This document shows positions 1-64,000 of a stretch of DNA of 64,000 nucleotides, piece by piece. A model generated the notes under the pieces. It worked only from the letters and a program-made list of their open reading frames with translations. It ran no database searches and was not told the origin of the DNA. How positions within the stretch are numbered: the stretch's first letter is position 1; every line of letters begins with the position of its first letter. The position numbers were made by a program, and so were the translations under genes. Source of the stretch: Aquamicrobium zhengzhouense (GTDB taxonomy: Bacteria > Pseudomonadota > Alphaproteobacteria > Rhizobiales > Rhizobiaceae); NCBI RefSeq assembly GCF_016124105.1, contig NZ_JADGMQ010000001.1, positions 186,001 through 250,000 of the forward strand, given 5' to 3'.

Positions 1-1
1 C

Positions 2-160
2 GATCTGTCGCGGGTAGCTTCCCTTATGAAGACCCCCCGCTTGGTCGATTTGCGCAACATCTACCGAACTGATGAAGTCGCGCGCGCCGGGATCGAATAC
101 ACCAGCGTCGGTCGCCGGGCAGAGCTGTCCGAAATTGAAACTCAGGAAGCCGCTGAATGA
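2..160 (+). CDS. ugd: UDP-glucose 6-dehydrogenase, C-terminal end (partial)
   Basis: Only the last 52 codons are in the window; the gene starts upstream. The frame reads through MKTPRLVDLRNIY and ends at a TGA at 158-160. This matches the C-terminal part of the UDP-glucose/GDP-mannose dehydrogenase family, where a Rossmann subdomain ends with a conserved D-R-N-hydrophobic segment. The enzyme oxidises UDP-glucose to UDP-glucuronate in the cytoplasm. The stop overlaps the start of the next gene by four bases (ATGA), and that gene encodes a UDP-glucuronate epimerase, so product and substrate match. The family assignment from so short a piece is good but not certain. Confidence 0.8.
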   Translation, partial: DLSRVASLMKTPRLVDLRNIYRTDEVARAGIEYTSVGRRAELSEIETQEAAE

Positions 161-1167
161 AGTTTCTCGTTACAGGATCGGCCGGCTTTATCGGGTTTCA
201 TCTGGCCTGTCGCCTTCTTGATCAGGGGCATGAGGTGCTCGGCTATGACGGGATGACACCTTATTATGATGTCACCCTGAAGCGATCACGCAATGAGATC
301 CTGCTTGCTAAGCCAAACTACCAGTTTGTCGAGGCCATGCTTGAAGACAAGCCTGCTCTCGATGACGCATTCGCCAGGTTTCAAGCCGATGTGGTTGTCC
401 ATCTGGCGGCGCAGGCGGGCGTTCGTTACGGGCTCGATCATCCGGAAAGCTACATTTCGGCGAATATAATTGGGACCCAAAATCTTTTGGAAGCGGTACG
501 CTCGTGGCGACCAAGGCACCTCCTGATTGCCTCGACTTCTTCGGTTTATGGGGGAAATGAGGAAGTGCCGTTTTCAGAAGATGAGCGCACAGATTTTCCC
601 GTTTCTCTTTACGCCGCGACCAAAAAGGCATGCGAGGCGTTGAGCCACTCCCATGCCCATCTCTGGAAGATCCCGACGACATGCTTCCGCTTCTTCACCG
701 TCTACGGTACGTGGGGCCGCCCGGACATGGCGCTCTACAAATTCGTTGACCTCATCGAACGTGGAGAGCCGCTGGAGATTTACGGCATGGGCCAGATGCG
801 CCGCGATGCGAGCTATGTCGGCGATCTGATCGAGGCGATCGTTCGCCTGACAGATTCCCCGCCTGAGGAGGGCATGCCGGTGAAGGTTGAGGGCGGCAAG
901 GATTCGCTGTCTCCTGTAGCGCCTTGGCGAACCGTGAATATCGGCGGCGGCGAGCCGGTCCCATTGCTTGAATTCGTGGACACGATCGAGCGTCACCTTG
1001 GAAAGACGGCGCAGCGGATCATGCTGCCCATGCAAAAAGGGGATGTGGTCGAGACCTATGCGGACGCGGCGCTGCTTCGCGCGCTGACGGGTTTCGTCCC
1101 CACAACATCAATTGAAGAGACGGTGCGCAGCTTCGTCGATTGGTACCGGGAGTACAGGCGCACGTGA
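157..1167 (+). CDS. UDP-glucuronate 4-epimerase-like NAD-dependent epimerase
   Basis: A 336-residue extended SDR enzyme. The NAD-binding GxxGxxG motif is at residues 7-13 (GSAGFIG). The catalytic set is a Ser in STSSVYG near residue 127 with Tyr152 and Lys156 (YAATK). Sequence style (GYDGMTPYYDVTLKRSRN) resembles LspL/CapI-type UDP-glucuronate 4-epimerases, which make UDP-galacturonate. Overlap with the preceding ugd supports this: ugd makes the substrate. It is the second gene seen of a long plus-strand EPS operon. An epimerase for another UDP-uronic acid cannot be excluded. Confidence 0.85.
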   Translation: MKFLVTGSAGFIGFHLACRLLDQGHEVLGYDGMTPYYDVTLKRSRNEILLAKPNYQFVEAMLEDKPALDDAFARFQADVVVHLAAQAGVRYGLDHPESYISANIIGTQNLLEAVRSWRPRHLLIASTSSVYGGNEEVPFSEDERTDFPVSLYAATKKACEALSHSHAHLWKIPTTCFRFFTVYGTWGRPDMALYKFVDLIERGEPLEIYGMGQMRRDASYVGDLIEAIVRLTDSPPEEGMPVKVEGGKDSLSPVAPWRTVNIGGGEPVPLLEFVDTIERHLGKTAQRIMLPMQKGDVVETYADAALLRALTGFVPTTSIEETVRSFVDWYREYRRT

Positions 1168-1213
1168 ACTGACAGCATACGCATGATCGAGGAACCTACG
1201 GACGGGGGAGTTC

Positions 1214-2272
1214 GTGACCAAGACTGCGTTAATTACCGGAGTAACAGGGCAGGATGGCGCGTTTCTCGCGCGGCTTCTGCTCGACAAGGGGTACATCGTT
1301 CACGGGCTGCGGCGACGCGCGTCAACACCCAACACCAGTCGTGTAGACGGGATTTTGGACGAGTTTGGGAAAGACGGTCGTTTCGCCCTTCACTACGGCG
1401 ATATGACCGACGCCACCAACCTCATCCGGGTCATCCAGACCTGTCAGCCTGTCGAGATTTACAACCTCGCAGCGCAAAGCCATGTCCACGTCTCGTTTGC
1501 GACCCCCGAATACACCGCGAATGCGGATGCATTGGGGACGCTGAGAATGCTGGAGGCCATCCGCATCCTGGGGTTGGAGAAGACGTGCCGCTTCTATCAG
1601 GCGTCGACGTCCGAGCTCTATGGCGATGCCGCTGAGATACCGCAGCGCGAGACGACACCATTCCGGCCGAGGTCGCCCTACGCCGCCGCGAAGCTCTACG
1701 CCTACTGGACCGTGGTGAACTACCGTGAAGCTTACGGACTGCACGCCTCAAACGGGATCCTGTTCAACCATGAAAGTCCTCTGCGTGAAGAAACCTTTGT
1801 TTCCCGCAAGATCACCCGAGCGGCTGCAGCGATCAGCCTGAGGCAGCAAGATCGCCTTCGCCTTGGCAATCTGAATGCGCAGCGCGACTGGGGTCACGCG
1901 CGCGATTATGTTCACGGCATGTGGCAGATGCTGCAGCAAGATGAGCCTGGAGACTATGTATTGGCCACTGGCGTCGCGGCGAGCGTGCGAGACTTTGCGA
2001 CGCTCGCTTTTGCTGAGGCAGGAATAGATCTTGAGTGGGACGGCGAGGGTGTCGAGGAGAAGGCCTTTGACAGATCTTCCGGTGCTTGCCGGATTGATAT
2101 TGATCCCGGCTACTTCCGTCCCACCGAAGTCGACATCGTCGTTGGAGATGCGAGCAAGGCTCGGCAACAACTGGGATGGTCACACCGTATCTGTCTTCAG
2201 GAACTCATCAGAGAAATGGTTCGCGAGGACATCGCCATGCTGAACCACCAACCCGTACGGTTGGAGATCTGA
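1214..2272 (+). CDS. gmd: GDP-mannose 4,6-dehydratase
   Basis: A 352-residue extended SDR. It has the N-terminal GVTGQDG dinucleotide motif, the family-specific NHESPLR segment, and the catalytic Tyr156-Lys160 pair (YAAAK). It converts GDP-D-mannose to GDP-4-keto-6-deoxy-D-mannose, the first step to GDP-L-fucose. The start is a GTG at 1214 preceded by GGGGGAG; the upstream gap of 46 bases is the largest in this operon. The next gene, one base downstream, is the matching GDP-L-fucose synthase, which fixes the pathway. Confidence 0.95.
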
Positions 2273-2273
2273 G

Positions 2274-3218
2274 ATGAGTTCGGCGATCGGCAAACGAGTA
2301 TGGATTGCCGGCGACCGAGGAATGTTGGGAAGTGCGCTGGTGCGTCGAATGGCTGGCGAAGGCTCGCAATTGATTAGCGCAGAGCGAGCGGAGCTGGACT
2401 TTCGCAGGCAGGCAGAGGTCGAAGCATTCCTGCAGCGTCAACGGCCTGATGTGGTTGTAGTTGCCGCTGGTACTGTCGGCGGTATCGCTGCCAACGCAGC
2501 TTATCCCGCGGATTTCCTGCAGGACAATCTTCTCATTGCCGCCAACATCATAGGCGCGGCTCATGCGGCAGACGTTCAGAGACTGCTCTATGTCTCGTCA
2601 AGCTGCTCCTATCCAAAGTGCGCTGCTCAGCCGATCGTGGAGGATGCTCTCTTATCAGGCCCCCTTGAACCGACGAACGAGGCCTATGCCACGGCCAAGA
2701 TCGCGGGCGTCCAGCTGACCAGAGCGTATCACACGCAACATGGGCGCGACTATTTCGTGGCTGTGCCAACCAATCTTTACGGTCCGGGTGACCGTTTTGA
2801 TCTTGAGCGAGGGCACGTGCTGGCAGCGCTGATGAGGAAAGCGCATGAGGCCAAGCGATCCGGTCACACGGAGATCGTCGTCTGGGGTAGCGGGATGCCC
2901 TTGCGCGAGTTCCTCCACGTTGATGATTGTGCGGATGCACTTATCCATCTCCTCATGCATTACCGAGGCGGCGGCGAATTCAATGTCGGCTCAGGCGAGG
3001 AAATATCGATCCTTGAGCTTGCACAGACGATCTGTGAGGTGGTCGGTTTTCGAGGCCACATCACTCACGACCGCTCCAAGCCCGACGGGACCCGGAGGAA
3101 ACTTCTGGATTGCTCACGGCTGCAAGCGCTGGGGTGGGAGCCTCGCATTTCGTTCCGGGAGGGGGTGCAGCAGACCTATCGGTGGTATCTCGACCACATG
3201 GTGGAGGAACCGGCATGA
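2274..3218 (+). CDS. fcl: GDP-L-fucose synthase
   Basis: A 314-residue SDR enzyme (also called WcaG) that epimerises and reduces GDP-4-keto-6-deoxymannose to GDP-L-fucose. Visible motifs are GDRGMLG near the N-terminus, SSSCSYPK, the catalytic YATAK, and NLYGPGDRF, all typical of this family. It starts one base after gmd. Its stop overlaps the next start by ATGA, so translation is probably coupled. The order gmd-fcl-WcaI-like transferase is the one found in colanic acid loci. Confidence 0.94.
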   Translation: MSSAIGKRVWIAGDRGMLGSALVRRMAGEGSQLISAERAELDFRRQAEVEAFLQRQRPDVVVVAAGTVGGIAANAAYPADFLQDNLLIAANIIGAAHAADVQRLLYVSSSCSYPKCAAQPIVEDALLSGPLEPTNEAYATAKIAGVQLTRAYHTQHGRDYFVAVPTNLYGPGDRFDLERGHVLAALMRKAHEAKRSGHTEIVVWGSGMPLREFLHVDDCADALIHLLMHYRGGGEFNVGSGEEISILELAQTICEVVGFRGHITHDRSKPDGTRRKLLDCSRLQALGWEPRISFREGVQQTYRWYLDHMVEEPA

Positions 3219-4480
3219 GGTTCCTCATACTCGCGATCAATTATGCGCCGGAGCCGGTTGGCGCGGGTCGCTATACCGCGGATATGGCACGTTGGCTGGC
3301 CGCCAATGGGCACGATGTCACGGTGGTATGCGCCCAGCCATACTATCCTCAATGGCAAATCAGCGAAGGCTATGGCCAACGCTTCTCAAGCTCGTGGGAG
3401 GAGGGCGTCCGCGTCGTTCGCTGCCCACTCTATGTTCCGGAGAAGCCAACGGGCGCGCGTCGGCTTCTTCACTATGCAAGCTTCGCAGCGAGTGCGTTGG
3501 TGCCGACCATTCTCTCGTCCTTCCGGTACAGGCCCGATCTTGTCTTTGCGGTCGCTCCGACGTTGATGGCGGCCCCGATTGCTGGTCTCGCTGCACAACT
3601 TACTGGTGCCCGTAGCTGGCTTCACGTCCAGGACCTTGAGGTCGATGCGGCTTTCGCAACTGGCCTTCTGCGCTCCGATGGAGCAGTTTCACGCATCGCC
3701 AGAGCGTATGAGGTATTCGTACTTCGGCGCTTTGATCACGTCAGCAGCATATCGCTTCAGATGTGCGAGCGGTTGCCCGCATCTCGTCGCGGCAGTGAAG
3801 CGATTACGCTGTTCCAGAACGGTGTCGACGTCGAGGCGATAAAGCCGCTCGAGGGCCCTTCGCCCTATCGTGCCGAGTGGGGAATAAAGGCGGACCACGT
3901 CGTCCTTTACAGTGGAAGCATTGCGCGAAAGCAGGGCCTGGAGATCGTCGTTGAGGCAGCTCGCATGCTTGCTCATCGGCCGGACGTCGCCTTCGTGATC
4001 TGCGGCAACGGACCGAACCGCACGGAACTGGAAATGAGCGCATCGGGCCTTTCCAACATCTGCTTCAAAGATCTGCAGCCAGAAGCGCGTCTGCGCGAAC
4101 TTCTTGGCCTTGCGACTATTCATGTGTTGCCGCAGATCGAGGGCGCGGAGGATCTCGTGCTTCCGTCCAAGCTGGGGAACATGCTCGCTTCTCAGCGCCC
4201 CATCATCGCAACCGCACGCGAGGGCTCCGGCATCGCAAATGAGCTTGCTCACACCGGGATGATCACCGAGCCGGGTGATCCCGCCGGCCTTGCACGCAGC
4301 ATCGAGAGCCTGGTTGATGACCCGGTCCTGCATCAGCGTTTGGCCACGGCGGCGCGGCGCCGCGCTCTCGAATGCTGGTCACGCGAGAAGATATTCGCGC
4401 AACAGTTCAGGGAGTTTCAGAAGCTCCTGAAGCGTCCCGCGGAAGCGCAGGGCCCTGCAACGGCAGTGACGGCGGATTGA
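3215..4480 (+). CDS. WcaI-like family 4 glycosyltransferase
   Basis: A 421-residue cytoplasmic transferase of the GT-B fold. The N-terminus MRFLILAINYAPEP and the C-terminal LPSKLGNMLAS...REGSG segment are typical of WcaI-type (colanic acid fucosyltransferase-like) GT4 enzymes. The open frame runs further upstream, but the ATG at 3215 overlaps the fcl stop by four bases and gives the standard family N-terminus, so I use it. Being directly after the GDP-fucose genes suggests that it uses GDP-fucose; this is inference. Confidence 0.85.
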   Translation: MRFLILAINYAPEPVGAGRYTADMARWLAANGHDVTVVCAQPYYPQWQISEGYGQRFSSSWEEGVRVVRCPLYVPEKPTGARRLLHYASFAASALVPTILSSFRYRPDLVFAVAPTLMAAPIAGLAAQLTGARSWLHVQDLEVDAAFATGLLRSDGAVSRIARAYEVFVLRRFDHVSSISLQMCERLPASRRGSEAITLFQNGVDVEAIKPLEGPSPYRAEWGIKADHVVLYSGSIARKQGLEIVVEAARMLAHRPDVAFVICGNGPNRTELEMSASGLSNICFKDLQPEARLRELLGLATIHVLPQIEGAEDLVLPSKLGNMLASQRPIIATAREGSGIANELAHTGMITEPGDPAGLARSIESLVDDPVLHQRLATAARRRALECWSREKIFAQQFREFQKLLKRPAEAQGPATAVTAD

Positions 4481-4482
4481 TC

Positions 4483-6027
4483 ATGTCGAGGGAGGTGGCA
4501 CCGATCATCTCTGTCGAAGCTGCCTCGACCCCATATGCAGGCGTCAGTCTTACGAAGAACCTGGTTGCCAACTATTTGCAATTCGCGTGTGCCGCGCTCG
4601 CGAACTTCTTGGTCAGTCCCATCCTTCTGGCGGCGTTCGGCACGACGGGCTTCGGTATGTGGAAATCGTGCCAGCGCATCGTCGAATTGCTACTGCCTGG
4701 CGACGGTGGTCCGCCGCAGGCATTGAAATGGCTCGTAGCAAATGCGGGAGATGACCTTTGCCGCAAACGCATGATGGTCAGTGCGGCACTCATGACTTGG
4801 CTCCGTTGGCTCCCTGCCGTCGCGGCGCTTTCTGGCGTTGTAGTCCTGTTATTCTCTAGCCTTGCAGAAACGGAAGTACCCGCCACCATGGACATAGGCC
4901 GGTTGGCGGTCCTGCTCTGTATCGCTGCACTCTTGAGCGGCCTTTCAGCCATCCCCGCGGCCGCAATGCTTGGTGACGGTCTAGGATATTATGCCGCCTA
5001 CGCAGCTAGTGCCGCGATTGTCCTGACGAGTTCGGTGATCGGACTAGCGGCTTATACCGGTTACGGGTTGGTGGAAGTGGCCGCACTGACAGTCGGCGGT
5101 GCACTGCTGCTCTTATGCGTGACCACTGCCCTTGCTAGCTTGACCCTGGACTGGTGGGGCGCGCAATGGCCAAGCGAAGTGGCGCGCGAGCAATTCGCCC
5201 GGCATTCGGCGTCAATGCTGGTCTGGAGCTATGTCCAGAAGCTTCTCCTTTGCAGCGAAGTCCTTCTGCTGCTTGCCTTCTTGGGTGCGGAAGCCGTCAG
5301 CCAGTATTTTTTCACGGCATTTGCATCCCAGTTCATACCCGCGTTGTGCTTGCTGTCGACAAACGCTTTCCTGCCGCAGCTGGCAACGTGCCTGAGCGGT
5401 GGTGATTGGGGCGACGCAAATCGCCTAATCCGCGCAATCGTGGAACTGAACGCCGCGATCATCATGGTTGCAGGCGCCGGCATCCTGATCGGCAATGCCG
5501 AATTTGTCTCGGTATGGGCGGGCGACGATCAGTTTCTCGGCGACATCAGCAGCGTCCTCATTCTCGTCGTCGCGATCCAGCTCGTACACATACGTCTTCA
5601 TGCTCAGCTTCAGGATGCTGCACTTGCCGCGAGAGCGAGGGAAGGATGGGCGGTCCATGGCGCTGTCGCCGGTATCGCCGGCGGAACATTAGGCTGGTGG
5701 GCTCTTGAGAGCGTAGCGGGAATCTTGGCCGGTCTTATTTTCGGGCGATCCATCTTGAGCTTCATGTTTCCTCAGCTTTCGCGCCGCGCCATCGGAGCCC
5801 CCGGTTTCAGCGGTCTTGAACCCCGGCATTTGCTGTTGCCTGCTACCGTCCTTCTCGCCGCATGGGCTCTTGGCAATTTGTTGGAAGAGGTAGCCTTTGA
5901 TCGATTGCTGATTGTCAGCCCGGCTCTTGCCGCGTTGTTTATCTGGCTTGCCTGGCGGTTTCTGCTGTCGGAGGAAACGCGATCGCTCTTTGCGCATAAC
6001 TTCCTGCCAAACGCGGGGAGGTGTTGA
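4483..6027 (+). CDS. Polysaccharide flippase (Wzx/PST-type membrane protein)
   Basis: A 514-residue protein with about a dozen hydrophobic segments spread over its length and few charged stretches, as in the MATE/PST superfamily of lipid-linked oligosaccharide flippases. The N-terminus has a basic SLTKNLVANYLQF lead into the first membrane helix, as Wzx proteins do. It would move the undecaprenyl-linked repeat unit across the inner membrane. The start is the ATG at 4483, two bases after the preceding stop, with GGCGGA upstream; the frame is open further back. Position beside the polymerase supports the role. Confidence 0.75.
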   Translation: MSREVAPIISVEAASTPYAGVSLTKNLVANYLQFACAALANFLVSPILLAAFGTTGFGMWKSCQRIVELLLPGDGGPPQALKWLVANAGDDLCRKRMMVSAALMTWLRWLPAVAALSGVVVLLFSSLAETEVPATMDIGRLAVLLCIAALLSGLSAIPAAAMLGDGLGYYAAYAASAAIVLTSSVIGLAAYTGYGLVEVAALTVGGALLLLCVTTALASLTLDWWGAQWPSEVAREQFARHSASMLVWSYVQKLLLCSEVLLLLAFLGAEAVSQYFFTAFASQFIPALCLLSTNAFLPQLATCLSGGDWGDANRLIRAIVELNAAIIMVAGAGILIGNAEFVSVWAGDDQFLGDISSVLILVVAIQLVHIRLHAQLQDAALAARAREGWAVHGAVAGIAGGTLGWWALESVAGILAGLIFGRSILSFMFPQLSRRAIGAPGFSGLEPRHLLLPATVLLAAWALGNLLEEVAFDRLLIVSPALAALFIWLAWRFLLSEETRSLFAHNFLPNAGRC

Positions 6028-7454
6028 TGTTGCGAAAGAGCCAGAGCTCCGCAGCACTTTTTGTCTTCCTGTCCCTCCTGCTCGTCGGACTGATTATTGC
6101 GACCTTTCTGATCGAGAACGGGGCGGATGCAGCCGTCATCATCTGCTGCCTGACCATATTTTATGGACTGCTGTGGCGGCCGCTGGTCGTTCCGATCAAT
6201 ATCCGGCCGGAGATCAGGACGTTCGTCAGCATCGAGCTGCTGTTCCTGTTGTTCAGCTTCATGATCTTTTTCGCTCCCTATCAGCTCTATCTTTTAGGCA
6301 GGCTGAACCTAGAGGTGAGCCGGTTCGTGCCGCACACCTTCGCGGAAAAGTCGAACCAGGCGATCCTGTTATCCACTGCCGGGATGGTTGCGTTCTGCCT
6401 CGGGTGCCGTTGGAGAGCGTATTTCCCGCGCAGGACGCAGCCTGCACCGCATGGGCCGGAAGATCGTTCCAGCTTATTGCCCTATCTGGTCTTGTTCCTC
6501 CTGACCGGGCTGATGGCGCTCTACCATCTTGCTGGTTGGCGCGCCGAAGGTGAGGGGCGTTATACCGGCACTGCGGCAGGAGGCGTGATGGCAGACGGTG
6601 TTTCGCTGTTGATCACGATGCTGTCCATGATGGCGTTCGCGATGCTCATCGTCCGGAAACAGCGGAGTGAACGGGCAATACTTCCGGAACTTTGCGCCGC
6701 GATCCTGGCAGGTTTCTGGACCTGCAGGCTTGTGAGCTTTGGCGACCGCAATTCCGCGCTTCTGTTGCTGTTCGTACTATTCGCTGGTGTGGCGACCTTT
6801 CGTTGCACGATCAGCCGGTTGTTGTTGCTCGCGATCGCGCTCTTCGGACTGCAGGTTTATGACCGTATCGAAGCTTACAGAATGACTGGAGACTGGGCAG
6901 CAGGACATCTGCTTTCGTTCGGGCACAATGTTGGTGAGACGAGTTTCAACATTACCACAATCAGTGTTCGTGCCGCTTTGGCTACGGTCCATCACGCTGG
7001 AGAGCTTGGCCTGGGCTTCTATAAGGTCTTTGGATTTGCCGGCGTCGTTCCATTTGTGCGAGGGCTGATTATTGGCGAGCATGAGGTAACGGTCACGAGC
7101 GCGGATGTACTGACCGCTGCCATGCTACCCCCGCATGCGGGATGGAACGTGGGGAGCAATATCATCGCCGATATCTATCTCGATTTCGGGATCATCGGCG
7201 TTCCGATTGTCCTGTATCTGTTGGGCCGGTTTGCCGGTTGGATACAACGCAGGGCGGCGGCTCAACCCTTCTCCACCCACCGGGCCGTCCTTTACTTGAT
7301 GACTGTGGCGCTCTTCGCTGAATTGCCCCGATACGCGGTCGATTTTCCGGTGCGCTATCTGGTCTGGGCGGTGCTGGTGATGATTTTGGCACGCTGGATG
7401 AGCCCACCGGTGTCGATAGTTCATGTTCCGAGAGACGAGCGGGTCTCATGCTGA
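6027..7454 (+). CDS. Wzy-like repeat-unit polymerase (integral membrane protein)
   Basis: A 475-residue, highly hydrophobic protein with roughly ten to twelve predicted membrane helices and a large soluble loop in the second half (around FGHNVGETSFN). This is the pattern of O-antigen/EPS polymerases, which are poorly conserved in sequence. The ATG at 6027 is chosen because GGGGAGG lies five bases upstream and the ATG overlaps the flippase stop (TGATG). GTG 6021 and TTG 6024 are in-frame alternatives. Context between flippase and transferases supports Wzy; the substrate is unknown. Confidence 0.7.
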   Translation: MLRKSQSSAALFVFLSLLLVGLIIATFLIENGADAAVIICCLTIFYGLLWRPLVVPINIRPEIRTFVSIELLFLLFSFMIFFAPYQLYLLGRLNLEVSRFVPHTFAEKSNQAILLSTAGMVAFCLGCRWRAYFPRRTQPAPHGPEDRSSLLPYLVLFLLTGLMALYHLAGWRAEGEGRYTGTAAGGVMADGVSLLITMLSMMAFAMLIVRKQRSERAILPELCAAILAGFWTCRLVSFGDRNSALLLLFVLFAGVATFRCTISRLLLLAIALFGLQVYDRIEAYRMTGDWAAGHLLSFGHNVGETSFNITTISVRAALATVHHAGELGLGFYKVFGFAGVVPFVRGLIIGEHEVTVTSADVLTAAMLPPHAGWNVGSNIIADIYLDFGIIGVPIVLYLLGRFAGWIQRRAAAQPFSTHRAVLYLMTVALFAELPRYAVDFPVRYLVWAVLVMILARWMSPPVSIVHVPRDERVSC

Positions 7455-7939
7455 AGGCGGTATTCCATGCCATCTACAAACGCCTGGACGGGGTCGGATA
7501 TGCCCGCTCCCTTGGCGTACGCGTGGGTGACGGCTGCAGGCTTCTCAACGTCAGCTTCAGCACGGAACCATATTTGGTCACAATCGGAAATCATGTCAGT
7601 GCCACTCATACGCACTTTGAGACGCATGATGGGGGTGTCTGGGTTTTCCGCGAGCATCATCCAGAGCTGGATCTGATCAAGTCGATCGAGATCGGGAATA
7701 ATGTGTTTATCGGCCGTGGCTGCATCATTCTCCCGGGGGCCAAGGTCGGCAACGATGTCGTGATAGGGGCGGGAGCGGTCGTGACCGGCGAAGTTCCCGA
7801 TGGTTGTGTCGCAGCCGGGGTGCCGGCCCGGATCATTGGATCTGTCCGCGATTACGAAGCGAAGGTTCTCGCTGCTGGCAGTCCCACAAAGAATATGTCC
7901 CCCAAACAGAAACGGGCGTTTCTATGCGGAAGCAGATGA
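7448..7939 (+). CDS. Hexapeptide-repeat O-acyltransferase
   Basis: A 163-residue left-handed beta-helix acyltransferase. Imperfect hexapeptide repeats run through IGNNVFIGRGCIILPGAKVG and end with the family's typical AAGVPARIIG. A central THFETHDGGVWVF stretch carries the likely catalytic His. It probably transfers an acetyl group from acetyl-CoA to a sugar of the repeat unit. It overlaps the polymerase by seven bases and the next transferase by four. The acceptor sugar cannot be read from sequence. Confidence 0.8.
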   Translation: MLKAVFHAIYKRLDGVGYARSLGVRVGDGCRLLNVSFSTEPYLVTIGNHVSATHTHFETHDGGVWVFREHHPELDLIKSIEIGNNVFIGRGCIILPGAKVGNDVVIGAGAVVTGEVPDGCVAAGVPARIIGSVRDYEAKVLAAGSPTKNMSPKQKRAFLCGSR

Positions 7940-9000
7940 GGATCTGCTTCATGATCCAGGGCTTTGGCGACGGCGGCGCGCAGAAGCAGTGCATCTATCT
8001 TCTGAACGAACTTCAGCAACGAGTCGGGGTTGAGCTTTTCCTGATCCGCTTTCATGACGGGCAGGTGCACGACAGCCTCCTCGAGATTGAAAATTTGACC
8101 GTGTACACCATCCAGACGAGTTCGAATTATGACCCGCGCAACATCGCGCGCGCCTACCGTCTCATCCGCCGATTGAGCCCAGACATCCTGATGTCGTGGC
8201 TTCCATGCCGCGATGTCTATGCTGGATTTATTCGGGTGCTTTCGCCCCAGCTGAAATGGGTCATGACGGAACGGGATTCATCTTATCCGCGCGCACTGAA
8301 GTTCGTGATCCGACGCTGTGCAGCGCAATTTGCCGATGCGATCATCAGCAACTCAGCAGCGGGGGATGCTTACTGGGCCCGGCGTTCGTCCCGCCCAACG
8401 CGCTTCAAGGTGGACAATATCGTGCCTGGCGGCTTGTTCGCATCGTGTCGCGAGCGGCCTCACTATGATGCGATACATGTCGGTCGGATGGAGCCTCAAA
8501 AGAACATCCTGCCAGTTGCCAGAGCTTTTATTTTACTGGCGCAACGCCGACCAGAGCTGAGCTTCGCGTTTGTGGGCGAGGGGAGCCTGAGGCCGGAGAT
8601 CGAGCGATTGGTGGCGGAGGCGAAGGTAGATCAACAGGTCGAACTTCTGGGCTTCCAGCATGATGTGGCATCCGTGATGCGACGCAGCAAGCTGGTAGTC
8701 ACAATGAGCGACCATGAAGGAACGCCGAACGTTCTCCTTGAAGCGGTGGCCTTTAATATCCCTGTCTTGTGCTCAGATATTTCCGGTCATGGCGACGTGC
8801 TCGGCAAAAACTACCCTCACTATGTGCGCGAGCGGCACGATCCCGATGCGATTGCCAGCCGGCTGGAGAGAATGCTGTCAGCGCATGAGACGCGAGAGCT
8901 TCTTCGAGAGCCAAAATTACGCCTGAGAAGCATGTCGGCAGGTGCGGTCGGCGACGCGTATATGATGGCGTTCAGGCAGATCGTGGGTGCAGACGGATGA
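7936..9000 (+). CDS. Family 4 glycosyltransferase
   Basis: A 354-residue GT-B transferase. The C-terminal nucleotide-sugar part has HVGRMEPQKN, a VGEGSLRPEIE segment and SDHEGTPNVLLEA, the GT4 E-x7-E region. The N-terminus MRICFMIQGFGDGGAQK is typical of GT4 enzymes. The ATG at 7936 overlaps the preceding stop (ATGA) and has GGAAG upstream; an ATG at 7924 is in frame four codons earlier. Donor and acceptor are unknown. Confidence 0.85.
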   Translation: MRICFMIQGFGDGGAQKQCIYLLNELQQRVGVELFLIRFHDGQVHDSLLEIENLTVYTIQTSSNYDPRNIARAYRLIRRLSPDILMSWLPCRDVYAGFIRVLSPQLKWVMTERDSSYPRALKFVIRRCAAQFADAIISNSAAGDAYWARRSSRPTRFKVDNIVPGGLFASCRERPHYDAIHVGRMEPQKNILPVARAFILLAQRRPELSFAFVGEGSLRPEIERLVAEAKVDQQVELLGFQHDVASVMRRSKLVVTMSDHEGTPNVLLEAVAFNIPVLCSDISGHGDVLGKNYPHYVRERHDPDAIASRLERMLSAHETRELLREPKLRLRSMSAGAVGDAYMMAFRQIVGADG

Positions 9001-10061
9001 TCATTGTTATCGCCCCGATCCCACCGCCGCTTGATGGAGCCTCGTCAGTCTCCAAGGATGTCGTGAACCTTCTGACAGAAGAGAGAATCGCGCATCGGGT
9101 TTTCACCATGTCTCCCGCGTTGGGAGGAGGGCGAGCGATTTATCATGTCTCCCGTCTGGCGAGGTATCTGAGAGCCTGTCTGGGCGTCGCCACAGCGCGA
9201 CGTTCAGACCAGATATACCTGTCACTGGCAGGAGGCTGGGGGCAGGTTTATGATCTCGCGGTAGTCGCACTGGCTAGGTTGCGCGGCCTGAACGTTCACT
9301 TCCACCACCATAACTTCACCTATGTCGACCGGCGAGCTGCTACGTTTAGTGCGATCATATTCGCTGCGGGTGAGCGGCAGTTTCATTATGCGCTATGTGA
9401 ACGCATGAAGGAGTTGCTGGAGCAGCAATACCCGGCGATCAAGAACGTGAGCGTCATTTCGAACGAAGCCTGGTGGCCGATTGCCACCGACATCCCGCCT
9501 TCTGAAGCGCCGCTTCGCCGGATCGGTTTCATCGCAAACATCACCCGCGAAAAAGGGGTGCTCAACTTCCTCGACCTCATACGCGAGTTGCGAGCGCGAG
9601 GCTCTAACATCGAAGGCTGGATCGCTGGTCCTTGCACGGATAAACGCCTTCTGAGCGATGTCCTGGCGCGGGCGGAGTTCCTTGGCGGCGTCGAATATCG
9701 GGGGCCGGTGTATGGCTCCGAGCGGGACGCTTTCTTTCGTGAGATCGATCTGCTGGTGTTTCCGACAGCTTATCCGAATGAAGCTGAGCCGCTGGTCGTG
9801 CTGGAGGCTCAGCGGTTAGGCGTGCCGGTCGCGGCAAGTGATCGTGGTTGCATCGCCTCGATGCTTGGTTCGGCGCCCGGACTGTTGCTCGATCGTGACG
9901 GGCGGGAAATCGCCAGTTTGGCAGACAAGATCATCATGCTGTCGGAAAATCCGACGCAGATGGCCCATCTGCGCCAATCCGTGCGTTCTTTGCTGAGAGG
10001 ACGCACTGCCGAGAATTCGGCAGCACGCAGCGCATTTCTTTTCGCCCTCGGTCGAAGGTGA
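8997..10061 (+). CDS. Family 4 glycosyltransferase
   Basis: A 354-residue GT-B transferase, the last gene of this plus-strand EPS operon. The N-terminus IAPIPPPLDGASSVS is a glycine/serine loop seen in GT4 enzymes. The C-terminal half has IGFIANITREKG and the FPTAYPNEAEPLVVLEA stretch that carries the nucleotide-binding glutamates. It overlaps the previous gene by four bases. After its stop the strand switches, and a 46-base convergent gap separates it from the spike-like gene. Confidence 0.85.
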   Translation: MIIVIAPIPPPLDGASSVSKDVVNLLTEERIAHRVFTMSPALGGGRAIYHVSRLARYLRACLGVATARRSDQIYLSLAGGWGQVYDLAVVALARLRGLNVHFHHHNFTYVDRRAATFSAIIFAAGERQFHYALCERMKELLEQQYPAIKNVSVISNEAWWPIATDIPPSEAPLRRIGFIANITREKGVLNFLDLIRELRARGSNIEGWIAGPCTDKRLLSDVLARAEFLGGVEYRGPVYGSERDAFFREIDLLVFPTAYPNEAEPLVVLEAQRLGVPVAASDRGCIASMLGSAPGLLLDRDGREIASLADKIIMLSENPTQMAHLRQSVRSLLRGRTAENSAARSAFLFALGRR

Positions 10062-10107
10062 GCAGACAGGGCCGCGCCGGACAATATGGCAACGCGACCG
10101 CGCTCTC

Positions 10108-11724
10108 TCACCATCCTTTTGCAGTGATAAAATTTGCGATGGCAGCCGCCATTATCTCCATCGCAGTACCGGAGAGGTGTGTCGCATCAAGATCCGGATC
10201 GCGAAACATCTCTCTTGCAGGCGCACCGTTTGGGTCGAGGTCCAGACGATCGCGCCAATCCAGAACGTTGTGAGGCCACCGAGCCTTCAGCTCGTCCCGG
10301 ATGGCGTCTGAGATTGTCATGTCGGTCTCCAGCAAATTCGCGCATGCCGGAATAATGACGAAGCGCTGATGTCCGATCTGCCGCAGTCCGGTTGCCAGAC
10401 TTTCACAGTACGGTGCCACCTGAGAGAGGGTATCGACGGGGTTTTCCGATCCATCCCAAATCACAGTCGTCTTGGGACGCAGATGCCGGAATTCTGTCGA
10501 GCTCAGCCGTTCGCTGATTTCTGGCATGGTCGAATTGCCCGATGCAGTCGTCATCACGGTGCGGTCCGTGATGGATTCCAGCCTTGAGATAATGGATCCG
10601 GCAGGGCCGCCGCCGTGGCCGTGCGTCATGAAGCTGTCGCCTTCGCAGCGGATCAGATTGGGAATCAGCGAGTAAAACGCCTCGACGCCACTTTCCCTGT
10701 AGAGGGTCAGTCGTTCAATCTCGCCATTCCAGACTTGGCCGTGAAAGCTGTGTCCAAGCCGCATGACTGCGAGGCCGGGTAAAACACCAAGATCATCATG
10801 AACGGCCTTCCCATCATCAAGCTGCGCGAAAAACGCATTTGCGGCAAAACCGGCTCGGATGAAAAACCGGGTTTCGGGAGCAACAGTACCCAGGTTGAGC
10901 GCGGCCTGCACGTGTGACGCAGCCCGCACTTCGACCACGAGAGAGCCGTCTAGCTGGTAGGCGACCAGAGTTTCATCTCCCGGGTCCGCGGTCATGAGGT
11001 GACCACACGACCAGAGCACCTCGCGAGCTGTGGGGGATGGTGGCGTTTTCGCTGCGATCTCGATGGTCATACCCGAGCCGGAAAGCCCCTCGAGCGGCAG
11101 ACAGGGTTTTACGCTCACGTCGCTCACCATTGTCGTCCCGGCAGATGCGCGGAACGCATAGAAATGGGAAATCGGACCGCGCGCAGAGAACGTATCCGTG
11201 TGAATGCCTGGTCCACGGGTGCCGCCCGCTGCGCCAGGAGCAGTTTCTCCTGTCGTCCCGCCTATCCGGAAATTCGTCGTTCCTCCTGAGACGGTGTAGG
11301 TCACCGAGTACGCAGCGCCTTCCGTCGTCATAATCGGTTGGGTAATGCCCGCACCGCCGCCGCCCACGCCTGTCGTCCCATCCGAGAAGAGCCGGGCAGC
11401 GCCAGGTAACGCAGTTGCGGTTGAAGTGCCGTTGACGATCTGGTTCCAGCCAGCCAGCTCCAGCTGTTGAAAGTCGCCGTTCGTGATCAGTTCTGGCGAG
11501 TCGGGGCTGCTATACGGTTTGAACGCGACGGTCTTCCCGTAAGGGGTGCCGCCCGCCGCAATCAGAAAATCAGTTTCAGTCGCATAGCTCACGCCGTTGA
11601 ACCGGTAACGACCTTCCTGGAAATTCGCGTCAAGTAGCGCGCCTTGCGCCCACGACGAATCGGAAGGAGGTCTTATGGCGGCTGCCGGCGATAGCCTGCC
11701 GAGATGGAGACCGGTACCACTCAT
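10108..11724 (-). CDS. Spike/tail-fibre-like protein with C-terminal SGNH hydrolase domain (GhsB-like candidate)
   Basis: A 538-residue multidomain protein. The N-terminal half carries low-complexity Gly/Thr/Ala stretches and an ELITNGDF...W segment typical of carbohydrate-binding-like modules, then a concanavalin-like stretch. The last third reads as an SGNH/GDSL esterase: GDSF for the nucleophile (near residue 360), a later GSEN segment, and a C-terminal D-x-x-H (DATHLSG) for the catalytic pair. No signal peptide is visible. The ATG at 11724 overlaps the stop of the spike-base gene (TGATG), so the two are co-translated; GTG 11730 is possible. In Rhodobacter capsulatus the homologous second gene of such a pair encodes a gene-transfer-agent head spike that binds capsule. 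A prophage remnant is the alternative. Confidence 0.65.
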   Translation of the reverse strand: MSGTGLHLGRLSPAAAIRPPSDSSWAQGALLDANFQEGRYRFNGVSYATETDFLIAAGGTPYGKTVAFKPYSSPDSPELITNGDFQQLELAGWNQIVNGTSTATALPGAARLFSDGTTGVGGGGAGITQPIMTTEGAAYSVTYTVSGGTTNFRIGGTTGETAPGAAGGTRGPGIHTDTFSARGPISHFYAFRASAGTTMVSDVSVKPCLPLEGLSGSGMTIEIAAKTPPSPTAREVLWSCGHLMTADPGDETLVAYQLDGSLVVEVRAASHVQAALNLGTVAPETRFFIRAGFAANAFFAQLDDGKAVHDDLGVLPGLAVMRLGHSFHGQVWNGEIERLTLYRESGVEAFYSLIPNLIRCEGDSFMTHGHGGGPAGSIISRLESITDRTVMTTASGNSTMPEISERLSSTEFRHLRPKTTVIWDGSENPVDTLSQVAPYCESLATGLRQIGHQRFVIIPACANLLETDMTISDAIRDELKARWPHNVLDWRDRLDLDPNGAPAREMFRDPDLDATHLSGTAMEIMAAAIANFITAKGW

Positions 11725-11984
11725 CAGCACAGCCCCACGAGATAGGCTGCCGTTGTTTGCTGGAGAACCTTGCGGACCCGCAGCGGAAGAATGGATCCCT
11801 GAGGCACGTCCTTAAAAGTCAGGGACGCGCCATCCCGCATTTCCACTGCAAGATCGCCTCCTTCACCCACGTAAAGGGCGCGTGTGACCTGTTGAAGATC
11901 GGAGGAATCGCTCGGGGTAATGGCGAATCCCTCATTCGCCGGCGAGTCGAGTGCGGGTGCTAGGGTGGCGTATTTGTCCTGCAT
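11724..11984 (-). CDS. Spike base protein, RCAP_rcc01079 (GhsA) family
   Basis: An 86-residue protein with the full length and pattern of the small alphaproteobacterial spike base family: ITPSDSSDL near the N-terminus, RALYVGEGGDLAV in the middle, and VPQGSILPLRVRKV...VGL at the end. In Rhodobacter capsulatus the family member Rcc01079 (GhsA) forms the base of the RcGTA head spike, and its gene lies outside the main GTA cluster, as seems to be the case here: no capsid, portal, terminase or tail genes are in this window. It lies 214 bases from tRNA-Val. Confidence 0.75.
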   Translation of the reverse strand: MQDKYATLAPALDSPANEGFAITPSDSSDLQQVTRALYVGEGGDLAVEMRDGASLTFKDVPQGSILPLRVRKVLQQTTAAYLVGLC

Positions 11985-12198
11985 GGAAAGTCCTCTCTGC
12001 TGAGCTTCTGGTGAAACTCTAGGGGCAGAAGGGAGGAGGGGGATAAATCGGCCGGCGACAGCGACCAGGCCACCTGCGCGCGGCTTTTCAAGCGTGAGTA
12101 TCTAATGACACCGCTATTCTGGGTGATTGCACATCGGTCAACGCCCCAGCGACGACAACGCCGCTGGCGAACAAATGCAAATCAAGCATAGGGAAATC

Positions 12199-12274
<76 letters not shown>

Positions 12275-12418
12275 CTACAGGCGCGGACCTTTAAGGGGTC
12301 CTGTTCTGTTTCGCAAGCGAAATTTCTCACGAAAGTGACCATTGATGTGAATGGAACGACAATTCGTGGTTCGGGAAAAAAGAAACGTCACAAAGGTGGA
12401 AATTGCGGCGAGGTGTGC

Positions 12419-12447
12419 TTGACACCGGTCAAGGAACCGCCTAATTC
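12419..12447 (+). promoter_or_regulatory. Promoter of first tRNA-Asp
   Basis: A perfect -35 box TTGACA (12419-12424), a 17-base spacer and a -10-like TAATTC (12442-12447), 46 bases ahead of the tRNA-Asp at 12494. The same arrangement precedes the second tRNA-Asp, which supports function. Confidence 0.7.
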
Positions 12448-12493
12448 ACCGCCCACAACGACGCCGCAGCAAGCGCTGCAAAACGTCGGATGC

Positions 12494-12570
12494 GCGGGTG
12501 TAGCTCAGTCGGTTAGAGTGCCGGCCTGTCACGCCGGAGGTCGCGGGTTCGAGCCCCGTCACTCGCGCCA
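12494..12570 (+). tRNA. tRNA-Asp (anticodon GTC), copy 1
   Basis: A 77-base cloverleaf: acceptor GCGGGTG pairs with CACTCGC, D-arm GCTCAGTCGGTTAGAGT, anticodon stem CCGGC/GCCGG with GTC in the loop, TTCGAGC T-loop and encoded CCA. The sequence is identical to the second copy at 12731. Confidence 0.97.
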
Positions 12571-12651
12571 TTTATTTTCCCCACTTCTCGCTGATAATTT
12601 CTCCCATTTTTTCCGTGCTTTACGTCTGCGTGTGAATTTAATTTTGTACGC

Positions 12652-12680
12652 TTGACAGGGGCGCAGGAACAGCCTAATCC
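12652..12680 (+). promoter_or_regulatory. Promoter of second tRNA-Asp
   Basis: TTGACA (12652-12657), a 17-base spacer and TAATCC (12675-12680), in the same position relative to the tRNA as in copy 1. The leader between promoter and tRNA is recognisably related to that of copy 1 but diverged. Confidence 0.68.
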
Positions 12681-12730
12681 AGCGCCAAGAACGAAGCGCC
12701 GCAACAAATCGCGGACGGAGCGTTCGATGC

Positions 12731-12807
12731 GCGGGTGTAGCTCAGTCGGTTAGAGTGCCGGCCTGTCACGCCGGAGGTCGCGGGTTCGAGCCCCGTCACT
12801 CGCGCCA
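12731..12807 (+). tRNA. tRNA-Asp (anticodon GTC), copy 2
   Basis: Identical over 77 bases to the tRNA-Asp at 12494, with encoded CCA. The two copies lie 160 bases apart as a tandem duplication, each with its own promoter. Confidence 0.97.
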
Positions 12808-12971
12808 TTTTTACAAAGGCCTAGGCCTTTAATCCTCCCAATTTGAAATTGTTGTACGATCCGCGGTCTGCTGGCATTTGTTGATCGGACAAAATGCAGA
12901 TGCAAGCTCTTGGCTTTTGTCGATCAACCACATCTGGCTGATATGAGAGGGCAGCCAGATGGTGTTGTGCT

Positions 12972-13415
12972 TCAATCTTCGGCGACTACCCCGGCGGCTC
13001 GCGCGGCCTTCGTGGCAAGTTCAATGAATTGCTGAAATTCCTTGTCGTTTAATCCCGGTAGCATCTCGATCTGGATGTGTTCGACTATGGGAAAAGCTTT
13101 CTCGAGCAGTTCTTTCCCCTCTGGCGTCAACGCCAATTTGAGCGCCCGGCGGTCGCTTGGGCTGGCCTCGCGGGTGACGAGTCCTTTTTGTTCGAGCCGA
13201 TCCGCAACCGAGCCTACCGTTGCCTTGTCCTTGCCGATTGCCTGCGCGAGCCCGGCCTGATCGGTGCCGGGGCGGTGCCGTAGAGCGTCCAGCGCTGCAT
13301 ATTGGACAGGAGTGAGGTCGAAACCAGCTTCGCGCATGCGCGTCATGAAGATCTGTGTCGATAGTTGATGCAGGCGCCGGATGAGGTGGCCCGGCATTTT
13401 CGAACTCATATACAT
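12972..13415 (-). CDS. mobR: MarR-family transcriptional regulator (MobR-like)
   Basis: A 147-residue winged-helix regulator. The DNA-binding core (TPVQYAALDAL...GLAQAIGKDKATVGSVADRLEQKGLV) is followed by the wing motif REASPSDRRALKLALT, which contains the MarR signature D-x-R. It is divergent from a 3-hydroxybenzoate monooxygenase-like gene, the arrangement of mobR-mobA in Comamonas testosteroni, so it is probably a repressor relieved by 3-hydroxybenzoate. A perfect inverted repeat lies in the shared promoter region. The ATG at 13415 follows GGAGAAGG; GTG 13418 and ATG 13409 are alternatives. The symbol is by analogy. Confidence 0.8.
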   Translation of the reverse strand: MYMSSKMPGHLIRRLHQLSTQIFMTRMREAGFDLTPVQYAALDALRHRPGTDQAGLAQAIGKDKATVGSVADRLEQKGLVTREASPSDRRALKLALTPEGKELLEKAFPIVEHIQIEMLPGLNDKEFQQFIELATKAARAAGVVAED

Positions 13416-13522
13416 CACACCTTCTCCGCAGCCATGCCTTGTAAGTCTTGAGCCTGGTGATAGCGAAAGCCGCTGTGGCGTCCCAGCGTTTTCGGTTGAC
13501 TGCTAAATGATAAGTGCACATA

Positions 13523-13540
13523 TAGTATGCCAACATACTA
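13523..13540. promoter_or_regulatory. Inverted repeat, candidate MarR operator
   Basis: TAGTATG-CCAA-CATACTA: two perfect seven-base arms with a four-base spacer in the 146-base gap between the regulator and the monooxygenase, 22 bases before the latter's start. Size and symmetry fit a MarR dimer site, and its position would block the monooxygenase promoter. Inferred, not shown. Confidence 0.6.
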
Positions 13541-13561
13541 ATTCCGACCGGGAGGTCAAAC

Positions 13562-15481
13562 GTGCAGTATCACTTCAACGGCTTTCGTCCGGGCGATCCG
13601 GAAATCGCGGAAATCGCAGCTGGACGCAGCGAGAATCAGCAGGATTTACCTGATAAAGTCGATGTGCTGATCGTCGGATGTGGGCCCGCCGGGTTAACCC
13701 TTGCCGCCCAGCTTTCTGCGTTTCCGGAAATTTCGACGCGGATCGTCGAACGAAAGGATGGACCTCTCGAAAAAGGTCAGGCGGACGGAGTCTCGTGCCG
13801 CTCGATGGAGATGTTCAATGCATTCGGCTTCGCTGATAAGGTTTTGAAGCAGGGATATTGGGTCAACGAGACTACGTTCTGGAAGCCGGACCCGCAGCAG
13901 CCCGACCGCATCATCCGAAACGGCCGTGTTCAAGACGTTGAAGACGGCCTGTCAGAGATGCCGCACATGATTCTCAACCAGGCACGTGTCCACGACATGT
14001 ATCTTGAGGTCATGCGCAATTCGCCGTCGAGGCTCGTTCCAGACTATTCGCTTGCCTTTGCAGATCTGGTCATTGACGAGGACGCCGATGATTACCCGGT
14101 CCTGGTCACGCTTGAGCGGCAGGACGAGGGGCATGTCGGAGAGACATTGACGGTTCGGGCCCGCTACGTCGTTGGCTGTGACGGTGCCCGAAGCGGCGTT
14201 CGGAAGGCGATCGGGCGGGAACTGCTTGGCGATTCTGCGAACCAGGCTTGGGGCGTTATGGATGTGCTTCCGAGCACGGATTTCCCGGATATCCGCTGCA
14301 AGACGCTCATCCAGTCGGCGAATGAAGGCAACATCATCATCATCCCGCGGGAGGGTGGTTTTCTCACGCGTCTTTATATCGAGATGGACAAGCTGGCCTC
14401 CGGCGAGCGGGTCGCGAATCGGGCCATCACCGTCGACCAGCTGATCGCTGCCGCGCAGCGGATCATGAAGCCGCACAGCTTCGAAGTGAAGGACGTCGTG
14501 TGGTGGTCGGTCTATGAAATCGGCCAACGCCTGACAGACAAGTTCGATGATGTACCTGAGGAGTTGGTGGGTCAGCGCCAGCCGCGCGTATTTATCGCTG
14601 GCGATGCGTGCCACACCCATAGCCCGAAGGCCGGGCAGGGCATGAACGTCTCGATGGGTGACGCGTTCAACCTCGGCTGGAAGCTTGTGTCGGTCCTCAC
14701 CGGACGCTCTGCGCCAGAGATTTTGCACAGCTATTCCGCAGAAAGGCAGGCGGTCGCCCAGGACCTGATCAATTTCGATCGGGAATGGTCACGGATCATC
14801 AGTGAGCGTCCAGCTGAGGATGATGGTGCGAACGGCGAGGAGCCGAAATTCCAGCGCTACTTCATCCAGCACGGCCGCTACACGGCGGGCATGTCGGTGA
14901 CATATCAGCCGTCCGGACTTGTCGGGACCAGCGAGCACCAGTCACTGGCCGCGGGTTTTCCGATCGGCGAACGTTTCCATTCCGCTCCGGTGATACGCGT
15001 TGCCGACGCGAAGCCGATGGAGATCGGTCATACGATTCTCGCCGATGCACGTTGGCATCTCTACGCGTTTGCAGGAGAGGGCGATGATGGCGGAGACGGA
15101 TCTGCGGTCCGCGCTCTTTGCGAGTTCCTTGAGAATGCGCGGAATTCGCCGCTGCGCGTTTACACTCCAGCCAACGGTGCCGTCGATTCGGTGATCGACG
15201 TTCGTGCAATCTTCCAGCGGGGCTTCCGCGACCTTTCTATTGAAAAGATGCCGTCGTTGCTGCTGCCCAAGAAGGGCAAGTTTTGTCTCACCGACTATGA
15301 GAAGATTTTTGCGCCCGACCTGAAGAGCGGTCGTGATATTTTCTCCATGCGTGGAATCGACCGGAAAAACGGTGCGATCGTGATCGTGCGCCCAGATCAA
15401 TATGTGGCCCACGTCTTGCCACTCGATGCTCACTCTGAAATTTCAGCGTTTTTCGGTGGCTTCCTGCTACCTGTAGCCTGA
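13562..15481 (+). CDS. mobA: FAD-dependent 3-hydroxybenzoate 4-monooxygenase-like aromatic hydroxylase
   Basis: A 639-residue class A flavin monooxygenase. The FAD GxGxxG (VGCGPAG) is around residues 38-44, the second FAD motif GDACHTHSPKAGQGMN starts at Gly347, and a C-terminal thioredoxin-like phenol-hydroxylase domain begins around residue 450. Length and domain order match MobA, which converts 3-hydroxybenzoate to protocatechuate with NADPH and O2, and the neighbouring divergent MarR gene matches MobR. Phenol 2-monooxygenase is the main alternative, since the families are close. GTG start with GGGAGG seven bases upstream. No ring-cleavage genes lie nearby. Confidence 0.78.
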   Translation: MQYHFNGFRPGDPEIAEIAAGRSENQQDLPDKVDVLIVGCGPAGLTLAAQLSAFPEISTRIVERKDGPLEKGQADGVSCRSMEMFNAFGFADKVLKQGYWVNETTFWKPDPQQPDRIIRNGRVQDVEDGLSEMPHMILNQARVHDMYLEVMRNSPSRLVPDYSLAFADLVIDEDADDYPVLVTLERQDEGHVGETLTVRARYVVGCDGARSGVRKAIGRELLGDSANQAWGVMDVLPSTDFPDIRCKTLIQSANEGNIIIIPREGGFLTRLYIEMDKLASGERVANRAITVDQLIAAAQRIMKPHSFEVKDVVWWSVYEIGQRLTDKFDDVPEELVGQRQPRVFIAGDACHTHSPKAGQGMNVSMGDAFNLGWKLVSVLTGRSAPEILHSYSAERQAVAQDLINFDREWSRIISERPAEDDGANGEEPKFQRYFIQHGRYTAGMSVTYQPSGLVGTSEHQSLAAGFPIGERFHSAPVIRVADAKPMEIGHTILADARWHLYAFAGEGDDGGDGSAVRALCEFLENARNSPLRVYTPANGAVDSVIDVRAIFQRGFRDLSIEKMPSLLLPKKGKFCLTDYEKIFAPDLKSGRDIFSMRGIDRKNGAIVIVRPDQYVAHVLPLDAHSEISAFFGGFLLPVA

Positions 15482-15499
15482 TACTTCCGCGTTAAAAGT

Positions 15500-15523
15500 T
15501 ACGGGGGCCTCGCGGTCCCCGTA
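15500..15523. terminator. Hairpin between convergent mobA and cobT
   Basis: A near-perfect stem (TACGGGGGCC / GGTCCCCGTA with one G-U pair, loop TCGC) followed by TCTATTTT on the plus strand. It fills the gap between two convergent genes and may stop transcription from both sides. Confidence 0.65.
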
Positions 15524-15524
15524 T

Positions 15525-16538
15525 CTATTTTCCGGCCACCCCGGCTTCCTCGAATGTCGCCATCCCGGAATGACAGGCAACGGCGCTGCGCAGGATGTTG
15601 ATTGCCAGACAGGCCCCGGTGCCTTCTCCGAGCCGCATGTCCATATCGAGCAGGGGAGACAATCCGAGGTGGTCCAGAAGGCGCTGATGCTGCGCTTCTG
15701 CCGACACGTGACCCGCAATCGCATGCCGCAGCCCGCCTTCCGTCTGTCGGGCGAGTACGGCGGCCGCCGCTGTTGCGACAAAGCCGTCGATGATAACCGG
15801 GATCCGGCGTAGCCTGGCAGCCAGAACCGCGCCGAACATTCCGGCAAGCTCGCGTCCGCCGACCCTTCGAAGCGCCTCCACTGCGTCGATGATCGCGGGG
15901 GTGTGCAGTGCAAGCGCAGCGTCAACGGTCTCAGCCTTTCGCCTGAGCCCTTCATCATCAACGCCTGTCCCACGCCCGACCCATGATGCGCCATCGCCAC
16001 CGAACAGGGCGGCAGCGATTGTGGCTGCGGTCGTCGTGTTCCCGATCCCCATTTCACCGATGGTGATAAGGTCAGCGTCAGTTCCGATGGCGTTGAAGCC
16101 GGATGCGACGGCGTCGACGAACTCCTCCTCGCTCATTGCCTCCGACTGGGTAAAGTCATTGGTCGGTGTGTCGAGAGCGAGCGGGAAAATCTTCAACGAG
16201 GCACCAGCAATACGGGACAGCTGGTTGATTGCGGCACCGCCCGCCTCGAAATTGGCTACCATCTGCGCGTTTACGGCATCGGGAAAGGCAGAAACCCCTC
16301 GGCCGGTAATCCCGTGTGCGCCGGCAAATATCAAAACCTCAACATTCTCAAGGGTGGGGATCTCCCGGTTCTGCCAAGACGCAAGCAGAAGCGCGAGTTC
16401 TTCCAGACGCCCGAGGCTGCCCAGAGGCTTGGTCAGGACCGCCTGCCGCGAAGCCGCTGCCTCCCGTGCGTCAGCGCTCGGGTCGGGCAGCTGGGCACAT
16501 AGACCGCGAATTGCGTCGATTGAATCGGGGGGTGTCAT
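15525..16538 (-). CDS. cobT: Nicotinate-nucleotide--dimethylbenzimidazole phosphoribosyltransferase
   Basis: A 337-residue enzyme that makes alpha-ribazole phosphate for the lower ligand of cobalamin. Family motifs present are KPLGSLGRLE near the N-terminus, FAGAHGI, GEMGIGNTTTAA in the middle, and RLGEGTGA near the C-terminus, which carries the catalytic Glu. The frame is open upstream, but the ATG at 16538 gives the normal family N-terminus, has GAGAG upstream, and lies eight bases after cobS, with which it forms an operon. Confidence 0.95.
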   Translation of the reverse strand: MTPPDSIDAIRGLCAQLPDPSADAREAAASRQAVLTKPLGSLGRLEELALLLASWQNREIPTLENVEVLIFAGAHGITGRGVSAFPDAVNAQMVANFEAGGAAINQLSRIAGASLKIFPLALDTPTNDFTQSEAMSEEEFVDAVASGFNAIGTDADLITIGEMGIGNTTTAATIAAALFGGDGASWVGRGTGVDDEGLRRKAETVDAALALHTPAIIDAVEALRRVGGRELAGMFGAVLAARLRRIPVIIDGFVATAAAAVLARQTEGGLRHAIAGHVSAEAQHQRLLDHLGLSPLLDMDMRLGEGTGACLAINILRSAVACHSGMATFEEAGVAGK

Positions 16539-16546
16539 TGCATCTC

Positions 16547-17347
16547 TCAAATCATGATTGTCGCGGCGAGAACGAGAAGGCCGATTTCGCCGGTTTGTTG
16601 CAGGGCACCCGCAACGTCCCCTGTTTGGCCCCCAATTTGGCTTTTGGCCAGCTTGCCGACCATGAGAACGAGGACGCAACACAAAAGGGTGGCGCAGATT
16701 GCATATGCCGGACCTGCCAGCAGTGCGAAGGCGATCCCGTTGGCAGCGGCTATGGCCGCGACATTCACCGGTGGTACGCCGGCGCTTGCCGAAAGGCCAT
16801 CACGTCGCGCTGGAGGGATGCGGACCATCAAGGCAGGTATCATCGCGCGCGAACCGGCATGTGCGGCTACTATGCATGCGACCATGAGGGGAGCCGAAGC
16901 AGTGGCCACGGAACAGATCGCAGCCCAGCGCACCAACACCGACACGATCAACGCGAGAACGCCATAACTTCCGATCCGGCTGTCGCGCATGATCTCCAGT
17001 TTTCGTTCACGTGTTTGTCCGCCACCAAAGCCGTCCGCGGTGTCCGCGAGTCCATCCTCATGCAGTCCACCCGTCAGAACAAAGCTGCCGGCAAGCGTCA
17101 GAGCTGCGGCGACGTCGATTGGGACCCCAAGGCGAAGCAGGACCCACAAAAGGGCACTGAGGCCCAGCCCTATCAGGGCGCCAGCGCAGGGTGCTGCCCA
17201 TTGGGTAGCCATAAATGGACGCGAGCCATCATGGGAAAGGCTGACCGGAATTCGGGTGTAGAAGCCGATACAGGCCGCGAGATCGCCGAGAACCTGATGC
17301 CTGTTTGGAAGTGACACGACGGAACTTTCATTGGCGTTTCGAAGCAA
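16547..17347 (-). CDS. cobS: Adenosylcobinamide-GDP ribazoletransferase
   Basis: A 266-residue integral membrane enzyme that joins adenosylcobinamide-GDP and alpha-ribazole, the last step of cobalamin assembly. The diagnostic GGLHEDGLADTADGFGGG stretch (metal and substrate binding) is around residues 93-110, followed by MRDSRIGSYG, and five or so hydrophobic helices follow. It is the first gene of a cobS-cobT pair, divergent from cobU across about 130 bases. No cobalamin riboswitch was recognised in that gap. Confidence 0.96.
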   Translation of the reverse strand: MLRNANESSVVSLPNRHQVLGDLAACIGFYTRIPVSLSHDGSRPFMATQWAAPCAGALIGLGLSALLWVLLRLGVPIDVAAALTLAGSFVLTGGLHEDGLADTADGFGGGQTRERKLEIMRDSRIGSYGVLALIVSVLVRWAAICSVATASAPLMVACIVAAHAGSRAMIPALMVRIPPARRDGLSASAGVPPVNVAAIAAANGIAFALLAGPAYAICATLLCCVLVLMVGKLAKSQIGGQTGDVAGALQQTGEIGLLVLAATIMI

Positions 17348-17476
17348 TTGAAATATCAGCCTGCCTGCTGACCGGGAAGCGGCTGCTAAGTGACCGACAA
17401 ACTATCCAGTGCAGAAGTGTCGCGACAATACAGCGAGCGACATGCTATCGATGATCTGCGAACAGGGTAGGGGATT

Positions 17477-17989
17477 GTGACAGGCTGCCATTTGACCTTT
17501 CTGCTCGGAGGGGCGCGTTCTGGAAAGAGCCGGTACGCGGAGGAGCTCGTCACCGCGCATCCTGCGCCGTGGGTCTATATCGCGACGGCTCAAGCTTTCG
17601 ACGAGGAGATGAAAGAGCGTATCGCTCATCATATGCAACGGCGGGAGGGAAACTGGCAGACGCTTGAAGCTCCGCTTGATCTCATCAAGACGCTTGATGG
17701 CGTTCCTGATGGTGCTCCCGTCCTGATCGATTGCCTCACCTTGTGGCTCACGAATGTCATGCTAGCGGAACATGACGTTGAGGCGGAGGCGAAGCGGCTG
17801 GCTGAACATTTGTCGAAGCCGCGTGGGCCCTGGTACGTGGTATCGAACGAGGTAGGCTTGGGCATCGTGCCAGACAATGCCTTGTCGCGGCGGTTTCGAG
17901 ATGCTGCAGGCCGCCTCAATCAGTCGGTCGCAGCCCGTGCGGACAGCGTCCTCTTCATGGTTGCGGGCTTGCCGATGAGGGTCAAATAG
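17477..17989 (+). CDS. cobU: Bifunctional adenosylcobinamide kinase/guanylyltransferase
   Basis: A 170-residue P-loop enzyme (CobU/CobP). The Walker A GGARSGKSRYAE is at residues 11-22, the family ATAQAFDEEM and H-H-M-x-R segments (binding GTP/GMP) follow, then LIDCLTLWL and SNEVGLGIVP. It phosphorylates and guanylylates adenosylcobinamide ahead of CobS. GTG start with AGGGGATT just upstream. Its end overlaps the convergent aminotransferase gene by eight bases. Confidence 0.95.
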   Translation: MTGCHLTFLLGGARSGKSRYAEELVTAHPAPWVYIATAQAFDEEMKERIAHHMQRREGNWQTLEAPLDLIKTLDGVPDGAPVLIDCLTLWLTNVMLAEHDVEAEAKRLAEHLSKPRGPWYVVSNEVGLGIVPDNALSRRFRDAAGRLNQSVAARADSVLFMVAGLPMRVK

Positions 17990-19160
17990 CCTTCGCTACT
18001 GTTAGTGTTGCGCGTTGAATGACGAGATCAGCAAGCGCGTCCGCCACTTGATACACGTCATCATCACTCATCTGCACCGAGAGGGGCAACACGAGGCCGC
18101 GATCTTGAGCGGCGATGCCGAGTTCGAGCGATGAGCCAGCCCGGTAGGCGCCAGATTCTTGATAAGCCGCTTCAATGTGGCTGTTCATCACCCCGCGTCG
18201 GGTCGAAATTCCCCGGTCGAGCAGGGCCTGCATCGCTGTCATCTGGTCGATGCCCTCAGGAAGAAGGACGCAATAGGTCTGCCAGTTGCTGCGGATATTG
18301 CTGGGCTCTGCGGGTGTCTTGAAGCCCGGTATGTCATCGATAACCTGCGTATAGAGTGCCGCAAGCTCGCGCCGCCGCGCGATGATTTCCGGCAAGCGCT
18401 TGAGTTGCTCCCGGCCGATCGCCGCTTGTACGTCGGTCATCCGGTAGTTGTAGCCGAGCACAGGATAGTTCTCGTGAATTACAACTGACGATCCATGCCT
18501 GACCGTGTCGGGAACGCTCATGCCGTGTTGACGCCATAGCCTGAACATCCGGTCATAATCCGGGTTGCGAGTGGTCAGCATGCCGCCATCGCCTGTGGTG
18601 ATGACCTTGCGCGGATGGAAAGAAAAGCACGCGATGTCGCCGTGCGGCTTGCCTATCTTCTCCCACACTCCTTGCCAGAGTAATTCGCTGCCGATTGCGC
18701 AAGCCGCATCTTCAATGACGGGAATTCCCCGTCGCCTTGCGACTGCAAGAATTGATGCGAGGTCGCAGGGCATCCCCAGCTGGTGAACGCACACGATCGC
18801 TTTGGTTTTTGGTGTTATCGCCCCTTCAAGAAGGTCCGGCTCCATGTTGAAGCCATCGGCCTCAATATCGATGAACACCGGTGTTGCTCCGCAGTAGCGG
18901 ATTGCATTCGCTGTCGCGATGAAAGAGTGGCTGACCGTAATCACCTCATCGCCAGCCTCAACCCCGACGGCTTTCAACGCGAGGTGCAGAGCGGTGGTGC
19001 AGTTCGACATGGCGCAAGCGTGGGGAGCGCCGACATAGTCAGCAAATTCACTTTCGAACGCCGCGACTTCCGGCCCCTGCGTTACCCAGCCAGATAGGAT
19101 AACCCGACGAACGGCATCGGCTTCTCTTTCATCAAGAACAGGGCGCGCAACCGGGATCAT
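17982..19160 (-). CDS. DegT/DnrJ/EryC1 sugar aminotransferase
   Basis: A 392-residue PLP aminotransferase of the type that forms amino sugars on nucleotide carriers. Fold-type I features are visible: SNCTTALHLAL for phosphate binding, EDAACAIGS for the pyridine-nitrogen Asp, and SFHPRKVITTGDGG with the PLP Lys. It overlaps the upstream epimerase by four bases, so the two probably act in succession on one keto sugar, perhaps a 4- or 3-amino sugar; the product is not known. It is the last gene of a minus-strand operon that starts near 25.3 kb. Confidence 0.88.
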   Translation of the reverse strand: MIPVARPVLDEREADAVRRVILSGWVTQGPEVAAFESEFADYVGAPHACAMSNCTTALHLALKAVGVEAGDEVITVSHSFIATANAIRYCGATPVFIDIEADGFNMEPDLLEGAITPKTKAIVCVHQLGMPCDLASILAVARRRGIPVIEDAACAIGSELLWQGVWEKIGKPHGDIACFSFHPRKVITTGDGGMLTTRNPDYDRMFRLWRQHGMSVPDTVRHGSSVVIHENYPVLGYNYRMTDVQAAIGREQLKRLPEIIARRRELAALYTQVIDDIPGFKTPAEPSNIRSNWQTYCVLLPEGIDQMTAMQALLDRGISTRRGVMNSHIEAAYQESGAYRAGSSLELGIAAQDRGLVLPLSVQMSDDDVYQVADALADLVIQRATLTVAKAI

Positions 19161-20164
19161 GATGCCTTCTCCAGCGTCCAGTTGCGAACGCGCTCGTCGG
19201 CGAGAAGCTGTGCGGGTGAGTGTCCGGAATTCCGATACCAGTCGTAAAGCCGCGCCAGTCCATCTGCCAAACTAACCTCCGGCTTGAAGCCAAGAAGTTC
19301 GCGTGCGGCAGTGCTGTCGGCATACAGCCGCAAAACATCGCCCGGCCGGGAATCGTCGTAGACAATTGCTGCATTGTCCTTGCCGATGGTCTTGGAAATA
19401 ATCGTGGCAAGGTCACGGATCCGGACTTCAGAGCCCTGACCGACGTTCAAGGTGCGGCCCATCACGGAATCGACTTCACCCGCGAGCATGATCCCTCGGG
19501 CCGTGTCAGCGACATAGGTGAAATCGCGAGTCTGCTTGCCATCGCCAAAGATAACCATCGGCTTTCCGGCCATCGCGCGCAGCATGAATTTGGGGATGAC
19601 TTCGCCGCTGTCGCCCTCGTGGTGACTGCGCGGGCCGAAGGAGTTGAACGGGCGCACAACGACCGTGGGATATCCGTAGCTTTCCCAATAGGCACGCGTG
19701 TAGCACTCTCCTGCCAGTTTGCCGCCACCATAGACGGTGAGCGGGTAGGTAGGATGCTCCTCGTTCATCGGGGTGCGACGCGCTGTGCCGTAAACCTCGG
19801 AGCTCGACACGTAGACGAAGCGTTTGACGTCGGATTTTCGCGCCAGTTCGAGCAGGTCAAGCGTGCCGGTGGCGTTGACCGAGTGATTTTCCGCCGGTGC
19901 ATGAAGGCTGTGCCGTACTCCGAGGCAGGCGAGATGGTAGACGATGTCGATGCCGCTCATCAGCCTCGCCATTGCGGGGAGGTCGCGGATATCGACAGCC
20001 GCGAGTTCAACCTGCTCGCTGTTCAGATGGGCGAGATTGGACCGCTTACCGTTCACCAGATTGTCGACCACAGTGATCCGGTGTCCATTGGAGGCAAGCT
20101 GCGTGACCAGCTCTGAACCGATAAAGCCTGCGCCGCCTGTAACAAGAATGTTCGTGAGTGGCAT
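19157..20164 (-). CDS. NAD-dependent nucleotide-sugar epimerase/dehydratase
   Basis: A 335-residue extended SDR. GGAGFIG is near residue 10-16, VSSSEVYG holds the catalytic Ser, YGGGK holds Tyr and Lys, and RPFNSFGPRSH is the substrate-side motif typical of UDP-sugar epimerases and dehydratases. It overlaps the following aminotransferase by four bases. That pairing suggests it makes a 4-keto (or epimerised) UDP-sugar for amination, but a simple UDP-hexose 4-epimerase is equally possible. Confidence 0.85.
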   Translation of the reverse strand: MPLTNILVTGGAGFIGSELVTQLASNGHRITVVDNLVNGKRSNLAHLNSEQVELAAVDIRDLPAMARLMSGIDIVYHLACLGVRHSLHAPAENHSVNATGTLDLLELARKSDVKRFVYVSSSEVYGTARRTPMNEEHPTYPLTVYGGGKLAGECYTRAYWESYGYPTVVVRPFNSFGPRSHHEGDSGEVIPKFMLRAMAGKPMVIFGDGKQTRDFTYVADTARGIMLAGEVDSVMGRTLNVGQGSEVRIRDLATIISKTIGKDNAAIVYDDSRPGDVLRLYADSTAARELLGFKPEVSLADGLARLYDWYRNSGHSPAQLLADERVRNWTLEKAS

Positions 20165-20227
20165 GTCCCGCCAATCCTCTAGCTAGCCGCCTTGCTGTTG
20201 ACCTTGCCGTCGGCTCAGTACCGGTGC

Positions 20228-21343
20228 TCAAGCATCCGCATCTTCGCGCACAGCTGCATGGACGGCATCCACGACTTGTATGATCTGTTCTGATGTGAGT
20301 TCCGGGTACATTGGCAGCGACAGCACCTCGGCGGCAGCTGTCTCTGAAACCGGGAAATCGCCGCGTGCGTATCCCAAATCAGCGTGCGCCAGCTGCAGAT
20401 GAACCGGCACCGGATAATGAAGACCGGTGCTGACACCCGCGTCGTCCAGCCGGGCTCGCAGAAACTCACGACTTGGCCTCCGGATAGCGTAGACGTGGTA
20501 GACGTGCCGGCGGCCAACCGCCTCTGTAGGTGGGACCGCGATGTCAGATTCCGCGAGCAGTTGATCGTAGAGCGCGGCGTTCCGTCGCCTCGCATCGGTC
20601 CATGCGTCGAGGTGGCGCAATTTGATCCGCAAGATTGCACCCTGGACGCCGTCCATTCGATAGTTGAAGCCCTTTACGTCGTGATGGTAACGGCGGCTTT
20701 GCCCCCAATCGCGAAGCATTCGGATTTTCTTTGCATGGCGAGGATCGTTGGTTACAACGATGCCGCCTTCGCCGCAGGCACCGAGATTTTTTCCAGGATA
20801 GAAGCTGAAGCATCCCGAGATGCCGATGCTGCCAGCGCGCCGACCTCGAAATTCGGCGCCATGAGCCTGGCAGGCATCTTCGATGACGGGTACGCCGTGA
20901 CGTCGGGCGATATCGGAAATCGCATCCATATCAGCCATCTGCCCGTAAAGATGAACAGGCATGATCGCTTTGGTGCGTGTTGTGATGGCAGCCTCGAGCT
21001 TTTCCGGGTCCATCGTCAGGGTCACCGGATCCACATCCACAAAGACGGGCGTCGCGCCGGTGTAGCAGATGGCGGAAACGGTCGCGACGAAGGTGAAGGG
21101 GACGGTGATCACCTCGTCACCGGGGCCGATCCCGGCGGCAAGCAATGCCAGATGAAGCGCGCTCGTGCCGGTGTTTACCGCGATCGCATCGGCCGTGCCG
21201 CAGTAACCTGCAAACTCGCGTTCGAACGCCGCAACTTCTTCTCCAAGAACGTACTGCGTTGAAGCCAGCACCTGCAAAACGGCAGGCTCGATTTCGGCCC
21301 GGATGCTCGCATACTGCGCCTTCAGATCAAGAAGAGGGATCAT
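20228..21343 (-). CDS. WbpE-like DegT/DnrJ/EryC1 aminotransferase
   Basis: A 371-residue PLP aminotransferase. NTGTSALHLALLA is the phosphate loop, EDACQAHGAEF carries the pyridine Asp, and SFYPGKNLGACGEGG holds the PLP Lys. It resembles WbpE/WlbC, which puts the 3-amino group on UDP-3-keto-GlcNAcA using glutamate. The neighbouring oxidoreductase and acetyltransferase, joined by four-base overlaps, are the partners expected for that pathway to UDP-GlcNAc3NAcA. Assignment is by motif and context. Confidence 0.87.
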   Translation of the reverse strand: MIPLLDLKAQYASIRAEIEPAVLQVLASTQYVLGEEVAAFEREFAGYCGTADAIAVNTGTSALHLALLAAGIGPGDEVITVPFTFVATVSAICYTGATPVFVDVDPVTLTMDPEKLEAAITTRTKAIMPVHLYGQMADMDAISDIARRHGVPVIEDACQAHGAEFRGRRAGSIGISGCFSFYPGKNLGACGEGGIVVTNDPRHAKKIRMLRDWGQSRRYHHDVKGFNYRMDGVQGAILRIKLRHLDAWTDARRRNAALYDQLLAESDIAVPPTEAVGRRHVYHVYAIRRPSREFLRARLDDAGVSTGLHYPVPVHLQLAHADLGYARGDFPVSETAAAEVLSLPMYPELTSEQIIQVVDAVHAAVREDADA

Positions 21344-22377
21344 GCGACTTGTCTCGCGGGTTCGAGATCGATCGGGCGGCCGCGCTGGGCGAGCGACATC
21401 GTTGCGGCTTCGAGAATGCGCACGACGCGAAGCCCCGCCTGTCCGTCAGCTGTTGGCGTCTGCGTGTGCTCTATGCACTCTACAAACTCGCGCAGCTCGG
21501 TATTCAAGGCTTCTGTCACGTCGAGATGCGGCGCCCACATGTCGCCGGTGCGGTATCCCACCAGCGCCTTGTAGACCTCGCTGCCTTTGTCAGCGCCGCC
21601 GTCCTTTAGAGTGATGCCTTTGTCGTAGACCTTGATTTTCTCGCTTGGCTCGAGATCGTCGTAGACGATCATCTTGCGGCTGCCGCCGATCAGGGTTCTG
21701 CGGACTTTCACCGGTGCAAGCCAATTCACATGGATGTGCGCGATCAGATTACAGGGGAAGTGCAGCGTCAAATAGGCGATGTTCTCCGGCTCACCCGGAA
21801 CGTGGCTGACACCGGTTGCGGATACGGCGACCGGACGTGTTTGCAGCACGTAATCCATGATCGACAGATCGTGGACCGCAAGATCCCAGATTACGCTGAC
21901 GTCGTGCTGGAACAGGCCGAGGTTCACGCGCACGGAGTCGTAATAGTACATCTCGCCAAGACCACTATCGACCAGCTCGCGCATCTTTTTGACCGCGCCC
22001 GTATGGACAAAGGTGTGGTCGACAGCCAGAACCAGGCCTCGCCGCGCGGCCTCTTCAACAAGGCGTTCAGCTTCCTCAGCAGACGAGGCGATCGGTTTCT
22101 CGACGAAGACGTGTTTTCCGGCCTTCAAAGCGGCCATCGCCAGGCGGAAGTGCGAAGAGACCGGTGTCGCGATCGCAACCGCATCAATGCTGTGGTCGCG
22201 AAGTAACTCGTCAAAGTTGGCGGTGATAGCGACGTCGGGATAGCGCAAGCTCACCGGCTTCAGGCGTTCAACGTTGAGGTCGCAAACGGCAGCGAGGCGA
22301 GCACCTGGTACCTCGGCGATATTTCTGACAAGATTCGGGCCCCAATAGCCGTATCCAACCACGGCAATACTGATCAT
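21340..22377 (-). CDS. WbpB/WlbA-like Gfo/Idh/MocA oxidoreductase
   Basis: A 345-residue NAD(H)-binding oxidoreductase. [14 protein letters not shown] is the Rossmann start, [12 protein letters not shown] carries the conserved Lys of the E-K-P motif, and the C-terminal sheet domain is complete. It looks like WlbA/WbpB, which oxidises C3 of UDP-GlcNAcA. Four-base overlaps with the aminotransferase after it and the acetyltransferase before it support a 3-keto, 3-amino, 3-acetamido route. Confidence 0.87.
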
Positions 22378-22874
22378 CGCACGACCCTCGCAGTTTGCGC
22401 GGGTGCGTCCTTGGCCCGTCCGGTAATTGCCGCCGGGACACCAGTGACGATCGCATAGTCCGGCACGTCGCGGGTGACCACCGCGCCAGCGCCAACCACA
22501 GCTCCGTATCCGATGGTGACGCCGGGAAGGATGGTCGCGTTGCTGCCGATTGATGCTCCAGCACGAACGGTCGTCGAGATGACCGTCCAGTCGGCGTCCG
22601 TTTGCAGTGATCCATCCTGTGCAAGAGCGCGGGGGTGCAGGTCATTGGTGAACATCACGCCGTGGCCGACGAAAACACCATCTTCGATGGTGACGCCCTC
22701 ACAGACAAAGCTATGGCTGGAAATCTTGCAGTCCGCGCCAATCGAGGCGTTCTTCTGGATTTCTACGAATGTACCGATGCGCGTACGCGCGCCGATACGG
22801 CACCCATAGAGATTGACGAGTTCAGGGTGGTGAATGACCACGCCCTCTGCCATGGCAACGTCGGAAGAAATCAT
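22374..22874 (-). CDS. WbpD/WlbB-like hexapeptide N-acetyltransferase
   Basis: A 166-residue left-handed beta-helix protein. Hexapeptide repeats run through most of the chain ([26 protein letters not shown]) and include [12 protein letters not shown], which carries the family's conserved Asn and His; it ends with [14 protein letters not shown]. It would acetylate the 3-amino group of UDP-GlcNAc3NA. First of three overlapped genes with the WbpB- and WbpE-like enzymes. Confidence 0.85.
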
Positions 22875-23015
22875 CTGATCGAGGTTCCTCTAGCCGGTTT
22901 CGGCCTCTCGCAACGAGACGGTTTTTCGTCCTTCCGGTAAACCGACGAAAACGCGGTATCGCGGCTCATCGAAAGGAGTAGAAGGTTAAGCGGTGGCGGA
23001 ATTTCAGTGGGGCAC

Positions 23016-24128
23016 TCACACGCCAATGCGGTGCCATCGCTGGCGCAAATATCGCCCTCTGAGCCCGCGATAGATACGCTCCGCAACAAAGGGAAGGTGT
23101 CGGCGCGCGCGGCCGGGCCCCAACGCCGCACGTTTTTCCAGCCCCTGCCAACCGCGAAGTCGCGTGGGGTCAGGCACCAAAGAGATGGCGATGTCGCGAT
23201 AATGGTGGACCAGGCTCAAGTCGGGATTGAGGGTGTCGTACTGCCTGTTCGCCAACTCAATCGCGTCAATTGCGATGGCGGCCATGGCCGTTTGGTGCAT
23301 TTCAGAGGCCTCAGGTATCCCGCCTGCGATGCCAGAGAAAAGGACCCGGAATGCGTCGCGGCGCTCCAGAAGATCCCGAAGCGCATTCACTTGCCTTGCC
23401 GAAAGGCTATCCGGATGATCGCGATGCAATGCCTGATCAGCGCCGTGAATGTAGCCCACGTCGCTGAATGCCGAGATGCGCAGCCACATCTCCATGTCGT
23501 GCGTGTGTGCCAGATCCTGCTGGCCACCTACGAGGTCTACCACCGACCTGCGCATCAGGACTTCGGGGGATGTGATCACGTTGTAGCCAAAGCGGCAGCG
23601 GTCGCGGAGCCAATCCCGGCCAGGCCACAGCGTCCAGCCCGTGGCCTTCTGCCGCGCTTTGGGCAGCTCTGATGTGAAATGCAGCGGATGACCATACGCC
23701 AATCCGATCGAGGGATGAGCCTGCATCATCGAGACGGCCCGGGCGAGGGAACCCGGCGTCAGCATGTCATCAGCATCGAGACGCACCAGGAATTCGCCTC
23801 TGGCTTGCGCCAGTCCGTTGTTGAACGTGATGACCGGCCCCGAATTTTTCCGGTTGGCGATAACCGTCACCCGTTCATCGCGCTGAGCCAACGCTTGGGC
23901 TACCGAGAGGCTATCATCAGTAGAGGCGTCATCGACGACAATGACGTCAGGCTGCACATGCTTCTGTGCAAGTGCGGTGAAAACAGCCTGCGGCAGGTAA
24001 CGCGCATAGTTATAACAGGGGATGACGATCGTGACCGTCGCGGTGCGGTCGGGAACCTGCAATGCAGGCACACTGGTATGACGTCGGATGCTGCCCGGAG
24101 CAGTGACAACCTTCCGCTCCAAGAACAT
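23016..24128 (-). CDS. Family 2 glycosyltransferase
   Basis: A 370-residue GT-A transferase. VTIVIPCYNYARYL starts the nucleotide-binding domain near residue 32, VVDDASTDDS follows, and RLDADDMLTPG holds the D-x-D metal site. The C-terminal 120 residues have no clear family features and no membrane helices. It lies 141 bases before the acetyltransferase gene and 40 bases after the GT4 gene, all on the minus strand, so probably one operon. Substrates are unknown. Confidence 0.85.
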   Translation of the reverse strand: MFLERKVVTAPGSIRRHTSVPALQVPDRTATVTIVIPCYNYARYLPQAVFTALAQKHVQPDVIVVDDASTDDSLSVAQALAQRDERVTVIANRKNSGPVITFNNGLAQARGEFLVRLDADDMLTPGSLARAVSMMQAHPSIGLAYGHPLHFTSELPKARQKATGWTLWPGRDWLRDRCRFGYNVITSPEVLMRRSVVDLVGGQQDLAHTHDMEMWLRISAFSDVGYIHGADQALHRDHPDSLSARQVNALRDLLERRDAFRVLFSGIAGGIPEASEMHQTAMAAIAIDAIELANRQYDTLNPDLSLVHHYRDIAISLVPDPTRLRGWQGLEKRAALGPGRARRHLPFVAERIYRGLRGRYLRQRWHRIGV

Positions 24129-24168
24129 TTTGGGGCTACCTCCCCCGTGGGCGCTCTCGATGGCGATC

Positions 24169-25266
24169 TTAGGCTCCTACGATGATTTTCGCGCGCGCGG
24201 CACCGATGAGTGACGCATAAAGCGCAGTCACTTCCGCTCGTTCGCGTTCTGCTGGATATTGGGAGAGGACATAGCGGGAGGCTGCACGACCTTTGGTTTC
24301 GCACCAGGTCGGATCGCTCGCATCCTGGTTGAGCGCATGGGTAATCGCGTCGAAGAAGCCGACGACGTCACCGTTTTCGACGCGAGCCGAGAAGCGCGGG
24401 TCGAAAAACTCCCGTCCCGCAAAGCCGTCGTTTCCGATGACGTAACAACCGCATGCCATTGCCTCCGCAGGCGGCAGCCCGAAGCCTTCCTGCCGGGTGA
24501 AGGCGAGGAAGATCCGAGCTTTCCGCAACTCATCTGCCACCGCTTCGTGCGACAGGCCGTCGATCGCCTTGATTTCCCACCCCTCTGGCAAACCGACCTG
24601 ACGCAGAAACGCGATGACGAGCCGGGCATCATCCGCGCCGCGCCGCGGCATGTAGGCAATCCGTAGCGGACGCCTGTTCTGGCCAGGATGAAAGATACGA
24701 TCATCAATGCCGAGATGAATACGCCTGATCGGTGCTTGCGCGAATGCCTTTGCGAGCATGTCACGGTTATGCTCCGATACGCAGACAACGGCCGACAGCT
24801 GGGCGCCGGCATAGTAGCGCCCCATGTGGTAAGGGCTTCGGGCCCAGGTGAGGTGACTGTTCTGATTGAAGATTACGTAGTCGATGGCCGGAGGGATGTC
24901 AGAAAGCACATCTGCCTCCAGCTCGGAGACAACGAGTAGGTCGCCCTGCGATATGGTCACCGAGCCGATATCTGCGACCTCGGTCTCGTTCTCGAACCAT
25001 GTGCAGCGAAAGCCGGGATGACGATGTAAAACCCTCGCTCTTATGCCGGCCTCGTTAAGAAAATCGACATGCCGGTAGATGACCCGAATACCTCCGGCAG
25101 GCGTGCGGTAATCTGGGGTCAGAAAATACACCGTTGGCTGCGGTGTTGGATTGGTGGCGTAGCTGATTGGGTAGCGGCGACGTTCATAGCGGTCGGCCAC
25201 GTCAGACACCTTCCGCCATACGGTCTTTGCAATCTCGCTTGGGGACGTCACGTTCCATGCCTTCAA
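24169..25266 (-). CDS. Family 4 glycosyltransferase
   Basis: A 365-residue transferase. The N-terminal 55 residues are an extra basic stretch; then TVYFLTPDYRTPAGGIRVIYRHVDFL starts a GT-B fold and RQEGFGLPPAEAMACGCYVIG gives the GT4 donor-site glutamates. It is the first gene of the minus-strand operon 25.3-18.0 kb, divergent from the GNAT-like gene at 25.4 kb. Confidence 0.82.
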   Translation of the reverse strand: MKAWNVTSPSEIAKTVWRKVSDVADRYERRRYPISYATNPTPQPTVYFLTPDYRTPAGGIRVIYRHVDFLNEAGIRARVLHRHPGFRCTWFENETEVADIGSVTISQGDLLVVSELEADVLSDIPPAIDYVIFNQNSHLTWARSPYHMGRYYAGAQLSAVVCVSEHNRDMLAKAFAQAPIRRIHLGIDDRIFHPGQNRRPLRIAYMPRRGADDARLVIAFLRQVGLPEGWEIKAIDGLSHEAVADELRKARIFLAFTRQEGFGLPPAEAMACGCYVIGNDGFAGREFFDPRFSARVENGDVVGFFDAITHALNQDASDPTWCETKGRAASRYVLSQYPAERERAEVTALYASLIGAARAKIIVGA

Positions 25267-25426
25267 ACCGAGTTGCCAGCAAAACGCCGGAATACTCTTT
25301 GAATCTCGTCTTCAAGACCATGTTCGGGCAAGTAGTAAGCGGCTAAGCCCATTTGGGGATCGCGGTGGACGTTCGTTCCGCTTCACCCATCCCCGCAAAA
25401 AGGGGAGGGTGGCGCCAACAAGACCC

Positions 25427-26641
25427 ATGTGCGGTACCACCATGCAAGACAGGCCTCAGGCTTCAGGCGCTGAAGTTCATGTAAGCGTTGCGCAGACCAT
25501 CGCGGAGGTCGAGGCGCTGCGCGACATCTGGAACGCGCTTGAGCCTGCCCATGTTGACAGCGAAATCGGCTACTTTTCCGTTGTCGCCGCCAATGCAGAT
25601 CAGGTCATCTCTTCGTACGTCGTTCGCCTGCAGCGCGCGGGTCGCCCCGACATCCTGGTTGCGGCTCGTCTGGAGAACTTACCGGTGCCATTTCGGCTCG
25701 GATATTCGTCGATCGGCTCGACGCAGATGAAGGCGATCGTGGTCGCCTTTGACGGAGTCATCGGCGCTCAGGGTCCTTTGGATCAGGCCGCCGTCATTGA
25801 ATCGCTCGAACAACTTCTAAAGAACCGCGTCGCCGACGTTCTTTTGATGCGCAATGTCGATCCGGACAGTTCGCTCTACAAGATCGTGCAGGAGAAGACG
25901 CCAAAGCTGCGGTGGGGCCGAAATCAATCCATCGAGAATACCTGGCTGGCAGCATTGGCACCCAGCCTAGATGCGTTTCTGGCAAACCGGTCTTCAAAGG
26001 CGCGGGCAAAGTTGCGGCGAGAAGATAAGCTCCTCAGAAGTGCGTTCGGTGAGAGCCTGCGTGTCCGATGTTTCCGGCATCCCGAAGAGCATGATCTTCT
26101 CTGTCAGGACCTCTACCGCGTCTCCAGCCAAACGTATCAAGCTGGCCTTGGCGCGGGGTTCGGAAATACCAGGATGGAGCGTGAACTGATCGCCTACGGG
26201 CTCCGCCGGGGAAATTATCGTTGCTGGATGCTCTATATCGGCGACGAGCCGGTCGCGTTCTGGGCAGGCTTTGGCAACGGATCTAGCTTCTACACCGCAA
26301 CGCCCGGATTCTTGCCTGAGTTTGCGCAGCACAGAGTAGGGCGGTTCACGATGCTGAGGATGATTGAAACGCTCTGCGCAGATGGGGGCTATAAATACAT
26401 CAACTTTGGACGAGGCGATGCCGCGTACAAGGAGGCGTTCTCCTCGTCGAGTCATCGAAGCACTGATGTCTGGATAGCTGCTGACAAGCTTTGGCCAATT
26501 TCGGTCCTGGGGCTCTACTCCTTGAACAGCCTGATCAATCAAAAGGGGAAAGTCTGGCTTCAAAGCTCAGGTTGGACACAAAAGCTCAAGTCGCGATGGC
26601 GGCGGCGCATCCAAAGCACGCAGCAGCGAGCCGGGCCCTGA
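25427..26641 (+). CDS. BioF2/CelD-like GNAT acyltransferase domain protein
   Basis: A roughly 404-residue protein with two tandem GNAT-like halves, as in the BioF2-like (GNAT_6) family found in cellulose and EPS loci. The second half has YIGDEPVAFWAG, YTATPGFLPEF and NFGRGDAAYKEAF, the family's C-terminal signature. It may acylate a sugar or an EPS intermediate. The start is uncertain: GTG 25409, ATG 25427 and ATG 25442 are in frame, and the only strong GGGGAGG (25402-25409) is too close to the first. It is a single-gene unit, convergent with the GT2 gene downstream. Confidence 0.72.
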   Translation: MCGTTMQDRPQASGAEVHVSVAQTIAEVEALRDIWNALEPAHVDSEIGYFSVVAANADQVISSYVVRLQRAGRPDILVAARLENLPVPFRLGYSSIGSTQMKAIVVAFDGVIGAQGPLDQAAVIESLEQLLKNRVADVLLMRNVDPDSSLYKIVQEKTPKLRWGRNQSIENTWLAALAPSLDAFLANRSSKARAKLRREDKLLRSAFGESLRVRCFRHPEEHDLLCQDLYRVSSQTYQAGLGAGFGNTRMERELIAYGLRRGNYRCWMLYIGDEPVAFWAGFGNGSSFYTATPGFLPEFAQHRVGRFTMLRMIETLCADGGYKYINFGRGDAAYKEAFSSSSHRSTDVWIAADKLWPISVLGLYSLNSLINQKGKVWLQSSGWTQKLKSRWRRRIQSTQQRAGP

Positions 26642-26677
26642 CCTTGTTGCGCCGACTTGGTAGTATTATCTCGGATA

Positions 26678-27604
26678 TCAGCGTCGCGGCGCAGTGCACG
26701 CGGCTTTAAGTGAAGCGCGTTGGACCTCACCGAGGGGCAGCCGCAATACCGCTCCCGCTATCACGCCCAGCCTGAACATGGTCGTGGCGAGAAAGCCGTG
26801 ACGGCGTCCAAAATCACGAATCTGATTGGTTGTGAGGAGCGCTGCCAGATACGGATTGCTGTCGGCTTCTCCGCCTATGTGAGTGACCGCCAATTCGCTC
26901 ACATAGTGGACTTTCAAGCCTGCAGCCCGGGCTCGGCGCATGTAATCGACTTCTTCGCTATACAGGAAGAAACTCTCGTCCCATGGGCCGATCGAATGGC
27001 GAGCGGCTGCGGAAATCATCAGGACTGCACCGGTCGCCCATTCGATATCGCCCGATTTCCGATATCGCCGCGCGTTGCCGATTATATCGCTGGTGCCGAG
27101 CCATTCTGATAGCCTGCCTCCGAACACAGCGTTGGACCAGACGGTAGTCAGGCTCGGCTCGCGCCGGAGTGAATGTGCGAGGGTACCGTCCTCATTCATG
27201 ATCCTTGGTACGACTATGCCCCGATCTTCCTGGTGCAGTTCTTCCTGAAGTCGCTTGCACACGCCCCGTGGGAGCCGAACATCGGGGTTCAGGACGAGGA
27301 TATCGTACCCGTTGCCGACCTGCTCGGCTGCGATGTTTATGCCGGCAGCATAGCCAGCATTGCGTCCCGTCTCGATGATTTCAGGTAAGACCGGGTGCAG
27401 ACGGGCGATGTCGACACTCGCATCTGAAGAATTGTTGTCGACGATTACGATCCGCGAAGATGGCATGTCCTCCAGCCCCGGCCCAAGAGAGGCCAGGAGA
27501 CCGGGCAGGACGTCGGCGCTGTTATACGTCACGACGACGACGGCGAGCGGTGGCAGAAAATGCTCCAGCCTGTCGCTCGGGTTCAGCTGATGTTGAGTAT
27601 TCAC
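26678..27604 (-). CDS. Family 2 glycosyltransferase (rhamnosyltransferase-like)
   Basis: A 308-residue GT-A transferase. VVVVTYNSADVL, VIVDNNSSDAS, NAGYAAGIN and LNPDVRLP are the pattern of WbbL-type rhamnosyltransferases; ATGAVLMIS and WDESFFLYSEEVDY complete the acceptor side. The start is placed at GTG 27604, preceded by GAGGG; the frame is open to 27679. Donor sugar unknown. It is divergent from the gene at 27908 across about 300 bases. Confidence 0.82.
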   Translation of the reverse strand: MNTQHQLNPSDRLEHFLPPLAVVVVTYNSADVLPGLLASLGPGLEDMPSSRIVIVDNNSSDASVDIARLHPVLPEIIETGRNAGYAAGINIAAEQVGNGYDILVLNPDVRLPRGVCKRLQEELHQEDRGIVVPRIMNEDGTLAHSLRREPSLTTVWSNAVFGGRLSEWLGTSDIIGNARRYRKSGDIEWATGAVLMISAAARHSIGPWDESFFLYSEEVDYMRRARAAGLKVHYVSELAVTHIGGEADSNPYLAALLTTNQIRDFGRRHGFLATTMFRLGVIAGAVLRLPLGEVQRASLKAACTAPRR

Positions 27605-27907
27605 AATCCCTCGCCGGCGCTTGCGGTCGCTGAATGTCACAGCGCTGCCGAGCATTGTCAGGAGATGGCAACGCTGCAATCTCAGACTGCGGCGTATGAC
27701 TCATCCACGTTTGGACAGGGGCGAGTGTCGGCCATGCTTTTGATCCGCCATTGGACGTAGGCAGCGTCATCCCGAAGGGTCGCAGACGCTTCCTGATCAT
27801 CCAATCTGCCTTCTGGCGAGCGCGCACCTGATCCTGTCTGCTGGCATCCGGGGTCTCGGCTCTAAGCCGCATCAGCGAACTCAACTCGGACCAAATGGGA
27901 TGCGCTC

Positions 27908-29140
27908 GTGGAAGCCACTAACCAGATAATACAGGGTGCAGCGGATAGCGCAGGAGAGCTTGCCAGCAGCCGAATGGGCGATCTCAAGGCCGTTGCACCG
28001 AAGACGCATGCTCGGACGGTGCAACTTATCGAACTCGCGAAGAACGGGCTGCCGCAGATGCACGACGGCGGCTTTTTTGCCCATACAGTTCGAAAGATTG
28101 ACGACAGAGCGCAAAGTGGCGTTCGCGCCGAAGGTGACAGTCTGCGCTATGCTGCGAATGTCGCCTTAGGGCTGTCTTACGTCGATGAAGAGACACAGCA
28201 CCGCGTGTTAGGCGGTCGATCTGCGCCCGATCTGGCCATCCAGTGCGCAGAACGCGCCATGAGTTCATCAGATGCTGGGGCGATCGCTTTGTCGGCCTGG
28301 ACTGCAGCGGAAGCTGCCGATCACTTCGCGTCGGATCTTTTTGATCATCTCGTCGCCTTGCTCGAGTCGCGCCAGCCGATAGACACCGTTGACTGCTCCT
28401 GGACGTTGATCGCTGCCGTGGCGGGCGCTCCGTTAGGTGATACGAGAACGCTGACGAGGCTTACACGGGATCGTCTTCTCAAGGGGCAGGGACCCCATGG
28501 GCTCTTCCCTCACCACCTGCCGCAATCGGCCAGCGGACGCTGGCGCGCTCATATCGGCTGCTTCGCCGACCAGGTCTATTCGACCCAAGGTCTTTCTCGT
28601 CTTTCGATGTTAACGCATGACCCTGAAGCACTGGCAGCTGCGAATGCGAGTGGCGGCGCGATTTGTCGGCTTCAAGGGCCGCAGGGCCAATGGTGGTGGC
28701 ACTATGACACCCGCAACGGAACGGTCGTTGAGGGCTATCCAGTCTACAGCGTCCACCAGCACGCGATGGGTCCAATGGCGCTGCTTGATCTGCGCGAGGC
28801 TGGCGGAACCGACCACATGGAGGCGATCGCAAAGGGCATAGACTGGCTCGATGGTCCCAATGAGGCCGGCCAGTCTCTTGTGTGCGAGGCAAACAATGTG
28901 GTTTGGCGGAAAGTCGCGCGCCATGAGCCCAAGAAGCTGGTACGCGCGATTTCAGCTGCTACCACCGCGGCTGCTCCCGGCCTCAAGGTGCCGGGCCTAG
29001 ACAGCGTCTTCCGCCCAGGTCGCATCGACTACGAGTGCCGTCCATACGAACTTGGGTGGCTGCTCTTCGCATGGCTGTCGGACGGAATGAAGGGCAGGCT
29101 GGCACGGACACAGCCGACGGGTGGGGAGCGCTCAGCATGA
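27908..29140 (+). CDS. Unrecognised EPS-locus protein, probable alpha/alpha-toroid fold
   Basis: I do not recognise a named family. The 410 residues show repeated helix pairs with aromatic and Gly-rich turns (WTAAEAADHFA, GLFPHHLPQS, HIGCFADQVYSTQGLSRL, QWWWHYDTRNG, GYPVYSVHQHAMGPMALLDL, GIDWLDGPNEAG). These resemble alpha/alpha-barrel glycosidases, lyases and terpene-cyclase-like toroids. Conserved-looking His, Asp and Trp residues cluster in the middle, suggesting a sugar-binding cleft. No signal peptide or membrane helix. It overlaps the WecG-like gene by four bases, so it is part of EPS synthesis or editing. The GTG start is tentative; ATG 27974 is possible. Confidence 0.6.
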   Translation: MEATNQIIQGAADSAGELASSRMGDLKAVAPKTHARTVQLIELAKNGLPQMHDGGFFAHTVRKIDDRAQSGVRAEGDSLRYAANVALGLSYVDEETQHRVLGGRSAPDLAIQCAERAMSSSDAGAIALSAWTAAEAADHFASDLFDHLVALLESRQPIDTVDCSWTLIAAVAGAPLGDTRTLTRLTRDRLLKGQGPHGLFPHHLPQSASGRWRAHIGCFADQVYSTQGLSRLSMLTHDPEALAAANASGGAICRLQGPQGQWWWHYDTRNGTVVEGYPVYSVHQHAMGPMALLDLREAGGTDHMEAIAKGIDWLDGPNEAGQSLVCEANNVVWRKVARHEPKKLVRAISAATTAAAPGLKVPGLDSVFRPGRIDYECRPYELGWLLFAWLSDGMKGRLARTQPTGGERSA

Positions 29141-29946
29141 ATGTGCAGCCGCGCCACGACCGTAGGCTCCTGTTCGGCTTCCAGCTTGATCCGCTAACGC
29201 TGGATGAGGTCGTGCGGCGATGTTCCGTCGCGATTGCTCTGCGGCAGCCGATGCTGATCGGCGTGCTGAACGCAGCCAAGATCGTCAAGGCGCGTCGTGA
29301 CGACCTGCTTTTGCACTCCCTCCTCGACTGCAACTTGCTCCTCGCGGACGGACAGGCTGTCGTCTGGGCCAGTCGTTTGCTCAAGCGGCCGCTTCCTGAG
29401 CGGGTAGCCGGGATTGATCTCTTCGAGAAGCTACTTGCCTTGGCGGACAGGGAAGAACGCTCGATCTATCTCCTCGGCGCAAAGCCGGAGGTCCTGGGGG
29501 CGGTGAAAGAGGCAGTGAGACAACGATTTCCCGGCGCAAGGATCGCTGGCAGCCATCACGGCTACTTTGCCGAAGACGACAGCGAAGAGATCGCGCGCGA
29601 AATTGGTGCGTCGGACGCGGACATGCTGTTCCTTGGCATGACCTCGCCGCGCAAGGAGATATTCGTCGCCAAGTTTGGCCCGGCCCTCAATGTCTCCGTT
29701 GTCCATGGCGTGGGTGGATCCTTCGATATCATGGCGGGTCAGACGAAGCGGGCTCCGGTGGCCTGGCAACGAGCCGGAATGGAGTGGGCGTACAGGGTGG
29801 TCCAGGAGCCCCGACGGATGTGGTGGCGCTATCTCAGCACCAACACCAGCTTCATTCTTCTGACGATCGGCGAATTGTTGCGACCTGCTCACCCTTTCGA
29901 GGGAGCAGGCTCAGGCAGCGCAGCATCAGGCATCAGGCACATCTAG
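29137..29946 (+). CDS. WecG/TagA/CpsF family glycosyltransferase
   Basis: A 269-residue transferase of family GT26. Signatures are LNAAKIVKARRD near residue 45, LLADGQAVVWASRLL around residue 70, ERVAGIDLFEKL, and FLGMTSPRKEIF with VVHGVGGSFDIMAG towards the end. Members add ManNAcA or a related amino sugar to the lipid-linked acceptor. The start at 29137 overlaps the previous stop by ATGA and fits the family N-terminus. The next gene makes a UDP-amino-uronic acid, the likely donor. Confidence 0.88.
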   Translation: MNVQPRHDRRLLFGFQLDPLTLDEVVRRCSVAIALRQPMLIGVLNAAKIVKARRDDLLLHSLLDCNLLLADGQAVVWASRLLKRPLPERVAGIDLFEKLLALADREERSIYLLGAKPEVLGAVKEAVRQRFPGARIAGSHHGYFAEDDSEEIAREIGASDADMLFLGMTSPRKEIFVAKFGPALNVSVVHGVGGSFDIMAGQTKRAPVAWQRAGMEWAYRVVQEPRRMWWRYLSTNTSFILLTIGELLRPAHPFEGAGSGSAASGIRHI

Positions 29947-29957
29947 GACCTATCGTC

Positions 29958-31214
29958 ATGGACGAAAAATTTACGGGCAAGGTCGCAATCATCGGCCTTG
30001 GGTATATCGGGCTGCCCACAGCAGTGGCTCTTGCCACGCGTGGTATTGATGTCATCGGCGTCGACCTGAACCCCTCGATTGTTCAGGCGGTTTCCCGGGG
30101 CGAAGTCCCCTTCGCCGAACCTGATCTGGCTGTAGCGGTAAGCGGTGCCGTCGCGATGGGGCGGCTGGTCGCGACAACGGAGGTGCCCGAAGCGGATGCG
30201 TATATTATCGCGGTCCCGACTCCCTTCACGGCCGAGCGGACGGCAGACCTTTCCTACGTTGAATCTGCGTCACGGCAGATCGCTCCCAAGCTTCGGCGAG
30301 GGGCGGTGGTGGTTCTGGAATCAACCTCGCCGCCTGGAACAACTGACAAGGTTAAAGGCTGGATCGGGGAGATGAGGCCCGACCTCAAGCTTCCCCACGA
30401 TACGGAGCCCCAGCCCGATATCCATCTGGTACATTGTCCGGAACGGGTGCTTCCTGGCCGCATCATGATCGAAATGATCACGAACGATCGCATCATCGGC
30501 GGCATCACGCCCCGCTGCGCGCAAAAGGCTGCGGCGATCTATCGGGTGTTCGCCCAGGGCGAGATCCTGCTCACCGATGCGGCGAGCGCGGAGATGGCAA
30601 AGCTCGTTGAGAACGCGTATCGCGACGTCAACATCGCATTTGCAAATGAGATCTCTCTCATCAGCGAGTATCTTCACATCGATGTTTGGGAGGTCATCCG
30701 CCTGGCCAATCGCCATCCGCGAGTGAACATCCTCAGCCCAGGCCCGGGAGTGGGCGGGCATTGCATCCCAGTGGACCCTTGGTTCATCGTCGCCGCGGCG
30801 CCCGAGCTCTCACCACTTCTGAAGACTGCGCGCGAGGTAAATGATGGAAGGCCGAACCACGTTGCCGAACAAGTTATCGCCAAGGCCCAGCGCTTCCGTG
30901 CGCCATCGATTGCGTGTCTCGGTTTGACGTTCAAGGCCAATGTCGACGACATTCGAGAGAGCCCTGCGGTTGAGGTCGTCAGCCTGATCGCCAAGGGGTT
31001 GCCCGACGTAGAGATATCAGCGTGCGATCCCTACGTCTCGGAACTGCCACCGTTGCTCGGCTCTTATGAGAACCTGCGGTTGAAGAACGCCGTTCAGGCC
31101 GTCGATGAGGCAGACATCGTGGTACTGCTCGTCGAGCATGAACCGTTCAAGGCGATGAGACATACCCGGCTCGGCGGCAAGGTTGTCTACGACACGCGCG
31201 GCGTCTGGCGTTAG
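29958..31214 (+). CDS. wecC: UDP-N-acetyl-D-mannosamine dehydrogenase (WecC-like)
   Basis: A 418-residue UDP-sugar dehydrogenase. GLGYIGLPTA near residue 13 binds NAD; HCPERVLPGRI...IGG is the WecC version of the substrate loop; GPGVGGHCIPVDPWF holds the catalytic Cys; VDDIRESPAVE is in the C-terminal domain. It oxidises UDP-ManNAc (or UDP-GlcNAc, if it acts like WbpA) to the uronic acid with two NAD. ATG 29958 lies 11 bases after the WecG-like gene. A WbpA-like role would supply the WbpB/E/D set at 20-23 kb, which otherwise lacks its first enzyme here. Confidence 0.87.
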   Translation: MDEKFTGKVAIIGLGYIGLPTAVALATRGIDVIGVDLNPSIVQAVSRGEVPFAEPDLAVAVSGAVAMGRLVATTEVPEADAYIIAVPTPFTAERTADLSYVESASRQIAPKLRRGAVVVLESTSPPGTTDKVKGWIGEMRPDLKLPHDTEPQPDIHLVHCPERVLPGRIMIEMITNDRIIGGITPRCAQKAAAIYRVFAQGEILLTDAASAEMAKLVENAYRDVNIAFANEISLISEYLHIDVWEVIRLANRHPRVNILSPGPGVGGHCIPVDPWFIVAAAPELSPLLKTAREVNDGRPNHVAEQVIAKAQRFRAPSIACLGLTFKANVDDIRESPAVEVVSLIAKGLPDVEISACDPYVSELPPLLGSYENLRLKNAVQAVDEADIVVLLVEHEPFKAMRHTRLGGKVVYDTRGVWR

Positions 31215-31228
31215 AAGAAAATGCAAAT

Positions 31229-31258
31229 GAGCGGTGCCGATACATCTCGGCACCGCTC
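31229..31258. terminator. Strong hairpin between convergent wecC and ATPase genes
   Basis: Two perfect 12-base arms (GAGCGGTGCCGA / TCGGCACCGCTC) with loop TACATC, followed by TAGATTGTTT on the plus strand and preceded by TTTTCTT on the minus strand sense. It fits a bidirectional intrinsic terminator. Confidence 0.85.
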
Positions 31259-31297
31259 TAGATTGTTTCCCCGACGCTCATTCTACGCGTGCTTCTT

Positions 31298-32215
31298 TCA
31301 GCCTTCGGGCCGGGGAACGAGCGCTCGAATGCCGCGCTCTTCAATGACCTGCTCGACGAGGTCATTGGCGACGACGGTGCGTCCTTCGGCGAACGCGTAA
31401 ACCAACGCGTAGTCGCAGATCTGATTGATCACCCGCGGCAGGCCGCCGCTTGATGAGGCGACCAGATCGCACGCACCAGGGGTGAAGATCCAGGATCTGG
31501 CGCCGGCTGTAGCAAGACGATGCGTGATATAGGGGCGTACCGCCTCGGCAGGCATGCCCGGCAGATGGTGCTTGGCCGACACACGCTGCGCGAATTGCAG
31601 CAGCCTGGGGCGGGCCAGCATGTCGTTCAGCTCAGGCTGCCCAACCAGAAGGATCTGCAGCATCTCAACGTTTCCGCCGTTAAGATTGGAAAAGCACCGG
31701 AGCTCCTCGAGCATCTTTTCCGACAGGTTCTGTGCTTCATCGAACACCAACAAGGTGCGGTTTCCGGCTTCGGTCTGCCGCCTCAGATATTCTTCGAACC
31801 GCGAAAACCTTTTGACGTATGACATCGGGCCATCAGCCTGGTCACCGAGTGCACGCAGTATCCATTGCAGGATTTGCCCGCGATGTCCGTGAGCGTTGGA
31901 TACAAGGCCGACGTGCAAATTGTCGGGTGCCGATGAGAGAAGATGTCTTACAAGCGTCGTTTTTCCGGCGCCGATTTCACCCGTGATGACGATGATGGGG
32001 GCAAAGCTGGCGAGCCCGTATTCCAGCATGGCGTAGGCACGGGCGTGGGCGTCGGACCAGAAAAGGTAGGCCGGGTCCGGCTGCAGGCTGAAAGGGCGCT
32101 CTGTCAGGCCGAAATGCTGCAGGTACAAGCCGCCGGCCGGCTTCGCGGTCGGCTTGTCGGCCTCCGGTACTCCACCTGCAGTTCCATTTTCGTCGGTCAG
32201 GATCGGAACCACCAT
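31298..32215 (-). CDS. ExeA/GspA-like AAA+ ATPase (EPS-locus, XrtA-associated type)
   Basis: A 305-residue AAA+ protein. Near residue 30 FGLTERPFSLQPDPAYLF is the family's opening; Walker A is GEIGAGKTT, Walker B LLVFDEAQNLS, sensor 1 LVGQPEL, and the arginine region follows in RLLQFAQRV. Such ATPases sit in the secretion/EPS loci that also carry tyrosine kinases and chain-length proteins. It starts at the last base of the kinase stop. The first 26 residues are a Pro/Ala-rich extension. Confidence 0.83.
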   Translation of the reverse strand: MVVPILTDENGTAGGVPEADKPTAKPAGGLYLQHFGLTERPFSLQPDPAYLFWSDAHARAYAMLEYGLASFAPIIVITGEIGAGKTTLVRHLLSSAPDNLHVGLVSNAHGHRGQILQWILRALGDQADGPMSYVKRFSRFEEYLRRQTEAGNRTLLVFDEAQNLSEKMLEELRCFSNLNGGNVEMLQILLVGQPELNDMLARPRLLQFAQRVSAKHHLPGMPAEAVRPYITHRLATAGARSWIFTPGACDLVASSSGGLPRVINQICDYALVYAFAEGRTVVANDLVEQVIEERGIRALVPRPEG

Positions 32216-33057
32216 CAGCCCCCATACCCGTATGCCGAGGTATGTGGCGCATGCCGTGACTTGTTGAGGATCGCGCCGAGGAAGTTCGTTTTGGAGATCA
32301 GTTCGTATTCGCAGCCCTCGACTTGCTCAGGTGTATTTTTCTCAGCTTCCACAACGAGGATCGCGCAATCGACATTCGGCAAAAACGCCATGACGTCGTC
32401 GGCCACAAGCATCGGTGGGAGGTCGTAGAGGATCACATCGGGGGCGAGCTGCTGCTTGATATCTCGAACGCACCTGGCCGTGTCGGGGCCCTGTAGAAGC
32501 TCCGCCGGAAAATGAACTGGCCGGCTGTTGACCGCAACTGCGAGGTTTTCTCGAACACGCCGGAATGCTTGGTGGACGCTACGGGAGCCTCGGATGAAAT
32601 CCTCGATCGGAGAGGATCCGTACGCTCCTAGTGTCGACGCAATAGACGGACAGCGCAGGTCGAAATCCACCACTGCGGTTCGGCAATCCTGCCGGCTCGA
32701 TAAGCTGAAGGCCAGGTTGAGGGCGACAGACGATTTTCCTCCGCCGGCGGTTGGAGATGTGATCGCGACGGAGGTCCAGTCGTTCTGCCGCAGCTTCTGC
32801 AGTATTCGCGTTCTCAGAATGTCAAATGCGGATGAGGCCGGGTTGTGCTTGTCTACGGCGACTATTCGGTGTTGCTCAAGGATTGCTGCCTCCGGTTCTA
32901 TCAGTGGTAGTGTGTCCCAGACGGTTCCTCGTGCTGGTTTAAGTGGAGCTACGGGCTCGCTTGGCCGTGCCGAGGCGTAGCTCGCGCCGGCTTTCTGCAT
33001 TGCTGTACGAATATGCTCCATAGGCACGATACGCGTCTCGTGGTCTTCCTGATGCAT
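32215..33057 (-). CDS. CpsD/BY-kinase-like ATPase for EPS chain length control
   Basis: A 280-residue cytoplasmic P-loop protein. Walker A is SPTAGGGKSS, Walker A' is VVDFDLRCPS, and Walker B is ILYDLPPML. These define the bacterial tyrosine-kinase (Wzc-C/CpsD) family. The tail has only two tyrosines (AYGYGG), fewer than the Tyr cluster of most BY-kinases. It lies 20 bases after the chain-length protein gene, as a split form of Wzc, and next to the AAA+ gene. Whether it phosphorylates tyrosine cannot be read from sequence. Confidence 0.83.
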   Translation of the reverse strand: MHQEDHETRIVPMEHIRTAMQKAGASYASARPSEPVAPLKPARGTVWDTLPLIEPEAAILEQHRIVAVDKHNPASSAFDILRTRILQKLRQNDWTSVAITSPTAGGGKSSVALNLAFSLSSRQDCRTAVVDFDLRCPSIASTLGAYGSSPIEDFIRGSRSVHQAFRRVRENLAVAVNSRPVHFPAELLQGPDTARCVRDIKQQLAPDVILYDLPPMLVADDVMAFLPNVDCAILVVEAEKNTPEQVEGCEYELISKTNFLGAILNKSRHAPHTSAYGYGG

Positions 33058-33077
33058 GTGCTGTGCCTTTGTCGGCT

Positions 33078-34721
33078 TTACATAAGTCTGCTTGAATCAA
33101 GGCTTTCGATGATGTTCTCGAACGTCGCAGCAAGAGGTTCGCGGAAATGGTGGATGGTTGCCGCGATCGCCATCAGCGCGCAAATTGCTGCCGTCAAACT
33201 TACCGAGAGATGAAGCTGCCGGCGCTGTTGTTCGCCAGGGGTCCATATGTAAGGTACTGTACCCAGCAGGGGCTCCTCAAGAATATCACCCAGATCCGTG
33301 GGTCTACGAACCGTTCGGTTCATCAATTCGAGCGCGATGACCGCGCCCATGGCGAGGAAGATGCCCATGGCGACACCCATGCCAGCGATACGCTTTCGGT
33401 TGGGGCTAACGCGGCTTTCGGGTGGGGTGGCAGGCTCTACCAGAGTAAACCTGCCTGCTTTGGCGCGGATTTCTATCTGCTCGCCTGTCGAGGCTTCAGC
33501 AAGCTTGGCTACGGCGTTGGTGTATTGCGCCTGAATGTTGGCGCGATGGCGCTCCAACCCATTCAAGGTTGTCTCGTTCTGAGGCGTCGCTTCAATGGTG
33601 CGCGCCAGATCGCCCAGGTTCTTCGTGATTGACGTTTTTTCGCGTTCAATGAAGGCGAGACGTTCATCAATGTCCGACAACTGCAAGTCGAGATCGGACA
33701 TAACGCCGTCGCTCTTGTGCGCGGACTGGCTCTTCTGCACTTCGTCCTGCAGTCCCACAATCCGTGCCCGCAGTGCGACGATCTTGGGGCTGTCTTCCGA
33801 GAAAATGGAAAGCTGCTCTGAAAGCGACCGTTTCAGATCCCTGAGCATTTCCTGCTCCAGCGAGACGGGTCCGTTGCTCGTGACCTGCCCGGTGGTCTCG
33901 AATATCCTGACCAGGTTGGTTCGCCGTACGCGAAGTGACGATTCTTCGCGCTCCAAAAGCAGCATTCGCTCTTGAAGGTTGCTTAACTGGTTGCGCCTGA
34001 ACTCAACGCTGTCCGGCAAGGCGTTGATGTTGGCATTTCGGAATTCGAGAACAGCTTCGTCATGCGCCTCAAGCTCGCGCGCCAGACGCGCAACTTCCTT
34101 GTCAAAGAATTCCAGGGTGTCGCCCGCCTTGCTGGCGCGCATATCCATGTTCTTCTCAAGGATGATAGAAACGAGCTCGTTTACCACCCGCGCTGACAAT
34201 TCGGGTTCCCGGGCCTGAAATGAGACGCTGAATATCGTTGCACCCTGGGTGTCGGCAGGTACCAGCGCGAATTCCGTGCGAGCGCGCAGGTTTTCTACGA
34301 TCTCGCCTTCCGACAATCTGGCAGCAGCGTCGCCGAAAATGTCGAGCCGCTCTGCGAGTTCCAGGAGATTTTCACGTCTGGTGATTTCCTGCTGGATGAT
34401 CTGCAACTGCTCAAGCGGATGCGTTTGAACCGTCGGCTTCGCCATCTCGGCCGGGATCTGCGGCGGCTCAACGAGGATCTTTGCGCTGGCGCCGTACACT
34501 GTCGGCATAAGATAGGCGATGGTTAGGGCAATTCCCGCGACGACGATGGATATTCCGAGGATGTGCGGCAACCGCGAAAGGAGAATCGAGAAATAGAAGC
34601 GAATGTCACTGTCAGTCATTACGTTGCCTGTCGTCATTCGCGGCGATGTGCCGGCTGATGCTATTTTCGCAACATCCCTGACTGGAGATAGATCGCCTAT
34701 AGGGGGGGCTGGAGTGTTCAA
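33078..34721 (-). CDS. Polysaccharide chain-length/co-polymerase protein (Wzz/GumC-like)
   Basis: A 547-residue inner-membrane protein. After a 45-residue cytoplasmic lead, a first helix (ILGISIVVAGIALTIAYLMP) is followed by a Wzz domain and a long periplasmic coiled coil (about residues 180-400). Near residue 450 there is the P-x-x-P region VEPATPPESRVSPNRKRI, then a second helix (MGVAMGIFLAMGAVIAL) and, near the end, a third. It controls EPS polymerisation and pairs with the downstream kinase-like protein. The TTG start at 34721 follows a perfect GGAGGTGA. It is 56 bases after the GMC gene. Confidence 0.85.
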   Translation of the reverse strand: MNTPAPPIGDLSPVRDVAKIASAGTSPRMTTGNVMTDSDIRFYFSILLSRLPHILGISIVVAGIALTIAYLMPTVYGASAKILVEPPQIPAEMAKPTVQTHPLEQLQIIQQEITRRENLLELAERLDIFGDAAARLSEGEIVENLRARTEFALVPADTQGATIFSVSFQAREPELSARVVNELVSIILEKNMDMRASKAGDTLEFFDKEVARLARELEAHDEAVLEFRNANINALPDSVEFRRNQLSNLQERMLLLEREESSLRVRRTNLVRIFETTGQVTSNGPVSLEQEMLRDLKRSLSEQLSIFSEDSPKIVALRARIVGLQDEVQKSQSAHKSDGVMSDLDLQLSDIDERLAFIEREKTSITKNLGDLARTIEATPQNETTLNGLERHRANIQAQYTNAVAKLAEASTGEQIEIRAKAGRFTLVEPATPPESRVSPNRKRIAGMGVAMGIFLAMGAVIALELMNRTVRRPTDLGDILEEPLLGTVPYIWTPGEQQRRQLHLSVSLTAAICALMAIAATIHHFREPLAATFENIIESLDSSRLM

Positions 34722-34777
34722 GCTTCACCTCCAGTTACTCTTTTTGGAGGTTTCCCTTACTCCTCTCGACGCTTAGT

Positions 34778-36400
34778 TCAGGACGCATGGACGGCGAATA
34801 CGGCCTTCTCGTGAGAGTGCTGACGCAGGTATTGGTCCGCCAGCCAGAGAGACAATTTCATGATGGTGAGTGTGGGGTTAGCACTGCCAGCGCTCGGAAA
34901 GACGGAGGCGCTGGCCACCGAGATGTTCGGCACCTCGTGACAGTGAAGGTCTGGCCCCACAACTGACGTGGCCGGATCCGTTCCCATCCGCGTTGAACCA
35001 GAGGGGTGAGCACACGCCTCCGAGATATCTATCAGTGGAACCATCTCTTCTTGCGCCGCAGTTACCCATTCGAGAGGACAGATTTCCTTGAAGCCCGTTA
35101 GCTCCCAATAGCTGTCGATGGCTTTGACAGCTGCACGAAAGGTTCGCTCGTCAGTCGAGTTTGGTCCCCAATCGCAATGGACCCGCGGGGCCCCTAAAGC
35201 ATCGAGAGTGCGGGAGAGCGTGATCCGGTTGTTCCAGCTCGGAAGCTGCTCAACGCAGACCATAAGACGGAAATCGATGTCTGGCGGAACGTAGAGCTGC
35301 TTCCTCACCATTCGCCAGGCTGCGGAGCGGGCAATCAGGCCCATATTGCTGGACAAGCGCATGGTGGCCTTCAGGTCCACTTCGCGGCGCTGGATACCTT
35401 GCGCAATCTGCTTTACGTGAGAGAGGGGACTTTCATCCAGGTCCATAGCGACATAGGCGAACGCGCTACCGACCGCCTCGCGTTCCTGGGCTTTCGGCGC
35501 CAACTCCAGATGAAGATCGCGGCGGGTGCCTTTCACAAAGCGGTAACCGAAGAGCCGGTTCGTGGTGGCTGAATCCTTCCGGTTGATTACGGCAACCTGC
35601 GCCTTCAGGTGATCCTGAAAGTACCGTCCTAGCACGCGACATCGTGAGAATGCCCTTTCACTGGTTTGTCGATTTAATAGAAGCAGCAGGCGTGTCGTCT
35701 CGATGCTTCCGGCTGCGAAAATGAACCGCTCCGCCCGGACGAGGAGCTCTTTGCCGGCCAGACTGCGGGCGCGCACCGCGTTAAGCATCCCGGATTGGCG
35801 ATCTACTTCAAACTCGCAAACCGTTGCGTCCAGCCAAATGTCGATATTGGGAGATCGCTTCAGTTCGTCCTTCAGGAGCGTCGCAATGTTGCAGTTCTTG
35901 AAGCGTGGGCATTTTGCCCAGCGGGGAATGAGCGAGTTCTCGTCTGTTGGGAACTCGTTGGTTGTTGTCCCCGCGTCGCTCAGCAGGTCTTCGTGGGAGC
36001 CGCTGGCGACCTTGAACAGAGCTTCGATTTCGCTCTCATATGCGTCGAGTTCGGCGAGGGGGATGCCCCAGGCGCCCTCCGGCACATGCGACCGGGCCGA
36101 AGTTTCGTGGGGGCTGAGCCGGATCATGCGTCCGCCCCAAAGAGGCGAAGTCCCGCCAAGTCCACGTCGGCGCCCTGTGAGCTGCCGCGTGTACCTCCCC
36201 TCAGGGTTGCCGAACTCATTGAGCTGGTTCGCGTCGTCCGAGCCTTCATCGCCGCCGCTTTCGACCACGATGACTTTCCTTCCCGCTGCGCACAGGCGCC
36301 TGGCAATCAGCAAGCCTGCGATGCCGGCCCCGATGATGCAATAGGGGGCTAGGGCATAGTTCATGGGGCTGGCGTTGGAGTTTATACTAAGTATAGCCAT
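34778..36400 (-). CDS. GMC-family FAD-dependent oxidoreductase
   Basis: A 540-residue flavoenzyme. The FAD motif GAGIAGLLIARRL is near residue 24; GRRRGLGGTSPLWGGRM is the second FAD loop; AAGSIETTRLLL is the GMC signature 2 region; and the C-terminus has HPSGSTRMG and SANPTLTIMKLSLWLAD, which hold the catalytic His and Asn. GMC enzymes oxidise alcohols, often sugars. No twin-arginine or Sec signal is visible, so it should be cytoplasmic. It leads the minus-strand chain-length group. ATG 36400 follows GAGGGCC. Confidence 0.85.
   Translation of the reverse strand: MAILSINSNASPMNYALAPYCIIGAGIAGLLIARRLCAAGRKVIVVESGGDEGSDDANQLNEFGNPEGRYTRQLTGRRRGLGGTSPLWGGRMIRLSPHETSARSHVPEGAWGIPLAELDAYESEIEALFKVASGSHEDLLSDAGTTTNEFPTDENSLIPRWAKCPRFKNCNIATLLKDELKRSPNIDIWLDATVCEFEVDRQSGMLNAVRARSLAGKELLVRAERFIFAAGSIETTRLLLLLNRQTSERAFSRCRVLGRYFQDHLKAQVAVINRKDSATTNRLFGYRFVKGTRRDLHLELAPKAQEREAVGSAFAYVAMDLDESPLSHVKQIAQGIQRREVDLKATMRLSSNMGLIARSAAWRMVRKQLYVPPDIDFRLMVCVEQLPSWNNRITLSRTLDALGAPRVHCDWGPNSTDERTFRAAVKAIDSYWELTGFKEICPLEWVTAAQEEMVPLIDISEACAHPSGSTRMGTDPATSVVGPDLHCHEVPNISVASASVFPSAGSANPTLTIMKLSLWLADQYLRQHSHEKAVFAVHAS
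36383..36395. promoter_or_regulatory. Short inverted repeat at start of GMC gene
   Basis: TATACT-A-AGTATA lies inside the first codons of the GMC oxidoreductase gene. It is A/T-rich and near a likely operator at 36438; it could help regulation but may be chance. Confidence 0.3.
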
Positions 36401-36437
36401 TTAGGCCCTCAAGTTTTTCTCGATGTAAAAATGAGTT

Positions 36438-36453
36438 GACTTTCATGAAAGTC
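36438..36453. promoter_or_regulatory. 16-base perfect palindrome between divergent genes
   Basis: GACTTTCATGAAAGTC is its own reverse complement. It is flanked by TGAGT (36432-36436) and ACTCA (36456-36460), making a longer interrupted dyad. It lies in the 102-base gap between the GMC gene (minus) and the GT2 gene (plus), where both promoters must be. A dimeric regulator site is the likely role. Confidence 0.6.
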
Positions 36454-36502
36454 GCACTCAGCGTGTGATGGTGCAAGTATATTCTTTTGGGTGCTGAAAA
36501 TA

Positions 36503-37426
36503 ATGAAGAGAAAAACCGAAGTCAGTATAGTGATACCCCATCTGAATGAGCCAGGTGAGCTTGGTCGGTGCTTGACTTCTCTTAAGGGACAGGAAGCAGA
36601 GAGCGTAGAGTTTGAAATCATCGTGGTCGACAACGGATCCGACACCCCGCCCTCTGATGTCTGCGCAGCGTTTGAGAATGTCAGGCTTGAGGTGGAGCGG
36701 CAGCCGGGTCCCGGGCCAGCGCGAAACAAAGGCGCTGCGGTCGCTCGGGGGGAGATACTCGCCTTCATCGACGCAGACTGCGTTGCAGCCCCCGACTGGA
36801 TCCGCCAGATCGTCGCCTTCATGAGTGCGCGGGAGGATGTTGACTTCATCGGAGGCGACATAAGGATTTTGCAAGCAAGTGCGAGAGCCCTCACACCCAT
36901 CGAGGCGTATGAGAGTATCTACAGCTACCGCAACGACCGTTACGTCACGCAGTACGGTTTCTCCGCGACGGGAAATATGGCTGTGCGGAAGAAGGTATTC
37001 GAAGCGGTCGGGCCTTTTGGTGGTATTGGCACGATGGAAGACACGGACTGGGGTATGAAGGCCACTGCCATGGGCTTCAAGATTGCCTACGTCCCGAGTG
37101 CGAAAGTTTTTACGGAGCCGTGCGCTTCCTATGCGGCGCTGACCTTGCGGTGGGATCGCCACGTTGCCCATGAGTTCGAACAGATCCGCCATCATTATAC
37201 GCGTTACCCAAAATGGCTCTTCAAGAGTGTAGCGATCGCAGCTTCCCCCCTGGGCGAACAGCTCACCGTCATCAAGACGCGTCGCATAAGCGGAGTTCGG
37301 ACTCGTCTGGGGGCATATCTAATTCTCACCCGCGTACGCCTTCATCGCGCCAAGCGCATGTTTGGTCTCCTGTTCTCGAATAGTACTTCGAGCGCGGTGG
37401 GAACGTGGAATAGGGAAAAGACGTGA
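36503..37426 (+). CDS. Family 2 glycosyltransferase
   Basis: A 307-residue GT-A transferase. VSIVIPHLNEPGELGRCL, VVDNGSD, GPARNKGAAVARGEILAFIDADCVA (with the D-x-D site) and MEDTDWGMKATAMGF cover the conserved donor and acceptor sides. ATG 36503 is chosen because the family start MKRKTEVSIVIP fits; GTG 36491 is in frame. It has its own transcription unit, divergent from the chain-length operon, with about 430 bases to the next gene. Confidence 0.83.
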   Translation: MKRKTEVSIVIPHLNEPGELGRCLTSLKGQEAESVEFEIIVVDNGSDTPPSDVCAAFENVRLEVERQPGPGPARNKGAAVARGEILAFIDADCVAAPDWIRQIVAFMSAREDVDFIGGDIRILQASARALTPIEAYESIYSYRNDRYVTQYGFSATGNMAVRKKVFEAVGPFGGIGTMEDTDWGMKATAMGFKIAYVPSAKVFTEPCASYAALTLRWDRHVAHEFEQIRHHYTRYPKWLFKSVAIAASPLGEQLTVIKTRRISGVRTRLGAYLILTRVRLHRAKRMFGLLFSNSTSSAVGTWNREKT

Positions 37427-37856
37427 GCTCGCTTCATCCGTCTGGGGGAGGGGGTACTCCAGATGCGGCGAGATGAGGTTGCGAGCACCGCCCTTGTGTT
37501 GTCACTGCTTCTGAGGGAGTAGCGAGCTAGAACGGTCGGCGCCTGGTCGTGGTCGAAACTGGCCACTACGCACCCTCCTGTCGGGGACAACAATACCGCT
37601 CCAGTTAGCTAATACGGGTCACATATGTCCGCCCACACGGCGGGCACTGTTTTGTCATCGAGCCCCATAGTCAAACTAAAACAACGTCGTAGCTCTTAAA
37701 GACTAAGTGGCGATTGATTGAGCGCCGCGGCGAACAAGAATAATTTTTCCTTAACTACCAGAGATCGCGAACGCAGCAACTCGCTGCTTCGACCTGCCGC
37801 GTCTGCGCGCGGCCGGGGCGGTCTTTTGCGGAAAATTCCGTGGGAGGCGGGGAAAA
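37427..37856. other. Non-coding leader between GT2 gene and exoY
   Basis: About 430 bases without a convincing gene. It holds a possible weak terminator hairpin (GTCCGCC-CACAC-GGCGGGC, 37627-37645, then CTGTTTTG) for the upstream transferase gene and single copies of TACTCC (37455-37460) and GGAGTA (37516-37521), the hexamers seen in the repeat at 39818. The last 150 bases, rich in A/T then G/C, probably hold the exoY promoter and 5' leader; GGGAGGCGGGG precedes the exoY start. Confidence 0.45.
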
Positions 37857-38537
37857 ATGGCGGACATTCAACACGAACTCGTGCCGGGCGCTGGTCTCGA
37901 CATCATCGGGGGGGTGGAGGCCGAGCCAAGACGGCGGATCTACCGCATGGCAAAGCGCTGTCTCGACATTGCTGCAACGCTTGCCGCAGCGCCGGTCGTG
38001 CTTCCAGTGGTGGGCGTGGCAGCGCTACTGATCAGGATTGAGGGAGGCCCTGCCTTCTACAGCCAGATGCGCGTTGGCAAAGATGGTCAGGTGTTCCGAA
38101 TGTGGAAGCTGCGGTCGATGCGACCCAATGCTGCGCAAATGCTGGAGGAATATCTTGAGAAATGTCCCGAGGCTCGCTGTGAATGGGAGCTCCATCAGAA
38201 GCTGCGTCAGGATCCGCGTATTACCAAACTAGGAAGATTTCTGCGCAAATATTCGCTGGACGAGCTGCCGCAGCTCTGGAACGTGTTTGCGGGGCAGATG
38301 GCGCTGGTGGGGCCGCGCCCCTTTCTGCCTGAGCAACGTAGCCAGTATCCAGGCTACGAGTACTATTCGATGCGGCCAGGGCTGACTGGGCTGTGGCAAG
38401 TTAGCGAGCGCAACAATTGCACTTTCGCGGAGCGGGCCCTTCACGACACTCGCTACGCGAAAATGATGTCATTCGGCACTGATATCAAGATTATGATCAA
38501 GACCGTTGCCGTGGTCATCAACGGCACCGGTCATTGA
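37857..38537 (+). CDS. exoY: Undecaprenyl-phosphate sugar-1-phosphate transferase (ExoY-like)
   Basis: A 226-residue membrane enzyme that starts the repeat unit by moving a sugar phosphate from UDP-sugar to undecaprenyl phosphate. The RMAKRCLDIAATLAAAP helix starts near residue 32; KLRSMRPNA, the KYSLDELPQLWNVFAGQMALVGPRPF core with the D-E catalytic pair, and RPGLTGLWQVSERN follow. This is the short ExoY form without the WbaP N-terminal membrane part. ATG 37857 has GGAGGCGGGG upstream. Monocistronic, with a LuxR-type gene convergent four bases away. Confidence 0.92.
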   Translation: MADIQHELVPGAGLDIIGGVEAEPRRRIYRMAKRCLDIAATLAAAPVVLPVVGVAALLIRIEGGPAFYSQMRVGKDGQVFRMWKLRSMRPNAAQMLEEYLEKCPEARCEWELHQKLRQDPRITKLGRFLRKYSLDELPQLWNVFAGQMALVGPRPFLPEQRSQYPGYEYYSMRPGLTGLWQVSERNNCTFAERALHDTRYAKMMSFGTDIKIMIKTVAVVINGTGH

Positions 38538-38541
38538 GGTG

Positions 38542-39330
38542 TCAGCTACCGTGAGCTCGGGTGCTGGCTGAGGAGGGGAAGAGGTCGTTGATCTTGTACG
38601 CGACTTCGGTCCTGTTCGTTGCCTTCAACTTGCGCATGATGTTTCGGATGTGCACCTTCACGGTGCTCTCGCGCAGGTTCAGCTCGTAGGCGATGATCTT
38701 GTTGGCCTTGCCCCGGCGAAGAGCTTCCACCACCTCTGCCTGGCGCGACGTGAACATGCTGGCGAAGGGGTGGCTCTCGATGTTCGTCTCGACCAGTTTG
38801 CGCATTGCAAGGACGCTGCTGGCAGGAACAAAGACGCCACCGGCCATAGAGAGACCGATCGCTTCAATGCACACTTCGATCCCCACAGATGTCGGGATGA
38901 ACCCGCGAACACCCAGCTCAAGTGCCTGCATGATTTGAGGCAACTCGTCGGTGTCAGCAAGAAGGATCAAAGGGATCCGACCAAGCTCGGCAATGAGCTT
39001 CTTGATCTCTTCCGCAACAGACGGCTCATTGATGCGGCGGCCGCCGACGTTGAGCAGCACCACCGAAAGCGATGATAGTGGCTGTTTGGTTGCTTTAAAT
39101 GCATCTATGGATGCGACGGGAAGTACTTCCATCCCAATTCCATGAGAGGCCAAGCTCTGCGCAAAGCATTCTCGATCTAAAGCACGGTGGTCCACGATAA
39201 GCAGGCGTCGATCCACTTGCGCGTCCTCCGAGGCGCCATTTGCGGGCGCAGGAATATCGTCCGGAAGCGGGCGAGGCGTGATCATGTTGTATGAATGACG
39301 ATTGCCAGTGGTGACGATACCCGTTTTCAT
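38542..39330 (-). CDS. LuxR-family regulator with atypical receiver-like domain
   Basis: A 262-residue protein. A receiver-like domain (about residues 40-165) opens with LLIVDHRALDRECFAQSL, but the phospho-acceptor position reads VVLLNVGGRR, Asn instead of Asp, and the conserved Lys site reads GFIPTS. The C-terminal LuxR helix-turn-helix is intact: TSRQAEVVEALRRGKANKIIAYELNLRESTVKVHIRNIMRKL. So it probably acts without phosphorylation. It lies between exoY and a Crp-type regulator and likely controls EPS. ATG 39330 follows GAGGA; ATG 39363 is in frame. Confidence 0.82.
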   Translation of the reverse strand: MKTGIVTTGNRHSYNMITPRPLPDDIPAPANGASEDAQVDRRLLIVDHRALDRECFAQSLASHGIGMEVLPVASIDAFKATKQPLSSLSVVLLNVGGRRINEPSVAEEIKKLIAELGRIPLILLADTDELPQIMQALELGVRGFIPTSVGIEVCIEAIGLSMAGGVFVPASSVLAMRKLVETNIESHPFASMFTSRQAEVVEALRRGKANKIIAYELNLRESTVKVHIRNIMRKLKATNRTEVAYKINDLFPSSASTRAHGS

Positions 39331-39817
39331 TACCTGATCCTCTTCCGTGGTGGTTTTATCCATGAGTTCTTCATGGTCGGAGTATTCTGATCCGCCCAGC
39401 CCACCTTGTTTCTACTCTTGAATGCCCCCCTGATAAGCATTTCGTCGGCGATCGACGTAGTTCAACCGCCGAATACAACCATAGCGATTTTGATTAATCT
39501 GAAAATTGATCCAGATTAACCCAACGTTAAATGTTGTGGTCTTGTATGGGGTGTGGCCAAACTGCCGCAGTGTCTGTGATCTGCTGCAGATGGGGGTGGT
39601 GCACGACGATGGCTCGCTACTACGTGTGTGCAACGTTTTGCTATGACTGGCGTTACCTGATGCCTTCCGAGGGGGCGGACTGGGATTTTGGCGTGCTAAG
39701 CCAATCTCGATCCTGCTCTGTTTCCCCAAAAAGTTGTCGCGAAACTCGTGTTCGTAAAAGACAATGAGTGATCGAAGCGACAGTCACCACTCTAAAGGGT
39801 GTGTTTTTTATAGGTAT

Positions 39818-39843
39818 TACTCCACAAAAGGAGTAGATACTCC
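39818..39843. promoter_or_regulatory. Triple half-site TACTCC / GGAGTA / TACTCC
   Basis: TACTCC (39818-39823), then GGAGTA (39830-39835) making a perfect dyad with a six-base spacer, then TACTCC again (39838-39843). Regular hexamers in inverted and direct order suggest cooperative binding by a dimeric regulator, perhaps one of the flanking LuxR-type proteins. Confidence 0.5.
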
Positions 39844-39926
39844 TCGCGTATCTATTGGAATAAGATGCCAGAATAGTCGAAAATCCCGGATTTTATAGAC
39901 TGTAGATCAAATGTCGCTGTCGTACG

Positions 39927-39946
39927 TTATAAATTCAAATTTATAA
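39927..39946. promoter_or_regulatory. A/T-rich 20-base inverted repeat upstream of the Crp-type gene
   Basis: TTATAAATT-CA-AATTTATAA: two perfect nine-base arms with a two-base spacer, about 60 bases before the Crp/Fnr-type gene. The position fits an operator over the promoter or an UP-like element. It does not match a canonical Fnr or Crp box. Confidence 0.5.
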
Positions 39947-40005
39947 GCTTGCGCAAGAGGGGCGAATACACGCGCTCATGACGGCAGCAAGTGGGCAGGC
40001 TGGAC

Positions 40006-40749
40006 ATGCGCAAGAGACTACACATGGAACATTTCGATGATGCGCTGGCGCGTAAGCTGGAGGCGTTTGAGCGTCTTGGCGACCTTGAGATGGAGAAGCT
40101 CAGGGAGCTGCAGAGCAAGCGGGTCCAGATCGCGGGAGGCAACGAAATTGGTTACCAGGCTGCCTCTGCCAGAGGCGCTTACATCTTAAGGAGAGGCTGG
40201 GCCTGCTCGTACAAGCGTCTGCGGGATGGCAGTCGGCAAATCATTGATATTCACATTCCGGGTGATTTTTTAGGTGTGCGTAGTTTGCTGCTTCGTAGCT
40301 CCAACTACAGCTTCATTACCCTTACAGACGTCGAAGTGGCAAAGGTCACCGTCGAGGCGTTGCGGGAGATGTTTCAGACAGCTCCGAAACTCGCGGTTGC
40401 CTTCCTATGGGCTGCATCGCGGGATGAAGCGCTGGTTGTCGAGCATCTCGTCAGTGTCGGCCGGCGCGGAGCTCTGGAGCGAACAGCACACTTCCTGTTG
40501 GAACTGGGTGCGCGTTTGCACCTAATCGGCTGCGGAACCGGCGATAGTTACGAGTGCCCGATCTCTCAGGCAGTTCTCTCGGATACGCTCGGCATGACCA
40601 CGATCCATCTGAACAGGGTTCTCAGGCAGCTGCGGGAGATTGGCCTCGTGGTGTTTCGGGAGGGGATGGTCAAGTTTCCCGACATCCAGCGCGCGGCCGA
40701 GTTCACGGGCTTCGAACTTGGCTACCTTGATCACAGCCGTCGCTCGTAG
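40006..40749 (+). CDS. Crp/Fnr-family transcriptional regulator
   Basis: A 247-residue regulator with an N-terminal cyclic-nucleotide-binding-type beta-barrel (ILRRGWACSYKRLRDGSRQIIDIHIPGDFLG around residues 50-80), a long dimer helix, and a C-terminal Crp-type helix-turn-helix (ISQAVLSDTLGMTTIHLNRVLRQLREIGLV). There is no Fnr-type Cys cluster at the N-terminus, so it is not an iron-sulfur Fnr. Likely a rhizobial-type EPS or stress regulator; the ligand is unknown. Start uncertain among GTG 39991, ATG 40006 and ATG 40024. Confidence 0.85.
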   Translation: MRKRLHMEHFDDALARKLEAFERLGDLEMEKLRELQSKRVQIAGGNEIGYQAASARGAYILRRGWACSYKRLRDGSRQIIDIHIPGDFLGVRSLLLRSSNYSFITLTDVEVAKVTVEALREMFQTAPKLAVAFLWAASRDEALVVEHLVSVGRRGALERTAHFLLELGARLHLIGCGTGDSYECPISQAVLSDTLGMTTIHLNRVLRQLREIGLVVFREGMVKFPDIQRAAEFTGFELGYLDHSRRS

Positions 40750-40777
40750 CTCAATTGGCGGCGAAGTTACATATCAA

Positions 40778-41530
40778 TCAGAAGCCATCGGCTGTGCGGC
40801 GGGTAGCCGCTTCCCTGTACTTTGCAGCAGCCTGCGTCCTGTTGCTGACGCCGAGCTTTGCAATGATGTTGTGAAGGTGGATCTTCACCGTGTGCTCCGA
40901 CAACGAGAACGCTGCCGCGATCGCCTTGTTCTGCATCCCCACTGCCACCATTCCCAATACCTCGATCTCACGAGGAGTAAGTTCAGGAAGGTAGGGTGTG
41001 GAGGGGGCAGCGCTTAGATCCGGGCGCTGTGCACGCTCTGTTTGTTCCTCGGAGACTTGGTGCCGATTCAGCATTTGAGGCGGATAGTACTCACCGCCGC
41101 TCAGCATCAAGCGAATAACGGACAGCCAGATATCGAGCCGGAGATTCATCGGCAGGACGCTCCGCACCGTTCTCGATGACGAGATGAGGGCTAGCGTCGT
41201 GTCCCTTTCGCGGCTGTCGTGCTCGATCAGCGCCACAAGCGGCTGCGGCGGCGACATTGGCTGAGCCGCGTGTATCGACTCAAGCGAGCTCAGAAAAGCC
41301 GGATCGAGCAGGACCAGGGCAAGAGAGTGATGATATCGGGCAAAGGCCGCAGTCGCCTCCGTCCTATGCTCGACGGTGATCCAGGGAAACTCCCGTTCGA
41401 GGGCGTGCACCATGCTGTGCGGGAGCATTCCGTGTGATGCGATCACCAACAGGGTTCTTCGTGGCTGGCCGGTGCTTGGGCAGATGATACTTGCGTCGCC
41501 GTTCTTTTCGTCCGTTGCTGCGAAATTCAC
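40778..41530 (-). CDS. LuxR-family regulator with receiver-like domain
   Basis: A 250-residue protein with the same layout as the one at 38.5 kb. A receiver-like domain starts at TLLVIASHGMLPHSM and keeps an Asp at LVLLDPAFL but lacks the early acidic pair (IASHG) and the usual Lys (VLPMNL). The LuxR domain TPREIEVLGMVAVGMQNKAIAAAFSLSEHTVKIHLHNIIAKL is intact. The GTG at 41530 is chosen because AGGAG lies seven bases upstream; the frame is open to 41743. It is divergent from exoF. Confidence 0.82.
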   Translation of the reverse strand: MNFAATDEKNGDASIICPSTGQPRRTLLVIASHGMLPHSMVHALEREFPWITVEHRTEATAAFARYHHSLALVLLDPAFLSSLESIHAAQPMSPPQPLVALIEHDSRERDTTLALISSSRTVRSVLPMNLRLDIWLSVIRLMLSGGEYYPPQMLNRHQVSEEQTERAQRPDLSAAPSTPYLPELTPREIEVLGMVAVGMQNKAIAAAFSLSEHTVKIHLHNIIAKLGVSNRTQAAAKYREAATRRTADGF

Positions 41531-41839
41531 GAAATAGCTCCTGCGTCGGGTGCGGCGTATGAACCGCACATTTGCCTCCCCGCCGACGAAGCAAGGCCCC
41601 GGTCGAAGCGACCATAGCTCGGAGCGAACGCGCTCGCGATGAAGCAATAGGGTGAGTGGCTGGCTATTGTTGGCGTCAAGAGACGACTGGGTGTGAGCCT
41701 GTTTTCGCCTTCGGGCGTCCTGATGTCGAAGGTTGCTATCCATAAGGATGAGGTGCGCCGCCGAGCGTCCACCTTACCCCCGGAGCCGATCTTGCAGAGA
41801 CTGAGGCGCTGCACTCCACCGGAAGGTTCGTAGTCCCTC
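41531..41839. other. Divergent promoter region between LuxR-type gene and exoF
   Basis: About 309 bases. If the GTG start at 41530 is right, this holds the promoters for both genes. No clear -35/-10 pair, hairpin or palindrome was found. GGAAGG lies 13 bases before the first exoF ATG. Confidence 0.4.
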
Positions 41840-43105
41840 ATGTCGATTTTTCATCTGGCTCAAATGCGTCGAACCGCGTTGTGCAGCGTTGCAACCGCGG
41901 CATTCTTTTCTGGCGTTGTCAGTGCCTATCCGTCTGACGACATCATCGTTCCGCAGACGCGGCTTCGGGTGACAGTCGTGCAGTGGATGCCGATGCGAGG
42001 TGCGTACGAACAATGGAACGCACTGGGCGGCGAGTTCACGGTTGGAGATGAAGGGACCATCTCGATTCCGGTGGTGGGTGTGGTTCCAGTCAGTGGTTCA
42101 GATAGCAAGTCCGTAGCAGCAGAGATTTCCAAGCGGCTCCAAGCCGCGATAGGCACGGTAGATGCGCCCAACACAACTGTCGAAATTGTTGAATACCCCC
42201 CGGTCTACGTTGTGGGCGATGTGAAGGCGCCAGGCGCTTTCAGCTATCGACCCGGAATGAGTGTCCTGAAGGCAATGGCCCTTAGCGGTGGTCGGCAGGA
42301 ATCACCCGTGCAGCCCGCAGACGAGATCCAGCTGGTCGGGGAATTGCGTTCGCTGGAAAATGAGGTCCTGCGGACGCGGGCTCGCATCGCAAGGCTCACA
42401 GCTGAACGTGAAGGCGTAGCGGAGATCCAGTTTCCCCAGGCTCCGTCAGATACAGAGGGCAGATCCCTGGCGGAGGAAGTTCAGGCCCAGGAGCAGTTGA
42501 TTTTGACCTCACGGGCAAACGAACTTCAGCGCCAGATCAAATCACTCGACGAGTTGCGAGATCTTCTCCACGCCGAGATAGGGGTTCTGGAGCAGAAGAT
42601 AGTTGCATCCGAACAGGCGATCGCTTCCGTCGAGCGAGAGCTGAAGGGGGTGACCGAATTGGTGCAAAAGGGAATCGCTATCGCGTCCCGACAATCGGAT
42701 CTGGAGCGGGCTCTCACGTCTCACCGCGCCGAGCGCCTCGATCATGTCACCGCCATCATGCGTGCAAGGCAGGGCGTTGCTGAGGCGACAAGGGATCTGG
42801 ATGGGCTTGAGGATCGTCGAAAGACCGAAATCGCGGGCGAACTGCAGAAAGATCAGAGCTCTCTCGAGCAGACCCTCTTGCGCAGAGAGACGGCGCAGAA
42901 ACTGCTTTTAGAATTGCTCGCAAAGAAGGCACCGAGTCGCAATGACGATGCAGTGTCATTTGCTGTGATTCGAATCGAGGGCGGGCAGGCGATCGAAATC
43001 GACGCCAAAGAGTCGACGCTGCTGAAGCCAGGCGACGTCGTCAAAGTTAAGTTCAACGACTCGACGAATCGTCCCGCTGCAGGGCTGATTCCAGCCAGTC
43101 AGTGA
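41840..43105 (+). CDS. exoF: ExoF-like outer-membrane polysaccharide export protein
   Basis: A 421-residue protein, the length of rhizobial ExoF. A signal peptide (TALCSVATAAFFSGVVSA) is followed by a Poly_export/SLBB region (VGDEGTISIPVVGVVPVSG; then PPVYVVGDVKAPGAFSYRPGMSVLKAMALSGG), then a long coiled coil (about residues 170-360), and a final SLBB-like strand set with LKPGDVVKVKF. It should carry EPS across the periplasm and outer membrane. ATG 41864 is an alternative start. Its 3' part is duplicated downstream as a pseudogene. Confidence 0.87.
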   Translation: MSIFHLAQMRRTALCSVATAAFFSGVVSAYPSDDIIVPQTRLRVTVVQWMPMRGAYEQWNALGGEFTVGDEGTISIPVVGVVPVSGSDSKSVAAEISKRLQAAIGTVDAPNTTVEIVEYPPVYVVGDVKAPGAFSYRPGMSVLKAMALSGGRQESPVQPADEIQLVGELRSLENEVLRTRARIARLTAEREGVAEIQFPQAPSDTEGRSLAEEVQAQEQLILTSRANELQRQIKSLDELRDLLHAEIGVLEQKIVASEQAIASVERELKGVTELVQKGIAIASRQSDLERALTSHRAERLDHVTAIMRARQGVAEATRDLDGLEDRRKTEIAGELQKDQSSLEQTLLRRETAQKLLLELLAKKAPSRNDDAVSFAVIRIEGGQAIEIDAKESTLLKPGDVVKVKFNDSTNRPAAGLIPASQ

Positions 43106-43365
43106 ATGGGTTTCTGAAAAAGTCTGTTTGCTTTCCGTAACTGCTCGCGCTGGCGGACGCGATGCGCGTTTCTGTCTCCCGGTCAATCGACCCGTCCAGA
43201 AGTTTGCTGAACGATCACAATGTATTGGAGAGAGAAACTGGTACGCCCAAGGGGAATCGAACCCCTGTCTGCGCCGTGAAAGGGCGCTGTCCTAACCGCT
43301 AGACGATGGGCGCTGGCCAGTTACGAGGAGGCTTATATGAGGCATCTTACGGGAGTGCAAGCCCC
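42716..43365 (+). repeat. Tandem duplication, copy 1 (exoF 3' end plus tRNA-Glu)
   Basis: A 650-base unit that starts in exoF at CGGGCTCTCACG, runs through its stop and 130 bases of spacer, includes tRNA-Glu and ends 52 bases past it at GCAAGCCCC. The next copy starts about two bases later. Similarity is high in tRNA and flank (near identity) and lower in the spacer. Confidence 0.85.
43239..43313 (-). tRNA. tRNA-Glu (anticodon TTC), copy 1
   Basis: A minus-strand cloverleaf: acceptor GCGCCCA with TGGGCGT (G-U at the first pair), anticodon loop CTTTCAC with TTC, T-loop TTCGATT, CCA encoded. Identical to the copy at 43817. Confidence 0.96.
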
Positions 43366-43367
43366 CC

Positions 43368-43685
43368 GCGGGCTCTCACGTCTCACCTCGCCGAACGCCT
43401 CGATCATATTACTGCCATCATGCGGGCAAGGCAGGGCGTTGCTGAGGCGACAAGGGACCTGGATGGGCTTGAGAATCGTCGAAAGACCGAAATCGCAGCC
43501 GAAAGCGCCGGGTCGCAATGACAATGCAGTGTCGTTCGCTGTTATTCGAATCCACGGTGGGCAAGCGGTCGAAAAAAATCGATGCCAAAGAATCGACGCT
43601 GCTGAAGCCAGGCGACGTCGACAAAGTGAAGTTCAACGACTCGATGAATCGTGCTGCTGCATGGCTATTTCCGGCCAGTCAGTAA
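43368..43685 (+). pseudogene. Truncated, frameshifted copy of the exoF 3' end
   Basis: The reading frame matches exoF from RALTSH to RRKTEIA, then lacks about 80 bases, resumes at APGRNDNAVSFAVIRI, and is shifted by four extra A residues in GAAAAAAATCG (exoF has GAAATCG). In the shifted frame similarity resumes up to a TAA at 43683-43685. It lacks the signal peptide and export domains and has no start of its own, so it is a remnant of duplication. Confidence 0.85.
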
Positions 43686-43816
43686 GCAGGTTTTTGGGAA
43701 GGTGAATTTGCCGCCGTAGCTGCTCGCGTTGGCGGACGCGACGCGCGTTTCTGTCTGCCGGTCAAGCGACCTGACCGGAATTTACTGAACGATAACAATG
43801 GACTGGAGAAAGAAAC

Positions 43817-43891
43817 TGGTACGCCCAAGGGGAATCGAACCCCTGTCTGCGCCGTGAAAGGGCGCTGTCCTAACCGCTAGACGATGGGCGC
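43817..43891 (-). tRNA. tRNA-Glu (anticodon TTC), copy 2
   Basis: Same 75-base sequence as the copy at 43239, with CCA encoded and intact arms. Both should be functional, although the region around them is decaying. Confidence 0.95.
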
Positions 43892-43987
43892 TGGTCAGTT
43901 ACGAGGAGGCTTATATGAGGCATCTTACGGGAGTGCAAGCCCCATATTCACGGAAATGCGAACTTATTCACATTCCCGCGAAAAAAA

Positions 43988-45247
43988 TCATTTGCGGCGA
44001 CGGCAGCGCCAGTTCCAGTCGCGCTCAGGGCCGACATCGATGTGCACAGCGTCGGTGTGGCAGTAGGTGCCAACCCCACCGCGACCGGGCATTGAGCGAG
44101 CAAAAGCAGCAAGTTGCGCCTTGCTGACGCCCTGAACCTTCACATCAGCTGCCGCGCAATACATGTGCAGCGAGTTCTTCGCTCCACGTGCTCGCGCGTT
44201 GCGCGTCGGGTTTCGATAACCTGAAGTGACGATGACCTTGCGACCGAAATGATTCTCGATCGCCTTCAGTGTGCGAACGAGAGAAGGCTTCAGGCATGCG
44301 ACGTCGACATGGTCTGTTTGGCGCATCAGCCCGTTAGGCGCGAGACGTGCGAGACCGGCAGCAGAAGCAACCTGGACCGGAACGTCCTCACCCTCGTAAA
44401 CGTCGATATCGTCGCTCTCCTCCACGCCTGCCCGCCGCGAGATTTCATAAAGCGAGTTCGTGCGGACACCGGGGAGGGCAGCTTGGGATGCGCTGGCGGA
44501 TACAGCGCCATTAGAAGAGCCATTCGCCGAAAGCTGAACGATGGGACGCGTTGGTTTCGGCGTCGGCGCGGCCACAGGAACGGTTTCCTGATTGGCTGGC
44601 TGCGCGGAGGCTTGCGGGATGATTGGCTGCGCGGGCTTTGGCTGAGTCTGGTTGCCAAACAGGGTTGCAAACAGACCGCGTTTTTTCGGTGCTTCATTAA
44701 CAGCTGCGTATGCTGTCGCCGCGGCAGGAGCATCAACCTGCGGGCGCGGTACCGGGACTGCGCTGGTTCCGCTGTCTTGCGGAACAGAAGCAGCCGGAAT
44801 CGGCGCGCTCGGCGCTGCAGGCGGCTGCGCCGAGAGGGCTGCAGTCACAGCTGGTGCTTGAGGCTGCTCGGCTGCAAATGCCTGCCGCTGTTGTTGCAAC
44901 GCTTCTGCCTGTTGCTGAAGAGTGGTCTCTTGCAATTGCGAAACCTGAGCGGCTTCACCTTCCTGAAGCGGGCGGACACCGGGGGCAGACGCAACCATCT
45001 CAGGCAGTACCGGGTCATCCTCATTCTGTACGAATGGAGGCGTCGCGGATGGAGAAGCTTCGGAATTGTCTACGCTTAAAGAGGCGAGGGGTTGGCTAGC
45101 GTTAGCTTGCAACGATGCCGAAGTCGGCGAGAACCCCATGAATTCGTCCGACCCGCTCGTGCTACACGAGGCCAGAAGGACTGACGCCAGCGTCGTTAAT
45201 ACAACGCGCCTTCCGGCGCGTACGAAGCGCGTGTCGCCAACTTTCAA
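43988..45247 (-). CDS. M15-type (DUF882/YcbK-like) peptidase lipoprotein
   Basis: A 419-residue envelope protein. The N-terminus VVLTTLASVLLASC is a lipoprotein signal with lipobox LLASC. A long low-complexity Pro/Ala/Gln linker (about residues 60-280) follows, then a C-terminal M15-type domain with KVIVTSGYRNPTRNARARGAKNSLHMYCAAAD and VHIDVGPERDW, which carry the zinc His and Asp. It probably trims peptidoglycan or anchors to it. The TTG start at 45247 has GAAGGGG six bases upstream and places the signal peptide at the N-terminus; the open frame goes to 45415. Confidence 0.8.
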   Translation of the reverse strand: MKVGDTRFVRAGRRVVLTTLASVLLASCSTSGSDEFMGFSPTSASLQANASQPLASLSVDNSEASPSATPPFVQNEDDPVLPEMVASAPGVRPLQEGEAAQVSQLQETTLQQQAEALQQQRQAFAAEQPQAPAVTAALSAQPPAAPSAPIPAASVPQDSGTSAVPVPRPQVDAPAAATAYAAVNEAPKKRGLFATLFGNQTQPKPAQPIIPQASAQPANQETVPVAAPTPKPTRPIVQLSANGSSNGAVSASASQAALPGVRTNSLYEISRRAGVEESDDIDVYEGEDVPVQVASAAGLARLAPNGLMRQTDHVDVACLKPSLVRTLKAIENHFGRKVIVTSGYRNPTRNARARGAKNSLHMYCAAADVKVQGVSKAQLAAFARSMPGRGGVGTYCHTDAVHIDVGPERDWNWRCRRRK

Positions 45248-45485
45248 ACCGTACCCCTTCCAGGAACTGCGCGTGCCGAAAAAAAACACGGCCCTAAAGC
45301 TGAACCAGCTCAGATTTGCGATATCCCCATCCCAGCACAGACGTACCGAATCGTGAGCAGTTCCGCAACCAAAACGGCTAAGAGCGAAATGAGGCGGGAA
45401 CATGGTCGGAGGCAATGAACCACGAAGCCTGTACGAGGCTTAACCGCATTACGTTTCGGCAGAAACGTTGTTTAACCCTGTTAAA

Positions 45486-46454
45486 TCAAGCAAGAACCGC
45501 TTGGAGTCGATCCAGCTCAGCAAGCTGGTTTCTTGTGGTCTCATAGCCGATTCTTATGGCTTCATCGGCTCGATGGAACTCGGTGAGACCGATATGTCCA
45601 AGCTTGGGAAGGAGCGATAGATCCGGCGGATCACCGGCCATTCGTGCTCGAGAAATGCGATCCTGGATGATGTTGAAGGCTTCAACCATGACCCCGGTTA
45701 TGCCGAGCCGGGTCTCGTTGTCGTTGCGGTGCTGCTCGAGCGACGCTTTGTCCTTCACCGGAGCAGCTGGCACATCGCCCGCATTGTGCTTGATGATGGC
45801 TGCACGGCCGAAGAGGTCGTAGTGGAGGTTCACCGCAACCACCAGCTGTTGCTCATACGCCCGACAAACGGATACCGGAACGGGATTAACCAGCGCGCCG
45901 TCGACCAGAACGCGACCATTGCAGAGCACAGGCTCGAAGACTCCGGGAAGGGCGTAAGAAGCTCGCATTGCGGTTATAAGCGAGCCGCTCGACAGCCAAA
46001 CTTCATGACCAGTTCGAATCTCCGTGGCCACGCATACGAAAGGTTTCGCCAGGTCGGAGAAGGTGACGTCAGCCAGATGTTCCTGCATCCTCGCCGTCAG
46101 CTTCATCCCGCCAAACAGCCCGTTCCCACGCAGTCGAATATCGAGCAGATTGAAGATGCGCCGTTTGGTCAGCGACCTTGCGAAATCTTCAAGTTCATCC
46201 AGCTTGCCTGCGAGATAGCAGCCACCTACGAGGGCTCCGATCGATGTGCCGGCGATCATGCCGATCTCGATGCCTGCTTCATCCAAAGCGCGAAGCACGC
46301 CAATGTGTGCCCAGCCACGAGCGGCACCACCGCCCAAGGCAAGAGCTATCGGAGACTTCAGTGGCGCGGGCTGAGGGGCTTCTTGCGGGGCAGCAAGTGA
46401 AACGCCGCTCCCGTCATCTGGTTGAGTACGTAGGGAAGCCCATTGAAGCATCAT
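45486..46454 (-). CDS. Patatin-like phospholipase (RssA family)
   Basis: A 322-residue serine hydrolase. The oxyanion motif GGGAARGWAHIG is near residue 42, the nucleophile G-x-S-x-G is GTSIG, and the catalytic Asp is in VDGALVNPVPV. The C-terminal 90 residues are helical. Commonly found beside hisI and folE in rhizobia. ATG 46454 has GGAG six bases upstream; the frame is open to 46475. Confidence 0.88.
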   Translation of the reverse strand: MMLQWASLRTQPDDGSGVSLAAPQEAPQPAPLKSPIALALGGGAARGWAHIGVLRALDEAGIEIGMIAGTSIGALVGGCYLAGKLDELEDFARSLTKRRIFNLLDIRLRGNGLFGGMKLTARMQEHLADVTFSDLAKPFVCVATEIRTGHEVWLSSGSLITAMRASYALPGVFEPVLCNGRVLVDGALVNPVPVSVCRAYEQQLVVAVNLHYDLFGRAAIIKHNAGDVPAAPVKDKASLEQHRNDNETRLGITGVMVEAFNIIQDRISRARMAGDPPDLSLLPKLGHIGLTEFHRADEAIRIGYETTRNQLAELDRLQAVLA

Positions 46455-46530
46455 GATCACTCCGTCCCCTGTCACTATTCATATAGTGCAGGTGGTATCG
46501 AAATGATAAATTGTAAGCTTCTTCGGCGCG

Positions 46531-46974
46531 TCAGCTTCCGTATACACCCTTTGGATCAAATCGGGCTGCATCGCCATCATCCGATAGCTTTGCGCTGCCA
46601 TCTTCGGCAGTTACGATCCTGTAGAAGCAGGACCGACGCCCGGTATGGCAGGTCGCATCATAACCGGACACTTTGACCTTCATCCAGACCGCGTCCTGGT
46701 CGCAATCGGTACGCATTTCGATGACATGCTGAAGGTTACCTGAGCTTTCCCCCTTTTTCCAAAGCGTCTTGCGGGACCGCGACCAATAGTGCGCGATCCC
46801 CGTTTCAAGCGTCTTTGAAAGAGCCTCGGAATTCATGTGAGCGACCATCAGCAGAGTTCCATCCGTCGCATCGGTAACGACGGCTGTTACGAGGCCGTCG
46901 CGGTCGAAACGTGGCGAGAACTCCGCACCTTCTTCAAGAAGTGCCTTGTCGCTCGAAGGTGCGGGAAATTGCAT
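46531..46974 (-). CDS. hisI: Phosphoribosyl-AMP cyclohydrolase
   Basis: A 147-residue enzyme of histidine synthesis (third step). Metal-binding motifs are complete: [13 protein letters not shown] with D-x-D-x-D-type ligands and [11 protein letters not shown] with two Cys; [20 protein letters not shown] is the substrate loop. No fused HisE domain. Twelve bases after folE on the same strand, so a folE-hisI operon. Confidence 0.96.
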
Positions 46975-46986
46975 GCGAAATCCGAA

Positions 46987-47622
46987 TCAGCGGCTCGAAC
47001 CGGCGCGCAACATCATCATGAAGCGTGCCTGCTCTTGAGGATCGTCCTGGAACGCTCCGGTGAAGGTAGAGGTCAGAGTGGTGGAGCCCTGCTTGCGGAT
47101 TCCGCGCATCGCCATGCACATATGCTCGGCCTCGATCATGACAGCAACACCACGAGGATTGAGCACATCCTGGATAACGCCAGCGATTTGCGCAGTCATG
47201 GCTTCCTGCGTCTGCAGGCGGTGCGCATAAATATCGACCACACGGGCGATCTTCGACAGCCCAACGACCTTGCCGTCCGGCAGGTATCCGACGTGGGCGC
47301 GACCGATGATCGGCACCATATGGTGTTCGCAGTGCGAGTGAAACTGGATGTCCCGGATCAGGACGAGGTCGTTATAACCTTCGACCTCTTCGAAGGTCCG
47401 GCCAAGCTCGTCTGCCGGATCCTGCGAGTAGCCGGCGAACATCTCGCGATAGGCCTTGGCGACACGCTTCGGCGTGTCGAGCAATCCCTCGCGCTCCGGG
47501 TCGTCCCCTGTCCAGCGCAGCAGCGTACGCACGGCTGCTTCAACTTCCGCCTGAGTGGGGGCGGGCTCGGCTTGTCTGATGTTGTCCGCGCGGGGCGGGA
47601 AGTTCTTGACGATGGCATCCAT
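46987..47622 (-). CDS. folE: GTP cyclohydrolase I
   Basis: A 211-residue enzyme making dihydroneopterin triphosphate from GTP for folate. Signatures are [21 protein letters not shown] with zinc and catalytic His, [13 protein letters not shown], and [22 protein letters not shown] with the second zinc Cys. The first 25 residues are a variable extension. Divergent from the IscU-like gene across about 220 bases, in which no riboswitch was recognised. Confidence 0.96.
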
Positions 47623-47845
47623 GAAGGTGTCTCCCGTAGTCCCTTTCGGGGAAGGGACGAGTTAACGGACCACAGCCATTCACGGGGAACATCCACATCC
47701 CGGGAAGCGGCGTGCATTCCATATCCGAGCTCCCAGCAGCGCTTGTCGCTCGTGACGTCCGGCCATTATATATGCAGGTGAGAAGCGATTTGGAAGACGC
47801 AGGAATGGTAAACTGTTCGTCTTCCGGAACATGAGGGCGTGAGCC

Positions 47846-48292
47846 ATGATTGACGACGTCTACAACGCGAAAATCCTTGGTTATGCAGGGAATATCAGCC
47901 GCATAGGGCGTCTCGACGCACCAGATGCGTCGGCTACTGCACATTCAAAGCTCTGTGGTTCAACCGTGACCGTGGACATTCGTATGGATGACGACGTCAT
48001 CACCGACTTTGCCCATGACGTGAAGGCCTGTGCTCTTGGCCAGGCCTCGTCATCAATAATGGCGCAGCAGATCATCGGAGCGACAGCCGCTGAGCTTCGC
48101 GAAGTTCGCGCAACGATGCTGAAGATGCTGAAAGAAAATGGTGCGCCGCCGGCGGGTCGGTTTGGCGAACTGAAATATCTCGAGCCGGTGCGTGACTATA
48201 AGGCGCGCCATGCTTCCACCATGCTCACATTTGATGCGGTGGTGGATGCGATCGAGCAGGTAGAAAAGAAGCGTGCAGGGGAGGCGGCCTGA
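47846..48292 (+). CDS. IscU/NifU-like iron-sulfur scaffold family protein
   Basis: A 148-residue protein of the U-type scaffold fold. Cys37 (KLCGS) and Cys62 (KACALGQAS) match the first two scaffold cysteines, but the third position reads RHASTML, where IscU has a Cys. This Ser form is the standard alphaproteobacterial paralogue that sits near folE/hisI; its exact role is unclear. ATG 47846 follows GAGGGCGTGAG. Confidence 0.85.
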   Translation: MIDDVYNAKILGYAGNISRIGRLDAPDASATAHSKLCGSTVTVDIRMDDDVITDFAHDVKACALGQASSSIMAQQIIGATAAELREVRATMLKMLKENGAPPAGRFGELKYLEPVRDYKARHASTMLTFDAVVDAIEQVEKKRAGEAA

Positions 48293-48312
48293 ACCTCCTC
48301 CCCATTAATCGA

Positions 48313-49350
48313 CTAATCCTTGGCAAGAATATCCTTCACCATCGGCATGACCCGCGTGCCATAAAGTTCGATGCTTTTCATGAGTGTCTCATGGGGCATC
48401 GGACCCGACGCGTATTTGAGGTCAAACCGTTTGATCCCTAGCGTTTTGATCGTGTTCGCGATCTTCTTCGCAACTGTCTCGGGAGATCCGACGTAAAGCG
48501 AGCCCATATCGGTTTCCATCCGCATGCGCTCTTTCGTTGTCCGGCCCCAGCCTCGCTCCCCGCCGATCCGGTTTTGCAAAGCCTCGTATCCAGGCCACAG
48601 GTCCTCAAAGGCCTGCTCGTCGGTCTCGCCGACATGGCCGGGAGAGTGAACGCCCAGAGGCTGGACCTCACCACCCAGTTGATCAACCGCGCGGTGATAC
48701 AGGTCGATAAAGGGCAGGAAGCGCTTTGGCTCACCGCCGATAATCGCCAGCATCATCGGCAGCCCATAATTGACCGCGCGGACAACCGATTCAGGGCTGC
48801 CGCCGACGCCAACCCACGTCTTCAAGGTGCCGTTCTCGATAGGCGGGTAGATCATCTGGTTCTGCAGCGGCGGTCGAACTGTGCCTTGCCAACTTACCGG
48901 GCCGCCCTTCAGCAGTCCGGCAAACAGATCCAGCTTTTCGGAGAATAGCGTCTCGTAGTCGTTGAGCGCATAGCCGAAGAGCGGGAAAGACTCTGTGAAA
49001 GACCCACGCCCCAGAATGACCTCAGCCCGACCATTGGAGATCGCGTCGACCGTCGAGAAGCGTTGAAATACCCGCACCGGCTCGTCCGAACTCAAAACCG
49101 TGACGGCCGAGCCGAGGCGAATCCGTTCCGTCCGCGCGGCAATTGCCGCCAGGACCACTTCCGGTGCGGAAATTGCGAAATCGTCGCGATGGTGTTCGCC
49201 AAGCCCGATGAAATCGATGCCAACCTGGTCGGCAAGGATCCCCTGTTCAACCACGTCGCGCAGCACCTGAGCCTGGTGTTTCAACCTGCCCCCTTCGCCA
49301 GTAGTGACGTCGCCGAACGTATCGAGGCCGAGTTCAATATCATCGATCAT
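48313..49350 (-). CDS. LLM-class (luciferase-like) flavin-dependent oxidoreductase
   Basis: A 345-residue TIM-barrel flavoenzyme. The N-terminus IELGLDTFGDVTTGEGG, GLGEHHRDDFAISAPEVVLAAIAART and RIRLGSAVTVLSSDEPVRV are typical of the LuxA-like family that uses reduced FMN or F420; alphaproteobacterial members use FMNH2. The substrate is unknown. ATG 49350 has AAGGA upstream; the open frame extends to 49389. Confidence 0.9.
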   Translation of the reverse strand: MIDDIELGLDTFGDVTTGEGGRLKHQAQVLRDVVEQGILADQVGIDFIGLGEHHRDDFAISAPEVVLAAIAARTERIRLGSAVTVLSSDEPVRVFQRFSTVDAISNGRAEVILGRGSFTESFPLFGYALNDYETLFSEKLDLFAGLLKGGPVSWQGTVRPPLQNQMIYPPIENGTLKTWVGVGGSPESVVRAVNYGLPMMLAIIGGEPKRFLPFIDLYHRAVDQLGGEVQPLGVHSPGHVGETDEQAFEDLWPGYEALQNRIGGERGWGRTTKERMRMETDMGSLYVGSPETVAKKIANTIKTLGIKRFDLKYASGPMPHETLMKSIELYGTRVMPMVKDILAKD

Positions 49351-49483
49351 GGCTGTTCCTTCCTGCCGCTGTCCCGCGCGGCATGGCATTTCGTTGCGTT
49401 AGCACTCAGATATATGAATATCCCGGCCGTTCAATTTTGCGTAGTTGAACGGAGTGTCACCCAAGTGTGGACTTGAAGCATCG

Positions 49484-49822
49484 ATGCAGGATCATGAGCG
49501 GACCATTCGGCGGAGCCGGAATTGGCAGGGACCGTGGCGCAGAACACCGGGCCGGTTGCTTGGAACCGGCTTGGTGCGGCTTTACCAGCTGACCTTATCG
49601 GGGTTCGTAGGTAATTCGTGCAGGCATTTTCCGACCTGTTCGGAATATGCCTACGAGGCCATCGCTCGACATGGCCTGTGGAGCGGGGGCTTCATGGGCC
49701 TGTTCCGCGTCTTGCGCTGTGGTCCGGGCGGTACTCACGGGGTCGATCTGGTGCCCGAGAAGCTGGAGCCTCGTTATGTCTGGTTCTTGCCGTGGCGTTA
49801 CTGGACGATCTCGCGAAAATAG
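49484..49822 (+). CDS. yidD: Membrane protein insertion efficiency factor
   Basis: A 112-residue YidD protein, with the diagnostic VRLYQLTLSGFVGNSCRHFPTCSEYAYEAIARHG and LRCGPGGTHGVDLVPE. It is membrane-associated and helps YidC-dependent insertion. The N-terminus is a 30-residue basic lead. It is not beside rnpA/yidC as in many bacteria but near thrS, as in rhizobia. ATG 49484 is preferred over 49445. Confidence 0.92.
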   Translation: MQDHERTIRRSRNWQGPWRRTPGRLLGTGLVRLYQLTLSGFVGNSCRHFPTCSEYAYEAIARHGLWSGGFMGLFRVLRCGPGGTHGVDLVPEKLEPRYVWFLPWRYWTISRK

Positions 49823-49930
49823 CAGGACTCAATCTGTGTATGCTGTGTAGCATCTTGTTCTTGCCACTTGACGCGCGCTAGGTGAGGGCGGCAACCTTCC
49901 TTCGATTAATACCGGTGAAGAGAGGGCTTC

Positions 49931-50110
49931 ATGCACAAGTTCGAAATCTACAAGGACAAGGCTGGCGAATTCCGCGTTCGGTTCAAGTACAACAGCGAAA
50001 TCATGTTCTCGACCGAGGGCTATAAATCAAAAGCGAGCGCGCAGAACGCGATCGACTCAATCAAGAAGAATGGGCCTGAAGCTCCTGTCGAAGACATCAG
50101 CGTCGCCTGA
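49931..50110 (+). CDS. DUF1508 (YegP-like) small protein
   Basis: A 59-residue protein, MHKFEIYKDKAGEFRVRFKYN at the start and KSKASAQNAIDSIKKNGPEA at the end: the single-repeat DUF1508 fold, a small beta-beta-beta-alpha unit. Function unknown. It begins at ATG 49931 after AGAGAGGG, is a single gene, and ends before a strong terminator. Confidence 0.88.
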   Translation: MHKFEIYKDKAGEFRVRFKYNSEIMFSTEGYKSKASAQNAIDSIKKNGPEAPVEDISVA

Positions 50111-50132
50111 ATTTTACCAAGCCTGTGACTTG

Positions 50133-50165
50133 AAGGGCCCGCGTCGCCAGAGCGCGGGCCCTTTA
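50133..50165 (+). terminator. Rho-independent terminator after DUF1508 gene
   Basis: AAGGGCCCGCG pairs with CGCGGGCCCTT around a short loop, then TTACCTTT. It lies 22 bases after the stop. Confidence 0.8.
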
Positions 50166-50275
50166 CCTTTCGGGAAGCCGCGATTATGTCTGCCCGCCGT
50201 GGCAGCCGACGACGTGCGCCACGATCAATGTTGAGGCCACCCGCGTTCGTAGGCGGGACTGGATAGGAGAATATG

Positions 50276-52252
50276 ATGGCTTCCGTTTCCCTTACATTTC
50301 CCGATGGATCCGTGCGCGAATACGACGCCGCGACGACTGGCGCCGCGCTCGCAGAATCCATCTCCAAGTCGCTTGCCAAGAAGGCAGTCGCCTACGTGGT
50401 TGACGGCACTTTGCGCGACCTTTCAGACCCTATTGGCGCATCCGGTGCCGTCGAGATCGTAACGCGTGATGATCCGCGTGCGATCGAACTGATCCGTCAT
50501 GACGCAGCGCACGTCCTCGCAGAGGCAGTCCAGGAGCTTTGGCCGGGTACCCAGGTCACGATCGGCCCCGTGATCGAGAACGGCTTCTATTACGACTTTG
50601 CGCGCGACGAGCCGTTTACGCCGGATGACTTTCCAGTCATCGAGAAGAAGATGCGCGAGATCATCCAGCGCAACAAGCCGTTCACCAAAGAGATCTGGTC
50701 GCGTGAAAAGGCCAAGCAGGTGTTCGCTGAGAAGGGTGAAGCCTACAAGGTCGAACTCGTTGATGCGATCCCTGAGGGGCAAGACCTGAAGATCTACTAT
50801 CAGGGCGACTGGTTCGATCTTTGCCGTGGTCCGCACATGGCCTCCACCGGGCAGATCGGTAACGCCATCAAGCTCATGAAGGTGGCTGGCGCCTACTGGC
50901 GGGGTGACTCCAACAACCCGATGCTGACTCGTATTTACGGGACGGCCTGGGCCACGCAGGAACAACTCGACCAGTACCTTCACATGCTGGAAGAAGCCGA
51001 GAAGCGCGACCACCGTCGCCTCGGTCGCGAGATGGACCTCTTCCATTTCCAGGAGGAAGGTCCGGGCGTGGTTTTTTGGCACGCCAAGGGCTGGAAAATG
51101 TTCCAGACTCTGGTCTCCTACATGCGCCGGCGGCTTGATGATGACTACCAGGAGGTCAACGCACCTCAGGTATTGGACCACGGCCTCTGGGAGACGTCCG
51201 GTCACTGGGGCTGGTACAAGGAAAACATGTTTGCCGTGCAGTCGGCCGGTGAAGACGCGGAAGACAAGCGCGTCTTTGCTTTGAAGCCGATGAACTGCCC
51301 CGGTCACGTTCAGATCTTCAAGCATGGCCTGAAGTCATATCGCGAACTTCCCATCCGCATGGCCGAGTTTGGTGTTGTCCATCGTTACGAGCCATCCGGT
51401 GCTTTGCATGGCCTCATGCGCGTGCGCGGCTTCACACAGGACGACGCTCACATCTTCTGCACCGAAGAGCAGCTCGCGGAAGAATGCCTGAAGATCAACG
51501 ATCTCATCCTCTCAGTTTACGAGGATTTCGGCTTCAACGAGATCGTCGTCAAGCTCTCGACGCGCCCTGAGAAGCGTGTCGGTTCGGACGAGAACTGGGA
51601 TCACGCCGAGGCGATCATGACCCGTGTGCTCGAGCAGATCGAGCAGCAGTCAGGTGGCCGGATCAAGACCGAGATCTTCCCGGGTGAGGGCGCTTTCTAC
51701 GGGCCGAAGTTCGAATACACGTTGCGCGACGCCATTGGTCGCGAGTGGCAGTGCGGCACGACGCAGGTCGATTTCAACCTGCCGGAGCGTTTTGGTGCTT
51801 TCTATATCGGCGCTGACTCCGAGAAGAAGCAACCGGTGATGATCCATCGCGCCATCTGCGGTTCGATGGAGCGTTTCCTCGGCATTCTGATCGAGAATTT
51901 TTCCGGTCACTTCCCGCTATGGCTGGCACCGCTGCAGGTTGTCGTGGCGACGATTACCTCAGACGCTGATGATTACGCCCGGTCCGTCGCAGCGAAACTG
52001 AAGGCCGCGGGACTTTCCGCGGAGGTGGATCTGCGCAACGAGAAGATCAATTACAAGGTCCGCGAGCATTCGCTGGCGAAGGTTCCGGTCATTCTCGTAT
52101 GTGGCCGTCGCGAGGCTGAGGAGGGCACCGTCAACGTGCGTCGTTTCGGCTCGCGCGATCAGCAGTCAATGACCTTCGATGAAGCTCTTGCCCAGCTTAT
52201 CGATGAAGCGACACCACCAGACGTCAAGCGCGCCCGCGAGGCTGTTGTCTGA
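50276..52252 (+). CDS. thrS: Threonyl-tRNA synthetase
   Basis: A 658-residue class II synthetase. TGS domain at residues 1-60 ([14 protein letters not shown]), editing/second domain with [11 protein letters not shown] and [10 protein letters not shown], class II core with [33 protein letters not shown] and [16 protein letters not shown], and the anticodon-binding domain from about residue 550. ATG 50276 is six bases after AGGAG; ATG 50273 is just upstream. Confidence 0.97.
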
Positions 52253-52279
52253 TTAAAATAGCGCTCCGGCGGACTGGGA

Positions 52280-53236
52280 TTACTCAGCCGCCGGATCCGC
52301 TGCCGCTTCGGACACCAGGACCTCAACGTCCTGGTTCCGACCAGCCTCAACGGTAAAATCGCGCTGGTAAATCTTGTCGCGGTTCTTCGCGACGACGGCA
52401 TAGTCACCCTCTGCCAGAACCAGCGATGAGAAGGCGCCCACGCTTTCTCGCACGATATCGCCGGCGTCCGACAAGACGACCCACGACGTGTCGGCAATCG
52501 CTTCGCCACCCTTTTCGCGTACAAGCTTCAATGTCACTTCCGCAGCGCGATGCTCAACCGTTGCTTCGGTGAGCTTGCCCGCCTCGACGATAATGTCGGA
52601 GCGGATCACGGCATTCACATCGCCGTAGGTAGACACGACGTGGTAGGTCCCTGCCTTGAGGCGTACGACCGTATTCGGCTTCACTTGAGGCGCGATGAGG
52701 GCGCGATCACCGTTGGCGTCCGGGTCTGCTTCATAGACGGAGAAGCTCAATTTGCCCGTAGGGATGCGCATTCCCCCGGCGAGGATGGCGTCAAGCTTCA
52801 TGCCGCCAGCGTCCAGCACGACCGTTTCCGTCTTGGGATCATCTCCCACCGTAATTCGCTTGGTCGCACCAGCGCGTCCGAAGGAGGCGTGGACGAGATA
52901 GCTACCGGGCTCGAGATGGAAGACACTCGAACCGCCCTGCGCCGAGGCAATCAAGGGCAGTTTCCCATCTGATCCGACAACGGGACTGAATACCCGCCAG
53001 ACAATTCCTCTGGAGATTTCGCTGCCATCTTCAGTCATCAGGGCGGTGAGCTTCAGTTCGCCGATACCTGTTTGCGCGAGCGGTAGGTTTGTCGAGGGCG
53101 GCGCGTAGGTGGACAGTCCGGGCAGGCGCAGGCCATCGATCGCGCCGTCTGGCGCGGTGTCCTGCGCAAGTGCTGGCATCGTCGCAAACAGTGCGATCGC
53201 GCCGGCGAGTGTGAACAGTCTGGAAACCCCTCTCAT
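52280..53236 (-). CDS. Exported protein of unknown function with repeated beta modules
   Basis: A 318-residue protein with a Sec signal (LFTLAGAIALFATMPALAQ, cleavage after ALA). The mature part repeats beta-sandwich-like modules: LEPGSYLVHASFG, LKAGTYHVVSTYG and LAEGDYAVVAKNR are three homologous strands spaced by about 100 residues, as in carboxypeptidase regulatory-like domains. Common next to thrS in rhizobia; no enzyme motif. Start at ATG 53236 puts the signal at the N-terminus; TTG 53272 is in frame. Confidence 0.78.
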   Translation of the reverse strand: MRGVSRLFTLAGAIALFATMPALAQDTAPDGAIDGLRLPGLSTYAPPSTNLPLAQTGIGELKLTALMTEDGSEISRGIVWRVFSPVVGSDGKLPLIASAQGGSSVFHLEPGSYLVHASFGRAGATKRITVGDDPKTETVVLDAGGMKLDAILAGGMRIPTGKLSFSVYEADPDANGDRALIAPQVKPNTVVRLKAGTYHVVSTYGDVNAVIRSDIIVEAGKLTEATVEHRAAEVTLKLVREKGGEAIADTSWVVLSDAGDIVRESVGAFSSLVLAEGDYAVVAKNRDKIYQRDFTVEAGRNQDVEVLVSEAAADPAAE

Positions 53237-53342
53237 GGCTTGCTTTGAATCGTATGCGAGTGGCAATTTCAAGGCATTTGACGCATCTCCAGATAAGGTT
53301 AAGGCGATAAGACCCCGTCGACCTAGCTACGAAAGGAAAAAA

Positions 53343-53927
53343 TTGTCCACGAGTGTCATCGAGTTCTTGCTGAACCGAAGTTCGGCTCCGATCGCGGAAC
53401 TGAAGGAGCCAGCGCCGTCGGGAGACGAAATCAAAACGATCCTGACAGCCGCATCGCGTGTGCCGGATCACGGACGACTTGCGCCATGGCGCTTCATTAT
53501 CTACCGCGGCGATGCACGGATCCAGGTTGGGGAGAAACTCCTTGAACTTGCCGTGCAGCGCGAGCCGGACCTTAGCGAAGCGCGGCAGCAGCAAGAGCGC
53601 AGCCGGTTTTCGCGCGCACCGCTGGTAATCGGGGTTGTCTCGGTTCCACGCGAGCACCCAAAGGTGCCGCAATGGGAAATGCTGCTCTCCGGCGGCGCGG
53701 CAGCGATGAAGCTGTGCCTTGCGGCGAACGCGCTGGGTTATTCAACAAACTGGATCACCAACTGGTACTCGGATGACGCCGAAGGTCGCCGCATTCTGGG
53801 CCTCGCTCCTGAAGAGCGGGTTGTCGGTTTCATTCACATCGGGACGTATGAGGGAGAGAAGCCGCAGCGTCGTCGGCCTGACATCGACACCATCGTCACC
53901 GAGTATTCAGGTCCACATGAGGATTGA
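53343..53927 (+). CDS. YdjA-like nitroreductase
   Basis: A 194-residue FMN-dependent oxidoreductase. LLNRSSAPIAELKEPAP, TAASRVPDHGRLAPWRFI, and LGYSTNWITNW with VVGFIHIGT follow the YdjA subfamily of minimal nitroreductases. TTG 53343 is chosen because AAAGGA precedes it and the family N-terminus starts there; the open frame runs back to 53109 through the divergent gene. It almost joins the flavin reductase gene, two bases apart. Confidence 0.85.
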   Translation: MSTSVIEFLLNRSSAPIAELKEPAPSGDEIKTILTAASRVPDHGRLAPWRFIIYRGDARIQVGEKLLELAVQREPDLSEARQQQERSRFSRAPLVIGVVSVPREHPKVPQWEMLLSGGAAAMKLCLAANALGYSTNWITNWYSDDAEGRRILGLAPEERVVGFIHIGTYEGEKPQRRRPDIDTIVTEYSGPHED

Positions 53928-53929
53928 GC

Positions 53930-54535
53930 ATGTTCTATGAACCAGCCAAGGGCCACGGCCTTCCCCACGACCCGTTCAAGGCGCTGGTCTCGCCGCGCCC
54001 CATCGGCTGGATCTCGACCCAAAGCAACAGCGGCGTGCTGAACCTTGCGCCTTATTCGTTCTTCAACGCTATTGGCACCAATCCGCATATGGTCGTGTTC
54101 TGCTCCGAAGGGCCCAAGGATAGCTATCGCAATGCAGAGGAGACGGGGGAGTTCGTCGCCAATATTGTGACGAGCGATCTGATCGAGCAGATGAATGCCT
54201 CATCGGTCGACGCGCCGGCGGGCGTTTCAGAGTTCGAGTATGCGGGACTGACACCAGAGCCGTCGCGCCTTGTAAAACCGCCCCGCGTACGTGAGGCGCA
54301 CGCGGCTCTCGAATGTAGGGTCACCGAAATTCATCGTCCTAAAGCGCTCGATGGCAGCCTGACGGATCGATTGATGGTCTATGGTGAAGTTGTGGGAGTG
54401 TACATAGCGGACGATGCTTTGGTCGATGGAATGTTCGACGTCGTCAAGGCTGGGAATGTCTCCCGGCTCGGCTACTTAGACTTTTCGACCGTTACTCAAG
54501 TATTTCAGCGAACTCGCCCACGCTGGGAAGGGTGA
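53930..54535 (+). CDS. Flavin reductase-like FMN-binding protein
   Basis: A 201-residue protein of the flavin reductase / DIM6 family: FKALVSPRPIGWIST, NLAPYSFFNAIGTNPHMVVFC and EFVANIVTSDL are the FMN-binding signatures. It binds FMN and probably passes reducing power, perhaps to the adjacent nitroreductase. ATG 53930 has GAGG seven bases upstream; TTG 53924 is also in frame. Followed by 288 bases of sequence without a gene. Confidence 0.87.
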   Translation: MFYEPAKGHGLPHDPFKALVSPRPIGWISTQSNSGVLNLAPYSFFNAIGTNPHMVVFCSEGPKDSYRNAEETGEFVANIVTSDLIEQMNASSVDAPAGVSEFEYAGLTPEPSRLVKPPRVREAHAALECRVTEIHRPKALDGSLTDRLMVYGEVVGVYIADDALVDGMFDVVKAGNVSRLGYLDFSTVTQVFQRTRPRWEG

Positions 54536-54823
54536 TGCGGCAGGATTTGTAAGGTAAGGGTTGACTTCTTGTGCGTTTGAACCAACCTTAGCAATATGAA
54601 CACGCGCAAGCACACTCGTCTTTTTCGACCGTTTCCGATCGCGGAATAGCGGCCCCGGCTCGGCAAAAAGTCCCCGAGTCCGGGGAGCGTGCACACCTTC
54701 TCAGCGATATAGCATCCAGTTTTTGAGTGCCCGGTTACCGGGGTTTGGAATGCGCAGTTATGCGCGGCTGTCGTCCGGGATTCGCGTGAAAAGAATGAAT
54801 TCCCACCACTGAAAGTGAACAAA

Positions 54824-55219
54824 ATGGCTAAACCGAAGATTGTTATCGGAAAGTCTGACCACTCAAGGCTGACACAGCTTGCGAACGGTTTGCTTGAGCG
54901 CAAGCCCGAGGTCGCTGATCTGCTGCTGAACGAACTGGAACGCGCACGCGTCGCTGAAGATAAGAACGTTCCTGCGCATGTGATCCGCATGGGATCTAGG
55001 GTGACCTACAAGACCGCCGAGGGGCAGGAGCGTACAGTCACACTCGTTTTCCCCGGAGACGCTGATATTGAAAAGGGCTGGATTTCCATCCTCACCCCTA
55101 TCGGTACAGCGCTCCTTGGTCTCGCAGTCGATCAGAGCATCGACTTCACGACCAATGATGGGCGCCAGCACCGGTTGAACGTCGTCGCTGTCGATCAGGT
55201 GTCGGAACCAGCTGCCTGA
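54824..55219 (+). CDS. Rnk-like GreA/GreB C-terminal domain protein
   Basis: A 131-residue protein with an N-terminal helical segment (SRLTQLANGLLERKPEVADLLLNELERARV) and a GreA/GreB C-terminal beta domain (VIRMGSRVTYKT, LVFPGDADIEKGWISILTPIGTALLGL). This is the Rnk layout; Rnk binds RNA polymerase and affects nucleoside diphosphate kinase levels. A paralogue follows at 55380. ATG 54824 chosen over GTG 54815. Confidence 0.85.
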   Translation: MAKPKIVIGKSDHSRLTQLANGLLERKPEVADLLLNELERARVAEDKNVPAHVIRMGSRVTYKTAEGQERTVTLVFPGDADIEKGWISILTPIGTALLGLAVDQSIDFTTNDGRQHRLNVVAVDQVSEPAA

Positions 55220-55379
55220 ACTCAGGCGTAGCAAAGCGCGAACGAGCGGTATCTGCTCGTTCGCTGCCATAGGATGTATAGTTCTCTGCGAGGCTCAATC
55301 GCATGCGCCTACCTGATGCGGATAGATCGAGGCGCTCGTCCAAATTGACTTGAGCCTGGGGCTAATGCGGGAGGCGGAA

Positions 55380-55886
55380 ATGACGGTGGGATCTGTTGTT
55401 CGTCTATCGACGGACGACCATCGATTGCTCGAAAAGATCAGCCAGAGTGAAGATCACCCCAGCGGTAATTACGCTCTCATTCTCAATAAAAAGCTGGCGG
55501 CTTCGGAGATAGTTTCGCCGCAGAACATGCCAGATGATGTGGTCGTGACCGGATGCCGGGTCGTGTATTCGATCAATGGCGAGCGCAAGGGGCCGATGAT
55601 GCTCTCTCCGCAGCACGACGCGTTTTCGGTTTACTCGCTGCACGGACTGGCGTTGCTCGGCCGCAGGGTCGGCGAAGCCGTGGAAGTGCAGACCGAGACG
55701 GGGACGATAGAGCGCCTTGTGATCGAGCACGTCTTCAGTGCGGTGAAGACACCGTGCGCGAGTTCCGCAGTCCGCAGTGGTGATACTTCGGCAAATGTTA
55801 TTCCGATCCAATTCGGGCGACGTGCGGTTCAGCCGGTCGTCAGCCAGGGCGGAGATGACGACGATCCGGGTCCAAGCGCAGCCTGA
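55380..55886 (+). CDS. Diverged Rnk/GreA C-terminal domain paralogue
   Basis: A 168-residue protein with the same layout as the previous gene: VVRLSTDDHRLLEKIS, VVVTGCRVVYSINGE, and AFSVYSLHGLALLGRRVGEAVEV, but with a 35-residue low-complexity tail ending in DDDDPGPSAA. It probably binds RNA polymerase too. ATG 55380 follows GGGAGGCGG, an excellent ribosome site. It ends one base before the convergent CoA lyase gene. Confidence 0.72.
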   Translation: MTVGSVVRLSTDDHRLLEKISQSEDHPSGNYALILNKKLAASEIVSPQNMPDDVVVTGCRVVYSINGERKGPMMLSPQHDAFSVYSLHGLALLGRRVGEAVEVQTETGTIERLVIEHVFSAVKTPCASSAVRSGDTSANVIPIQFGRRAVQPVVSQGGDDDDPGPSAA

Positions 55887-55887
55887 G

Positions 55888-56757
55888 TTATCGCTCGATG
55901 AGCGCAGTCCTGGCGAGCACCCGCTGGGCGCGCTTGAAGTGAGGTAGATCGTACATTCGGCCGTCGATTGCGATGACGCCGGGATTTCCTTCGTTCTCAA
56001 ACGCACCGACCACCCGGCGCGCTTCGCTCACCTGGTCGGGTGACGGCGTAAACACCTCATTGATGATCGGGACCTGGGCAGGATGAATTGCCATACGCGC
56101 GGTGAAACCATCACGCGCACTGCTGACGCAATCCTTCAGGAAACCAGCTTCGTCGCGGAAGTCGGGATAGACCGTATCGATTGCCGGAAGCGCCGCTGCC
56201 GAGGCAGCGAGGATCGTGTTAACGCGAGCCAGGCGGAAAACTTCCGTATAGCTCCCGTCCTCAAGCCTGGTTGAAGAGGCACCTATCTCGGCAGACAGGT
56301 CTTCAGCGCCCCATGTGAGTCCCGCCAATCGGCTTTCGCCGCGGCCGTAGGTGGCGGCATTGAGTACGCCGAGTGGCGTTTCGGTTATGATTGGGATGAT
56401 CTGCGTGCTGCTATCCGGCATCCCATTCTCGGCCTCATGCACCCGAAGCTTAGCGGACAGTCTGCAAACATCATCGATGTGGTTCGACTTGGGGAGCATG
56501 ATCCCATCAGGAGCCGCCTCCATGATCGACCGAAGATCATCGTCGATGAGGCCTGTAGAAAGGTCATTTACCCGGACATAGATCGTGGCTCGTTCCTTAG
56601 CGTGCGGGATGAATGAGCTCGCCAGCGCTCTTGCGCTTTCCTTGTTCTCGGCGCCAACCGAATCTTCCAGATCAATGATCAGAACGTCAGCGTCGGAAGT
56701 CAGCGCCTTTTGAAGCTTTCGTTTCGAGTCGGCGGGGACGAAGAGGAGTGAACGCAT
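55888..56757 (-). CDS. CoA ester lyase (HpcH/HpaI aldolase, CitE/malyl-CoA lyase type)
   Basis: A 289-residue TIM-barrel lyase. MRSLLFVPADSKRKLQKAL, LIIDLEDSVGAENK, IYVRVNDLSTGL, IIPIITETPLGVLNA and GFTARMAIHPAQVPIINEVF are the family motifs, with the Mg-binding Glu/Asp and CoA-binding Arg. Acts on a C4 or C5 CoA ester such as malyl- or citramalyl-CoA. Its start overlaps the stop of the MaoC gene by one base, so the two work together. Confidence 0.9.
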   Translation of the reverse strand: MRSLLFVPADSKRKLQKALTSDADVLIIDLEDSVGAENKESARALASSFIPHAKERATIYVRVNDLSTGLIDDDLRSIMEAAPDGIMLPKSNHIDDVCRLSAKLRVHEAENGMPDSSTQIIPIITETPLGVLNAATYGRGESRLAGLTWGAEDLSAEIGASSTRLEDGSYTEVFRLARVNTILAASAAALPAIDTVYPDFRDEAGFLKDCVSSARDGFTARMAIHPAQVPIINEVFTPSPDQVSEARRVVGAFENEGNPGVIAIDGRMYDLPHFKRAQRVLARTALIER

Positions 56758-57209
56758 CAGGTCGGTCTCTTGTAGATCATGGTCTGCCGCAGGCAGCGGG
56801 CGACCAGAATGTTATTCTGATTGTAGGCTCGATGCTCCATTTCCACGATACCGCGATCCGGCTTTGATTTCGATGCTCGCACCCCTTTGATTTCAGTCTC
56901 CACGCGGATTGTGTCTCCGTGGAAAAGTGGGTGCGGAAACGACGTTTCCGTCATGCCAAGGTTAGCGACAATGGTCCCGAGGGTCGTGTCATGTACAGAG
57001 ATGCCGATCATCAGTCCTAGGGTGAAGAGGGAATTGACCAATGGCCGTCCCCACTCGCTTCTGGACGCATAGTCAAAATCAATATGGAGCGGCTGCGGGT
57101 TCATCGTCATCATCGAGAACAGCATGTTGTCGCTCTCGGTGATTGTCCGGGTCACCTGATGCCGAATGACGTGACCAACTTCAAATTCTTCAAGATAAAG
57201 TCCCGTCAT
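56757..57209 (-). CDS. MaoC-family hydratase
   Basis: A 150-residue hot-dog fold protein: ITESDNMLFSMMTMNPQPLHIDFDYA is the R-hydratase catalytic segment (Asp/His), then GRPLVNSLFTLGLMIGISV and FPHPLFHGDTIRVETEI. It likely hydrates an enoyl-CoA for the lyase encoded by the next gene. Single-domain form, unlike mesaconyl-CoA hydratase, which is about twice as long. Confidence 0.9.
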   Translation of the reverse strand: MTGLYLEEFEVGHVIRHQVTRTITESDNMLFSMMTMNPQPLHIDFDYASRSEWGRPLVNSLFTLGLMIGISVHDTTLGTIVANLGMTETSFPHPLFHGDTIRVETEIKGVRASKSKPDRGIVEMEHRAYNQNNILVARCLRQTMIYKRPT

Positions 57210-57335
57210 CGCGCTTCTCCTTTGTGAAAGGCAACCAGTGATAGCGTTGATGCCAGCTTAACAACTATGGTGAACCCTTCGTAAACCATTTTCGACTTAG
57301 CGTGCAGCGGGTTTGAGTGGTGTGGGCTGGCTGGA

Positions 57336-58478
57336 ATGGTCGTCAGGAAATTTCTCCATTGGCTGAACAGCGCGCCCGTTGCAGAGCGGGCTGCAGCGGC
57401 AACTGCACTCGCACGGGCGTTCGTGGAGCGTGAACTGCCATTCGAAGATCGATGTGCCGCGGAAGCTGCAATGACCTTACTTCTTGATGATCCTTCGCCG
57501 AAGGTGCGGGCAGCATTATCAGAGACGTTGTCGATGAGCAGAAACGCGCCGCACCATATCGTGGCAGCTCTCGCATCAGATCAGCCGGAAATCGCCCAAT
57601 TCGTTCTGGTTCGCTCACCCCAATTGTCGGATATGGATCTTGTCGACCTTGTCGCAACTTCCGGTGGGCGGTTGCAGGCGTTGATTGCCAGCCGGCCGAT
57701 CGTCTCTGCAAGCATTGCAGCCGCGATCGCTGAGGTTGGGGAGGTGGATGCGTGTATTGCACTTCTCAAGAATGACGGCGCGCATATTGCGGCGGTATCA
57801 TTCAGGCGCATTGCGGAAAGGCATGGAACACATGCCGGGCTACGCGAGGTGTTGCTCGCCGATCCGCGCCTACCTGGTGATTGCAGGCACATGCTCCTTC
57901 TGCGGGTCAGCGAGGCTCTGCAGAGCTCTCCCTTCGTTATTGCGTTGATGGGGAAGGCGCGGGCAGGGCAGGTAGCACGTGAGGCCTGCACTCGCGGTGC
58001 ACTGCTTTTGGCGGAGCACACCGACCCGCAAGAGCGTACCGCCCTGATCGAGCATCTGCGTTTGCGAGGTGAGCTGACGCCAGGTTTTCTCGTTCGCGCG
58101 GTGGCGCATGGAAAGATCGATTTTGTCGGATCGGTGATGATCCAATTGACTGGCGCGTCAGAGCGCCAGGTCCGCGCGCTTCTGGCCTCAGGGCGCGATG
58201 TGGCGGTGATCTCCCTATTCCGCAGGTGTGGCCTCACCGACGATTATGCGGGTGTCATCCTGCACGCCCTCAAGGTTTGGCGGGAGGTGGCTAACGAGGA
58301 ATGTGTAGCAGGTCCGCAGGAAGTCAGCTGGATGATGCTCAAACACTTGAATGCCGCGCCGGGGCAGGCCGGGCCCACGGAAGCTGACCGCGAACTCGCA
58401 TCGCTGATCAAGCGCATCCATCTCGAGGTCTTGCGCGACAACGCTCGAACTCACGCGATGGCGATCGCCGCTGCCTGA
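57336..58478 (+). CDS. DUF2336 domain protein
   Basis: A 380-residue helical-repeat protein typical of Alphaproteobacteria. The DUF2336 core covers about residues 30-250 (FVERELPFEDRCAAEAAMTLLLDDPSPKVRAALSETLS near residue 30, then LSDMDLVDLVA). HEAT-like repeats suggest a protein-binding scaffold; function unknown. Single gene, divergent from the MaoC gene and convergent with parE. Confidence 0.85.
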   Translation: MVVRKFLHWLNSAPVAERAAAATALARAFVERELPFEDRCAAEAAMTLLLDDPSPKVRAALSETLSMSRNAPHHIVAALASDQPEIAQFVLVRSPQLSDMDLVDLVATSGGRLQALIASRPIVSASIAAAIAEVGEVDACIALLKNDGAHIAAVSFRRIAERHGTHAGLREVLLADPRLPGDCRHMLLLRVSEALQSSPFVIALMGKARAGQVAREACTRGALLLAEHTDPQERTALIEHLRLRGELTPGFLVRAVAHGKIDFVGSVMIQLTGASERQVRALLASGRDVAVISLFRRCGLTDDYAGVILHALKVWREVANEECVAGPQEVSWMMLKHLNAAPGQAGPTEADRELASLIKRIHLEVLRDNARTHAMAIAAA

Positions 58479-58499
58479 GTGGACGGCTCCCAGTTCCGG

Positions 58500-60554
58500 T
58501 CAGATATCCAGTTCTTCGACGAACTCCGCACGCTCCTGAATGAAACGGAAGCGTAGCTCGGGCTTCGTGCCCATCAGTGCGTCGACCGACGCTTTAGTGG
58601 CGTCCGCATCGTCATGGATCTCGACGCGGAGCAGGGTCCGCTTGCCCTTGTCCATCGTCGTCTCCTTAAGCTGGCTGGCCATCATTTCGCCTAGACCCTT
58701 AAAGCGACCGATTTCGATCTTGCCGCGCCCGGTGAATTCGGTGCGCAGCAACTCATCCTTATGGGCATCGTCTCGTGCGTAGGCGACCTTCCCACCTTGG
58801 CTGATCCGATACAGGGGTGGAACAGCCAGGTAGAGATGGCCGTTTCGTATCAGCTGCGGCATCTCCTGATAGAAGAAGGTGATAAGGAGGGTCGCGATAT
58901 GAGCACCATCGACGTCCGCGTCAGTCATGATGATGATGCGGTCGTAACGGAGATCTTCCTCGCGATACCTCGAGCGCGTGCCGCAGCCGAGCGCCTGAAC
59001 GAGATCTGTGATCTGCTGGCTGCTGGCAAGCTTGTCGGCGCCAGCGCTCGCGACGTTCAGGATTTTGCCGCGCAGCGGTAGGACGGCCTGACTCGCGCGA
59101 TTGCGCGCCTGCTTCGCCGAGCCACCAGCCGAGTCACCCTCCACGATAAAGAGTTCCGCGCCTTGAGCGGCTGTTTGGGTGCAATCGGCCAGCTTGCCCG
59201 GCAGGCGAAGTTTGCGCACCGCAGACTTGCGGCTGACTTCTTTTTCCTGACGTCGCTTCAGGCGCTCATCTGCGCGCGCGATCACCCAATCTAGGAGCTT
59301 TGAGGATTCCTGCGGGTTGGCAGCGAGCCAGTGGTCAAACGCATCACGAATTGCGCTGTCTACGATCCGCTGGGCTTCTACGGTCGCAAGACGATCCTTC
59401 GTTTGCCCGACAAATTCCGGCTCACGAATGAAGACAGAAAGCATTCCAGCAGCCGAGATCATCACGTCATCGCCGGTAACGATCGCAGCACGTTTGTTGC
59501 CGATGAGTTCGCCATAGGCCTTCAAGCCACGAAGAAGAACGCTTCGGAATCCGAGTTCGTGAGTTCCGCCATCGGGAGTCGGGATGGTGTTACAGTATGA
59601 CTGGACGAAGCCGTCGCCGCCGAACCAGGAGACTGCCCATTCGACAGCGCCGTGACCACCCTGCTTTTCGGTCTTGCCGGAAAAAATCTCTCGGGTGACC
59701 TGGAAGTCCGAGCCGAGCGATGCCGCCAGATAATCCTTCAATCCACCCGGGAAGTGGAAGACGGCCTTGGTGGGCGTGTCGTCCTTGCCACTGATCAGTT
59801 CTGGTGCGCAGCTCCACCTTATTTCTACGCCGCCGAACAGATACGCCTTCGAGCGCGCCATCTTGAACAGCCGCGCCGGCTCGAACTTTACGTCCTTGCC
59901 AAAAATCTGCGGATCGGGGTGAAAACGAACTCGTGTGCCACGCCGATTATGAACGTCGCCGAGGTTTTCGAGCCCGCCCTGCGGCAGCCCGCGGGAAAAG
60001 CGTTGGCGAAACAGCTTCCGGCCGCGCGCAACTTCGACCTCAAGCAAGTCGGAAAGCGCGTTGACAACTGACACGCCGACGCCATGAAGGCCGCCGGACG
60101 TTTCATAGACCTTGGAATCAAATTTCCCGCCGGCGTGGAGCGTCGTCATAATGACTTCTAGCGCCGACTTATCCTTGTACTTCGGGTGCGGATCTACCGG
60201 GATACCGCGTCCGTTATCCGTGACGGACAGGAAGCCTTCAGCGTCGAGCTCAACCTCGATGAAAGTCGCGTGGCCAGCCACCGCCTCGTCCATCGAGTTG
60301 TCGATGACTTCTGCAAAAAGGTGGTGCAGCGCCTTCTCGTCTGTACCGCCAATGTACATGCCTGGACGGCGGCGTACGGGCTCAAGGCCCTCGAGAACCT
60401 CAATGTCGGCTGCATTGTAGCTCTCCTCACCACTGCGTGGTGCGGGAGCAACAGCTGGCGTCGCCGGGCGGCTCGCTGCCGCAGCCGGTTCTGCAGGCTT
60501 TGCTGCTGGCTGTTGCGGCGTGGAGATGCTGGCGAAAAGGTCTTGATCGTCCAT
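58500..60554 (-). CDS. parE: DNA topoisomerase IV subunit B
   Basis: A 684-residue type IIA topoisomerase ATPase subunit. A 45-residue Pro/Ala-rich lead precedes LEGLEPVRRRPGMYIGGTDEKALHHL; TDNGRGIPV and HAGGKFDSKVYETSGGLHGVG form the ATP site; EGDSAGGSAKQARNR and DADVDGAHIATLLITFFY form the TOPRIM domain. The missing GyrB insertion and the HIATLLITFFYQEM segment point to ParE rather than GyrB. Confidence 0.95.
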   Translation of the reverse strand: MDDQDLFASISTPQQPAAKPAEPAAAASRPATPAVAPAPRSGEESYNAADIEVLEGLEPVRRRPGMYIGGTDEKALHHLFAEVIDNSMDEAVAGHATFIEVELDAEGFLSVTDNGRGIPVDPHPKYKDKSALEVIMTTLHAGGKFDSKVYETSGGLHGVGVSVVNALSDLLEVEVARGRKLFRQRFSRGLPQGGLENLGDVHNRRGTRVRFHPDPQIFGKDVKFEPARLFKMARSKAYLFGGVEIRWSCAPELISGKDDTPTKAVFHFPGGLKDYLAASLGSDFQVTREIFSGKTEKQGGHGAVEWAVSWFGGDGFVQSYCNTIPTPDGGTHELGFRSVLLRGLKAYGELIGNKRAAIVTGDDVMISAAGMLSVFIREPEFVGQTKDRLATVEAQRIVDSAIRDAFDHWLAANPQESSKLLDWVIARADERLKRRQEKEVSRKSAVRKLRLPGKLADCTQTAAQGAELFIVEGDSAGGSAKQARNRASQAVLPLRGKILNVASAGADKLASSQQITDLVQALGCGTRSRYREEDLRYDRIIIMTDADVDGAHIATLLITFFYQEMPQLIRNGHLYLAVPPLYRISQGGKVAYARDDAHKDELLRTEFTGRGKIEIGRFKGLGEMMASQLKETTMDKGKRTLLRVEIHDDADATKASVDALMGTKPELRFRFIQERAEFVEELDI

Positions 60555-60712
60555 GAAAACCTGACGTGGGTAAGCTGCGAATCACGAACGATATTGGCAT
60601 GCTTCCTATTGGAAGGCGAAGCGAGTTCTTGTTCCGTTCGAGTGAAGGAGCTCGTTTATCCAGATAATAGAGGCGAGAATCCGGCGAGAGCGGAGCATTG
60701 TGTGCCGCAATG

Positions 60713-60742
60713 AAAAGGGGCGCCAGGTTTCCCGGGCGCCCC
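60713..60742 (-). terminator. Rho-independent terminator of the gcv operon
   Basis: In the minus-strand sense, GGGGCGCC pairs with GGCGCCCC around GGGAAACCT, followed directly by TTTTC. It lies seven bases past the gcvP stop. Confidence 0.88.
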
Positions 60743-60748
60743 ACCGTG

Positions 60749-63532
<2,784 letters not shown>

Positions 63533-63541
63533 GACCAGACC

Positions 63542-63910
63542 CTATCCAATGAGGGCGTTGTAGCCCGCCTCGTCCAGCAGTCCCTCAAGCTGGCTCTCAT
63601 CGCTGAGCTTCATCTTCCAAAGCCAGCCGTCACCTGTCGCTGCCGAATTGACGAGCGCAGGCTCTGCATTAAGCGCCTCGTTGACCTCGGCGACGTCGCC
63701 ATCGACTGGCGCGTAAACGTCGGATGCTGCCTTTACCGATTCCACGACAACAGCTGCGTCGCCTTTCGCAAAGGTGCGGCCAACTTCAGGCAGTTCAACG
63801 AAGACGAGGTCGCCGAGCTGTTCCTGCGCATAGTTGGTGATGCCAACCGTAGCGACGCCGTTCTCAACGCGAAGCCATTCGTGATCGTCGGTGTAATAAG
63901 TCGTTGCCAT
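63542..63910 (-). CDS. gcvH: Glycine cleavage system H protein
   Basis: A 122-residue lipoyl carrier. Lys60 in [11 protein letters not shown] is the lipoylated residue; [38 protein letters not shown] is the family N-terminus. Starts five bases after the gcvT stop and shares its operon. Confidence 0.97.
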
Positions 63911-63915
63911 GACAT

Positions 63916-64000
63916 TTATCCTTTGCGGTAGCGATGCTGCGTGAAGGGAAGAGGATGGACAGACAGCGGGACGCGGGTGCCGCGCACTTCTGCGTAAACG
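63916..64000 (-). CDS. gcvT: Aminomethyltransferase T protein, C-terminal end (partial)
   Basis: Only the last 28 codons are inside. Read from the minus strand the tail is [19 protein letters not shown] followed by TQHRYRKG and a TAA at 63918-63916, which matches the GcvT C-terminus. First gene of the gcvTHP operon; its promoter, and any glycine riboswitch, is outside the window. Confidence 0.88.

Follow-up and report, generated by a model that had tools for sequence, protein, structure and literature searches.

We propose, with about even confidence, that the two genes at positions 10108-11984 of the window (the whole stretch analysed, 64,000 nucleotides of an Aquamicrobium zhengzhouense contig) encode a head spike of the type carried by RcGTA, the gene transfer agent of Rhodobacter capsulatus, and that an SGNH esterase at the end of its fibre deacylates the polysaccharide of the adjacent EPS block. 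The proposal draws on the family assignment of the spike base, on the C-terminal domain of the fibre with its putative catalytic residues, and on a comparison with the same locus in Aminobacter sp. J41.

A head-spike gene pair between two EPS blocks

The first gene of the pair (11724-11984, minus strand) encodes an 86-residue, ghsA-like protein that the first-pass annotation had placed in the RCAP_rcc01079 spike base family. This placement holds, with a score of 106.5 bits against the NF048002 model (RCAP_Rcc01079 family; cut-off 28). PHROG 12296 was matched as well, and a profile built from 10 sequences, the window base among them, found the solved RcGTA base 6tb9 with an E value of 9.8e-20. 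The base is the single match of its kind in the whole genome (4.07 Mb, 29 contigs). The second, ghsB-like gene (10108-11724, minus strand) is delimited by its open reading frame and by an ortholog in J41, and encodes the predicted fibre with its C-terminal SGNH domain. The ATG of the fibre overlaps the TGA of the base as TGATG, in line with the overlap noted in the first pass. The fibre length of 538 residues is counted from this ATG, and a 540-residue form starting from a GTG stands in the list of open reading frames. Such a stop/start overlap (TGATG or TAATG) was found in 24 of 31 collected base-partner genes, the window pair counted, a set hand-picked from the fetched loci that leaves aside those with no partner frame beside the base.

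The pair is convergent with an EPS block on the plus strand (157-10061), which contains sugar-nucleotide enzymes, glycosyltransferases, a flippase and Wzy, and which is delimited by Pfam matches for some genes and by synteny with J41. Four genes of this block were tested against Pfam, with matches for a glycosyltransferase, a hexapeptide acyltransferase and Wzy; the scan gave no match for the flippase, and the other names, several in all, were given by inspection. The acyltransferase (7448-7939, plus strand; PF00132, 2.8e-10) sits between Wzy and a glycosyltransferase. On the other side the pair is flanked by a tRNA-Val (12199-12274, minus strand), a landmark that is kept in J41 together with two tRNA-Asp. 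Further tRNA genes, a MarR-type regulator, a monooxygenase and cobalamin genes (the last three named by eye) fill the distance to a second EPS block at about 17982-43105, and the pair is indeed located between two EPS blocks, as had been described. The parallel drawn at first with R. capsulatus is close, where the head-spike genes adjoin the capsule genes and are co-regulated with them, according to excerpts of the source (PMC10218006). No phage genes were recognised by eye around the pair in the gene lists of the window and of J41. The same lists, likewise read by eye, led us to reject a complete prophage surrounding the pair.

The fibre and its C-terminal SGNH domain

The whole fibre is an outlier in most searches. 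Nothing useful was obtained against Pfam, NCBIfam and PHROG (one NCBIfam match, E 0.12), and the curated GTA fibre model NF048003, matched by 13 of the 31 partner fibres, left it unmatched at E 0.1. Models of the rcc01079/rcc01080 type, which the first pass had named for this pair, thus recover the base (NF048002) but not the fibre, and a standard NF048003 identity of the fibre was rejected. A tblastn search of the whole fibre against phages returned none at E 0.01, and scans of viral contigs with the full fibre and with the SGNH part by itself confirmed no relative. Among the matches listed in a search of 397 genomes of the order, in which at most three candidates were scored per genome, only the genome of the window and that of the relative G663 appear.

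At the N-terminus, residues 2-10 (SGTGLHLGR; 11695-11721, minus strand) line up position by position with the star peptide of RcGTA, given as IALGLGLGL in excerpts of PMC7296036, and would form a degenerate star peptide in which two of the five hydrophobic positions are kept. A neck module (residues 18-53; 11566-11673, minus strand) resembles that of 10 other spike fibres, mostly from Devosia, in an hhalign comparison over 36 columns (probability 63, E 7e-5). The middle region that follows (residues 33-337; 10714-11628, minus strand) matches 824-residue proteins of G663 over residues ~33-337 with 30-32% identity (one match 30%, E 2e-13), and a related fibre of the relative G063 carries a Laminin_G match below cut-off (E 1.2e-4). 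These two matches suggest that the middle region is probably carbohydrate-binding. The sugar-binding character ascribed to the protein in the first pass is not directly supported, because the fibre gave no Pfam, PHROG or meaningful NCBIfam match, and what stands of it is this likeness to the G663 and G063 proteins. The 824-residue protein with this middle region occurs in two copies in G663 (L101 7676-10149; L100), and one of the two genes lies two genes behind a 1298-residue megatron-like gene, as judged by the start of its sequence.

The C-terminal domain (residues 349-538; 10111-10680, minus strand) is, judged from its sequence, an SGNH domain related to those of phage fibres, with the catalytic residues Ser364, Asp513 and His516 in place. 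Family alignment and profile matches to solved SGNH proteins both bear out the SGNH domain seen in the first pass, and the catalytic triad on which that reading turned is present in the alignment. The domain aligns with the C-terminal regions of viral-contig proteins, two of them annotated as Rhodococcus phage tail fibres, and a tblastn search with it against phages returned four records, all from Rhodococcus phages, at E 0.1-0.3. Residues 281-538 match a 978-residue fibre of G063 with an E value of 6e-12. This G063 fibre sits in a region that appears phage-like by eye. A profile of seven SGNH sequences, carried mainly by five viral-contig proteins, matched PDB 9sij with an E value of 2.3e-20 and PAF acetylhydrolase with an E value of ~2e-6. 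A two-sequence profile is weak when used by itself (PAF acetylhydrolase E 0.024, 9sij E 0.047). The profile matched both 9sij and 9sim, which are each titled 'Tail spike protein'. The match to PAF acetylhydrolase and other SGNH/GDSL esterases (E 2e-6) extends over the first half of the window domain; these proteins were solved as free enzymes, whereas the window domain ends a fibre.

Ser364 lies in a GDS motif of block I (10633-10635, minus strand), and Asp513-x-x-His516 forms the DATH motif of block V (10177-10188, minus strand). The Ser and the Asp-x-x-His are kept in seven of the eight aligned SGNH members, one of which has GNS instead of GDS, and J41 alone has lost all three residues. Asn428 in the sequence GSEN (10441-10443, minus strand) aligns with the GTNN of PAF acetylhydrolase and is a possible block III Asn, in an alignment that is ambiguous by one residue and not canonical; the block III Asn of SGNH proteins belongs to a GxND motif. 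SGNH hydrolases have an alpha/beta/alpha, flavodoxin-like fold; the AlphaFold2 (AF2) model of the domain (pLDDT 76.4, pTM 0.77) is of alpha/beta type, with alternating strands and helices, Ser364 after strand 1 and Asp513-His516 before the last helix at a local pLDDT of ~59. The model of the full-length fibre, from two sequences, was useless (pLDDT 41).

A GTA cluster on another contig

The first pass had expected a GTA structural cluster elsewhere in the genome, with the pair away from it, and an RcGTA-type cluster does lie on another contig than the spike pair (C23, 219000-238000), though in-frame stops interrupt its genes for the prohead protease and the tape measure. The cluster comprises terminase, HK97 portal, capsid, head-tail connector, head closure, distal tail protein, hub and baseplate genes. 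Its megatron is full (1669 bits), and a tape-measure piece scores below the model cut-off (146 against 220 bits). The tape model is matched in seven of the eight genomes of the genus, in none above cut-off, with open frames of 173 residues in the window genome, 194 in G007 and 204 in G006. The prohead protease and tape-measure copies of G007 are uninterrupted. In the GTA cluster of J41, a stop interrupts the capsid gene, and the terminase and tape-measure genes have broken frames. The breaks may be real decay or errors of the draft sequence. With in-frame stops in both protease and tape measure, particle production in this genome is doubtful; the terminase, capsid and megatron are open, which suggests breaks of recent date or mistakes of assembly. 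Two other regions of the genome are phage-like, one on contig C12 with a tape measure that includes a lysozyme domain and one on C28 with an HK97 capsid.

Comparison with Aminobacter sp. J41

J41 has the same pair, with 69% identity for the base and 52% for the fibre, set between the same EPS block and the same group of a tRNA-Val and two tRNA-Asp. The comparison with relatives envisaged at first thus reveals synteny of both the EPS block and the spike pair. Within the block, whose gene names in J41 are partly by inspection, the identities are 80% for the epimerase, 82% and 67% for the next two sugar-nucleotide enzymes, 59% for a glycosyltransferase, 45% for the flippase, 56% for Wzy and 57-58% for two glycosyltransferases. 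Among the eight genomes of the genus, only the window genome and J41 share a full-length ortholog of the glycosyltransferase that adjoins the pair, and the other six gave partial matches of 25-32%. Because this ortholog is confined to the two genomes, the EPS block and the pair appear to go together there; the spike base and the glycosyltransferase ortholog occur jointly in the same two of the eight.

Between the window and J41, dN/dS was estimated at ~0.13 for the base and ~0.21 for the whole fibre, within which residues 1-345 gave 0.17 and the SGNH part 0.28. The neighbouring glycosyltransferase gave ~0.23, and four GTA genes with open frames lie at 0.07-0.11. These are rough values, given that dS of the spike genes is 1.6-2.1 and near saturation. 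These values bear on another explanation, in which the lineage no longer has a functional GTA and the spike pair is a relic, or on its way out, with genes that have not yet decayed. The broken GTA genes of both genomes fit it, as do the base of G007, which has no fibre beside it, and the bases at most of 24 loci beside xseA, which stand without an adjoining fibre under a reading-frame rule. However, neither spike gene is interrupted in either species despite a large divergence, and dN/dS is low; frames kept in this way speak against a long-dead relic. The open terminase, capsid and megatron of the window genome, with breaks that are recent or possibly artefactual, point in the same direction, and we regard a relic as unlikely.

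The two genomes also differ in the acyltransferase. A search with the window acyltransferase against the whole 21.6 kb J41 contig gave no match at E 1; in J41, Wzy abuts the glycosyltransferase and no acyltransferase lies between them. The seven other genomes of the genus gave partial matches only, the best with 53% identity over ~65 residues. Hexapeptide-type matches number five in J41 and, with the gene of the block counted, five in the window genome, so that in either species acyl groups could be added by an enzyme encoded elsewhere. The window locus therefore combines the acyltransferase with a live triad and the J41 locus lacks both, which gives one contrast between the two genomes. This suggestive pattern would be expected if the esterase acts on the polysaccharide of the adjacent locus, and proves nothing alone. 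The tie to the nearby acyltransferases proposed in the first pass gains from the absence of the gene where the triad is dead, but amounts to this single contrast.

In J41 the SGNH domain is kept at 45% identity although Ser is replaced by Ala, Asp by Gly and His by Arg. The persistence of this dead domain implies that catalysis is dispensable there, and raises the question of whether the domain has become lectin-like, binding an acylated sugar while catalysis is not what selection maintains. The J41 domain, still at a dN/dS of ~0.28 with all three residues gone, agrees with that explanation; the window copy, by contrast, keeps Ser364, Asp513 and His516, as do six of the seven other aligned members, and a lectin-like role in the window seems to us distinctly unlikely. 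It is improbable that the pair belongs to a resident prophage or is left over from one: phages have spike bases too (102 records at E 0.01), the phage-like region of G063 has a fibre with the same SGNH domain and phage-like genes are present on C12 and C28, but the surroundings of the pair in both species lack phage genes recognisable by eye, its position beside EPS genes mirrors that in R. capsulatus, and the whole fibre has no tblastn match in phages at the threshold used.

Proposed role of the spike and known systems

We infer the assembly, binding, activity and substrate of the proposed GTA head spike as follows. By analogy with RcGTA, five copies of the base on a capsid vertex would hold one fibre by its N-terminal peptide, the arrangement seen in RcGTA. 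The middle of the fibre would bind the polysaccharide made by the adjoining EPS block, and the C-terminal SGNH esterase would remove acyl groups from it, probably those added by the hexapeptide acyltransferase of the block itself. Binding of the particles may then be reversible and let them pass through the coat of sister cells, as is thought for phage G7C on O-acetylated O-antigen. Whether the present strain still makes the particle is doubtful. The deacylating spike suggested in the first pass thus holds up in its essentials, subject to the interrupted GTA cluster of this assembly and to the loss of the catalytic residues in J41.

The RcGTA spike GhsA/GhsB (Rcc01079/Rcc01080), which binds capsule, is the one GTA head spike that we found described. 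It shares the base family with the window pair, and both are ectopic two-gene loci adjoining polysaccharide genes, as far as excerpts of the sources describe the former (PMC10218006, PMC7296036, PMC8601537). At 538 residues the window fibre is longer than that of RcGTA (325); it carries an SGNH domain, has a weak star peptide and fails to match NF048003. No enzyme on the RcGTA head spike is reported in the literature examined, and searches of the open-licence literature listed no paper that describes a GTA head spike with an esterase.

SGNH-type esterases are found in receptor-binding proteins of phages. According to excerpts of PMC10743462, phage G7C removes acetyl groups from O-antigen with its tail spike gp63.1, and host mutants that lack O-acetylation resist infection; Klebsiella prophages have two SGNH fibres that are described as active esterases in part of PMC13123978. 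The window fibre resembles these proteins in its domain but is predicted on a GTA-type head, beside the EPS genes of the cell, whereas they sit on phage tails. The RcGTA tailspike TspA (Rcc02623) is an enzymatic, virion-associated GTA protein that degrades biofilm, and the words 'esterase', 'SGNH', 'GDSL' and 'deacetyl' are all absent from its text (PMC13420450). TspA is attached to the tail; the window spike is predicted to be head-borne.

More broadly, and with less confidence, GTA head-spike fibres may form a modular, enzyme-bearing class that tracks the coat chemistry of the cell itself, a generalisation we consider somewhat unlikely at present: the spike operon would travel with the EPS locus, the esterase would be alive with the acyltransferase and die without it, and a domesticated virus would co-evolve with the polysaccharide of its population. 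A spike esterase beside the genes for its presumed substrate would offer a direct test of how GTAs restrict transfer to coat-sharing kin and of why spike and polysaccharide loci are linked, and it would extend the SGNH deacetylases of phage tails by an example borne on a head.

Distribution of spike bases and their surroundings

Spike bases are patchy in distribution. They were found in 14 of 100 genomes in a set of relatives (own genome included; 13 over cut-off), where a megatron match was found in 81 (73 over cut-off), in 11 of 385 genomes in a sample of the class (own included; 10 over cut-off), and in three of the eight genomes of the genus. In G007 (L026 9704-9964), the base directly adjoins other EPS-type genes and has no fibre beside it.

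EPS-type genes lie within ~10 kb of the base at 12 of 43 spike-base loci, compared with two of 20 control windows, which were placed at regular, non-random intervals along four contigs of the genome to which the window belongs. The count is not phylogenetically independent, since seven of the 12 positive loci are from Devosia and one is the J41 ortholog, and all 19 EPS queries come from the window. The loci differ in length. The positive loci fall entirely outside the xseA site (0/24 there, 12/19 elsewhere). A further 20 spike-base loci, which may overlap the 43, gave five with EPS-type genes, and three GTA or phage-like loci gave none.

A 4.2 kb contig of the order member G061 (L032 1126-2810) carries a spike pair that is separated by a single gene from the C-terminal end of a GTA megatron. 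In the fibre of this pair, a clear star peptide (MLGLGLNI) is accompanied by a Laminin_G domain and by a SASA carbohydrate-esterase domain (E 1.4e-20). Together with the SGNH fibre of the window, this makes at least two predicted head spikes that bear an enzyme, each from a different enzyme family.

Rhizobium-type spike bases beside xseA are followed by a full-length fibre in four of 24 loci under the reading-frame rule (L060, L074, L076 and L083). Longer fibres of 703, 1007 and 886 residues are present near polysaccharide-type genes in other members of the class (L105, L106 and L108, respectively), and the 886-residue fibre carries DUF1565 and pectinesterase matches, both below cut-off.
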